This document shows, one piece after another, positions 1 to 44,062 of a stretch of DNA of 44,062 nucleotides (positions are counted from its first letter, which is position 1; each line of letters begins with the position of its first letter). The position numbers and the translations under genes are program-made. This stretch comes from Sulfurospirillum sp. (GTDB taxonomy: Bacteria; Campylobacterota; Campylobacteria; Campylobacterales; Sulfurospirillaceae), in contig JAERRW010000071.1 of NCBI GenBank assembly GCA_016735235.1, positions 1-44,062 of the forward strand, read 5' to 3'. The notes beneath the pieces were generated by a model. That model saw only the letters and a list, made by a program, of their open reading frames with translations. It was not told where the DNA came from and did no database searches.

Positions 1-546
1 CTTTAATTTTTTTATAGAAGTTTTTATATTTTTTATTTGTGAATTTTGAATACTTATTTTTTTATTTATTTCATCATAATTATGCGAAAGTTTTAAAAAC
101 TCTTTTTGCATAATTATACCAATTTTATTCACAACTTCTTCGGCTAAAATATTATCACTTGAATCTTGATAATTTTTATCAGAAATAAGATAAAATGAGA
201 AATCTTCTGCAATTACTTTAATAATTTTTTTTTCTAATTTTTTTTTATTTTCCATAAGATTTGTGTTTTGTATTGTTAAATCTTTAAGATCAAGTACTTT
301 GCTTTTTACTGTATTTTCATTTTTATTTATATTCCTCCTTAGATTAGCTATCTGTGAATTTATATCTTTTAATTTTTTTTTCTCTTTTAATATATCTTTT
401 GCAACATCATTGAGTTTACTGCTTATATTTTTTCCATCTGCTATTTTTGTTTTTAAATTTTTTTGATTTTTATCTATTTTTTTTTCAACACTTGTGGCTG
501 AAAAAAGTGCTATCGATAGTGTCAATAAAAGCGGTACAATTCTCAT
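1..546 (-). CDS. M23-type murein peptidase, N-terminal part (cut by window edge)
   Basis: This frame is absent from the ORF track because it has no stop inside the window. It opens with ATG at 546, which overlaps the ftsX stop (ATGA), and stays open for 182 codons to base 1. The start MRIVPLLLTLSIALFSATS looks like a signal peptide. The rest is charged, Lys/Asn/Ile-rich and heptad-like, typical of the coiled-coil region of EnvC/NlpD-like M23 proteins. The catalytic domain would lie beyond the window, so the family call rests mainly on context: ftsE-ftsX followed by an M23 peptidase is a conserved order in Campylobacterota (the C. jejuni neighbour is Pgp3/Cj1275). By analogy with EnvC, FtsEX would control its activity in the periplasm. 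Gene presence is solid; enzymatic identity is inferred. Confidence 0.75.
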   Translation of the reverse strand, partial: MRIVPLLLTLSIALFSATSVEKKIDKNQKNLKTKIADGKNISSKLNDVAKDILKEKKKLKDINSQIANLRRNINKNENTVKSKVLDLKDLTIQNTNLMENKKKLEKKIIKVIAEDFSFYLISDKNYQDSSDNILAEEVVNKIGIIMQKEFLKLSHNYDEINKKISIQNSQIKNIKTSIKKLK

Positions 547-1358
547 TGCCTATTCATCTTTCTTATCACAATTGAGACAATAAAAAGTGAAAAAAGAAGT
601 GATACAATAAGCAAAACTCCAGTATCTTTTAATATAAAAAACTCTGGTATTACTATATCAATACTTTTTGCAAAAGTATCAATCTTTTCAAATTTTGGAA
701 TAAATATATAAACAGCACTCACAAGTAGAGTGCTTATTAAAGAATCTATAACTACAAGTCTATAGAGAACTGCACTTTTTATCCAAAAAGGAGCACCAAA
801 AAGAGTCATAATAGACATTCTTTCTTGATGTTCAAGTAGCCAAATTTTCATCTGTTTAACCATTAACAAAACTGAAATTATCAGAACAAAAATAGAAAAT
901 AAAAATACTATCTTTTCCAACGCTTGAAACATTCTATAAATTTTACTATAAGTTTTAGAAAAAGTCTCTACTTTAGTAATGGACTCAATTTTTAATAGCT
1001 TATCTTTTATCTCTTCAATATCTTTTTCATTAGGAAAAGATTTTAGCTTTATAGAGTAAAATTTTGGAAGAGATGTTTTTAAGAGTGAAATATTTTTTGT
1101 TGATATTTTATCTTTTAGCTTATCTAGTATTTTTTTAGAACTTATCTCTTCAATTGATTTTACACCACTCACTATGTTTTTTATGGTAGTTTGTGAAAGC
1201 TCTTTAGATGCGACTACAACTATAGAGTAGTCTTTAGTTAATGTTCTAGAGTAACTATCTACTATTTGATTAATCAAAAATATAAATTGCAATGAAAAAA
1301 GAGTAACAAAAAGTGGAATAATAACTGAAAGATGATTTCTAAGAGACTTCATAAACAA
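543..1358 (-). CDS. ftsX: Cell division protein FtsX (ABC transporter-like membrane subunit)
   Basis: 271 residues. The layout is FtsX-like: one N-terminal membrane segment (about 10-32), an extracytoplasmic domain (about 35-145), then three membrane segments near 150-170, 200-225 and 245-265. FtsX pairs with the FtsE ATPase at the septum and signals to periplasmic murein hydrolases. The gene overlaps ftsE by 20 bp upstream and the M23 peptidase start by 4 bp downstream, so the three are probably translationally coupled. The sequence is divergent, as is usual for FtsX, so the call combines topology with its place between ftsE and an M23 gene. Confidence 0.85.
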   Translation of the reverse strand: MFMKSLRNHLSVIIPLFVTLFSLQFIFLINQIVDSYSRTLTKDYSIVVVASKELSQTTIKNIVSGVKSIEEISSKKILDKLKDKISTKNISLLKTSLPKFYSIKLKSFPNEKDIEEIKDKLLKIESITKVETFSKTYSKIYRMFQALEKIVFLFSIFVLIISVLLMVKQMKIWLLEHQERMSIMTLFGAPFWIKSAVLYRLVVIDSLISTLLVSAVYIFIPKFEKIDTFAKSIDIVIPEFFILKDTGVLLIVSLLFSLFIVSIVIRKMNRQ

Positions 1359-2010
1359 CTCCTGTCTCTAAGAAAAAATGTTTATAATCTATATCTAGTG
1401 TTGATGGTATGTGATGAGTAACCACTATAACTGTAGTTCCTAAATACTCTTTTGCATTTTTAAGCAAATCCCAAATTACTTCACTTGAGTATTCATCTAA
1501 ATTACCTGTTGGTTCATCTGCTAAAATAATCACTGGATTATGGGCTAAGGCTCTTGCCATTGCAACACGCTGCTGCTCTCCTCCGCTAAGCTCGAGTGGG
1601 TATTTATCTGCTTTATGAAGAAGTTTTACATGTTTTAAGAGTTTTTGTGCTTGCTGTGTGCAAACTACTTTTGAGAACCCTCCTATTATGAGAGGCAACA
1701 TAACATTTTTCTCTACCGTCCAATCAGCAATAAGTCTATAATCTTGAAAAACAATTCCTAAATAACGCCTCAAAAGATTTAATTTGGAGCTATTTGCATT
1801 ATTTATTTTTATACCACAAACATTTAAAGATCCTTTTTTAGGAGTCAATTGACCATATAATGATTTTAGTATAGTAGATTTGCCACTACCGCTTTTGCCT
1901 GTTATGAAAACAAACTCATTTGAATTTATCTTCATATTAGCCTCGGTTATAATAGGCTCATCTTTACCATAAGTTAAAGTGAGATTATTAGCATGTATTA
2001 CATGTTCCAC
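1339..2010 (-). CDS. ftsE: Cell division ATP-binding protein FtsE
   Basis: 223 residues, the normal size for FtsE. It has a full ABC ATPase set: Walker A GKSGSGKST near residue 38, signature LSGGEQQR near 142, Walker B VIILADEPTGNLD near 160 and a switch His in VVTHH. It is the cytoplasmic ATPase that drives FtsX during septal wall remodelling. The LolD/MacB subfamily is similar, but overlap with an ftsX gene decides the call. The start overlaps the 3' end of trmB by 13 bp. Confidence 0.93.
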   Translation of the reverse strand: MEHVIHANNLTLTYGKDEPIITEANMKINSNEFVFITGKSGSGKSTILKSLYGQLTPKKGSLNVCGIKINNANSSKLNLLRRYLGIVFQDYRLIADWTVEKNVMLPLIIGGFSKVVCTQQAQKLLKHVKLLHKADKYPLELSGGEQQRVAMARALAHNPVIILADEPTGNLDEYSSEVIWDLLKNAKEYLGTTVIVVTHHIPSTLDIDYKHFFLETGVVYEVS

Positions 2011-3167
2011 AAGTATCCTTTTATTAATTCATGTGCTTTTTTATTATCCTTAGTTGCCAAAATATAATTTGGAAAATATACTACTCTGTTTTTTTTTATA
2101 AAAATATAACTGTGTTCATTTTTTTGACTTGCTCCAAATGAGACACGCAAAAGTCCTTCATTTTTATTTATCTCAAAAATATCTTCTATATGGGCAAAAA
2201 AACCATCTCCTCTTAATGTAACTTCTTTAAATCTCTTTTTAACACTGCAAAACTCTACTGTTTCATAAAACTTTAATACCCCTATATTTTGTATTTTATT
2301 GGAGTCTTCTTGATTTATCATAGTTATGTCATATATGTCTTTTTCTTCTTTTCTCCATCTCTCTTCATATTTACTATTTATCTCTAAATTTTGATTTTTA
2401 TTGACACATAATGCTATTTTTTGTTGAGTTAAAAATTCGTTAAATGAGTACTTAAAACAGTTATTGCTGTCTGTTCTAAACTCTAATGTTCCGCCAACTC
2501 TCAAAACTCTTTTTGTCTCATCAATAAATTTTTTACTAATAACACGACGGTGAGGCTTTTTATCCCATGGAATTGGAAAATGCATAAATATCTGCTCAAC
2601 ACTATTAGAACTTAAAAATTCTAAAAATATTCTTGCATCATAATCTACTACTAAGATATTCTCTATATTTTGAAGTTCGCACTGTCTTAACACTTGCTCG
2701 ATAGAGGGCTTATGAATCTCAAGACCAATATAAATTTTGTCTGGATTTTTTTTTGCCTGATAAAGAAGATGTCTACCACTTCCAAAACCAATCTCTAGCA
2801 ATATATTTTTTCTGTTTTTAAATTTATCTATAAAATACTCTATACTCTTAAGGTGTGGAGAGATTATCAGGCTCTTTTGTTTTTTTGAATCTATATTTGT
2901 ATTGATGGGTTTAATTTTATTTAAGTCTCTATAATCTTTTAAAGCTTGTTGCAAAATAGCCACTTGAGATGGTCTGCTTATCTTGTCTCCTTTGATAAGA
3001 TAATTTTTTTTTGTTTTATTTATTTTAAGAAATAGATCACAACCTTGAGTGTGACTCATCACCAATCTTTCGCCTTTTTTAGAGACTGCTACAAATTTAA
3101 ATTCACTTTTTCCAAAATTTGCTGGGTACAATGGTTCTAGAAAAAAATTTGTATGTAAATTTGGCAT
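1998..3167 (-). CDS. trmB: tRNA (guanine-N7-)-methyltransferase TrmB, long form
   Basis: 389 residues, much longer than the roughly 240-residue E. coli enzyme. The methyltransferase core lies near 115-280, with the SAM-binding loop LLEIGFGSGRHLLYQ near 122 and the TrmB motif HFPIPWDKKPHRR near 194. TrmB methylates G46 of tRNAs. The extra N-terminal (about 110 residues) and C-terminal (about 110 residues) regions resemble the long TrmB seen in Campylobacter and Helicobacter; I cannot name those domains. It lies 8 bp after the FN3 lipoprotein gene and overlaps ftsE, so it is part of the division operon. Confidence 0.9.
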   Translation of the reverse strand: MPNLHTNFFLEPLYPANFGKSEFKFVAVSKKGERLVMSHTQGCDLFLKINKTKKNYLIKGDKISRPSQVAILQQALKDYRDLNKIKPINTNIDSKKQKSLIISPHLKSIEYFIDKFKNRKNILLEIGFGSGRHLLYQAKKNPDKIYIGLEIHKPSIEQVLRQCELQNIENILVVDYDARIFLEFLSSNSVEQIFMHFPIPWDKKPHRRVISKKFIDETKRVLRVGGTLEFRTDSNNCFKYSFNEFLTQQKIALCVNKNQNLEINSKYEERWRKEEKDIYDITMINQEDSNKIQNIGVLKFYETVEFCSVKKRFKEVTLRGDGFFAHIEDIFEINKNEGLLRVSFGASQKNEHSYIFIKKNRVVYFPNYILATKDNKKAHELIKGYLWNM

Positions 3168-3175
3168 CTTTTAAG

Positions 3176-4411
3176 CTATTTTTTTGGTATTTTTATAATT
3201 ATATTTTCTGATTTCCTTGACGCTAAACCATACTTGTCTATAGCAATAACATTATACTTGTACTTGATGCCTTTTATAATATCTGCGTCATTAAAAACAT
3301 TTCCTTTAACTCCAGTAAATACTCTTTTTTTATCTTGGTACTCTTTGGTAATATTATATTTTACTGCTCTAGTATCTTTACTTTTCCAGGTAATATTAGC
3401 ACTTTCTCCATTATGATTTGATGATGTTATGTAGACACTATCTAGTCTAGCTAAAGAGCTTCCAGCTACTGCATTACGCTGTCTTGGAGACTCTAATTCA
3501 TCTTTATCTACTGCTGTTACTAAATAGTAATAAGATTTGCCATTTGCATTTATTAAGTCTTCGTAACTAGTGTCTTCTGTTTTTGCTAAATAACTATAAT
3601 AAAGCATAGGATTAATAGATCTATACACCTTATAATAAGAGAAGTCCTTCTCGTTTGAGGCATCCCATTTTAGAACTACTTTTTTAGGAATATATATTGT
3701 TGCTTTCAAGTTTTGAATCTCTACTGGCAAAGGTTTTGTTGCAGCCTCTACTATTTTACTTGATTTTGAGATTAAACCATCATAAGTCTCTACTTTTACT
3801 CTATATCTGTAAACAAAATTATCTCTTAACCCAGAATCAATATACTCAACATTTAATCTGCCTTTTACTTGTGCTACTCTCTCCCATTTAGATGAAGTAA
3901 ACATTTTTCTCTCTATAATATAAGATGACACTCTTTGAAATGTATGAGGTCTCCATATTAGTTTCACTCTACGAGGAAGATTATTAATAGCTTTGATATA
4001 TACCACAGACTCTATAAGAGGAGATGTAGTTACATTAATTATGTCACTTTTTACTGACTCTTTTTTATCTTTTGAAAATGTTGAAAAACGATACTGATAC
4101 TGTGTTGCAGGCTTTAAACCAGTATCGACAAAATGGGAACTATGTCTATCTTTTATAGTTACTATTTTTATCAATTTTTCTTTTTCTTTTTCTAAATCCA
4201 AGCGATAAATATTGTATCCGCTTACTATTTTATCTAAACTAGGTGTCCACTCAAACCCAACTTCTGTAATGTCTGTTAAAAATTTTATATTTTCTAACTG
4301 TGGCAAAGATTGATCAACAGCAGATTTCTTTAATGGTTGAGGGCTATTTTTGCATCCACTAATAAAAATTATTGAAACTATCAATAATGCAAAGACTGTC
4401 CATTTTTTCAT
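3176..4411 (-). CDS. Fibronectin type III lipoprotein (FlpA-like)
   Basis: 411 residues. It begins with a lipoprotein signal: MKKWTVFALL, a hydrophobic core and lipobox ISGC with Cys20 as the lipidated residue. The rest is made of about four FN3-like repeats of roughly 90 residues, visible as recurring W..S/D...YNIYR, YRYRV and YYYLVTAVDK strands. The equivalent C. jejuni gene (Cj1279, FlpA) encodes a fibronectin-binding adhesin; adhesion here is only by analogy, and a cell-envelope role linked to division is equally possible from context. The ATG at 4411 has AAGGATGAG just upstream and lies inside the end of the pseudouridine synthase gene (53 bp overlap). Confidence 0.85.
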   Translation of the reverse strand: MKKWTVFALLIVSIIFISGCKNSPQPLKKSAVDQSLPQLENIKFLTDITEVGFEWTPSLDKIVSGYNIYRLDLEKEKEKLIKIVTIKDRHSSHFVDTGLKPATQYQYRFSTFSKDKKESVKSDIINVTTSPLIESVVYIKAINNLPRRVKLIWRPHTFQRVSSYIIERKMFTSSKWERVAQVKGRLNVEYIDSGLRDNFVYRYRVKVETYDGLISKSSKIVEAATKPLPVEIQNLKATIYIPKKVVLKWDASNEKDFSYYKVYRSINPMLYYSYLAKTEDTSYEDLINANGKSYYYLVTAVDKDELESPRQRNAVAGSSLARLDSVYITSSNHNGESANITWKSKDTRAVKYNITKEYQDKKRVFTGVKGNVFNDADIIKGIKYKYNVIAIDKYGLASRKSENIIIKIPKK

Positions 4412-5318
4412 CTATCTCATCCTTGTTAAAATATTTCTCTAGTATGTTTTCAAAATCCACAAACAAAGGGGCAGTAACTCTCATAGACTCCCCTGTCCTT
4501 GGGTGTCGCAAATACAATATATATGCATGTAACATAACTCTTGCTATACTACTCTTTTGGCACTTAAAACCGTATAAAGTATCGCCTAATATATGACGAG
4601 ACATGGAGCTTAAATGAACTCTTATCTGGTGTGTTCTTCCTGTAAAAAGTTTTGCACTAATCAACTCTTTTTTTTTATCTTTTGAAAGTACAAGTTTACA
4701 AAAAGCACTTTTTGATTCGCGTCCTCCCATAACAACATCCATTTTTAGCCTATTTTTTCTATTTCTTGCAATTGGTTTATTGACTATGGTATCATTTTTT
4801 AAAGGCAAATCAGTAATTGCAAGATAGTACCTACCCATACTTTTATCAAGTAGTTGAGAAGAGAGTCCTAAGTGAGCTCTATTGTTTTTAGCAACAACTA
4901 AAGCTCCGCTTGTCTCTTTATCTATACGGTGAACAATGCCATGTCTCTCATCTCCACTTATAGTAGCAAGTGATACTCCTCGCTTTATTAGCCAATCAAC
5001 CACTGTTGCTTCTTTAACACTTGAGGCTGGATGAACAGTTAAAAATGGGGGTTTGTTTATAATTAAAATATCATCATCTTCATAAAGAATATCTATATCA
5101 AAATCAACTTTATACCTTTTTTTTTCTTTAGTAATTTGAATAAAATCATACTCTACGACATCATTAATTTTTAACTTAAAACTACATTTTTTAATTTTTT
5201 TAGTACCTATTTTAATACCAACTCGTTTTATTAACTGTTCTATTTGATTTCTTGGAAGTTTAAGGTTTTTACTCATTACAACATCTAATCTTCCTGTTTC
5301 TTTACATATAAAGGTCAT
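4359..5318 (-). CDS. RluA-family 23S rRNA pseudouridine synthase (RluD-like)
   Basis: 319 residues. The N-terminal 60 or so residues look like an S4 RNA-binding domain. The catalytic domain follows, with the hallmark HRIDKETSG motif carrying the catalytic Asp (about residue 133), plus LFTGRTHQIRVH near 225. It converts uridines in rRNA to pseudouridine; RluD versus RluC specificity cannot be settled from motifs. The ATG at 5318 has AGAGAG upstream. It is the first gene of the leftward operon and is divergent from rodA, 47 bp away, so both promoters must lie in that short gap. Confidence 0.9.
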   Translation of the reverse strand: MTFICKETGRLDVVMSKNLKLPRNQIEQLIKRVGIKIGTKKIKKCSFKLKINDVVEYDFIQITKEKKRYKVDFDIDILYEDDDILIINKPPFLTVHPASSVKEATVVDWLIKRGVSLATISGDERHGIVHRIDKETSGALVVAKNNRAHLGLSSQLLDKSMGRYYLAITDLPLKNDTIVNKPIARNRKNRLKMDVVMGGRESKSAFCKLVLSKDKKKELISAKLFTGRTHQIRVHLSSMSRHILGDTLYGFKCQKSSIARVMLHAYILYLRHPRTGESMRVTAPLFVDFENILEKYFNKDEIDEKMDSLCIIDSFNNFY

Positions 5319-5365
5319 TTAACTCTCTTTTTTGTATAATACTATTATTTAAATTTAGGATTTCC

Positions 5366-6472
5366 GTGTTACACATAGATAAACATATATTTACACATTT
5401 TGATTTTTTAATTCCTATTTTAGTTTTACCTATTATAGGAGTCTCATTTTACCTAATTAATGAGGCAAATACCATGTTAGCAAATAAACAATTAGTCTAT
5501 TTCACTATTGGATTTCTTGCTTTTTTGTTTTTTTTCCTAATCCCTATTAGAAAAATAGAGTGGTTAATACCTATCTTTTTTTGGTTAACTATTGCTCTTC
5601 TTATAAGTGTTGAATTTTTTGGTATATCTAAATTAGGGGCAAAAAGATGGCTTGAAATTCCATTTATTCACTTTACTATTCAACCATCAGAAATTTTAAA
5701 ACCGGCATTTGTTCTAATGATGGCGTATCTTATAAAACATAATCCGCCAGAAGAGAAAGGTTACAATTTAAAAGATTTTATTAAATTTAGTTTCTATATA
5801 TTGTTCCCATTTTTTCTCATAGCAAAAGAACCTGATTTAGGAACAGCTATGATTCTTCTTATAGTTGGATATGGAATACTTTTTGTTATAGGAGTTAATA
5901 AAAAAATTTGGATTTCTATTTTTGTTATTATTGCAATAAGTGGACCATTTTTATATACCTTTTTGTATGATTATCAAAAAAAACGTATTATGGATTTTGT
6001 CTCTGAAAAACCTAGTTACCATGTGAGACAATCTCTCATAGCTATAGGGAGTGGGGGACTTTATGGAAAAGAGAAAGAAGAAGCAACGCAGACCCATTTC
6101 AAGTTTTTACCAATAGCGACTAGTGATTTTATATTTGCCTATCATGTTGAGAGATTTGGTTTTTGGGGAGCATTGGGTTTAATTAGTTTTTATGCTCTAC
6201 TAGTAATACATCTCATAACCCTAAATTATAAATTTCACAAAGACTATTTTGGGCAAGTTGTTGCCTCAAGCATAGCTCTGCTTATTTTTGTCTACATGGG
6301 AGTTAATATCTCTATGACTATTGGTTTTGCTCCAGTAGTAGGAGTACCTTTGCCCTTTTTTAGTTATGGAGGAAGTAGCTTTGTTACTTATATGATATTT
6401 TTTGGAATATTGGAAAATTTACTTACTTTTAGGTTTGATAGAACATACAAAGCAGTAAAATATAATCTTTAA
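5366..6472 (+). CDS. rodA: Rod shape-determining protein RodA (SEDS glycosyltransferase)
   Basis: 368 residues with about ten membrane segments, typical of RodA/FtsW. Family motifs are visible: KLGAKRWLEI..FTIQPSEILKP near 90-120, AKEPDLGTAMILL near 152, and near the C-terminus FAPVVGVPLPFFSYGGSS. RodA polymerises lipid II into peptidoglycan during elongation with its PBP2 partner. The length and absence of an FtsW-type extension favour RodA, as does the matching C. jejuni location (mrdB, Cj1282). The start is GTG at 5366, preceded by AGGA 5-8 bases upstream. No PBP2 gene is adjacent. Confidence 0.9.
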   Translation: MLHIDKHIFTHFDFLIPILVLPIIGVSFYLINEANTMLANKQLVYFTIGFLAFLFFFLIPIRKIEWLIPIFFWLTIALLISVEFFGISKLGAKRWLEIPFIHFTIQPSEILKPAFVLMMAYLIKHNPPEEKGYNLKDFIKFSFYILFPFFLIAKEPDLGTAMILLIVGYGILFVIGVNKKIWISIFVIIAISGPFLYTFLYDYQKKRIMDFVSEKPSYHVRQSLIAIGSGGLYGKEKEEATQTHFKFLPIATSDFIFAYHVERFGFWGALGLISFYALLVIHLITLNYKFHKDYFGQVVASSIALLIFVYMGVNISMTIGFAPVVGVPLPFFSYGGSSFVTYMIFFGILENLLTFRFDRTYKAVKYNL

Positions 6473-6532
6473 TTTAAATTTTACTTTATTTTAAAGAATA
6501 AACAGATAATATACATTTTTAAAAAACAAAAT

Positions 6533-6609
6533 GGGTTGTTAGCTCAGTTGGTTAGAGTCCCCCGCTCATAACGGGGAGGTCGAGTGTTCGAGTCACTCAC
6601 AACCCACCA
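6533..6609 (+). tRNA. tRNA with CAT anticodon (elongator Met, or Ile2 read by lysidine)
   Basis: A full cloverleaf can be drawn: acceptor GGGTTGT pairs perfectly with ACAACCC; D-arm GCTC/GAGT; anticodon stem CCCCG/CGGGG around loop CTCATAA; T-arm GAGTG/CACTC with TTCGAGT; and an encoded CCA end. The G1-C72 pair excludes initiator tRNA. With a CAT anticodon it is either elongator tRNA-Met or the tRNA-Ile that TilS converts to lysidine; sequence reading alone does not decide. Its last 13 bases overlap the 3' end of the convergent DUF2062 gene. Confidence 0.95.
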
Positions 6610-7118
6610 CTTTTTTTGTTTTTATTATTTTTTCGTTTTTGATGCCTCTTCTCTTTTTTAACTGAATTTATCCAAAGCCAATTTGATGAATAATATATTA
6701 ACGTTGAGACAATAGTAGAGTAGAAAAAAGTTCCTACATATAAAGGGATTAATACAGCATCAATATGTGCTGAAAACCATTTTGTTGTCAACTCTATATC
6801 CAAAGTGTCGCCACCAAGTAAAAAATTGCCCGTCATATACTCTATGTAGTATATAAAAGGCATCGTAACAGGGTTGCTTAACCAAACAGTACCCAAAGCT
6901 ACAGGTACATTAAATCTAAAAATTAGAGTACTAAAAACAATAGCTAGCATCTGCATAGGCATAGGTATAAAAGCCCAAAAAACACCTAATGCAAGACCTC
7001 TGGTAATAGATTTTCTATTGATAGACAAATACTCTCTAGGAATTTTATGTTTTTTTATAAATTTATTAATCTTTTTGCTATTATTTTTACTGTTTTTATT
7101 AAATATCTTTCTAATCAT
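6597..7118 (-). CDS. DUF2062 family membrane protein
   Basis: 173 residues. A basic N-terminus (many Lys, IPREYLSINRKSITRGLALGVFWAF) leads into a DUF2062-like region: GLALGVFWAFIPMPMQM, a hydrophobic segment, ALGTVWLSNPVTMPFIYYIEYMTG, and a last membrane segment near 125-150. The C-terminus is strongly basic (KKEKRHQKRKNNKNKKSGGL). The function of this family is not established. The reading frame runs 13 bp into the tRNA gene on the opposite strand, so the final SGGL residues come from tRNA sequence. It lies 15 bp after psd and is probably cotranscribed with it. Confidence 0.8.
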   Translation of the reverse strand: MIRKIFNKNSKNNSKKINKFIKKHKIPREYLSINRKSITRGLALGVFWAFIPMPMQMLAIVFSTLIFRFNVPVALGTVWLSNPVTMPFIYYIEYMTGNFLLGGDTLDIELTTKWFSAHIDAVLIPLYVGTFFYSTIVSTLIYYSSNWLWINSVKKEKRHQKRKNNKNKKSGGL

Positions 7119-7133
7119 TAGGTTTTCAAAACT

Positions 7134-7952
7134 CTATTTATTAAAGGCTATTTTCTGTGTAAATTTAATAGATTCCTCTTTTTTACATGTAAGTTCTACC
7201 ATATCTTTTTCAAAAAACATAACTATAGTTGAACCCATCTCAAATCTTCCTAACTCATCACCTTTTTTAATAAAAAGATTCTCATACTTATAGAGTTGTG
7301 CTACTGAATTTTTAACATTTGTTTGAATATTATTATCAAATACAAATTTTATCTTTCCTACATTTAAAGCTCCTACAAAAACCATGTAAAAAACTCTTTC
7401 GTTTTCTGTGTAACACTCTAAAATAACTCTCTCATTTTCTATAAATAGTGCTGGAATTTTTCTAAGCCATGTAGAGTTTACTGGATAGAGTTTACCCGGT
7501 ACATGTACAGCTTTTTTGATTCTCATGTTACATGTGGCATGATAGCGATGATAATCTTTAGGAGAAAGATAAAAATTTAAATATTCTCCGTCTATTAATC
7601 TATTTTTCTCTTTTGTTAAAATATAGTCTCCTAAAAAAGTGTTTACATTATAAGAGTGTCCTTTTATCTGTAAAGCTTGTTGCTCCTCTATTTTCCCACA
7701 CTCACTAATATATGCATCACAAGGCGATATAAACTCATTTACATTAAGTTCTAACTCTCTTTTTACTTTTAATGGTCGTGTAAAAAGCTTGTTGAGACTA
7801 CTATAAGTATCTACTGGTAAAAATTCACTCAAATCTACTTTTGTGAATTTAACATAAACTTTATTTATAATATTTTGAATAACAGGATTAAACTCTTTTT
7901 CTGCAAATTTCCCAAACAGACGTGAAATACAGCTACTTTTAAAATTACTCAT
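7134..7952 (-). CDS. psd: Phosphatidylserine decarboxylase proenzyme
   Basis: 272 residues, close to the short Helicobacter/Campylobacter form. It makes phosphatidylethanolamine at the inner membrane. The self-cleavage site reads EMGST (Ser about 241) near the C-terminus, where E. coli has LGST; the Ser would become the pyruvoyl cofactor of the alpha chain. YLSPKDYHRYHATCNM carries the conserved His region near 130-145, and RVFYMVFVGALNVGKI is another family block. The upstream promoter region is shared with the divergent dbpA-like gene, 54 bp away. Confidence 0.9.
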   Translation of the reverse strand: MSNFKSSCISRLFGKFAEKEFNPVIQNIINKVYVKFTKVDLSEFLPVDTYSSLNKLFTRPLKVKRELELNVNEFISPCDAYISECGKIEEQQALQIKGHSYNVNTFLGDYILTKEKNRLIDGEYLNFYLSPKDYHRYHATCNMRIKKAVHVPGKLYPVNSTWLRKIPALFIENERVILECYTENERVFYMVFVGALNVGKIKFVFDNNIQTNVKNSVAQLYKYENLFIKKGDELGRFEMGSTIVMFFEKDMVELTCKKEESIKFTQKIAFNK

Positions 7953-8006
7953 TGGACTCTTTCAATTATGATATAATCAATTATAATATCTAAAAGGAGC
8001 TTTGTA

Positions 8007-9335
8007 TTGACTTTTGCAACCTTAATTGACAGGCAAGATATGGTAAAAAACTTAGAAAATTTAGGCTACAAAACGCCAACACCAATACAGGTAAAAACAC
8101 TACCTATAATACTAAAAAAACAAGATGTACTGGCAAAATCAAAAACAGGAAGTGGTAAAACTGTTGCTTTTGGAATACCTCTTATACTTGAGCTTAATAT
8201 TCAAAAAAGATACGAGGCGAGTGCTATCGTTTTAGCCCCATCAAGAGAGTTAGCAAATCAAGTAGCAAGAGAGTTAAGACAATTAGCATCATTTGTGAAA
8301 AATACTAAAATTTTAACGCTTTGTGGAGGTACTCCCATGAAGGGTCATGTGCAATCCATTAAACATGGTGTCCACATAGTAGTAGGAACTCCCGGTCGAG
8401 TTTTAGCGCTTTTAAAAAAAGGGTCGCTTGACCTAAATTTTATTAAAACATTGGTTTTAGATGAAGCAGATAAAATGTTAGATATGGGGTTTTTTGAAGA
8501 TATTGAAAAAATTATAAATTACACACCAAAAAGTAGGCAAACTCTTCTTTTTTCTGCCACTTTTGACATTAAAATACTTGAGTTTAGCAAATCTATACAG
8601 AACAATAGAGTAAAAATTGAAATTGAAAACGAAAAATTAAATATTCAAGAGAGGTTTTTTAAATTCTCAAATGATGGCATGGAGAGAGTTATACAACACT
8701 TTAAACCTCAAACATGTATTATTTTTTGTAATACAAAAATAAAATGTAAAGAGTTAGAAAAACGACTTCAACATAGCAACTATGATGCACTTAGTATTCA
8801 TAGTGATTTGGAGCAAATTGATAGAGATGAAACTCTTTTAGAATTTATTCATAAAAGTTGTACTTTTCTTGTGGCTACAGATGTCGCAACTCGTGGCTTA
8901 GATATACCAAATGTTGATTTAGTCATTAATTATGATTTACCACAATCTAAAGAGACTTATATTCATAGAATTGGTCGAACTGGGCGCATGAATAAAGTAG
9001 GCTTAGCTGTATCGTTTGCAAGGGGTCATGAAGAGTATCTTGATGTAAAACTAGAAAATATCGACTCTTTACATGTAGCCTCTTCACAATCATACAGAGC
9101 AAAAATGAGAACACTTTGCATAAATGGAGGCAAACGCGACAAAATAAGAGCTGGAGATATACTGGGCGCTCTTGTAAAAGAAATGGGGCAAGATGTAGAA
9201 CATATCGGCAAAATTTTAATCAACAAAAAAGAGTCTTATGTCTCAATAAATAGTAAATTCTCTAAAGAGGTATTTGAAAAAATCAAAAAATCAAAAATTA
9301 AAGGAAAAATATTTAAAGTGTGGATACTTTCATAA
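8007..9335 (+). CDS. dbpA: DEAD-box RNA helicase, DbpA type
   Basis: 442 residues. Helicase motifs in order: Q motif YKTPTPIQ, Walker A AKSKTGSGKT near 45, PSRELA, TPGR, DEAD in VLDEADKML near 152, SAT, TDVATRGLD and HRIGRTGR. The last 75 or so residues (IRAGDILGALVKEMGQ...VSINSKFSKEVFEKIK) look like the DbpA RNA-binding domain that targets hairpin 92 of 23S rRNA during 50S assembly. The start is TTG at 8007, supported by AAGGAG ending 7 bases upstream. The 3' end overlaps the convergent UPF0306 gene by 23 bp. Confidence 0.9.
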   Translation: MTFATLIDRQDMVKNLENLGYKTPTPIQVKTLPIILKKQDVLAKSKTGSGKTVAFGIPLILELNIQKRYEASAIVLAPSRELANQVARELRQLASFVKNTKILTLCGGTPMKGHVQSIKHGVHIVVGTPGRVLALLKKGSLDLNFIKTLVLDEADKMLDMGFFEDIEKIINYTPKSRQTLLFSATFDIKILEFSKSIQNNRVKIEIENEKLNIQERFFKFSNDGMERVIQHFKPQTCIIFCNTKIKCKELEKRLQHSNYDALSIHSDLEQIDRDETLLEFIHKSCTFLVATDVATRGLDIPNVDLVINYDLPQSKETYIHRIGRTGRMNKVGLAVSFARGHEEYLDVKLENIDSLHVASSQSYRAKMRTLCINGGKRDKIRAGDILGALVKEMGQDVEHIGKILINKKESYVSINSKFSKEVFEKIKKSKIKGKIFKVWILS

Positions 9336-9768
9336 AAGTAGGCGATCTCTCATCTTCTCTTTTGTAAATTGATTTTTTCTTAAATTCGGATCTATTATCT
9401 GTAAACTTTAGTGTTTTTACATGCAAAGTCCAAAGTGTTGGATTCATAGCTAAAGCATAAATAAAAGTTTTTATATATAGTGCTTTTTCATGTAGTGTCG
9501 CTTTTTTTATAACCCCACTAAATTGCAGACCTCTAATTTTTCTAACCTCTTTTGTCTCTAAAGCTATAACTCCTGCATAATTTGAATTAATATTTAACTC
9601 TTTTATGTGTCTAGTAGAGTTTTTAGATGCAATAATAAAATTGACCTTCACCTCATCAAATGCATAAAAACAACTTGCACTATGAGGTAAATTGTCTCTA
9701 CATGTGCAAAGACTAAGAAGATGATGCTCTTTGATAAACTCTACTATTTTTTTCAACCATTTACCCAT
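9313..9768 (-). CDS. UPF0306 family protein (YhbP-like, FMN-binding split barrel)
   Basis: 151 residues from the chosen start. It resembles E. coli YhbP from memory, notably RGLQFSGVIKKA, LWTLHVKTLKFTDN and EFKKKSIYKR toward the C-terminus, and a TCRDNLPHSASCFYAFDE block near the start. This family has the pyridoxamine-phosphate-oxidase-like fold; the substrate is unknown. The ORF track starts at 9852, but that would overlap the DUF1294 gene by 100 bp. Met29 of that ORF (MGKWLKKIVEFI) at 9768 aligns with the family start and overlaps by only 16 bp. Its ribosome site is weak, so translational coupling is likely. Confidence 0.8.
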   Translation of the reverse strand: MGKWLKKIVEFIKEHHLLSLCTCRDNLPHSASCFYAFDEVKVNFIIASKNSTRHIKELNINSNYAGVIALETKEVRKIRGLQFSGVIKKATLHEKALYIKTFIYALAMNPTLWTLHVKTLKFTDNRSEFKKKSIYKREDERSPTFMKVSTL

Positions 9769-10136
9769 TGGAGGTACTTTTGTATTGCTTCTAAGTGAGT
9801 CAATAGATAGTAAATTGAGATTAACCAAATGAGAAGAATCAAGCTTTGCCACATTAAAAATATCTTTTTTCTTATCTTATGTTTAGTGATAATTATAGCA
9901 AATAATGCCCCAAAAATGCCTCCTGCTATACTAAAAAAGTATAAACTTATTTCTGGAACTCTTGCTCTCTCTTTAGATGAGTTATATTTATCAATAACAA
10001 AAAGTAAAAATGTAAATATATTAATTGATGCAAAATACCAAAACACAACAGGCATAATAGGCATAAAACTATTAAGAAGAAAACTAGAAACTACTAAAAG
10101 CAACATTAAAACTATGCGAAACCCATTACAACACAT
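9753..10136 (-). CDS. DUF1294 family inner-membrane protein
   Basis: 127 residues with about four hydrophobic segments. The stretch FLLFVIDKYNSSKERARVPEISLYFFSIAGGIFGALFAI..KHKIRKKIF is the characteristic DUF1294 block (D-K, R-RVPE, GG--GA, HK--K). No function is established for the family. The ATG at 10136 has GAGG seven bases upstream. It starts a two-gene unit with the UPF0306 gene. Confidence 0.82.
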   Translation of the reverse strand: MCCNGFRIVLMLLLVVSSFLLNSFMPIMPVVFWYFASINIFTFLLFVIDKYNSSKERARVPEISLYFFSIAGGIFGALFAIIITKHKIRKKIFLMWQSLILLIWLISIYYLLTHLEAIQKYLQWVNG

Positions 10137-10242
10137 TGTAAACCTCTTTTTTATTACAGTATAAGATACTTAATTAATTATAATAAAATATCTTACTAAA
10201 TTTGTAGATTATATCGACTATGTTATAAAAAGTCTATTATAA

Positions 10243-11703
10243 TTAATCACTTCTTCTTCTTGAGCCTCTACTGCTTCGATTGCCTCTGTAGCTTCTGCTA
10301 CCTCCACGATTTGCATTTCTTCCATATCTTTTATTGCTTTTACTTCTCTCTTTTTCTGCAAGTCTTTTTATAATACCACTTATAGAATTTTTATCAAATC
10401 CAATTTTATCTGGTCCTTGAGGAGAGTTTTTACTCATTATTACCGAGATAAGTTTTAGTGCAATTTGGGACATATCCATTTTTTCTTCAAGAAGATTGAG
10501 TAGTTTTTGAGCATCGCTATTATTTAACTCAACATGTGTTATATCATGTGCCATTTTATCTAATCTACTCTTATTGACATCTAGCAAAGTTGGTACAAGT
10601 TTATGATTCAAGTTTGAACCAACTTTTTTACCAATACGTTGCATAGAGTGATACTCATTAGGAGTAACTAGAGTAATTGCCGTTCCTTTTTTTCCTGCTC
10701 GTCCAGTTCTTCCAATTCTATGAACATAACTCTCTGGGTCAAAAGGCATGTGAAAGTTAAACACATGAGATATATCAGTAACATTTAATCCACGAGCGGC
10801 CACATCAGTTGCAACAAGAATTTCAAGTTGAGAACTTCTAAATGCTTTTATAACACTCTCTCTTTGATTTTGCTCCATGTCGCCATGAAGACCTTTAGCA
10901 ATATAACCTACTGCCATAAGGTGATTAGAGAGTCTATCAACCTCTTTTTTTGTCCTACAAAATATAATTGATTTAATTGGGTCAGTGGCATCTAATAGCC
11001 TAAGTATTGCATTGTCTCTTTCGTACTCATTAATTACATAGTACTGTTGTTCAATATCTGTATTTGTAGTGCTATCTTTAGGAGTTACACTTACATATTG
11101 TGGATCTTTTAAGATTTTTTTTGCAAGTTTTTTAATAGGTTCGGGCATAGTTGCAGAGAAAAGTAGTGTCTGTCTCTCTTTAGGCATGTATGAAAAAATT
11201 CGTTCTATATCTTCTAAAAACCCCATATCTAGCATCTCATCAGCTTCATCTAGAACAATGATTTTTGGAGTGAAATTTCTTAATCTATTGTTTTTTAAAA
11301 GGTCAATAAGACGCCCCGGAGTTGCAACAACTACAGATGCCCCTTTGTCAATAAGTCCAATTTGGCGAGAGTAAGAACTTCCACCATATACCGTTACTGT
11401 TTTAATTCCAGTTGTGCGACCGAGTGAAAAAAGTTCATCACTTACTTGTGTAGCAAGCTCTCTTGTTGGGGTTATTACCAAAATTTCTACTCTATGAGAG
11501 TGTTCATTTATCATGCTAATACTTGGTAATCCAAATGCTGCTGTTTTGCCTGTTCCTGTTTGTGCTTGTGCTACTATATCGTAGCCTTTAAGAATTAAAG
11601 GGATTGCCTCTTTTTGAATTGGGCTTGGCTCTTTAAAACCAGCCTCCTTAATAGCTTTCATGATATTTTCACTTAGCTTAAATGATTCGAATGTAGTGTC
11701 CAT
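10243..11703 (-). CDS. DEAD-box RNA helicase (DeaD/RhpA-like)
   Basis: 486 residues from the chosen start. It carries GFKEPSPIQ, Walker A AQTGTGKT, PTRELA, TPGR, DEAD in VLDEADEML, SAT and HRIGRTGRAG, then a basic tail rich in Arg, Gly and Ser (RGGSRSYRGNRSSRGSRRRSD). Such helicases unwind mRNA and rRNA duplexes; the Helicobacter counterpart RhpA works with RNase J. The ORF track begins 26 codons earlier, but ATG at 11703 (MDTTFESFKLS) has AGGAAAA correctly placed and matches helicase N-termini. A long untranslated leader may precede it (see the 11704-12130 entry). Confidence 0.88.
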   Translation of the reverse strand: MDTTFESFKLSENIMKAIKEAGFKEPSPIQKEAIPLILKGYDIVAQAQTGTGKTAAFGLPSISMINEHSHRVEILVITPTRELATQVSDELFSLGRTTGIKTVTVYGGSSYSRQIGLIDKGASVVVATPGRLIDLLKNNRLRNFTPKIIVLDEADEMLDMGFLEDIERIFSYMPKERQTLLFSATMPEPIKKLAKKILKDPQYVSVTPKDSTTNTDIEQQYYVINEYERDNAILRLLDATDPIKSIIFCRTKKEVDRLSNHLMAVGYIAKGLHGDMEQNQRESVIKAFRSSQLEILVATDVAARGLNVTDISHVFNFHMPFDPESYVHRIGRTGRAGKKGTAITLVTPNEYHSMQRIGKKVGSNLNHKLVPTLLDVNKSRLDKMAHDITHVELNNSDAQKLLNLLEEKMDMSQIALKLISVIMSKNSPQGPDKIGFDKNSISGIIKRLAEKERSKSNKRYGRNANRGGSRSYRGNRSSRGSRRRSD

Positions 11704-11817
11704 TATTTTTCCTGTGTATAATTTATCTAAAACTTTTAGCATAAAGTAAAAGTATATGTCAGGAAATGATTCTATTTGCACAAAATTGTATGGGTTTCAA
11801 ATATTTTGAGAAACTTT

Positions 11818-11848
11818 GCAACTAGTATTTAAAAACATACTAGCTTGC
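11818..11848 (-). promoter_or_regulatory. Hairpin in the helicase leader
   Basis: CTAGTAT and ATACTAG form a perfect 7 bp stem around an 8-base loop. Adding GCAA and TTGC extends it to 11 pairs with one bulged base. No T-run follows on either strand, so it is not a simple intrinsic terminator. Its position between the predicted promoter and start codon fits an mRNA leader structure, possibly a cold-responsive or autoregulatory one as known for csdA-type helicases. The function is inferred. Confidence 0.4.
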
Positions 11849-11913
11849 TGAAAGTATTTGTCAGTCTTGAGTAAGCTTTAATTTCATTTACGATTAAGTT
11901 CTAAATGTGGTGA

Positions 11914-11942
11914 ATTATATCTCAATTTTACTTAAGTTTTAA
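11914..11942 (-). promoter_or_regulatory. Candidate sigma-70 promoter for the helicase gene
   Basis: On the minus strand the elements read TTAAAA, 17 bp, TATAAT. The -10 hexamer is perfect and the -35 matches 4 of 6. It is the best promoter-like site in the gap upstream of the helicase and would start transcription near 11907. Confidence 0.45.
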
Positions 11943-12130
11943 TTGAAGTTTTTTATGGGCTTGAAATATTGGAAATTATATTCACTTTTTATGATCTCTG
12001 TAGCTAGTTCTAAAGCTCACTCTCTAAAGTATTTTAAAATTATTTACCTTTCTTTTTGTCATCTCTTGTTTAAGTGGTTTGATTTATGAGTTGAAGTATA
12101 ATTTGAAGAATTCAATAATTAAGTTCATTA

Positions 12131-13156
12131 TTAATATTTCAAAAGTATCTTTTTTCTATAATATATATATGAGATTATGATACTTGCTATAAAAACAATC
12201 AATACTGCCAATAGACCTGCATATTGTATTAAAATAATACCTGGTGCAAGATAGGCGAATATAACAGTAATCATAGAGGTATAAATACCGCCCTTTTCGT
12301 ATCTGTAAGTAACTATGCCAATACTTATAGCAAATAAAACTGTCGCAACTGGGAAGAGTGCAATAAGTAGAAAAAATGCCAAATCATAAGCTCTTTTTTT
12401 ATTTTTTAGTGCCTCTTTCCAATAAGAGATTATGTTTTTAACTTTGTTGACTCTATTGCTGGACTCAGTTGTAAGATACAGTTTTTTAAAGTTTACCTGT
12501 TCTATCTTCTGATTTAAAATCTCAAAAATTTTTCCATTATTTAGTTCTAGTTTTACTGCACCGCTATTATTGTGTATATTAGCATTTTTAGCAGTTATGA
12601 TTTTTTCTGCATTAGTTGAAGTCTTTTCTTGATACATGACTACTCCGCCATAGTTATCTTGGTTGTCATTTTTATCAATATAGACTAGCCAATTAGAAAA
12701 TTTTTGACCAAATTCTGTTGCTTTGATGTTGAATTTTGCTTCTGATTTTTTATAATCCAGAAAATTTGTATTGAGCTGTCTAGCCATTGGTATGAGAACT
12801 AAAATATTTATAATTAAAAGAAGTGAAAGTAAAGATGAAACTACGACAAAAAGTTGTACAATTTTTTTTGGTTCGTAGGTAAGAGTAAAAAGAACTATAG
12901 TTTCATTCTCTTTTGAGAGGTTAAATAAAGAGATGCTAAGAGCGATGAAAAAAGTTATAGGTAGAGTGTATATTATTATATTTGGTAGTAAATATATATA
13001 CATAAGTACTAATTCAGCAAAATTTATTTTAATAACCGCAGTTATGCTTGCTATTTTTATAAAAAATATAATAGAAGTTATAAAAAATAGTGTAAAAAAT
13101 AGAGATGCAAATAGGGAGCTAAAATGTTTTAATAGGTAAAGATTAACTCTACTCAT
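12131..13156 (-). CDS. LptF/LptG family permease (YjgP/YjgQ)
   Basis: 341 residues with membrane segments near 15-35, 50-75, 95-120 and three more between 255 and 335, separated by a periplasmic domain (about 125-245). This is the LptF/LptG layout. The start MSRVNLYLLKHFSSLFASLFFTLFFITSIIF is typical. The protein would be half of the inner-membrane complex that extracts lipopolysaccharide for export with LptB. LptF or LptG cannot be assigned by eye, and no partner gene is in the window. Its start overlaps the prepilin peptidase gene by 8 bp, making it the last gene of the glmU-led operon. Confidence 0.85.
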   Translation of the reverse strand: MSRVNLYLLKHFSSLFASLFFTLFFITSIIFFIKIASITAVIKINFAELVLMYIYLLPNIIIYTLPITFFIALSISLFNLSKENETIVLFTLTYEPKKIVQLFVVVSSLLSLLLIINILVLIPMARQLNTNFLDYKKSEAKFNIKATEFGQKFSNWLVYIDKNDNQDNYGGVVMYQEKTSTNAEKIITAKNANIHNNSGAVKLELNNGKIFEILNQKIEQVNFKKLYLTTESSNRVNKVKNIISYWKEALKNKKRAYDLAFFLLIALFPVATVLFAISIGIVTYRYEKGGIYTSMITVIFAYLAPGIILIQYAGLLAVLIVFIASIIISYIYYRKKILLKY

Positions 13157-13895
13157 AAATTATCCTAATTAAATTTGTTGCTTGTTCAGAAAATATCCAA
13201 GTTATGTATAATCCAAATGCTAAAAAAGGTATAAAAGGCAATTCATACTCTTTTTTAGAGAGTATAAAAAAAACAATTAGTGCCATAAGAGCCGAGATAT
13301 ATATAGCAATAAGTCCTAGCTCAACACCTACGGTTGCTCCTATAATTCCAGCTATGATAATATCGGCTTCACCCATGGCATCTTTTTTAATAATCCAAGA
13401 GACTACAAAACGAAGTAGTGTGAATCCTCCAATTAAAAACAAAGCAGAACTAAAAGAGTTAAAAAAATCACCAACTAGAAAGGATACGAAAAGAGTGGGT
13501 ATGCTAATGCAATCAGGAACAGCTTTATATTTTAAATCTATGACACTAAGTGCTAGAAGCATAGAAAAGAGTATTGAATAGATAAATGCTTCACTTACAG
13601 AATCAATGCGAAGTGCGATAGAGATAAACATGCAAGCAGTTAGGAACTCTATAATAATGTATTGTATAGATATTTTTTCTTTGCAAAATGCACATTTTCC
13701 ACCAAGAAGTATCCAAGAAAATATAGGTATGTTGTGGTACCATTTTAACGGTTTTTGACATGTCATACAGTGAGATGCAGGCAAAGAGATATTTTCATTT
13801 TTTGGAACTCTTAAAATAATTACATTTAAAAATGAGCCAATGATTACACCAATTAAACCAGAAAAAACAATTAATTCTAATGTTGATGTCATCAT
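13149..13895 (-). CDS. Type IV prepilin peptidase (A24 family)
   Basis: 248 residues, polytopic. The N-terminal half has the methyltransferase-associated Cys pairs CMTCQKPLKWYHNIPIFSW...CAFC (about 42-72). The catalytic aspartates sit in SVIDLKYKAVPD (about 120) and GEADIIIAGIIGA (about 176, the GxGD-like motif with E in place of the second G). It cleaves and N-methylates prepilin or pseudopilin leaders at the inner membrane. It overlaps uppS by 4 bp and lptF/G by 8 bp. C. jejuni has the same peptidase beside uppS. It could serve the PilN/PilO-like module at 38-40 kb. Confidence 0.9.
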   Translation of the reverse strand: MMTSTLELIVFSGLIGVIIGSFLNVIILRVPKNENISLPASHCMTCQKPLKWYHNIPIFSWILLGGKCAFCKEKISIQYIIIEFLTACMFISIALRIDSVSEAFIYSILFSMLLALSVIDLKYKAVPDCISIPTLFVSFLVGDFFNSFSSALFLIGGFTLLRFVVSWIIKKDAMGEADIIIAGIIGATVGVELGLIAIYISALMALIVFFILSKKEYELPFIPFLAFGLYITWIFSEQATNLIRIIYE

Positions 13896-14575
13896 AATGC
13901 TCCAAATCTTCTTGATGTTGTTCTGTATTTTGATAGTATTGTTTCAAGCTCTCCAATACTAAAATCGGGCCATAGAGTATTAGTAAAAAAAAGTTCTGCA
14001 TAAGCATTCTGCCAAAGTAAAAAATTTGAAAGCCTCTGATCACCACCTGTGCGAATAAGCAAATCAATATCTGGAAAATTTGAAGTATCTAGCAGGTTAC
14101 TTATGTCTTGTTCGTCTACTTTTTTACCTTTTTTGATAGCTCTATTTACAGCTCTTGTTATCTCATCACGAGAGCCATAGTTTATTGCCAAGATTTGTGT
14201 CATACCTGTACATTGTGAAGTCTCTTTTTTTACATGCAAAACAGCTTGTTGTAAAGGTTTTGAAAATCTACTTATATCGCCTATAGTATCAAATTTAATA
14301 TTGTTTTTCTGTAGAGTTTTTAACTCTTTTTTTAAAAATTTAATAAGAAGTTTCATTAAAAATTCTATCTCTATTTTTGGTCTTTTCCAATTCTCTGTAC
14401 TAAATGCATAAAGAGTAAGATATTTAATACCAATTTTTACACAATATTCTGTAATAGTACGAGCATTTTTTGCACCTTTATTGTGTCCGTTTGAGCGTTT
14501 TTTATTTTGTCTTTGTGCCCAGCGACCATTGCCATCCATAATAAAAGCTAAGTGTTTTAAATCATTTACCAACAT
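13892..14575 (-). CDS. uppS: Isoprenyl transferase (undecaprenyl diphosphate synthase)
   Basis: 227 residues. The diagnostic AFIMDGNGRWAQ motif sits at the N-terminus with catalytic Asp14, followed by SNGHNKGAKN, LYAFSTENWKRP near 72 and DLLIRTGGDQRLSNFLLWQNAYAELFFT near 175-205. The enzyme condenses isopentenyl diphosphate units onto farnesyl diphosphate to make the lipid carrier for peptidoglycan and O-antigen. Only one base separates it from the upstream unknown gene. Confidence 0.95.
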   Translation of the reverse strand: MLVNDLKHLAFIMDGNGRWAQRQNKKRSNGHNKGAKNARTITEYCVKIGIKYLTLYAFSTENWKRPKIEIEFLMKLLIKFLKKELKTLQKNNIKFDTIGDISRFSKPLQQAVLHVKKETSQCTGMTQILAINYGSRDEITRAVNRAIKKGKKVDEQDISNLLDTSNFPDIDLLIRTGGDQRLSNFLLWQNAYAELFFTNTLWPDFSIGELETILSKYRTTSRRFGAL

Positions 14576-14576
14576 G

Positions 14577-15287
14577 TTACACTTTTAAATTTAACATCGT
14601 TTTATCAGAACTATATAGAGGTTCTATAAGTTTATTTATACTTATATTTGTTGCTATATTGGATTTGTTAAGAAAAAAAAGTGTTTGATTATAAAAGACT
14701 TCTAAAGTAAGTATTCCCTGCTTTATATAGCCTCTCATGGGACCTAAATTATCATATCCGCAATAGAGTTCTATATTGTCAATTTCTAGCTTTATTTGCA
14801 GTAGAGTATTTTTTTTATTATGTTTTAATGGAAGATGCATAATGTTCTTTTTTAAAGCTATAATCATTATGCTAAAAATTTTAAAAGTATTTTTTTCTAT
14901 CTCATCTTTTGCTAAGTTCTCTTTTATCCACTCCTTAAATGTGCTTATAGGAGATTCTACTTGTGATATTTGACTTAAAAAATCACTAAGTTCTATATCT
15001 AAAAATTCTTTATCTTGTTGTAAAAAATTTGGTTTTTTTATTAGATTTGAGATAGTTATAATGCCCGCTTTCCCCTCTCCAAAACTGCCCCAATACTTTC
15101 CGCCACACTCTAGTTTTTTTTGACTTTTTGTAGTAAACTCTTTTGTTCCTAGCAGTAGTTTGTATCTATCTAGCCCAAGATTTTTTATAACCTCTATCGT
15201 AATAGGTAGAGAACTATTAAATCTAAGCGATTTTTTACTATTTTCATTAGTATTCATTTTTGTTAGTTTTGAAATTGTATTTATCAT
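14577..15287 (-). CDS. Conserved protein of unknown function between coaBC and uppS
   Basis: 236 residues, no signal peptide or membrane segment. The fragment LGLDRYKLLLGTKEFTTKSQKKLECGGKYWGSFGEGKAGIITISNL (about 35-82) suggests a small beta-rich domain. The C-terminal part (LQIKLEIDNIELYCGYDNLGPMRGYIKQGILTLEVFYN) is also beta-rich, with faint resemblance to FliK C-terminal domains that I do not trust. It overlaps coaBC by 4 bp and is 1 bp from uppS, so it is a fixed operon member. C. jejuni has an uncharacterised gene at the same place (Cj0823). Real gene, function unknown. Confidence 0.8.
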   Translation of the reverse strand: MINTISKLTKMNTNENSKKSLRFNSSLPITIEVIKNLGLDRYKLLLGTKEFTTKSQKKLECGGKYWGSFGEGKAGIITISNLIKKPNFLQQDKEFLDIELSDFLSQISQVESPISTFKEWIKENLAKDEIEKNTFKIFSIMIIALKKNIMHLPLKHNKKNTLLQIKLEIDNIELYCGYDNLGPMRGYIKQGILTLEVFYNQTLFFLNKSNIATNISINKLIEPLYSSDKTMLNLKV

Positions 15288-16474
15288 AACTCTTTTGATA
15301 ACTTTACTATATGATTTGCTACTATCTGTTTACTAGCAAGTTTTATTTTTTTTTCACTCTGTTTTGTTATAAAAGTAATCTCATTTTCAAGACTTCCAAA
15401 ACCATTTTTATCTCCCAATATATTGAGACATACTGCATTGAGTGATTTTTTATTTAACATGTTTCTTGCATTATGCAAAGCTGTATTTTCATTCATTTCA
15501 GCTTTAAATCCTATGGTTTTTATATTTTTTTTGTCAATTTCTAGTAAAATATCTTCATTTTGTATAAGTTTTAGATTCCACTCATGTCCCAACTCATTTT
15601 TTTTAAGTTTTCCACTTTGTGTCTCTTTGGGAATAAAATCACTTATAGCAGCACACATTATTAAATAAGAATCCTTGGAAATTGAATTTTGAATCGCTTT
15701 TTTATACTCTTTAGAACTTTTTACATGTAGAGTCTTGATAAGCGGATATTTTTTTTGCTTTGAAGTAATAAGAGTTACATTAGCTCCCGCAACATAATAA
15801 GCATAAGCTAAAGCATTTGCTTGTTTGCCACTTGAAAAATTAGTAAGACACCTTGTGTCATCTATTTTTTCTATACTTCCTCCTCCGGTTATAATTACTT
15901 TTTTATTTTTCCAAAATATATCTTTTAAAAGTTCTCGTGTGGTTACATCAAATATGTATTTAGGTTTTGCTAAAGCTCCGGCTCCTCTATCATTACAAGC
16001 TAGAAGTTTATTTTGTGGTTTACATGTTATGAAACCTAATTTTTTAAGTTTTTGTAGACTTTTTATTGTGGCAGGATTTAATAACATGTTTGTATTTGCT
16101 GAAGGTGCTATGATGATTTGTTTATTAAAAGCTAGTATTGTTTGCATTAACAGATTGTCTGCGATACCATTTGCTATTTTATTTATACTATTTGCACTCA
16201 TGGGTGCGATGACAAAAATATCTGCCCATTTACCTACATGTATATGATTAAGCTCATCTGCCCAACTTTCTGTACCTACATGTAAGACTCTATTTTGGCT
16301 AATAGCTTCAAAAGTGAGAGGGCTAATAAATCGTTTTGCCTCTTCACTCATAATTATTTTTACACTAGCTTCTGCTTTAATAAATAACCGTATAATTTCT
16401 AGTGTTTTGTATATTGCTATACTCCCGGTTACTCCTATAAGTATTTTTCTGTTTTTAAGCATTATTTTTACCAA
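15284..16474 (-). CDS. coaBC: Bifunctional phosphopantothenoylcysteine decarboxylase/synthase CoaBC
   Basis: 396 residues. The N-terminal CoaC half starts ILIGVTGSIAIYKTLEIIR and contains HIHVGKWADIFVIAPMSANSINKIANGIADN (catalytic His), the SANTNMLLNPA variant of the PxMNxxM motif, and LACNDRGAGAL with its Cys. The CoaB half starts near 190: KKVIITGGGSIEKIDDTRCLTNFSSGKQ...LAYAYYVAGANVTL. Together they turn 4'-phosphopantothenate into 4'-phosphopantetheine for CoA. Alternative Met5 (16462) would shorten the 20 bp overlap with glmU to 8 bp; neither start has a strong ribosome site. Confidence 0.93.
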   Translation of the reverse strand: MVKIMLKNRKILIGVTGSIAIYKTLEIIRLFIKAEASVKIIMSEEAKRFISPLTFEAISQNRVLHVGTESWADELNHIHVGKWADIFVIAPMSANSINKIANGIADNLLMQTILAFNKQIIIAPSANTNMLLNPATIKSLQKLKKLGFITCKPQNKLLACNDRGAGALAKPKYIFDVTTRELLKDIFWKNKKVIITGGGSIEKIDDTRCLTNFSSGKQANALAYAYYVAGANVTLITSKQKKYPLIKTLHVKSSKEYKKAIQNSISKDSYLIMCAAISDFIPKETQSGKLKKNELGHEWNLKLIQNEDILLEIDKKNIKTIGFKAEMNENTALHNARNMLNKKSLNAVCLNILGDKNGFGSLENEITFITKQSEKKIKLASKQIVANHIVKLSKEL

Positions 16475-17756
16475 AAAATTTATAGAAAAAATTATCTATT
16501 ATTTTCAATTTTGCTCTAGCTAATACCAAAGAGCCTTTTTTAATATTTTGTGTAACAGTTGTTCCACTCGCTATTATGACATCATCTTCTATCACTATAG
16601 GAGCAATGAGTTGAGAATCACTTCCTACAAAGACATTTTTCCCGATGATAGTTTTATGTTTCTCTTTTCCATTATAGTTACATGTAATAGTTCCACAGCC
16701 TATATTTGTTCCAGAGTCTATTTGGCTATCTCCAAGGTAGCTTAGGTGTCCAGCTTTTACACCTTGAAGAGTTGATTTTTTTATCTCTACAAAGTTTCCT
16801 ATTTTAGAATCAATTAAGATGGATTCTGGTCTAATTCTTGCCATAGGTCCAATTTCGGAATTTTTTAGTGTGCTATTTTCAACAATAGAGTTTGTTTTTA
16901 TGATAGAGTTTATAATTTTACTACCTCTTAAAAGCGATACTCCGCTTTGTAGTACAGTTTCACCTTCTATTTTTACATCACTCTCTATGTAGATAGTTGA
17001 TGGCAGGCTCATTATGACTCCATTTTCCATAAACCGCTTTTTTATTCTTTTTTGCATTATCTCTTCTGCCATGCTTAAATGATATTTTGAGTTTACTCCC
17101 ATAAAACTCTCTTCACTGATTTGAATCGCTTTTACCTCTATATTTTGCTCATGAGCCATGCTAATTAAATCTGTTATATAGTACTCTTTTTGAGTGTTAC
17201 TATTTGAAAGTTTAGGTAGGTTTTGATTTAAAAATTCTGTGTCAAATAGATATACTCCAGCATTTACACTGTTAATAAGTAGTTCATTTTTTGAAGCATC
17301 TTTGTGTTCTACAATTTTTAACACTTTACGAGAAATATCCATAACAACTCTTCCATATCCCATAGGGTTAATGCAAGTAAAACTACTCATTACTACTTTT
17401 GAATCTTCTTTTAAAAAATATTTCATATCATTAGCTTCTATGAGAGGCATGTCGCCATTTAGAATTAAAATTTTTTTATATTTTGGTTTTACATTTTTTA
17501 TAGCTCCACCAGTTCCAGGAAAGTTTTCATAATCTTGAAGTACATAAGTTATATCTTGAAAATAATTACTAATATGCTCTTTTATAAGGTCTGATTGGTG
17601 ATGCAATACTACATGTATGTCATCTGAAATTTTTTTTGCTTCTTTAATAATGTGATAAAGCATAGAAAATCCACTTATTGCATGTAGAACTTTTGGTTTT
17701 TTTGATTTCATTCTTGTTCCAAATCCAGCGGCCATAATTGCTATTGATACATGCAT
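16455..17756 (-). CDS. glmU: Bifunctional GlmU: UDP-GlcNAc pyrophosphorylase / GlcN-1-P acetyltransferase
   Basis: 433 residues. The uridylyltransferase domain has MAAGFGTRMKSKKPKVLH at the N-terminus, NGDMPLIE near 100 and a NSVNAGVYLF block. From about 235 the left-handed beta-helix begins, with hexapeptide repeats such as INSIIKTNSIVENSTLKNSEIG, then GHLSYLGDSQID and GCGTITCNYNGKEKHKT. It makes UDP-N-acetylglucosamine, the precursor of peptidoglycan and lipid A. It is first in the leftward operon; the 145 bp gap to the divergent stator genes holds both promoters. Confidence 0.95.
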   Translation of the reverse strand: MHVSIAIMAAGFGTRMKSKKPKVLHAISGFSMLYHIIKEAKKISDDIHVVLHHQSDLIKEHISNYFQDITYVLQDYENFPGTGGAIKNVKPKYKKILILNGDMPLIEANDMKYFLKEDSKVVMSSFTCINPMGYGRVVMDISRKVLKIVEHKDASKNELLINSVNAGVYLFDTEFLNQNLPKLSNSNTQKEYYITDLISMAHEQNIEVKAIQISEESFMGVNSKYHLSMAEEIMQKRIKKRFMENGVIMSLPSTIYIESDVKIEGETVLQSGVSLLRGSKIINSIIKTNSIVENSTLKNSEIGPMARIRPESILIDSKIGNFVEIKKSTLQGVKAGHLSYLGDSQIDSGTNIGCGTITCNYNGKEKHKTIIGKNVFVGSDSQLIAPIVIEDDVIIASGTTVTQNIKKGSLVLARAKLKIIDNFFYKFFGKNNA

Positions 17757-17901
17757 AGCACAACTCCTTTCAATAAATTATAAATAGCTATTATATTATC
17801 TAAATAATGTTTTAATCGTTATAAAATAGTTTTTTTAACCACTTTTTAATATAAAAACAATTAAACTATATAAAATTTATAGAGTTACAAGGTAGATAAA
17901 T

Positions 17902-18666
17902 ATGGATTTAGGAACCGTTGTTGGTTTTGTGCTTACGGTAGTGCTTCTTTCTGGTGCTATGGCGATGGGTGTTGGTATTGGTCCTTATGTCGATATAGCA
18001 TCCATTTTAATTGTTTTTGGCGGTACTTCAGGAGTTGTTTTAGTAGGTTTTAAGATGGAGCAGATTAAAAATCTTAGTAAGATTTTTATGGTAGCTGTTA
18101 TGCCTCCAAAAGAGAATATGCCAAAACTTATTAAAACAATGGTTGACTACTCAACAAAAGCAAGACGAGATGGCATACTTGCACTAGAAACTGATGCGAA
18201 TAGTGAAGAGAATGATTTTCTTAAAAAAGGACTCTCTATGGCTGTAGATGGTAGCGAGCCAGACACCATAAGAGATATGCTTGAAACAGAAATGGAAAAA
18301 ACAAGTGATAGGCACAAAGCTAATGCACAAATTTTTGCTCAATTGGGCGGTTTTTCTGGTGCTATGGGAATGATAGGCACTCTTATAGGTCTTGTTGCTA
18401 TGCTTCTTAATATGACAGACCCTTCTGCTATTGGTCCTGCTATGGCACTTGCTCTACTTACTACTATGTATGGTGCTATGATTGGTAATATTATTGGTTC
18501 TCCAATTGCAAATATTCTTGAAATTAGAAATGATGATGAAACTCTATCTAAAACTCTCATAATCGAAGGCATCATGGCAATTCAAGCAGGAGATAATCCA
18601 AGAATTTTAGAGGGTAAATTGTTAGCATTCTTATCACCTAAAATGAGAATTTCGCAGTTTGACTAG
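17902..18666 (+). CDS. motA: Flagellar stator protein MotA, PomA-like (sodium type)
   Basis: 254 residues, PomA size. Segments: TM1 2-22, TM2 28-50, TM3 about 150-170, TM4 about 180-200. MGMIGTLIGLVAMLLNM and IGPAMALALLTTMYGAM are close to Vibrio PomA as I recall it. Asp31 and Thr160/Thr187/Thr188 correspond to PomA Asp31, Thr158 and Thr185/186, residues linked to Na+ coupling. This differs clearly from the remembered C. jejuni MotA. It forms the stator ring around MotB and pushes the rotor protein FliG. MotB follows after 9 bp, so the two are cotranscribed. Confidence 0.92.
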   Translation: MDLGTVVGFVLTVVLLSGAMAMGVGIGPYVDIASILIVFGGTSGVVLVGFKMEQIKNLSKIFMVAVMPPKENMPKLIKTMVDYSTKARRDGILALETDANSEENDFLKKGLSMAVDGSEPDTIRDMLETEMEKTSDRHKANAQIFAQLGGFSGAMGMIGTLIGLVAMLLNMTDPSAIGPAMALALLTTMYGAMIGNIIGSPIANILEIRNDDETLSKTLIIEGIMAIQAGDNPRILEGKLLAFLSPKMRISQFD

Positions 18667-18675
18667 GAATATATA

Positions 18676-19461
18676 ATGGCTAAGAAAAAATGCCCAAAAT
18701 GCCCAAAATGTATGCCCCAATGGTTAGCTTCTTTTGGTGATTTAATGTCACTACTTTTGTGTTTTTTTGTTTTACTACTCTCTATGTCAACAATTGATGC
18801 TAAAAAGGTGCATGAGGCGGTAGGTTCATTAGCAGGAGCATTAAGTATACTTGAAGGTGGAACAAAAACAGAGGTAAGTCGAGAACGCCAACAAAAAGCA
18901 ACACTTATTGAGGTAGAGGAAGAGACTGCAAACAGAGTAATTACTGCGCAACTTAAACAAACAATTGTAGAGATAAATGAGATGTTAAAAATAACTGGTG
19001 GCCCAGAAATAGAACTCGAAGAGGCTGAAGAAGGGTTCATAATAAGGCTTCCTAGTAAACTTCTATTCAAATCTGGATCGGCTGTTATTCAAAATGAAGA
19101 TGCTAAACTGTTTTTGAGGCGTATATCTCTTATAGTAAAAAAATTACCAAAAAATGTACATGTGCAAGCAATAGGTCATACAGATATACATGCACCTAGA
19201 AGTTCAGGTCTATTTAAAGATAATTGGGAATTATCAACCGCAAGAGCAGTGAGTGTTGTAAAAGAGTTGATTAAAAATAGAATTGACCCTATTAGAACGA
19301 CAGCTTCTGGAAAAGCAGAATTTGAGCCAATTGCTTCAAATACTACAGAAGATGGGAGAGCCAAAAATAGAAGAGTTGAGCTTCATTTTTCCTCATTAGA
19401 TAAAAAAACAAAAGAAAAAACTCAAAAAAGTATACTAGATACTACATTAGAGATGCAATAG
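18676..19461 (+). CDS. motB: Flagellar stator protein MotB, PomB-like, with OmpA domain
   Basis: 261 residues. The single membrane helix WLASFGDLMSLLLCFFVLLLSMS carries the ion-binding Asp22 and is PomB-like, not MotB-like. The C-terminal OmpA-type peptidoglycan-binding domain spans about 115-245, with FKSGSAVIQ, AIGHTD and LSTARAVSVVKELI...RAKNRRVE. The cytoplasmic N-terminus is unusual: KKKCPKCPKCMPQ, three Cys in CPxC spacing, encoded by two tandem copies of TGCCCAAAA (18691-18708). Downstream fliP starts with no gap. Confidence 0.92.
   Translation: MAKKKCPKCPKCMPQWLASFGDLMSLLLCFFVLLLSMSTIDAKKVHEAVGSLAGALSILEGGTKTEVSRERQQKATLIEVEEETANRVITAQLKQTIVEINEMLKITGGPEIELEEAEEGFIIRLPSKLLFKSGSAVIQNEDAKLFLRRISLIVKKLPKNVHVQAIGHTDIHAPRSSGLFKDNWELSTARAVSVVKELIKNRIDPIRTTASGKAEFEPIASNTTEDGRAKNRRVELHFSSLDKKTKEKTQKSILDTTLEMQ
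18691..18708 (+). repeat. Two tandem 9-bp repeats in the motB 5' end
   Basis: TGCCCAAAA occurs twice head to tail and is followed by TG, encoding the CPKCPKC stretch. The unit is a multiple of three, so copy-number slippage would add or remove CPK units without breaking the frame. Confidence 0.8.
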
Positions 19462-20196
19462 TTGAAGAGAATTTTAATACTGTTTTTATTTTTTAGTGTC
19501 AATTTACTTATGGGGGCTGATACAATTCCTACGGTTAATCTTAGTCTTAGCACCCCTGATTCTCCTCAACAATTAGTAACGAGTTTAAATTTATTGGTCG
19601 TTCTTACTATACTTGTACTTGCTCCTTCAATTATATTTATAGGAACTAGTTTTTTAAGACTTATAATTGTTTTTTCATTTTTACGACAAGCACTTGGAAC
19701 TCAACAGATGCCACCAAATCAAGTTTTAGTTTCGCTTGCACTTATTTTAACATTTTTCATTATGGAGCCAATAGCAAAAGATGCTTATGAAGTGTCAGTG
19801 AAGCCATATCTTGCAGAAGAGATAGGGTATCAAGAGGCATTTGAAAAAGGCATTCAACCATTTAAGGCTTTTATGGTGAGAAACACAAGAGAGAAAGATT
19901 TAGCACTTTTTTTTAGGATAAGAAATCTTGATAATCCACAAAACATAGAAGATGTCCCTATTACAGTAGCAGTCCCAGCTTTTATTATAAGTGAGCTTAA
20001 AACCGCTTTTCAGATAGGCTTTCTTCTCTATCTTCCATTTTTGGTTATAGACATGGTTGTGGCATCAGTGTTGATGAGCATGGGTATGATGATGCTCCCG
20101 CCTGTCATGATATCTCTACCATTTAAACTATTAATCTTCGTGCTTGTAGATGGTTGGAACTTACTTGTTGGAAATTTAGTCGCCAGTTTTAATTGA
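19462..20196 (+). CDS. fliP: Flagellar export apparatus protein FliP
   Basis: 244 residues, normal for FliP. It has a cleavable-looking signal (LKRILILFLFFSVNLLMGAD), LTILVLAPSIIFIGTSFLRLIIVFSFLRQALGTQQMPPNQVLVSLALILTFFIM in the first half, and VPAFIISELKTAFQIGFLLYLPFLVIDMVVASVLMSMGMMMLPP...LPFKLLIFVLVDGW in the second. FliP forms the core channel of the flagellar type III export gate with FliQ and FliR. The start is TTG, immediately after the motB stop. C. jejuni also has fliP next to glmU, so this neighbourhood is conserved. Confidence 0.95.
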   Translation: MKRILILFLFFSVNLLMGADTIPTVNLSLSTPDSPQQLVTSLNLLVVLTILVLAPSIIFIGTSFLRLIIVFSFLRQALGTQQMPPNQVLVSLALILTFFIMEPIAKDAYEVSVKPYLAEEIGYQEAFEKGIQPFKAFMVRNTREKDLALFFRIRNLDNPQNIEDVPITVAVPAFIISELKTAFQIGFLLYLPFLVIDMVVASVLMSMGMMMLPPVMISLPFKLLIFVLVDGWNLLVGNLVASFN

Positions 20197-20346
20197 TCTA
20201 GTTTGGAATTTTAGAGGTCTTTAATTTCAAATAACTATTTTTTTATATATTTCATTTGCTTTATATAACGCTGTCAATATCCAAAACATAAATTCAAGCA
20301 TGTAGTGCTACAAAAAAGACAAATACTTTCAATAACTTTAGTAATT

Positions 20347-20362
20347 TCATGACATGTCATGA
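20347..20362. promoter_or_regulatory. 16-bp perfect palindrome between fliP and the ABC permease gene
   Basis: TCATGACATGTCATGA reads identically on both strands and contains the ACATGT core seen across the window. It lies 13 bp beyond the 3' end of the convergent ABC permease gene and about 150 bp after fliP. It is not followed by a T-run, so a protein-binding site is more plausible than a terminator. Function unknown. Confidence 0.5.
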
Positions 20363-20375
20363 TTTTATATTAAAG

Positions 20376-21044
20376 CTAATCTTTCATCTTTTTCTCTAAT
20401 TTATGAGCATAATAAGATATAGGGTAAGTAAGAGTGAGATAACCAAGCCCAAGAGGTATATAGCTCTCTAGTGTTGAATAGGTAAAAGCATTGACCTCTT
20501 GTGCATTCATGGTAAACTCACTTATAGATATAATTGACAATAAAGATGAGTCTTTAATAATCGTAGCAAACTGTCCTGTGAGTGGTGGCAACATTCTTTT
20601 GTATGCTTGCGGGAATATGATATACATGTAAGATTGTGCTGGAGTAAATCCAAGTGATTTTGCAGACTCATACTGTCCTTTGTCTATGCTTTTTATTCCT
20701 GCTCTTATAATTTCACTAACATAAGCTCCAGCAAACATAGAGAGTATGACAACTCCTACTACATAGCGATTATTGAAGCCGAGGTTATTTGCAAAAATAT
20801 AAAAAAATATAAGTATTTGAACTAAAAGCGGTGTACCTCTAATAATCTCTATATAAAATTTGGAAAAAAATCTAACTAATATAAATTTTGAGTTTTGTCC
20901 ATAGGCAAATATAGTGCCAATAATAAGACTAAGCAAAAGAGCAAAAGAAGATATATAGATAGTAACTAAAAATCCATCAATAAATTTTTGCTTATACTCA
21001 TATATATTTTTCCAATAAAAATCATAAGAGATATTTGTAAACAT
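20376..21044 (-). CDS. Polar amino-acid ABC transporter permease (HisM/GlnP family)
   Basis: 222 residues from the first standard start. The permease domain has a signature near FDGFLVTIYISSFALLLSLIIG (written FIDGFLVTI in the frame), IEIIRGTPLLVQILIFF near 87, and the EAA-like loop YVSEIIRAGIKSIDKGQYESAKSLGFT near 120-145. It would import an amino acid with the binding protein encoded just upstream; no ATPase gene is adjacent. The frame stays open upstream for 43 more codons, encoding a basic stretch and another membrane helix (VYIFNFLLLCSILGTLFYV), but contains no ATG, GTG or TTG. An ATA at 21164 has AAGGA six bases before it and would give about 262 residues. Confidence 0.85.
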   Translation of the reverse strand: MFTNISYDFYWKNIYEYKQKFIDGFLVTIYISSFALLLSLIIGTIFAYGQNSKFILVRFFSKFYIEIIRGTPLLVQILIFFYIFANNLGFNNRYVVGVVILSMFAGAYVSEIIRAGIKSIDKGQYESAKSLGFTPAQSYMYIIFPQAYKRMLPPLTGQFATIIKDSSLLSIISISEFTMNAQEVNAFTYSTLESYIPLGLGYLTLTYPISYYAHKLEKKMKD

Positions 21045-21157
21045 AACATAAAATAGAGTTCCTAATATAGAACAGAGGAGTAGAAAATTGAATATATAGA
21101 CACTCTTTCTAGTTTTTATATCTTTTTTTTGGTCAATTTCTTGAATAAAAAAATCTT

Positions 21158-21958
21158 TTAATATGAGTTGTCCTTAAAAAAAAATTCTATACCAAGCTCG
21201 TTAAAAGTATCTTTTGCTTCGCTTAGATATTTTGTTGAAAGTTTATCAAAAGTTCCATCATTTTTTATTTTTTCTATAAAAGCATTTACTCTATTTTTTA
21301 ATTTTGTGTTATCTTTTTTTATTGCTATTGCCCAGTATTCTGGAGAATCTTGAAAAGGCTTAAGTAGTGCTTTTGTTGTTGTTTTATGTCTATTCCAATT
21401 TTTATATACAGTAAGCTGGTCATACAAAAACCCATCTGCTTTTTTTTGAATAACTTCTAAAACAGCGGCACTCTCTTTATCAAAAATCAATAAATTGGCA
21501 TTTTTTAAGTGTTCTCTTGCATAGATATGTCCAGTAGTTCCTTTTTTTACTGCAATTTTTTTGCCCTTTTGGTTTAGGTCATTTATGTTTTTTATATCAC
21601 TTGATATATTTGTTAGTATCGCTAAGTATGATTGAGCATAAGGTATAGAAAAATCTACAGTTTTTGCACGCTGTTTTGTTACAGTCATAGATGAGATTAC
21701 AAGATCAACTTTTTTGGTTTTTAAAGAAGGTATTAATCCGTCCCAAGCTATGTTTTCTATCACAACTTTACGATTTAAATACTCTCCAAGAGCATATGCT
21801 AAATCAACACTTACTCCTGAAGGTTTGCCTTGTTTATCGCTCATTTCAAATGGAGGATACTGAAGTTCCATACCGACAATTAACGGTTTACTATCTCCAT
21901 ATAATTGTGTGAAGCTCAAAAATAGAGTAACCACAAAAGTGTTTATCTGCTTTAACAT
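21158..21958 (-). CDS. Amino-acid ABC transporter substrate-binding protein (SBP family 3)
   Basis: 266 residues. A signal peptide (MLKQINTFVVTLFLSFTQLYGDS, cleavage about 21) precedes the binding domain: LIVGMELQYPPFEMSDKQGKPSGVSVDLAYALGEYL, LVISSMTVTKQRAKTVDFSIPYAQS and GKKIAVKKGTTGHIYAREHL. These are classic family 3 blocks, including the Arg that binds the substrate carboxylate (KQRAKTVDFS). It captures an amino acid in the periplasm for the permease gene that follows. The specific amino acid cannot be told. Confidence 0.9.
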   Translation of the reverse strand: MLKQINTFVVTLFLSFTQLYGDSKPLIVGMELQYPPFEMSDKQGKPSGVSVDLAYALGEYLNRKVVIENIAWDGLIPSLKTKKVDLVISSMTVTKQRAKTVDFSIPYAQSYLAILTNISSDIKNINDLNQKGKKIAVKKGTTGHIYAREHLKNANLLIFDKESAAVLEVIQKKADGFLYDQLTVYKNWNRHKTTTKALLKPFQDSPEYWAIAIKKDNTKLKNRVNAFIEKIKNDGTFDKLSTKYLSEAKDTFNELGIEFFFKDNSY

Positions 21959-22051
21959 TGTGTTCCTTTTGCAAATTTTGTTATTGCATAGATAACTCTT
22001 TTATGGATTGTATTTAATAAAAATAAAAGATAAATAAAATCAACTTTTAAT

Positions 22052-23335
22052 TTAACAATTTTTTTGTGGTTTTATTTGCCATAAAAGTTTTGAATAGTAT
22101 GCATCTATGTCAAAATCTTCACCTATTTTAGCAACACCATCTTCAATAGCAGCTCTTGCAACTGCGGTACTAACTTCAGGTAAAACTCTTTTATCGAATG
22201 GTTTTGGAATGATATAGTCATATCCAAATTTTAAATCTTCTCCACCGTATGCCTCTTTAACATAAGTAGGTACATCTTTTTTAGCTAAGCTTGCGAGTGC
22301 TTTTGCAGCAGCCATTTTCATATTTTCTGTTACTTTGGTTGCTCTAACATCTAAAGCACCTCTAAAAATAAATGGAAAACCTAAAACATTATTTACTTGA
22401 TTTGGGTAGTCACTTCTCCCGGTCCCCATCATAACATCATCTCTAACTTCAGCTACAAGTTCTGGAAGTACTTCTGGAACTGGATTAGACAAAGCAAAAA
22501 TAATTGGGCTAGTGTTCATAGAAGCTATCATCTCTTTAGATACAATGTTTGGAGCAGAAAGCCCTAAAAACATGTCTGCATTTTTCATGGCATCACTTAA
22601 AGTTCTATCTTTAGTATCTATTGCAAATAGAGCCTTGTATTTGTTGAGGTCATCTCTTTTAGAGTGAATAACCCCTCTTGAATCAAGCATAACAATATTG
22701 TTTGCTCCTAAAAGTCTATACATCTTTGCACAAGCAATTCCCGCAGCTCCAGCTCCCGAAACGACTATTTTCATAGTATCAATATTTTTGCCACTAATTT
22801 CAAGTGCATTAATAAGTCCAGCGGTTGTTATCATGGCAGTTCCATGTTGATCATCATGCATCACAGGAATATCTACTAATGCTTGAAGTTTCTCCTCTAT
22901 CTCAAAACACTTTGGTGCTTTAATGTCTTCTAAGTTGATTCCACCAAAAGTTGGCGACATAGCTCTACAAATATCTATTATTTTTTTAGGGTCTTTTTCA
23001 TCTAACTCTATATCAAAAGCATCAATATTAGCAAATGCTTTGAAAAGTATAGATTTTCCCTCCATTACAGGCTTGCCGGCAACAGCACCTATATCGCCAA
23101 GTCCAAGAACAGCAGTAGAATCTGTAATAACCGCTACTAAATTACTCTTATTTGTGTACTTGTATGCTAATTCTGGGTCGTTAGAAATATCTCTACAAGG
23201 GTAGGCCACGCCAGGAGTATACGCCATTGAGAGATCTCTAGCAGTACCGCAAGGTTTTTTGATACTTATTCCTATTTTTCCACCAATGTGATACTCTAAT
23301 GATTCCTCTTTTGTAACTTTTATACTCTTTGCCAT
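22052..23335 (-). CDS. Malic enzyme (malate oxidoreductase, decarboxylating)
   Basis: 427 residues from the chosen start. Motifs: MAYTPGVAYPC near 48, GDIGAVAGKPVMEGKSILF (cofactor/substrate region), FGGINLEDIKAPKCFEIE, HDDQHGTAMITTAGLINAL and the Rossmann VVSGAGAAGIACAKM. It converts malate to pyruvate and CO2 with NAD(P)+. It has the short form without a phosphotransacetylase-like domain. The ORF track begins 10 codons earlier, inside gltX, but ATG at 23335 has GAGGAG upstream and sits 1 bp after the gltX stop. The gltX-malic enzyme pair also occurs in C. jejuni. Confidence 0.92.
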   Translation of the reverse strand: MAKSIKVTKEESLEYHIGGKIGISIKKPCGTARDLSMAYTPGVAYPCRDISNDPELAYKYTNKSNLVAVITDSTAVLGLGDIGAVAGKPVMEGKSILFKAFANIDAFDIELDEKDPKKIIDICRAMSPTFGGINLEDIKAPKCFEIEEKLQALVDIPVMHDDQHGTAMITTAGLINALEISGKNIDTMKIVVSGAGAAGIACAKMYRLLGANNIVMLDSRGVIHSKRDDLNKYKALFAIDTKDRTLSDAMKNADMFLGLSAPNIVSKEMIASMNTSPIIFALSNPVPEVLPELVAEVRDDVMMGTGRSDYPNQVNNVLGFPFIFRGALDVRATKVTENMKMAAAKALASLAKKDVPTYVKEAYGGEDLKFGYDYIIPKPFDKRVLPEVSTAVARAAIEDGVAKIGEDFDIDAYYSKLLWQIKPQKNC

Positions 23336-23336
23336 T

Positions 23337-24725
23337 CTAAACTCCTCTTTTGCATAAATTATCAACTCTTTTGATAATATTTTTTAAGCCAACTATACTT
23401 AAAACATCAAATATAGATGGGCTAATCGCACTTCCTACTATTGCAATTCTTATAGGTTGAGCTAACTGCTTTAGTTTTAGATTATGATTTTTTAAAAAAC
23501 CATTCACTACATTTTTAAAATCATCAGCTAAAATTATATTTTTTTTTGTTTTTAATTCATTATTAAATGCTCTTAAAATTTCTAGTGTATCGACATTTAA
23601 AAACTTTTCAACTGCTTTTTGATCATAATTAGTCGGCTCATTAATAATAGAATTGGCTATATCTTTTAGTTCATTTATGTTTTTTGCTCTATCTCTTAAG
23701 AGGTCTATTAATGCCTCTGATTTTTCAAATCCGCTTAAATCTAAACCGTACTCTTTTAAAACTTCTATTAATCTGCTTACATGTAGAGTTTTTATATACT
23801 GTGCATTTATCCAATATAATTTTTCTATATTGTATGCTGAGGCTGATTTGTTTATATCGTTTGGATTAAAAAACTCTAACATCTCATTCATGCTAAAAAT
23901 TTCTTGATCTCCATGACTCCAACCAAGGCGAACAAGAAAATTCAAAAGTGCTTCAGGTAAAATACCATCTTTTTTATAATCCATAACGCTCATAGCCCCA
24001 TCTCTTTTTGAGAGTTTTTTACCATTTTGGTTTAATATCATAGGTACATGGTAAAATTTTGGTATATTTAATTTAAGTGCATTATAAATAACTATCTGTT
24101 TGGGAGTGTTAGATAGATGGTCATCTCCTCGTATAACTTCAGTAACGCCCATTAAAGAATCATCGACTGCAACTACAAAATTATATAAAGGAGTTCCATC
24201 ATCTCTTGCTATTACAAAATCATCTAAAACATTTTTAACATCAAACTTCACTTCACCTTTTACTCCATCAATAAAGCTAATTTGACCTTCAAGCGGAGCT
24301 TTTATTCGTACAACTGGTTTTATATTAGCAGGCGGAGTTCCATTAAACTCTCTGTATCTTCCATCGTATTTGGTTCTCTCTTTGTTGTTCTTTTGTCTCT
24401 CATGAAGTTCATTTTTCTCTTCATCGCTCATGTAGCAGTAGTATGCTTTTTTCTCATTTAAGAGTTGTTGAATATATTTTTTATATATATCGGATCTTTT
24501 TGATTGGTAAATTATCTTTTCATCATGGCTTAATTTTGTCCATTTAAAAGCTTCTTTTATAGCAATAACCGCTTCTTGTGAGTTTCTTTTTAAGTCAGTA
24601 TCTTCAATGCGTAAAAGAAACTTTCCATCATTTTTTTTTGCCCAAAGATAGCAATACAAAGCAGTTCTAAGACCGCCTACATGTAAATATCCTGTTGGAG
24701 AAGGCGCGAAGCGTGTTACTAGCAT
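23337..24725 (-). CDS. gltX: Glutamyl-tRNA synthetase
   Basis: 462 residues. Class I signatures are present: RFAPSPTGYLHVGGLRTALY (HIGH variant) at the N-terminus and KLSKRDGAMSV (KMSKS variant) near 240, plus LLRIEDTDLKRN near 40. It charges tRNA-Glu; C. jejuni and H. pylori carry two GltX paralogues that split tRNA-Glu and tRNA-Gln, so charging specificity is open. The 143 bp gap to the divergent surA-like gene is very AT-rich and should hold both promoters. Confidence 0.95.
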   Translation of the reverse strand: MLVTRFAPSPTGYLHVGGLRTALYCYLWAKKNDGKFLLRIEDTDLKRNSQEAVIAIKEAFKWTKLSHDEKIIYQSKRSDIYKKYIQQLLNEKKAYYCYMSDEEKNELHERQKNNKERTKYDGRYREFNGTPPANIKPVVRIKAPLEGQISFIDGVKGEVKFDVKNVLDDFVIARDDGTPLYNFVVAVDDSLMGVTEVIRGDDHLSNTPKQIVIYNALKLNIPKFYHVPMILNQNGKKLSKRDGAMSVMDYKKDGILPEALLNFLVRLGWSHGDQEIFSMNEMLEFFNPNDINKSASAYNIEKLYWINAQYIKTLHVSRLIEVLKEYGLDLSGFEKSEALIDLLRDRAKNINELKDIANSIINEPTNYDQKAVEKFLNVDTLEILRAFNNELKTKKNIILADDFKNVVNGFLKNHNLKLKQLAQPIRIAIVGSAISPSIFDVLSIVGLKNIIKRVDNLCKRGV

Positions 24726-24868
24726 GAATTTTCCTTTAGCTATAACTACTATTTATATCAAATTGTAACTTTTTTTAAAAAAATTCCAAATATTCTACTG
24801 TTTAAATAAAGTTTAAATTTAGATAATGTTATCATTATAGGTTTTTTTTACTTATAAAAGGATTATTA

Positions 24869-25711
24869 TTGAAAACTACTTTTAGGTTATTGGTTAGTAT
24901 GTTTGTCTGTGTCTCCTTTGGATTTTCTGGAATTATTACTGGAATTTCTGTTATTGTTAATGACGAACCAATTACACTTTATGAAGTATATAAATATTCA
25001 AAAAAGTTTAAAATTACCAGAAAAGAGTCTTTAGATGTACTCATAAGGCAAAAACTTGAAGAGTCGCAAATTAAACAATTTCATATTGATGCAGATATAT
25101 TTGAAGTAGACAAATATATTGAGAGTATAGCCAATAGAAACAATATTAGCAAATATGAATTTTTCAACATGTTAAAGAAAGAGAATGTAAAAATAGATGA
25201 CTATAAAAAACAGATAAAACAACAGATAAAAAGAGATAAACTCTACCAAAGTATCTATAAAGACAAATTAAAAGGTGTAGAAGATAGCGAAATAAAAGAG
25301 TTTTATGATAAAAATCCAACTGATTTTATGCAAGCAAATAGTTTTAATCTAACAATATACACATCTCAAAATGATAAAGACCTACAAGCAATACAAAAAA
25401 ATCCTATGCTTCAATTAGAAAGTGTAAAAATTGAAAAAAGATTTTTAACTGAAGAGACTTTAAACAACCAATTAAAAACACTATTAAACGCAACAGAACA
25501 AGGCAAGTTTACTCAAATTGTAACTATTCAAAATAGATCAACTATGTTCTACATAGAAGAGAAAAAAGATTTTAAAAAAGTCTCATATGAAAATGCAAAA
25601 AATAGTATATATAGAGCTATATCAAAACAAAAAGAGAGTAAAGTAATAAAAGACTACTTTGAAAAACTAAGAGCTTCTGCTACAATTAAAGTATTGAGAT
25701 CACCATCTTAA
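24869..25711 (+). CDS. SurA-like periplasmic chaperone / peptidyl-prolyl isomerase family protein
   Basis: 280 residues. A signal peptide (about 1-20, ending FSGIITG) is followed by a SurA N-terminal-like region: ISVIVNDEPITLYEVYKYSKKFKITRKESLDVLIRQKLEE..., and a helix IKEFYDKNPTDF. The segment that would hold a parvulin isomerase domain (about 160-260) is short and lacks clear parvulin blocks, so it may act mainly as a chaperone for outer-membrane proteins. C. jejuni Cj1289, beside gltX, is the likely counterpart. The start is TTG at 24869 with AAAAGGA ending 6 bases upstream. Confidence 0.82.
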   Translation: MKTTFRLLVSMFVCVSFGFSGIITGISVIVNDEPITLYEVYKYSKKFKITRKESLDVLIRQKLEESQIKQFHIDADIFEVDKYIESIANRNNISKYEFFNMLKKENVKIDDYKKQIKQQIKRDKLYQSIYKDKLKGVEDSEIKEFYDKNPTDFMQANSFNLTIYTSQNDKDLQAIQKNPMLQLESVKIEKRFLTEETLNNQLKTLLNATEQGKFTQIVTIQNRSTMFYIEEKKDFKKVSYENAKNSIYRAISKQKESKVIKDYFEKLRASATIKVLRSPS

Positions 25712-25738
25712 ATAGTAAAATAGAGTAAAATCTTTCTC

Positions 25739-26851
25739 CTATTTTTTTGTAACTTTCAATGGTTGCTGTTGTGTGATACAGTGAATATTACCACCGCCTA
25801 ACAAAATTTCACGACTATTAATTGTAACTATTTTGTGATTTGGTAGTACTTTTTGTAATGTTTCTACTGCTATTTTGTCCTCTTTTACATTAAATATAGG
25901 CAAGATAACTCCTCCATTAACAATTAAAAAATTAGCATAAGATGCTGCTTGACGATCACCTTTTTTTTTAGGTATTTCTTCTTTAACCAAATCACAACCC
26001 ATAGCCTCTTCTTCTGTTACAGTAATTGGTGGGTTTGGTAGATATAATTTATGTATTTTAAACTCTCTTCCTTTAGAATCCTTCTGGCTTGACAAAAGAT
26101 CAAATGCTTTTTTACTCATCTCATATTGAGGGTCATTTTTATCATCCGTCCAAGCCAATACAACTGTTGCTGGTGCAATGAAGTGCAGTATATTGTCTAC
26201 ATGTTCATCTGTTTCATCAAGATATATTCCATTTTCAAGCCAAATAATTTTTTCTACATTAAGGAAGTTTTTAAGATTTTGATCAATTTCATTTTTGCTT
26301 AAATGGGGATTTCTACCTTTATGTAATAGACATGCTTGAGTTACAATACATGTACCCTCGCCATCTACATGTATAGAGCCTCCCTCAAGTACAAAATCAT
26401 CAATTTTATATAGGTCTATATTTTCTAATTCACATATTTTTTTAGCTATTTGATTATCTTTATCCCAAGAAGAGTAGAGTCCATACTCTAATCCGCCCCA
26501 AGCATTAAACTCCCAATCTACTGCTCTTAGATTCCCTTTATCGTCTACTAGAAAAGCAGGGCCGGTATCTCTAATCCACATGTCATCACTACTCATTTCA
26601 ATAACTTGAATATTATTGCCTAATGATTTTAAAGCATTTTGGTATTGCAAAGAGGATGCACAAACAACTACAGGCTCAAATTTTGATATTTCTTTTGCAA
26701 CTTGAATAAATACTTTTTGAACAGGTTTTGCACAATAACGCCAATTGTCAGCTTTTTCTGGCCAAATCATCCATGTTTTTTCATGTTTTTCAAACTCTCC
26801 TGGCATTCTAAAGCCATCTTTTTTAGGTGTCGATACTAATCTTTTTGTCAC
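25739..26851 (-). CDS. aguA: Agmatine deiminase / peptidyl-arginine deiminase family
   Basis: 370 residues. Guanidino-group-modifying enzyme motifs: MPGEFEKHEKTWMIWPEKADNWR at the N-terminus, DMWIRDTGPAFLVDD near 88, EGGSIHVDGEGTCIVT near 155, DETDEHVDN with the catalytic His near 215, and GGGNIHCITQQQP with the catalytic Cys near 358. It hydrolyses agmatine to N-carbamoylputrescine and ammonia, a step toward putrescine. It ends the leftward nadD-rsfS unit with a 28 bp gap after rsfS. Confidence 0.93.
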   Translation of the reverse strand: MTKRLVSTPKKDGFRMPGEFEKHEKTWMIWPEKADNWRYCAKPVQKVFIQVAKEISKFEPVVVCASSLQYQNALKSLGNNIQVIEMSSDDMWIRDTGPAFLVDDKGNLRAVDWEFNAWGGLEYGLYSSWDKDNQIAKKICELENIDLYKIDDFVLEGGSIHVDGEGTCIVTQACLLHKGRNPHLSKNEIDQNLKNFLNVEKIIWLENGIYLDETDEHVDNILHFIAPATVVLAWTDDKNDPQYEMSKKAFDLLSSQKDSKGREFKIHKLYLPNPPITVTEEEAMGCDLVKEEIPKKKGDRQAASYANFLIVNGGVILPIFNVKEDKIAVETLQKVLPNHKIVTINSREILLGGGNIHCITQQQPLKVTKK

Positions 26852-26879
26852 TATTGTACTTTGGAGAGTTTTTTAAACA

Positions 26880-27200
26880 TTAATTTGTCTTTTTATCGTA
26901 TTTTTCTAAAAACTCCTCCAAGCTATATCTAGAGCGATACTCTGGAGTCATAAGATGAATCAATATATCTCCTAAGTCTATTACTATCCACTCATTGTCA
27001 TCATCAACATGTAGATAAGATTCATCTTCAAGTCTTTTTTTTAAATCAACTAAAAGAGAAAAACCATGTCTCTCTCCTAAAGTTGAGGCTATTATGACTT
27101 GATCTACAAAATAATCTCTCTTAGTCATATCAAAAATTTGTATATTTTCTGCTTTTTTAGAGTCTAAAATATCTACTATATTTTCTATTCTATTTTTCAT
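26880..27200 (-). CDS. rsfS: Ribosomal silencing factor RsfS
   Basis: 106 residues, standard size. Blocks such as IVDILDSKKAENIQIFDMTKRDYFVDQVIIAST, then DDDNEWIVIDLGDILIHLMTPEYRSRYSLEEF identify the family. RsfS binds ribosomal protein uL14 and blocks subunit joining when nutrients are low. It overlaps nadD by 11 bp, the usual arrangement in many bacteria including C. jejuni. Confidence 0.93.
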   Translation of the reverse strand: MKNRIENIVDILDSKKAENIQIFDMTKRDYFVDQVIIASTLGERHGFSLLVDLKKRLEDESYLHVDDDNEWIVIDLGDILIHLMTPEYRSRYSLEEFLEKYDKKTN

Positions 27201-27732
27201 GATTTCCCTTATAAAACTCTTCTATATCTTCTTTAATTTCATTTGGTATAAAAGTTGTGTTCATATTTGAACGAAGTTTTGAAGAGCTTATTTTAACATT
27301 AATCGACAATTTTTTCAACTCTTCGGGTAAAGCAATTTTATCTCTTGAGGCGACTACAAACTCCACCATCTTTTCTAACTCTTCATATCTATGCCAAGTT
27401 TTCAAAAACTCTAAATTATCTGCACCAACAATAAGATATATTTTTTCTATATTGTATAAAGTTTTGAGATACTCTATAGTCACAATAGTAGCACTCGATA
27501 CTCTACTGTTTACTTCAAAATCTAGCACTTCTATTGTCTTACATGTAAAGAGTTTTTTTAACCATTTTAATCTAAGTTTTGAAGGGGCAGAAGTTTGTGT
27601 TTTAAAAGGATTTAAGTATGCGGGAACAATAAATAGTTTCTCTATTTGCAAAGAGTTTAGAATCTCCTCTACAATCTTTTGATGTCCAGCATGTGGAGGG
27701 TCAAAAGAGCCTCCAAAAATTGCAATTTTCAT
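27190..27732 (-). CDS. nadD: Nicotinate-nucleotide adenylyltransferase NadD
   Basis: 180 residues. Nucleotidyltransferase motif GGSFDPPHAGHQKIVE at the N-terminus (HxGH variant), YLIVGADNLEFLKTWHRYEEL near 95-115 and the SSSKLRS motif near 153. It adenylates nicotinate mononucleotide in NAD synthesis. ATG at 27732 has AAGGAAA upstream. It is divergent from gapA; the 74 bp between the starts contains an inverted repeat. Confidence 0.93.
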   Translation of the reverse strand: MKIAIFGGSFDPPHAGHQKIVEEILNSLQIEKLFIVPAYLNPFKTQTSAPSKLRLKWLKKLFTCKTIEVLDFEVNSRVSSATIVTIEYLKTLYNIEKIYLIVGADNLEFLKTWHRYEELEKMVEFVVASRDKIALPEELKKLSINVKISSSKLRSNMNTTFIPNEIKEDIEEFYKGNHEK

Positions 27733-27743
27733 TAAAGATTTCC

Positions 27744-27761
27744 TTACCTCATTTTAGGTAA
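27744..27761. promoter_or_regulatory. Inverted repeat between nadD and gapA
   Basis: TTACCT, six bases, AGGTAA: a perfect 6 bp dyad in the divergent gap, 11 bp from the nadD start. It could be a regulator site or a small hairpin just ahead of the nadD ribosome site. No T-run follows. Confidence 0.3.
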
Positions 27762-27806
27762 AATACTTAATTGAGTTTAAATTTATTATATCATAAGGAA
27801 ATTAAA

Positions 27807-28805
27807 ATGGCACTAAAGATAGCAATTAACGGTTTTGGTCGCATAGGAAGATGTGTTGCTAGAATTATTGATAGCAGAGATGATGTTGAGCTAGTGTGCG
27901 TAAATGATACTGCCAGTAGAGACATGACAAAACAACTTTTGAAGTATGATAGTGTGCATGGAACATTTAGTGGAAAAATTAAGAGTCTAGATGATGATTA
28001 TATGCAAATAGGAGACGCAAAAGTAAAAATGTTCTCAACAAGAGATCCAAAAGAGTTAAACTTTTCTGATTATGGAGTTGATGCTGTTTTAGAGTGTACA
28101 GGTGCATTTTTAACTATGGAAAAAGCACAAATTTTTATAGACCAAGGTGTAAAAAGAGTTGTTATGTCAGCTCCTTCAAAAGATAATACTCCTACATTTG
28201 TAATGGGTGTAAATGAGTTTGAGTATGCTGGACAAAATATAGTATCAAATGCAAGTTGCACAACAAATTGTTTAGGACCAGTTGCAAAAATTCTCGATGA
28301 TTCTTTTGGAATTGAGAAGGGATTAATGACAACAATACATGCATATACAAATGATCAAAATATACTTGATGTCAAGCACTCCAAAGATCTGCGTCGTTCT
28401 CGTGCTGCGGCTATTAACATGATACCCACTACAACAGGAGCCGCAAAAGCGATAGGGTTGGTTCTTCCTCAACTAAAAGGCAAACTTCATGGTCAAAGTG
28501 TAAGAGTTCCAACTCCAAATGTATCGATGGTTGATTTAAATGTTTTGGTTAAAAAAGATACTTCAAAAGAGGAGATAAATAAGCTTTTAAAAGAAAAAGC
28601 AAATGGCAAATTAAAAGGAATTTTACAATTTGATGAAGAGTATAGAGTATCTCAAGACTTTGTAAGCTGTCCAGCAAGCTCTATAGTTGCAGCGGATTTA
28701 ACACAAGTAATAGATAAAAACATGGTTAAAATTATGGCATGGTATGACAATGAATGGGGGTATTCGGTTAGATTAATCGATATGGCTCTTCATATTAATC
28801 AATAA
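27807..28805 (+). CDS. gapA: Glyceraldehyde-3-phosphate dehydrogenase
   Basis: 332 residues from the chosen start. INGFGRIGR is the NAD-binding loop; SNASCTTNCLGP has the catalytic Cys near 150; RAAAINMIPTTTGAAKAIG and WYDNEWGYS are further signatures. It acts in glycolysis and gluconeogenesis. The track start (27771, TTG) is replaced by ATG at 27807 (MALKIAINGFGR), with AAGGAA eight bases upstream. It leads the gapA-pgk-tpiA-fabI run, the same order as in C. jejuni. Confidence 0.96.
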   Translation: MALKIAINGFGRIGRCVARIIDSRDDVELVCVNDTASRDMTKQLLKYDSVHGTFSGKIKSLDDDYMQIGDAKVKMFSTRDPKELNFSDYGVDAVLECTGAFLTMEKAQIFIDQGVKRVVMSAPSKDNTPTFVMGVNEFEYAGQNIVSNASCTTNCLGPVAKILDDSFGIEKGLMTTIHAYTNDQNILDVKHSKDLRRSRAAAINMIPTTTGAAKAIGLVLPQLKGKLHGQSVRVPTPNVSMVDLNVLVKKDTSKEEINKLLKEKANGKLKGILQFDEEYRVSQDFVSCPASSIVAADLTQVIDKNMVKIMAWYDNEWGYSVRLIDMALHINQ

Positions 28806-28815
28806 AGGATAGTTT

Positions 28816-30012
28816 ATGATACGCTCTATTAGAGAGATCGATATAGCAAATAAAAAAGTATTTATTCGTTGTGATTTTAATGTTCCTTTAGATGAATTTT
28901 TAAACATAACAGACGATAGGCGAATACGCTCAGCTATACAAACAATAAGATACTGTTTAGATAACGGTTGCTCTATTGTTGTAGCTAGTCATTTAGGTCG
29001 CCCTTTAGGAGTTTTTGAAAAAAAATACTCGCTTGAACCTGTTTTTAAAAGACTTACTCGTATACTTAATTGCAAAGTCAAATTTGCAAATGATGTTATA
29101 GGAACTGATGCAAAAAATAAAGTTTCATCTTTGCAAGCAGGAGAAGTTCTTGTTTTAGAAAATCTTAGATTTGAAAAAGGTGAGGTAGAAAATAGTAAAA
29201 AATTTGCAAAAGAGTTAGCCAATTTTGTAGATATTTATATTAATGATGCTTTTGGTGTTTGTCATCGTGCTCATGCCTCTGTTGAAGCTATTACTCAATA
29301 TTTTAATAAAACTACAAGTGCTGCTGGATTTTTATTACAAAAAGAGGTAGAGTTTTCTAGGAACTTACTCAAATCTCCAGCTCGTCCATTTGTTGCAGTT
29401 GTAGGCGGAAGTAAAGTTAGTGGAAAACTAAAAGCATTAGTCAATTTACTTCCTCGTATAGATAAACTTATTATTGGTGGAGGTATGGCTTTTACTTTTT
29501 TAAAAGCACAAGGTTATGATGTTGGAAACTCTTTGGTTGAAGATAATTTAATTCAAGAAGCTCTAAAAGTTATAGAAGAAGCTAAAAAGCAAGGGGTAAA
29601 ATTTTATCTTCCTGTTGATGTAGTTGCGGCACAAACTTGCTCTCAAGATTCCGAAGTAAAGTTTGTAACAACACAAGAGATTCCAAAAGGCTGGATGGGA
29701 CTGGACATTGGTCCAGCAACTTCAAGAATGTTTAGAGAAGTACTTCATGATGCACAAACAATACTTTGGAATGGTCCCATGGGGGTTTTTGAAATTGAAA
29801 AGTTTGCAAAAGGTAGTCATAAAATATCACATGCAATAAGCGAAGCTTATGGCACAACAGTTATAGGTGGTGGTGATACCGCAGATGTTGTAGCACGCGC
29901 AGGCGATGCAGATGATATGACATTTATCTCAACAGGCGGAGGAGCTAGTCTTGAACTTCTTGAAGGTAAAGAATTACCCGGTGTTAAGCCATTAAACAAT
30001 AAGGAGAAATAG
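28816..30012 (+). CDS. pgk: Phosphoglycerate kinase
   Basis: 398 residues. N-terminal [12 protein letters not shown] with substrate-binding residues, VVASHLGRP near 55, [39 protein letters not shown] near 195 and the C-terminal nucleotide-binding [37 protein letters not shown]. It interconverts 1,3-bisphosphoglycerate and 3-phosphoglycerate with ADP/ATP. It lies 10 bp after gapA with AAAGGA before the start and is followed by tpiA after 2 bp. Confidence 0.97.
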
Positions 30013-30014
30013 CA

Positions 30015-31558
<1,544 letters not shown>

Positions 31559-32524
31559 ATGCTGAAATTAGTACTGCAAAAAATATCTTATGTGGTACTA
31601 ATGCTTTTAATAATATGTGTCATCTCTTTTGGAGCTATCAATATGGCTCCAAACTCTTTTTTTGCTAGTGGGGAACTCAACCCCAATATTACCGCAGAAT
31701 CGTTGGAGCAACTCAAAAGGGTTTATGGTTTAGATAAATCTTTAATAAATCAATTTATATCATGGATAAGTGCTGTAGTTCGTTTAGATTTTGGAATCTC
31801 GTTTGCAAGTGGAAAAAGTGTACATGAAGAGATATTTTCTAGACTTCCAGTAACTCTATTTTTAAATTTAGTTAGCTTAATTCTAGTCTTCTCTATCTCT
31901 ATGTTTTTAGGTATTAAGTCAGCTTTAAATCAACAAAGTAAATTTGATAAGCTTGCAAAACAATTTTCACTTCTTTCTTATGCTATGCCCTCTTTTTATC
32001 TTGCACTTATTTTTGTAATATTTTTTAGTGTAAAATTAAGTATATTTCCTATCTCTGGACTTCACTCAATTGAAGTTAAAGATGGTTTTGAATATTATCT
32101 TGATTTTGCTTGGCATCTTGTTTTACCTATATTTGTAATGGTTTTTGGTGGTATTGGAAGTCTTACTATGTATATAAGAAGTTTAACCTTAGGTGTTTTA
32201 AAAAGTGATTATATCTTTTTTGCACTCTCTCGTGGCATTAAAGGAAAAAAACTTTTTAAGTATTTTATCTTGCCAAATATCGCTCCTCCTATAGTTACTA
32301 TTTTAGGTCTGTCGCTCCCGGGATTAATTGGTGGAAGTGTTATTTTAGAGTCAATTTTTGCTATCAATGGCATGGGGCTACTGTTTTTTCAAAGTGCTCT
32401 TAGTCGTGATTATCCCGTTATCATGGGAGTTCTTATTATATCGGCATTTTTAACACTACTAGGAAATATCATGGCAGATTTGGTTTTACTTAAACTAAAC
32501 CCTCACTTTAAAAACTCTAACTAA
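31559..32524 (+). CDS. DppB/OppB-type ABC transporter permease, isolated
   Basis: 321 residues with about six membrane segments. The N-terminus LQKISYVVLMLLIICVISFGAINMAPN, then LKRVYGLDKSLINQFISWISAVVRLDFGISFASGKSVHEEI, is the peptide/nickel permease start. The EAA-type loop ALSRGIKGKKLFKYFILPNIAPPIVTILG lies near 225-255. Such permeases work with a DppC-like partner, two ATPases and a binding protein, none of which is here. It begins directly after the fabI stop. Its stop is 2 bp from the stop of the convergent restriction gene, so the partner genes may have been displaced or never present. Confidence 0.85.
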   Translation: MLKLVLQKISYVVLMLLIICVISFGAINMAPNSFFASGELNPNITAESLEQLKRVYGLDKSLINQFISWISAVVRLDFGISFASGKSVHEEIFSRLPVTLFLNLVSLILVFSISMFLGIKSALNQQSKFDKLAKQFSLLSYAMPSFYLALIFVIFFSVKLSIFPISGLHSIEVKDGFEYYLDFAWHLVLPIFVMVFGGIGSLTMYIRSLTLGVLKSDYIFFALSRGIKGKKLFKYFILPNIAPPIVTILGLSLPGLIGGSVILESIFAINGMGLLFFQSALSRDYPVIMGVLIISAFLTLLGNIMADLVLLKLNPHFKNSN

Positions 32525-32526
32525 GG

Positions 32527-33600
32527 TTAAAATCTAAGTTGTAAATTCAATTTGAAATAATTCTTAGTTTTATCTTGAATTATAGCTCCAAACCCATGTC
32601 GTGATGTAGACGGTGTATCTAATTTAATATTTTCAAATAAATAATCTTTTAGGTTCTCTATATCTATAATATGAAATGTAATTAAATTGCCATTTTCTTT
32701 AACAACTATTGTTCCATGGCTCTCATAAGAACCATCCCATTTTGTACCAGCGAAAAAGCCTAACAATATATCAACAAGAAACTTTTTTAACTTATTAATT
32801 AACATAGCTTTATCGTCTATATCTAAATGAGTTAATATATTTGTGTTATTACATAAGTGTTCTACAATATCAGATAATTTAGAGATTCTATTTCCGTAAA
32901 AAGTTATTAACAGATAACCAATAATGCTGGGTAATGCACTATCAACCATTTTCAAATTGTAATTCATAGTGTCTTTTTCAGCCTTTAAATAGCTAAATGT
33001 ACCACCGTTTTTAGTTATAGCCTCTATTTTATCTTTGAGCTTAGTTTTTGTAGAAATTCTGTTAATTTTATCTATTTTAGAATCATCTAAACCGTTAATC
33101 TCAAATATAAAATTTGTATTACCAGAAGCATTTAATAAAGTCGGCTTACTTCCTAAATATGATTTTATACCAAAACCCTCATTTTCTTTAACAAATGTAC
33201 TATGCTCTATATCTAAAACAATATCTGCCTTTTGAGAACTATTACCACCCTTAACAATACTAAAACCTAATGCTGTTTGTATTACTTCAAAATCATTTAT
33301 TTCAAAAGTTCCACTTCCATTTTTAATCTTATGGAGAATATTAGCTAATGAAACATCATTAATAATACTACTTATATCTATTTCTATTTCTTCTTTGCTT
33401 GTTTTATTGATAGATTTAATCTTAATATCACTTAATGGTACAAAATCTAAATATAAATTTTCTGTTGTTATCTTATTAATTTTAAAATAATCTCCCGTAG
33501 GATTTAAATCTTTATCCGATAGCAATAGTTTTTGTTCTAGCAATAATTTTATAAAAGTGAACAGTTCTGTCCACTCACTTTTATTTTTACTCTTTTTCAT
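32527..33600 (-). CDS. HpaII-family type II restriction endonuclease (predicted)
   Basis: 357 residues from the chosen start, matching HpaII family size. Remembered family blocks include NKSEWTELFTFIKLLLEQKLLLSDKDLNPTGDYFKI at the N-terminus, GFGIKSYLGSKPTLLNASGNTNFIFEI near 145-170 and the NYFKLNLQLRF end. HpaII cuts CCGG; specificity here is inferred. The nuclease follows a truncated C5 methyltransferase gene. The ORF track starts at 33630; ATG at 33600 (MKKSKNKSEWTEL) has AAGG about 7 bases upstream, while the earlier ATG has none. The frame looks intact, so activity without protective methylation is a puzzle. Confidence 0.75.
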   Translation of the reverse strand: MKKSKNKSEWTELFTFIKLLLEQKLLLSDKDLNPTGDYFKINKITTENLYLDFVPLSDIKIKSINKTSKEEIEIDISSIINDVSLANILHKIKNGSGTFEINDFEVIQTALGFSIVKGGNSSQKADIVLDIEHSTFVKENEGFGIKSYLGSKPTLLNASGNTNFIFEINGLDDSKIDKINRISTKTKLKDKIEAITKNGGTFSYLKAEKDTMNYNLKMVDSALPSIIGYLLITFYGNRISKLSDIVEHLCNNTNILTHLDIDDKAMLINKLKKFLVDILLGFFAGTKWDGSYESHGTIVVKENGNLITFHIIDIENLKDYLFENIKLDTPSTSRHGFGAIIQDKTKNYFKLNLQLRF

Positions 33601-33646
33601 TGTCTTACCTTTTTTATTAAGATTATTCATATACTATATTAAATTA

Positions 33647-34066
33647 TTACCTACTGTTTTTATTGTGATTAACTAAACCCCTAACATTCTCTAAAAAAAA
33701 TGCTTTTGGTCTTTTAACTTTAATAATCTCTGCTATATCAAAAAATAAGTTTCCTCTTTCGGATTTATGATTATCATCAAAACCATATTTTTTACCCGCC
33801 TGACTAAATGGCTGACAAGGAAAACCCGCACACAACAGATCAAAATCAGGTATTTCTTCAGTCATAATAGTTTTTATGTTTTGATTAAATAGTCCATTTT
33901 TAAATAACTTTGGTGAGTGAGTGCTAAAATTATATTGGTATGTTTTTCTAGCATTAGTATCTATTTCCGAAGCAAATACACATTTTCCGCCTAATTCATG
34001 CATAGATTGATGAAACCCACCAATACCAGCAAACAAATCTATAAATGTAAATTTTTTATTGCTCAA
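33647..34066 (-). pseudogene. Truncated C5 cytosine DNA methyltransferase (N-terminal half)
   Basis: 139 residues, against about 350 for M.HpaII-like enzymes. Present are motif I TFIDLFAGIGGFHQS, motif IV FPCQPFSQAGKKYGF with the catalytic Cys, and motif VI FFLENVRGLVNHNK. After NHNKNSR comes TAA, and the nuclease gene begins 46 bp further. The target-recognition domain and motifs VIII-X are missing, and the gap is far too small to hold them in another frame. The simplest reading is a deletion, leaving an inactive fragment. The start is TTG at 34066 with only a weak ribosome site. Confidence 0.85.
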
Positions 34067-34145
34067 AACTATCCATTTTTTAACATGTATTTTAAAAAGT
34101 ATTCTACAATAATTTTCACCTATAGAAGTATAAAGTTAAAGGTTC

Positions 34146-35249
34146 TTACTCGCCACCAAATAAGTCTGATAGTGCATTAGAATCTTTTGTGGGTTCGCAT
34201 TCACCACTTTTGCCTTCTAATTCTACTAACTCTATATCCATATTGACTAGCATAGAAGTTAAGCGAATATTGATTCCGCTTTTACCTATTGCTTTTGATT
34301 TTTGGTCAACTGGAAGGGTTACTATCGCTTTGTTATCTACAATTTTTACATTTGAAATGATAGCAGGACTTAATGCTCGTGAAATAAAAATTTCTGGTAT
34401 GGTTGAGTACTCTATGCAATCTATATTCTCTCCATTTAACTCATGGCTAACTGCATTGATTCTCATTCCTTTAGTTCCTACAGTTGCTCCAACGGCGTCT
34501 ATATTTGGATGAAGTGATGTTAGTGCAACTTTAGCTCTCTCGCCGGGTATTCTTGCACTTGCATTAATAATTACCATTTCATCTTTAATTTCTGGAACCT
34601 CAAGAGCTAAAAGTACTTCAAGAAACTTTGGGCTTGTTCTTGAAATTTCAACATTAATGCCATGTATTTTATCTATAAAAACTTTTCTAATAACAGCTTT
34701 TACTACATCTCCGACTTTAAATATTTCGCCTTTTATTCTATTTTTTCTTGGCATAATCGCACGAACTTCATCAAGTTCTACATAAGTTGTTTCTTCGTTA
34801 TCTACTCTTATTACTGTTCCAAAAATACTTCCACCTATCATGTTTTTATATTTATTAAATATTTGGTTTTCAAGCAATCTTTGTATATGAAATTCTAGTT
34901 CTCTATGAAGAGTTGCAGCAGCGGTGCGACCAAGATTATCTAGTGGTAGCTCATAAGTAAGTTCATCGCCAACTTCTATATTTGGATCAACTTTTTTTGC
35001 TTCTGTTATACTGGTAAGCTTATCTTTTTCATCTTCAAGTCTTTCATCACTATCTTCTACAACAAGGATTTTTTGAAAAAGTGTTAATTTTTTTGTATCT
35101 GTATCTATTACAGTTTCATAATCATAATCCTCGCCATATACATTTTTAGCTGTTTTTGTTAAAGCTATGCAAACTGTATTTTTTACATCCTCTATATTTA
35201 GATCTTTTTCGTGTGCTATTGATTCTATAATATCTATAATTTTTTCCAT
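34146..35249 (-). CDS. nusA: Transcription termination/antitermination factor NusA
   Basis: 367 residues from the chosen start. An N-terminal RNA polymerase-binding domain (about 1-125), an S1 domain (about 130-195, GGSIFGTVIRVDNEETTYVELDEVRAIMPRKNRI), and two KH domains (ISRTSPKFLEVLLALEVPEI..; AVGATVGTKGMRINAV and KAIGKSGINIRLTS) are visible. It lacks the E. coli acidic repeats, as is usual outside gammaproteobacteria. The track start is moved 8 codons to ATG at 35249, which has AAGGGTG upstream. It is divergent from the HP0268-like gene, as in C. jejuni. Confidence 0.94.
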   Translation of the reverse strand: MEKIIDIIESIAHEKDLNIEDVKNTVCIALTKTAKNVYGEDYDYETVIDTDTKKLTLFQKILVVEDSDERLEDEKDKLTSITEAKKVDPNIEVGDELTYELPLDNLGRTAAATLHRELEFHIQRLLENQIFNKYKNMIGGSIFGTVIRVDNEETTYVELDEVRAIMPRKNRIKGEIFKVGDVVKAVIRKVFIDKIHGINVEISRTSPKFLEVLLALEVPEIKDEMVIINASARIPGERAKVALTSLHPNIDAVGATVGTKGMRINAVSHELNGENIDCIEYSTIPEIFISRALSPAIISNVKIVDNKAIVTLPVDQKSKAIGKSGINIRLTSMLVNMDIELVELEGKSGECEPTKDSNALSDLFGGE

Positions 35250-35448
35250 AATTTCACCCTTATGTTTTAGCAATATAACTTTGAATACGATTTTAGAAAT
35301 TGCTTTTAGAAAGAAGATTAAAATTATATCTTAAATATACTTTTAATAACTTTAATAAGGAATTTATTGAAATATTGATATACTATTTTAACTTACCAAA
35401 GTTGTGATGAATTTTTAAAATTTACTTTTGAAAAAGGGAACAAATAAG

Positions 35449-35691
35449 ATGGAATTGAAATTAGCAAGAAACAAGATAGAAGAAAAGCCTAAAATAGTAC
35501 TTTTAGAAAAAATAGAAGAGATGATTGAAAAAGATGGTAACAAAATACTCTATTTTGATAAAGAGAACTCTCATAAAGATTTAGTATTTTTAGTAGAATA
35601 TTTTGAAGAGAAAAATTTTAGTGTATATTTTCGTGAAGTAAAATATGGTCTTAATGAAGAGGACTACATGTACGAGATTCATATACTGTAG
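35449..35691 (+). CDS. HP0268 family small protein
   Basis: 80 residues from ATG at 35449 (MELKLARNKI), with AAGGGAA nine bases upstream; the track's earlier TTG lacks a ribosome site. It resembles Helicobacter HP0268 as I recall it: start KLxLAxN, FYFxxxNxHKDxxxxVxFFxEK in the middle and the end YELHII (here YEIHIL). HP0268 is reported to have an alpha/beta fold and nicking-nuclease activity in vitro; its cellular role is unclear. It ends directly at the miaB start, implying coupling. Confidence 0.82.
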   Translation: MELKLARNKIEEKPKIVLLEKIEEMIEKDGNKILYFDKENSHKDLVFLVEYFEEKNFSVYFREVKYGLNEEDYMYEIHIL

Positions 35692-36993
35692 ATGAAACAA
35701 CTCTATATAGAGACACTAGGTTGCGCTATGAATATGCGTGATACCGAACATATTATTGCAGAACTTACAAAAAAAGAGAGTTATGAACTCTGTACAGATG
35801 CAAAAGATGCTGATTTTATTATAATAAACACTTGTAGTGTTAGGGAAAAACCAGTAAATAAGCTTTTTTCTGAAATAGGTGTTTTTAATAAGATTAAAAA
35901 AGAGGGTGCGAAGATAGGGATTTGTGGTTGCACGGCAAGCCACTTAGGAGATGAAATCTTTAAAAGAGCTCCATCTGTTGATTTTGTACTTGGTGCGAGA
36001 AATGTATCAAAAGTAATAAAAGCAGTTAATACAAAAAAGTTTATTGATATAGATATCGATTATGATGAGAGTAGCTATGCTTTTAGTGAGTTTAGAAACT
36101 CTATTCATAAAGCTTTTGTAAACATATCTATTGGATGCGACAAAAAGTGTACTTACTGCATAGTGCCTCATACTAGAGGAGAGGAGATATCAATTCCTTT
36201 AGAACTTATAGTCCAAGAGGCTAGAAAAGCAGCTCAAAATGGAGCAAAAGAGATATTTTTATTGGGTCAAAATGTCAATAATTATGGTAAAAAATTCTCT
36301 TCAAAACCTAAAGAGAAAATTGATTTTTCGGATCTTCTAAATATAGTAAGTGAAATAAAAGAGGTAGAAAGAATTAGATTTACTTCACCTCATCCACTCC
36401 ACATGGACGACAAATTTTTAGAGACTTTTGCAAATAATCCAAAAGTATGTAAATCTATGCATATGCCACTACAAAGTGGCTCAACTCATATACTTGAAAA
36501 AATGAAGAGAGGCTATACTAAAGAGTGGTTTTTAAATAGGGCTTTAAAGTTGAGAGAATTAGTTCCAAATGTCTCTATTAGTACCGATATAATAGTCGCT
36601 TTTCCCGGTGAGAGTGATGAGGATTTTATGGAGAGTTTAGATGTTATGGAGCAGGTTAAGTTTGAACAAATTTTTGCTTTTAAATACTCTTCTCGTCCTT
36701 TAACACAAGCAGCAGAGTTTACAAATCAAATTGATGATGAAATTGGCTCAATTAGGCTAAAAAAATTGCAAGACATGCAAAATGAAATTTTAGATGAGAT
36801 TTCTATTTTAAGAAAAAATGTAGTTTATAAAGTATATTTTGAAGAGTTAAAAAATAACGGTATGATAGCAGGAAGAAGTGACAATAATGCACTTGTTCAA
36901 ATAGAAGGTGGTAAAGAGTTACTCGGAACTATAGGCAAAGTTTTAATTACAAATCCTAGACGATTGGCACTTTATGGCAAAATTATTAACTAA
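35692..36993 (+). CDS. miaB: tRNA-2-methylthio-N6-dimethylallyladenosine synthase MiaB
   Basis: 433 residues. Domains in order: the N-terminal MTTase domain with cluster Cys ([28 protein letters not shown]), the radical SAM domain with [18 protein letters not shown] near 150 and a C-terminal TRAM domain. It adds the methylthio group to i6A37 in tRNAs reading UNN codons. NTCSVREKP favours MiaB over RimO, whose gene is also in this window. It overlaps the DUF374 gene by 20 bp. Confidence 0.95.
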
Positions 36994-37612
36994 AAAAATA
37001 AAAAATAAACTAGAGGCACTCTTTGTACCTATATTTGTCTATATAATTTTAAATTTCATATATTTAACATGTAAAAAAAGATACCATTTTGATAAGTCAA
37101 AAGTAAAAAATACTCCTACTATATTTGTTATGTGGCATGGTAAAATTGCTATGCTTGCTTTTGGTTATTATCATTATAGAGATTCAAAAAATGTAGATGT
37201 TATTGTAAGCCAACATCATGACGGCAATATTGCGACTAAATTTTTACATCTTTTTGGTATTGGAACTCTACGAGGTAGCTCTACAAGAGGGGGAGCCCAA
37301 GCACTAAAAGGTGCATTTAAATCATTTAAAAATGGAAAAGATGTAGGCATTACACCCGACGGTCCTAAAGGTCCAAGGCATAGTGTGGCAAACGGTGCTG
37401 TTGTGTTGGCTCAAAAGAAAAATGTTCCAATAGTAGCTATTGATTATCAAGCCTCAAAAGCTTGGAGACTAAAAAGTTGGGATAAATTTTTAATTCCAAA
37501 ACCATTTTCTACTTTAGATTACTATTTTAGCGACCCATTTTATGTTACTGATGAGAGTTTAGAATCTGCAAAACAGATGATAAAAGAGAGATTAATGAAA
37601 CATGCTTTCTAA
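36974..37612 (+). CDS. Lysophospholipid acyltransferase family protein (DUF374)
   Basis: 212 residues. [20 protein letters not shown] carries the acyltransferase-like His, [46 protein letters not shown] is the DUF374 signature, and an N-terminal hydrophobic segment (about 13-30) anchors it. Related proteins are thought to transfer acyl chains in lipid A or lipoprotein metabolism; the substrate here is unknown. It follows miaB with overlap, as in C. jejuni (Cj0457-0458). Confidence 0.85.
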
Positions 37613-38054
37613 GATTAAATTGATTATATTTGCTATTTTAGTATTAGCTGGAAGTTTTTACTATTTTAGTTCAAACTCCTCTTATCAAAACTCTATTCAA
37701 GCTAGAGTTTACTATTTTTTAGGTGATTATGAGAGTGCCTATGAGCTTGCAAAAAAAGCTTATAAAAAAGATGCATATAATAAGATGGCAAATACGGTTA
37801 TGACACAAAGTAAAATCTCTATAGCATATGAAACATATATAAATGAGGGCAATGAATATTTTGAAAAAATAGACTTAATAAGTTCAAAAAAAGAGTATAC
37901 AATAGCAGATAAAGTTAGAATTAAAATGATGTGTGAAATTATGATAGATAGCTATAAAAATCTTCATCCATCAACTTTAACTAAAGAATCCTTACTAAAA
38001 GCAAGTAAAAAAATGCAAAAAAAATTTATACAACTTCACGAAGAGCTATTTTAA
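37602..38054 (+). CDS. Membrane-anchored protein of unknown function
   Basis: 150 residues. One N-terminal membrane segment (about 5-24) is followed by a soluble, helix-rich, Lys/Tyr-rich region. The part YFLGDYESAYELAKKAYKKDAYNKMA (about 41-66) looks like a single TPR-like helical hairpin. No family recognised. It overlaps the upstream acyltransferase gene by 11 bp and is 56 bp before the PilM-like gene; C. jejuni has a similar-sized unknown at this spot (Cj0456). It may belong with either neighbour. Confidence 0.7.
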   Translation: MLSKIKLIIFAILVLAGSFYYFSSNSSYQNSIQARVYYFLGDYESAYELAKKAYKKDAYNKMANTVMTQSKISIAYETYINEGNEYFEKIDLISSKKEYTIADKVRIKMMCEIMIDSYKNLHPSTLTKESLLKASKKMQKKFIQLHEELF

Positions 38055-38110
38055 TTGTTTTTCTTTAATATTAGCTATAATAATAACAAAATAAATTAAA
38101 ATGGGCACAT

Positions 38111-39082
38111 ATGGCACTAGCTAAACTTTTTCAAAAATATTTTCAAAATATATTTATATCTATAATTAAATATGGTAATGAATGGACCGTGTACTCTAAA
38201 ATTATAAAAAACGGTGTTTTGATAGATAAATTTGTGAAGAGTTTTGATGTAAATGAGAGTGAAACTATTGATAAAGAGATGCAAGAGTATTTAAATATTC
38301 TTCAGTCAAAATATAATTTTTCATACACAATACTATTGCTAGATTCAATGGGACAGGGTGCTTTAAGTGGTACTCGTGCGGTGGACTTTAAAAAAAATGG
38401 TATAGATATGAGAAGCTTAACTCACTTGAAAATAGAAAAAAAATGGTCAATTTATACATCTTTTATAGATATAAATTGGTCAAAAAAACTTTTTTCAAAT
38501 GTAGGTTTAGATTTTATATATTCACCCTTTATTATCCAACATTCACTATTAAAAAAACAAAAAACAGAACATAAGCCCATACTTTACATGTTAAATCATG
38601 AAACTTCAGTTACTATTACTATTTTCAATAGAAATAATTTTCTTTTTGGAGCTTATTTTAAGACAATAATAGAAGAAACCATCTCTTCTGTAGATGATGA
38701 AGATTGGGAAAATGCAACAGAAGAAGATGCAATAAACATAACAGAACTAGATAGTATGGATGAAGAAATTGGTAATATAGATGAATTAGATGGCGAGGGG
38801 CTGGGAGCTTTTGAAGATGTTATCTTAAACAATAGTAGCTTAGAACTTTTTGGTAGAGATATATTGATATACAAACATTTAACATCTTCTTTAAGAGAAT
38901 TTTACAAAAATCCACTATATAAAGGTGCTTTTGTAGATACGGTTATTGTCTATGATGGCTATAAAACTAGTTCTGAGCTTATTGAGATGATTGAAAATGA
39001 GTTATTTATGGATCTTAAGGTGCACAAAATCAATATTAGTGAAGAAATTTGCAATATAGCAATTAAAGAAGTTTTAGCATGA
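38111..39082 (+). CDS. Unknown protein in the position of PilM/GspL-cyto
   Basis: 323 residues, no signal or membrane segment. The N-terminal half looks alpha/beta (YTILLLDSMGQGALS, KPILYMLNHETSVTITIFNRNNFLFGAYF), which would suit an actin-like fold, but phosphate-binding motifs are not clear. Residues about 195-240 are strikingly acidic (VDDEDWENATEEDAIN...DELDGEGLG). The next two genes encode PilN- and PilO-like proteins, overlapping by 4 and 1 bp, so this is the likely cytoplasmic partner. The PilM assignment rests on context more than sequence. Confidence 0.6.
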   Translation: MALAKLFQKYFQNIFISIIKYGNEWTVYSKIIKNGVLIDKFVKSFDVNESETIDKEMQEYLNILQSKYNFSYTILLLDSMGQGALSGTRAVDFKKNGIDMRSLTHLKIEKKWSIYTSFIDINWSKKLFSNVGLDFIYSPFIIQHSLLKKQKTEHKPILYMLNHETSVTITIFNRNNFLFGAYFKTIIEETISSVDDEDWENATEEDAINITELDSMDEEIGNIDELDGEGLGAFEDVILNNSSLELFGRDILIYKHLTSSLREFYKNPLYKGAFVDTVIVYDGYKTSSELIEMIENELFMDLKVHKINISEEICNIAIKEVLA

Positions 39083-39597
39083 AATTGTCATTTATAGCTC
39101 CTAGAAAAAAACACTATTTAAAAATATTTACCAAGATTTGGTTGAGTTTTATATTGATCATAACCATAATGCTAAATGCTTTCAACATGTTTGTCATATA
39201 CAAAAATAGAGATTATCAAACTACTGCAAAAGAGTTAGATATCACAAGAGCCATATTTGAGCAAAGTATAGACGACACTGATAAACAGATAAGTTTTGTA
39301 TTGAGGCAAAAAACCGCAGCAGAAGAGATATATGCAAATAATATAATTTTAAAAGATAGTATAAAAAACTTATTTGATCTAGTTCCAGATCAAATTACTT
39401 TAAAAAAAGTTACTATGGAGAAAGATTCACTTGTAATATACGGAGAAACTCCTACAAAAGATATGTACAATTTTCTTTTAGCAGCCCCTTTGAGATCCAT
39501 ATTTCATACAAGTAACACAATGTTTTATCTTACAAAAAAAGGTTGGTATAATTTTATTAGCACAAATAAAACAAAAAATTTAGAGAGCATAGAGTAG
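39079..39597 (+). CDS. PilN-like inner-membrane protein
   Basis: 172 residues. A basic cytoplasmic start (KLSFIAPRKKHYLKIF), one membrane segment (about 20-40), a probable coiled coil (about 50-90) and a small domain with LVPDQITLKKVTMEKDSLVIYGETPTKDMYNFLLAA. The pattern of a Pro-x-x-ITL strand, short hairpin and GxT-x-x followed by a helix is that of PilN/GspL periplasmic domains. It would link a cytoplasmic PilM-like protein to PilO. It overlaps both neighbours, suggesting a stoichiometric complex. Confidence 0.65.
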   Translation: MKLSFIAPRKKHYLKIFTKIWLSFILIITIMLNAFNMFVIYKNRDYQTTAKELDITRAIFEQSIDDTDKQISFVLRQKTAAEEIYANNIILKDSIKNLFDLVPDQITLKKVTMEKDSLVIYGETPTKDMYNFLLAAPLRSIFHTSNTMFYLTKKGWYNFISTNKTKNLESIE

Positions 39598-40127
39598 TGG
39601 ATAGAAGTATGGAGAAAATTGATCTCCTAAAACTGTTGATATACTTACTTGTTCTTATGGTAATAGCATTTTTTATGATACTATTTGTCATCATACCAAA
39701 CATAAAAGAGTACAGAACATCACAAACCATATACAAAAGAGCATTTGTTTACAAAATGAGGGTAGAGAGTACGCTAAACGATAGAAATAGTGAGAATAGT
39801 AATTTAAAGAAGGAACATAAATATATTTTAACAGCTTTTACTCATAAATTTTCTATAGATAGTTTTACAAAATATGCTAATAAATTTTTTACCAATATAT
39901 CTATTGTTGAGGTAAATAAAAAAAAATATAAAAAAGAGTTTATCGAGTATGAATTAAAAATAAGCTCAAACTTAAAAAATCCTACTAATTTTTATAGGTT
40001 TTTAGAGGGTTTAAATAGATATGAAAATATAATTCAAGCAGATTTTCCAATTTATATAGAATCAAAGCCCAATAAAATGAGTTCATCATTTAATATAAAA
40101 GTGTACGAATTAGACTCTATAAAATAG
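39597..40127 (+). CDS. PilO/GspM-like inner-membrane protein
   Basis: 176 residues. One membrane segment (about 8-32, LLIYLLVLMVIAFFMILFVIIP), a helical region (about 35-75) and a C-terminal ferredoxin-like domain: IVEVNKKKYKKEFIEYELKISSNLKNPTNFYRFLEGLNRYENIIQADFPIYIE. The NPTNFYRFLEGL helix followed by strands is the PilO pattern. The GTG start at 39597 overlaps the previous stop by one base; Met5 at 39609 is an alternative. The 3' end overlaps the convergent tilS by 11 bp. Confidence 0.65.
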   Translation: MDRSMEKIDLLKLLIYLLVLMVIAFFMILFVIIPNIKEYRTSQTIYKRAFVYKMRVESTLNDRNSENSNLKKEHKYILTAFTHKFSIDSFTKYANKFFTNISIVEVNKKKYKKEFIEYELKISSNLKNPTNFYRFLEGLNRYENIIQADFPIYIESKPNKMSSSFNIKVYELDSIK

Positions 40128-41112
40128 ATATGCCCTCTTTGTACATGTAAGGTCTTATTTTAGGAGGAATTTTTGCAACTCTACATGTTTCTTTAAATTT
40201 TTTATCCATAGTTATAGTAATTGCTGGACAAATATAAATCTTGTCAAAGCTAAAAGCAATAGCAACCCTAGAAGAGACGACACAATTTTTTGTTTTTATT
40301 ATTTCGTCTCTACTGCTTTTACTCAATAGAACTCCTAGTTTTTTCACAACTCTATCAATTCCCCTAATATTCAACAGATCATCTTCGTTCCTATTTAAAA
40401 TATAGAGTTTTTTTTCACGGCTTATCTCTCTTGGTAGCAATCTTTTTTTATCATACTCTAAATATTCAAAACTCTTTTTGATTCCACTTGAAAACTGTTT
40501 ACAAAATGATGATGCAAACTCTTCACGAATTTTATTTCTAAAATGTTTTTTATCACTATTTGAAGAGTCTAAAAAATATTTTATTTTATTTACATGTAAG
40601 AAATTTAAAATCTCTTTTTTATCTACATGTAAAAGCGGTCGTACTGTTTTGTAATATTCGCTATCTTCAATTTCACTCATTCCGCTAAGCTCCACCGCTC
40701 CGGCACCACGACTTAACTGCATTAAAAACCACTCTAGTTTATCGTTAAGATGGTGGGCAGTCAAAAGAGTATTGTAAGAGTGTTTTTCTATGATTTGCTC
40801 AAAAAAGTTATATCTTACTTCTCTTGCATTATGCTCAAAATTGCTTGTTTTAAGCTTACATGTAAAAATATAGCACTTTTTGTTAAACTTTTTTGCCAAA
40901 TATTTTGCATACTCTTGTTCTTCAAGACTCTGTTTTTTTGTTTGATAGTTTAATAGAGCTATATCAAACTCAACATGTAAAGCTTTCAATATAAAAAAAA
41001 GTGCGCTAGAATCACTTCCTGCAGAAAAAGCAAGTAGATTCTTACTTTTTTTTATTTTTTTTAAAACACTAAAAGAGAGTTTTGGTAACTGTAACAAGTA
41101 ACTTATCTCCAA
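40117..41112 (-). CDS. tilS: tRNA(Ile)-lysidine synthase TilS
   Basis: 331 residues. The PP-loop ATP-binding motif reads [17 protein letters not shown] near 27-43 (SGGxDS variant with A for the first G). [28 protein letters not shown] near 120 and [17 protein letters not shown] near 185 are TilS blocks. It attaches lysine to C34 of tRNA-Ile(CAU) so it reads AUA. Campylobacterota TilS lacks much of the C-terminal region, in line with this length. The start lies 44 bp inside rimO. The gene is unusually rich in ACATGT (six copies in 1 kb). Confidence 0.92.
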
Positions 41113-42463
41113 CTAACTCTTTAACTTTTACTTCATAACTTTTTCCTACTTCCAATACTTTAACATCCGATTCATTAACAAGTATCTCGCCGTCTATCTC
41201 AGGAGTCCAAGATAGTTTTTTTGCTCCCATAAAAAATTCGCCCTCACTACTCTCTCCTTCAATAACTATTTGAATTGTTTTTCCTATTTCACTGTTAAGA
41301 GATTTTCTATGTTGAATTTTAACTACCTCTTCAATTAACTCAACTCTTTTAGTAATCTCATTTTCATCTACTTTTTCACACATGTTATAAGCTAAAGTCT
41401 CCTCTTCATCACTATATGCAAATAGTGAAACTCTATCAAAATCAAACTCTTTTACAAATTCTAAAAGTTCGTTAAATTCATTTTCACTCTCTTGAGGATG
41501 TCCTATTATGAAGCCGGTTCTTAGAAAACTATCTTTTGAATTTCTCATCATTGTGAGTTGCTCAATAACTCTTTGTTTTCCAGCACCTCTTTTCATAAGT
41601 TTTAACATTTTATCGCTTATGTGTTGAATTGGCATGTCAAAATAGTTGTGAAATAGTTTTGAATCTATAATAGTTTTTATGAGTTTATTTGAAGTAGTTG
41701 ATGGGTAGAGATAAAGAATTCTTGCACTTTTTATTCCCTCTATTTTTTCTACTAGTTTAATGAGTTCTATTAAACCATCTTTTTTGCCTAAATCTCTACC
41801 ATAAGAACTACTATCTTGAGAGATAAAACTAAAATCATAAAACCCTTTTTTTACTAAATTGGTTACCTCTTTTACTACAGACTCTAATGTTCGTGAGTGA
41901 AGTTTTCCCTTAAAATTTGGAATTGCACAAAAACTACAATTTTGATTACAACCCTCACTTAGTTTTAAAAAAGCATGTGATGAAGAGCCAGTAATAACTC
42001 TATTTTCATCATTTAAGAGGTAAGTTGTAGGCGTAAAACGACTTTTTTTAGTTTTTATAATTTCATCAATTTTATCATAATCGCCAGTTCCTGTAAAAAG
42101 ATCAACCTCTTTAAGTTCTAGTTGTAGCTCCTCTTTGTATCTCTGTGTCAAGCAACCAGCAACAACTAACAAAGAATCTTTTTTTCGCATACCATGCATT
42201 GAGAAAATAACCTCTAAACTCTCCTCTTTGGCGGCTCCTATAAAACCACAAGTGTTGATTATTATTACATCTGCTATTTTTGGTTCATTTACAACTGTAT
42301 AATCTTTCAATTTTCCTAGCATTACTTCTGAATCAACTAGATTTTTACTGCATCCAAGTGAAACTAAATATAGTTTTTTACTCTCTTTTTTAAACTCTTC
42401 ATGATTGGTTTCTAAAATTCTTAACTCCTCTTCATCTAATTTGTAATTTAAATTATTGCTCAC
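41069..42463 (-). CDS. rimO: Ribosomal protein S12 methylthiotransferase RimO
   Basis: 464 residues. [21 protein letters not shown] is the RimO-specific N-terminal motif, followed by [15 protein letters not shown], the radical SAM site [21 protein letters not shown] near 150, and a C-terminal TRAM domain. It methylthiolates Asp88 of ribosomal protein S12. The GTG start at 42463 has GAGG eight bases upstream and gives a 30-residue acidic leader absent in E. coli RimO. The rimO-tilS pair matches C. jejuni. Confidence 0.95.
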
Positions 42464-42548
42464 AATAAATCCTCATAAAAATTCATATTTTGCTATTATA
42501 TAACTTTTAAAAATAAAATCAAAATTAGTTGTGAGTTAATAGAACAAA

Positions 42549-42577
42549 TTGACATAGTTTTTATATTATTATAGAAT
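42549..42577 (+). promoter_or_regulatory. Sigma-70 promoter of the toxin-antitoxin pair
   Basis: TTGACA at 42549-42554, a 17 bp spacer and TAGAAT at 42572-42577: a full-consensus -35 and a 5/6 -10. Transcription would begin near 42584, inside the palindrome at 42580-42595 and about 22 bp before the antitoxin ATG. Confidence 0.75.
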
Positions 42578-42579
42578 AC

Positions 42580-42595
42580 TGTATTATAAAATACA
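42580..42595. promoter_or_regulatory. Operator-like palindrome at the toxin-antitoxin start site
   Basis: TGTATT, ATAA, AATACA forms a perfect 6 bp dyad covering the predicted start of transcription. Ribbon-helix-helix antitoxins bind such short palindromes, so autorepression by the antitoxin, with or without toxin, is the likely regulation. Confidence 0.6.
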
Positions 42596-42605
42596 AGGGT
42601 ACAAA

Positions 42606-42833
42606 ATGACAGTTACAGTAAGGTTAGATAAGCCATTAGAACAAAAGTTAGATATGCTTGTGAAAACTCTTCATAAAAAAAAGAGTGATATTATAAGAGA
42701 AGCTATTGAAATTTATGCAAAAAATGTTCATGAGCACAGGCAAACAAAAATGCTAAACGCAGTAAGAAAGGTAAAAATAGCAGATAAGCTAGAATCAGAC
42801 TTGTTGAGCGGAACACTAGATGACGGTTTATAA
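42606..42833 (+). CDS. Ribbon-helix-helix antitoxin
   Basis: 75 residues. TVTVRLDKPLEQKLDMLVKTLHKKKSDIIREAIEIYAKN is a clear ribbon-helix-helix DNA-binding domain (strand 1-7, helices about 10-22 and 27-42). The C-terminal tail (about 45-75) would bind and block the toxin. It overlaps the mazF gene by 14 bp and has AAGGGT before its ATG. This is a CopG/RHH-type partner, not the AbrB-type MazE of E. coli. Confidence 0.88.
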   Translation: MTVTVRLDKPLEQKLDMLVKTLHKKKSDIIREAIEIYAKNVHEHRQTKMLNAVRKVKIADKLESDLLSGTLDDGL

Positions 42834-43161
42834 AGCAGAGATCTGGCTAGCAAATTTAAATCCAATTAAAAAATCCAATGAAGTTGGAAAGATAAGACCA
42901 GTGTTGATTTTTCAAAACAATGACTTAAATGAAAGTAGCTACCCAACAACCATGGTAATACCACTAACAACAGTACTTATAGATAATGCTGAACCGCTTA
43001 GACTAAGAGTTTTAAAAAAAGAAAATCTGAAAAAAGATTCAGATCTGTTACTAACTCAAATAAGAGCCATAGACAACAGTAGATTCATAGAAAAACTGAC
43101 AACCCTAAAAGAAGAAGAGATACTTAAAGTAAAAAGTCTACTAGATGAGGTTATGCATTAA
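42820..43161 (+). CDS. MazF/PemK-family mRNA interferase toxin
   Basis: 113 residues. KAEIWLANLNPIKKSNEVGKIRPVLIFQNND has the MazF start with conserved P and R (GKIRPVLI), and TTMVIPLTT is the second strand block with the active-site Thr region. LLLTQIRAIDNSRF is the third. It would cut mRNA at a short motif that cannot be predicted. The key catalytic Arg and Thr look present, so it should be active when free of antitoxin. Confidence 0.9.
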   Translation: MTVYKAEIWLANLNPIKKSNEVGKIRPVLIFQNNDLNESSYPTTMVIPLTTVLIDNAEPLRLRVLKKENLKKDSDLLLTQIRAIDNSRFIEKLTTLKEEEILKVKSLLDEVMH

Positions 43162-43232
43162 AAATACTATTTGTTATCTGTTTGCTTTATAAATGTAACA
43201 TTATACTATTTATTCTGTTTTTATAGAGCTAT

Positions 43233-43248
43233 TTTAATTGAAATTAAA
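43233..43248. promoter_or_regulatory. 16-bp dyad upstream of the porin gene
   Basis: TTTAATT-GA-AATTAAA is a near-perfect palindrome lying just upstream of the candidate extended -10 of the porin gene. It could be a regulator site; in such AT-rich DNA chance is a real alternative. Confidence 0.3.
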
Positions 43249-43257
43249 AAAATATTG

Positions 43258-43266
43258 TGATATGCT
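43258..43266 (+). promoter_or_regulatory. Candidate extended -10 promoter of the porin gene
   Basis: TGATATGCT fits an extended -10 (TG, one base, TATnnT), placing the transcript start near 43272, about 25 bp before the ATG. AAGGAG follows at 43286-43291. Confidence 0.4.
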
Positions 43267-43296
43267 TACCCATATTTAAATTTTTAAGGAGATTAT

Positions 43297-44062
43297 ATGA
43301 AATTAGCTAAACTTAGCTTGGCGGCAATTATGACATTTGGTGCAATTAGTGTTGTAAATGCACAACCACTTGAAGAGGCTTTTAAAGATGTAGAGTTTAC
43401 AGGTTTTTTAAGATACAGAAATGATCAAAGAGATGTTGATGGCCACAGTGTGAATGTTAAGGATAGTCCTACCATAAATCAGAATGATTGGGATTTTATG
43501 TCAAAGTTCTCATCTCCAGTAGGCGATAATTTTAAAGTAGTTACAGTATTTGCTTCATCTTCAGGTGGTACTAAGGGTGAGAATCAAACTGGTAACTCAA
43601 ATACAGAGCTAAAAGTAGATTTAAGAAAAGCATTTTTAGCATATGGAAAAGATGACTTAACAGTAGAAGCTGGTCAAATGGCAATTGGGCATCCAATTTT
43701 TGATAATGCATTTAATGGTAACAAAGGAAATGGAGTTATAGGTAAATATGCTATTGGTCAAGTAACTTTAGCTAGTTCTTACTTTGCGGGAGCGAATGTT
43801 TGGGATGTTGGAGATGCTAGTTCTGCATATGATGATAATAATGTTTGTGAAGGCTTTTGTAATAAAGATGAAGGTTCAATTACAACTGCTGCAATTACCG
43901 GTTCTTTTAGTGATCTTGAGGGTCAATTTTGGTATGCAAAAATACAAGACTACATAGAAGCTCAATACTTTGCTCAAGCAGATGCAAAAGTGGCTATGTT
44001 TAATGCGACTGCACAGTTTATAAATACAACACTAGACGATAATAAAGCTAGTGATGCTTATA
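43297..44062 (+). CDS. Outer-membrane porin, MOMP-like (N-terminal part, cut by window edge)
   Basis: 255 codons are visible with no stop, so it is missing from the ORF track. The ATG has AAGGAG 5 bases upstream. A signal peptide (MKLAKLSLAAIMTFGAISVVNA, cleavage after about residue 22) is followed by PLEEAFKDVEFTGFLRYRND, the typical start of Campylobacter-type major outer-membrane porins. Alternating strands follow, e.g. LRKAFLAYGKDDLTVEAGQMAIGHPIFDN. A single Cys pair (CEGFC, about 187-191) may form a loop disulfide. It would be a beta-barrel channel for small solutes. Confidence 0.8.
   Translation, partial: MKLAKLSLAAIMTFGAISVVNAQPLEEAFKDVEFTGFLRYRNDQRDVDGHSVNVKDSPTINQNDWDFMSKFSSPVGDNFKVVTVFASSSGGTKGENQTGNSNTELKVDLRKAFLAYGKDDLTVEAGQMAIGHPIFDNAFNGNKGNGVIGKYAIGQVTLASSYFAGANVWDVGDASSAYDDNNVCEGFCNKDEGSITTAAITGSFSDLEGQFWYAKIQDYIEAQYFAQADAKVAMFNATAQFINTTLDDNKASDAY

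Follow-up and report, generated by a model that had tools for sequence, protein, structure and literature searches.

The HpaII-type restriction gene and the truncated methyltransferase (MTase) gene beside it in this Sulfurospirillum contig are probably a recent pseudogene of a single-chain methyltransferase-restriction endonuclease (M-R) fusion, in which the MTase lesion probably silenced the nuclease as well. Both ORFs lie in the 44,062-nucleotide stretch of DNA analysed here (the window; Table 1). Comparison with their relatives indicates that they were once one gene for a single M-R protein, and we regard this fused ancestry as established. A sequence-only reading of the window had described a decaying island with a complete nuclease and half a methyltransferase; that description stands, but it missed the origin of both ORFs in one gene.

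Table 1. Features of the M-R locus and its flanks, with positions in the window.
Feature	Position	Strand	Detail
fabI	30734-31558		Pfam
ABC permease	31559-32524		Pfam
HpaII-family restriction endonuclease (REase) half	32527-33630	minus	367 aa counted from the first ATG; no break in the frame
Second in-frame ATG (codon 11) with weak SD-like AAGG	33598-33612	minus	anti-SD duplex -4.0 kcal/mol
Nonsense codon (TAG) in the frame of the ancestral fusion	33634-33636	minus	nuclease ATG two codons further on; L035 and L037 have TCG
C5 MTase N-terminal remnant	33647-34066	minus	139 aa; starts at TTG and includes motifs I to VI
Deletion junction	33656-33662	minus	about 435 bp (about 145 codons) gone relative to L033-L037; frame not kept
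nusA	34146-35273	minus	Pfam

A truncated methyltransferase and its fused relatives

The MTase remnant matches PF00145 over positions 1-120 of 324 (E 1.9e-44), which bears out the earlier observation that the companion C5 methyltransferase stops after motif VI and has no target-recognition domain (TRD). The remnant retains motifs I, IV (GFPCQPFS) and VI (ENV) but lacks VIII, the TRD, IX and X, and is thus not a functional C5-cytosine DNA methyltransferase, a class with motifs I-X and a TRD. It is 82-86% identical at the nucleotide level to the close fused relatives. The deleted span starts directly behind motif VI, reaches almost to the final MTase codons and comprises motif VIII, the TRD and motifs IX-X; being out of frame, the deletion makes the methylase stop at TAA 33647-33649. 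At the scar, the final codons of the ancestral methylase survive in the frame of the nuclease and read K-T-V-G-N-N-L-I-(TAG)-Y-M, compared with K-A-V-G-S-N-L-I-x-Y-M in the relatives. At least two lesions therefore lie upstream of the open nuclease frame, and the window, as a broken derivative, no longer has the single-chain M-R architecture (Type IIC by architecture).

A scan of GTDB genomes for the REase returned 16 loci, 12 of which (L033-L037, L039-L044 and L046) have this single-chain architecture, a single ORF of about 650-720 aa encoding both M and R (in L044 the contig ends within the ORF); fusions also occur in further genomes beyond these. The C5 MTase (~300 aa) comes first and the HpaII REase (~360 aa) second, about 660 aa together, and in the four fused loci tested by Pfam, PF00145 is N-terminal and PF09561 C-terminal. 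The recorded hosts are Sulfurimonas, Sulfurovum, other Campylobacterota, Bacteroidota, and MAGs labelled Gracilibacteria or proteobacterium. In the REase tree, the fused members group in a single clade (98/96) that includes the window, which is next to L045 (98/96). None of five genomes from the same genus has a PF09561 match, and these sister genomes thus lack the system.

Decay is also seen in related copies. Only the last 203 REase residues are left in L045 (91% identical to the window), the copy in L038/L052 is frameshifted, and a transposase gene sits inside the REase in L047/L048. The more distant relatives L012-L015 and L053 have separate, slightly overlapping M and R genes. In L051, the methylase resembles the fused ones in its C-terminal region but ends at a stop, and its REase is a separate gene with a strong SD, a layout that suggests the fusion may have formed through loss of the stop between tandem M and R genes. 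We found no relatives of the fusion on viral contigs, and the HpaII REases in plasmid and phage records were all distant, with identities of 36% or less.

The insertion site

The pair shares the strand of nusA and sits 80 bp downstream of it; its 3' end is 2 bp from the convergent permease gene. Pfam agrees with the flanks named from the sequence alone (fabI/permease and nusA), and the proposal of an inserted R-M island in decay is supported. Permease-nusA spacing can be as little as 2 bp in other genera (L023, L031). The nusA-permease gap is occupied in two sister genomes by a different gene of ~200 aa (L019:2403-3002, L021:779-1387; the L021 copy has no Pfam match), and hence this spot may be a preferred insertion site.

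No terminator was predicted in the interval between nusA and the pair, and the pair may therefore be transcribed.

Probable loss of both activities in one step

In the history that we favour, a fused gene for an N-terminal C5 methyltransferase and a C-terminal HpaII-type REase would have entered between nusA and the permease gene. An out-of-frame deletion of ~435 bp took motif VIII, the TRD and motifs IX-X from the methylase, and the TAG arose just upstream of the nuclease part. As the nuclease would have been translated as the C-terminal portion of this one chain, the M lesion would have cut it off from its normal translation start and most likely removed both activities in one step; with protection and toxicity lost together at the first lesion, the cell would have survived. 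The nuclease frame is still open owing to the recent break. The intact fusions are probably functional, and the REase of the window is probably no longer made at an active level. A silent nuclease was among the options of the sequence-only reading and is the one favoured here, now with a mechanism drawn from the fused ancestry; the silence itself is what we infer.

The first ATG after the scar (33630) has no SD (anti-SD duplex +1.7 kcal/mol), and the RNA fold around the nuclease start is no more stable than shuffles. The second in-frame ATG is near the start position of stand-alone HpaII REases, and with its weak SD-like sequence it may allow some reinitiation; the corresponding duplex in the two-gene relative L051 reaches -9.5 kcal/mol. 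Several intact fusions (L033-L037) also have an SD-like sequence and an ATG inside the fused gene, just upstream of the REase half and near the stand-alone REase start. A separate REase product may thus be translated from intact fusions, which would weaken the polarity argument.

CCGG sites and protection by other methylases

In E. coli that lacks the methylase, HpaII-type REases are toxic (PMC8099122). CCGG occurs 18 times in the window and 89 times in 334 kb of its own genome (observed/expected 0.71), and we can thus reject a CCGG-free genome. An active, unprotected nuclease should be lethal here; it must be silent, inactive or covered. GGCC and GCGC are avoided in the same 334 kb (observed/expected 0.37 and 0.38, respectively), in agreement with the NgoPII and HinP1I systems present.

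A covered nuclease would be made in active form from the internal ATG while another methyltransferase of the genome protects CCGG. The R frame, open and constrained in the past, the weak SD at codon 11 and possible read-through from nusA would all fit, and distant MTase partners have been predicted for solitary REases in 57 cases (PMC3488263). However, of the six other C5 MTase loci found in the genome with PF00145, five adjoin REases of other families (EcoRII-C-like, SacI-like, NgoPII, HinP1I and Eco47II, the Eco47II-type methylase being broken), and the sixth, on contig C7, adjoins a 274-aa ORF without a family assignment. This last ORF sits in a genome that strongly avoids ACGT (31 observed vs 169 expected in 334 kb), with observed/expected ratios of 0.79 and 0.88 in two sister genomes. 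The best match of the six to HpaII-locus methylases is about 40% identity, and none of the three that were aligned has the TRD of the fused or stand-alone HpaII-locus methylases. We therefore consider a covered nuclease unlikely. The search for a second M.HpaII-like gene, as suggested from the sequence alone, thus points to no protective CCGG methylase among the C5 MTases; the genome also has five clear N6/N4 MTases and one that is end-cut, and an N4-cytosine MTase might protect CCGG. Rescue by an intact copy elsewhere is rejected, as the PF00145 search of the 99.95% complete assembly gave no other copy of this methylase.

The C5 MTase and 274-aa ORF on contig C7 are a candidate ACGT system.

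The nuclease half

The nuclease frame had been called complete and HpaII-like, and both descriptions hold, with exact coordinates: the 367-aa protein matches PF09561 (RE_HpaII) over positions 1-359 of 359 with 371.5 bits (cut-off 25; E 6.5e-111). A full-length match of this strength is not due to chance and places the protein in the HpaII family of Type II REases; the family assignment, on which the sequence-only reading had staked itself, thus held in a profile search at 371 bits. The prototype of the family is an orthodox palindromic enzyme. CCGG is probably the target of the nuclease, and of the fusion.

In the family alignment, the window REase retains most conserved positions; the deviations are G18S and R201K, at residues invariant in the other aligned members. 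Two more changes, K346G and T349A, fall at positions conserved among the close fused relatives. We found no defect in a known catalytic residue. The predicted structure has a pLDDT of 87, and a PDB fold search with this model, aimed at the active site, returned no match with E < 0.16. These four substitutions could mean that the nuclease is made but inactive, its open frame a mere leftover, yet R201K is conservative and the conserved stretch around D136 and K156 is unchanged; we find such inactivation by point changes quite improbable.

A recent break and a second broken fusion

Between the window and its relatives, dN/dS is 0.14-0.17 for the REase and 0.07-0.15 for the MTase remnant, and the changes private to the window are 9 synonymous and 2 non-synonymous in the REase and 6 and 2 in the remnant. 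The remnant cannot work, yet it is as constrained as the REase, and so the divergence mostly predates the break. From the low dN/dS of this dead remnant, we conclude that the break occurred recently; no present selection is then needed to explain the open R frame. Selection for the REase after loss of the methylase is unsupported, the remnant being equally constrained.

Another M-R fusion in the same genome is of Eco47II (GGNCC) type (C29:37784-39424; L006, L068) and lies next to an integrase-core ORF. Its M is broken by frameshifts and a stop and its R frame is open, with a dN/dS of 0.11 for M and 0.13 for R. Intact relatives of this type, L106:1372-3186 (605 aa) and L108:1372-3219 (616 aa), each have a C5 MTase and an Eco47II-family REase in a single ORF, indicating that m5C M-R fusions arose in more than one REase family. 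Both fusions found in this genome therefore have a broken M and an open R, although two cases are too few for a rule.

Such a repeated pattern might be expected if the nuclease had been retained for a new, methylase-free role, for example as a solitary defence or toxin gene, and solitary HpaII-like REases of possibly changed function have been discussed for Bacteroides (PMC3488263). However, at neither locus is the REase more tightly constrained than the dead M remnant, and recency suffices to explain the open frames; a new role is very unlikely. We give just as little credence to an assembly or consensus error in a strain that holds an intact fusion: the genome is a draft of 106 contigs, but the deletion is clean and out of frame, a separate TAG lies in the ancestral frame, and the fusion's methylase has no second copy in the near-complete assembly.

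Fused genes and known restriction-modification systems

Two-gene R-M systems are protected from being lost by the killing that follows their loss. If the pair in the window is a recent pseudogene of a fused gene, natural m5C-MTase-REase fusions might instead be fail-safe: a truncating lesion in the N-terminal methylase would also silence the nuclease, the system would be lost without killing, and pseudogenes with a broken M and an open R would be seen more often. We offer this tentatively, as possible rather than probable. It turns the apparent paradox of a live nuclease beside a dead methylase into a testable idea on how fused R-M genes die.

Full-length REases beside inactive MTases have already been catalogued, in 74 cases (Ershova 2012; PMC3488263). 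The window resembles these, but its pair was once a single-chain fusion, and that origin offers a reason for the cell's tolerance of the loss. It also shares an HpaII-family REase next to a C5 MTase with the two-gene systems HpaII, FpsJI of Flavobacterium psychrophilum (PMC11837570) and Kat-HpaII (PMC8099122), whereas its M, now truncated, and its R come from a single fused ORF. The methylases of the fusions lack the long TRD found in their counterparts at the two-gene loci L012-L015.

Natural Type IIC/IIG enzymes, most of which have an N-terminal REase, a gamma-class MTase and distance cutting according to PMC4081073, also carry R and M on one chain; in the fused relatives, however, a C5 MTase precedes a REase of the HpaII family. 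The literature searched held no description of a natural m5C-MTase-HpaII single chain (REBASE, outside this search, may list such fusions), and the part consulted of a 2014 Type II review describes no natural single chain of an m5C methylase and an orthodox Type II nuclease. An m5C MTase and an orthodox Type II REase have been joined in one polypeptide by engineering, as RM.Eco29kI (2011, PMC3039593), and its authors suggested that natural m5C fusions could exist. The fusions described here differ in being natural, with M before R and an HpaII-type REase (the window copy being broken), and they bring to notice a predicted group of single-chain m5C methylase-orthodox Type II nuclease proteins, a combination foreseen by the Eco29kI work.
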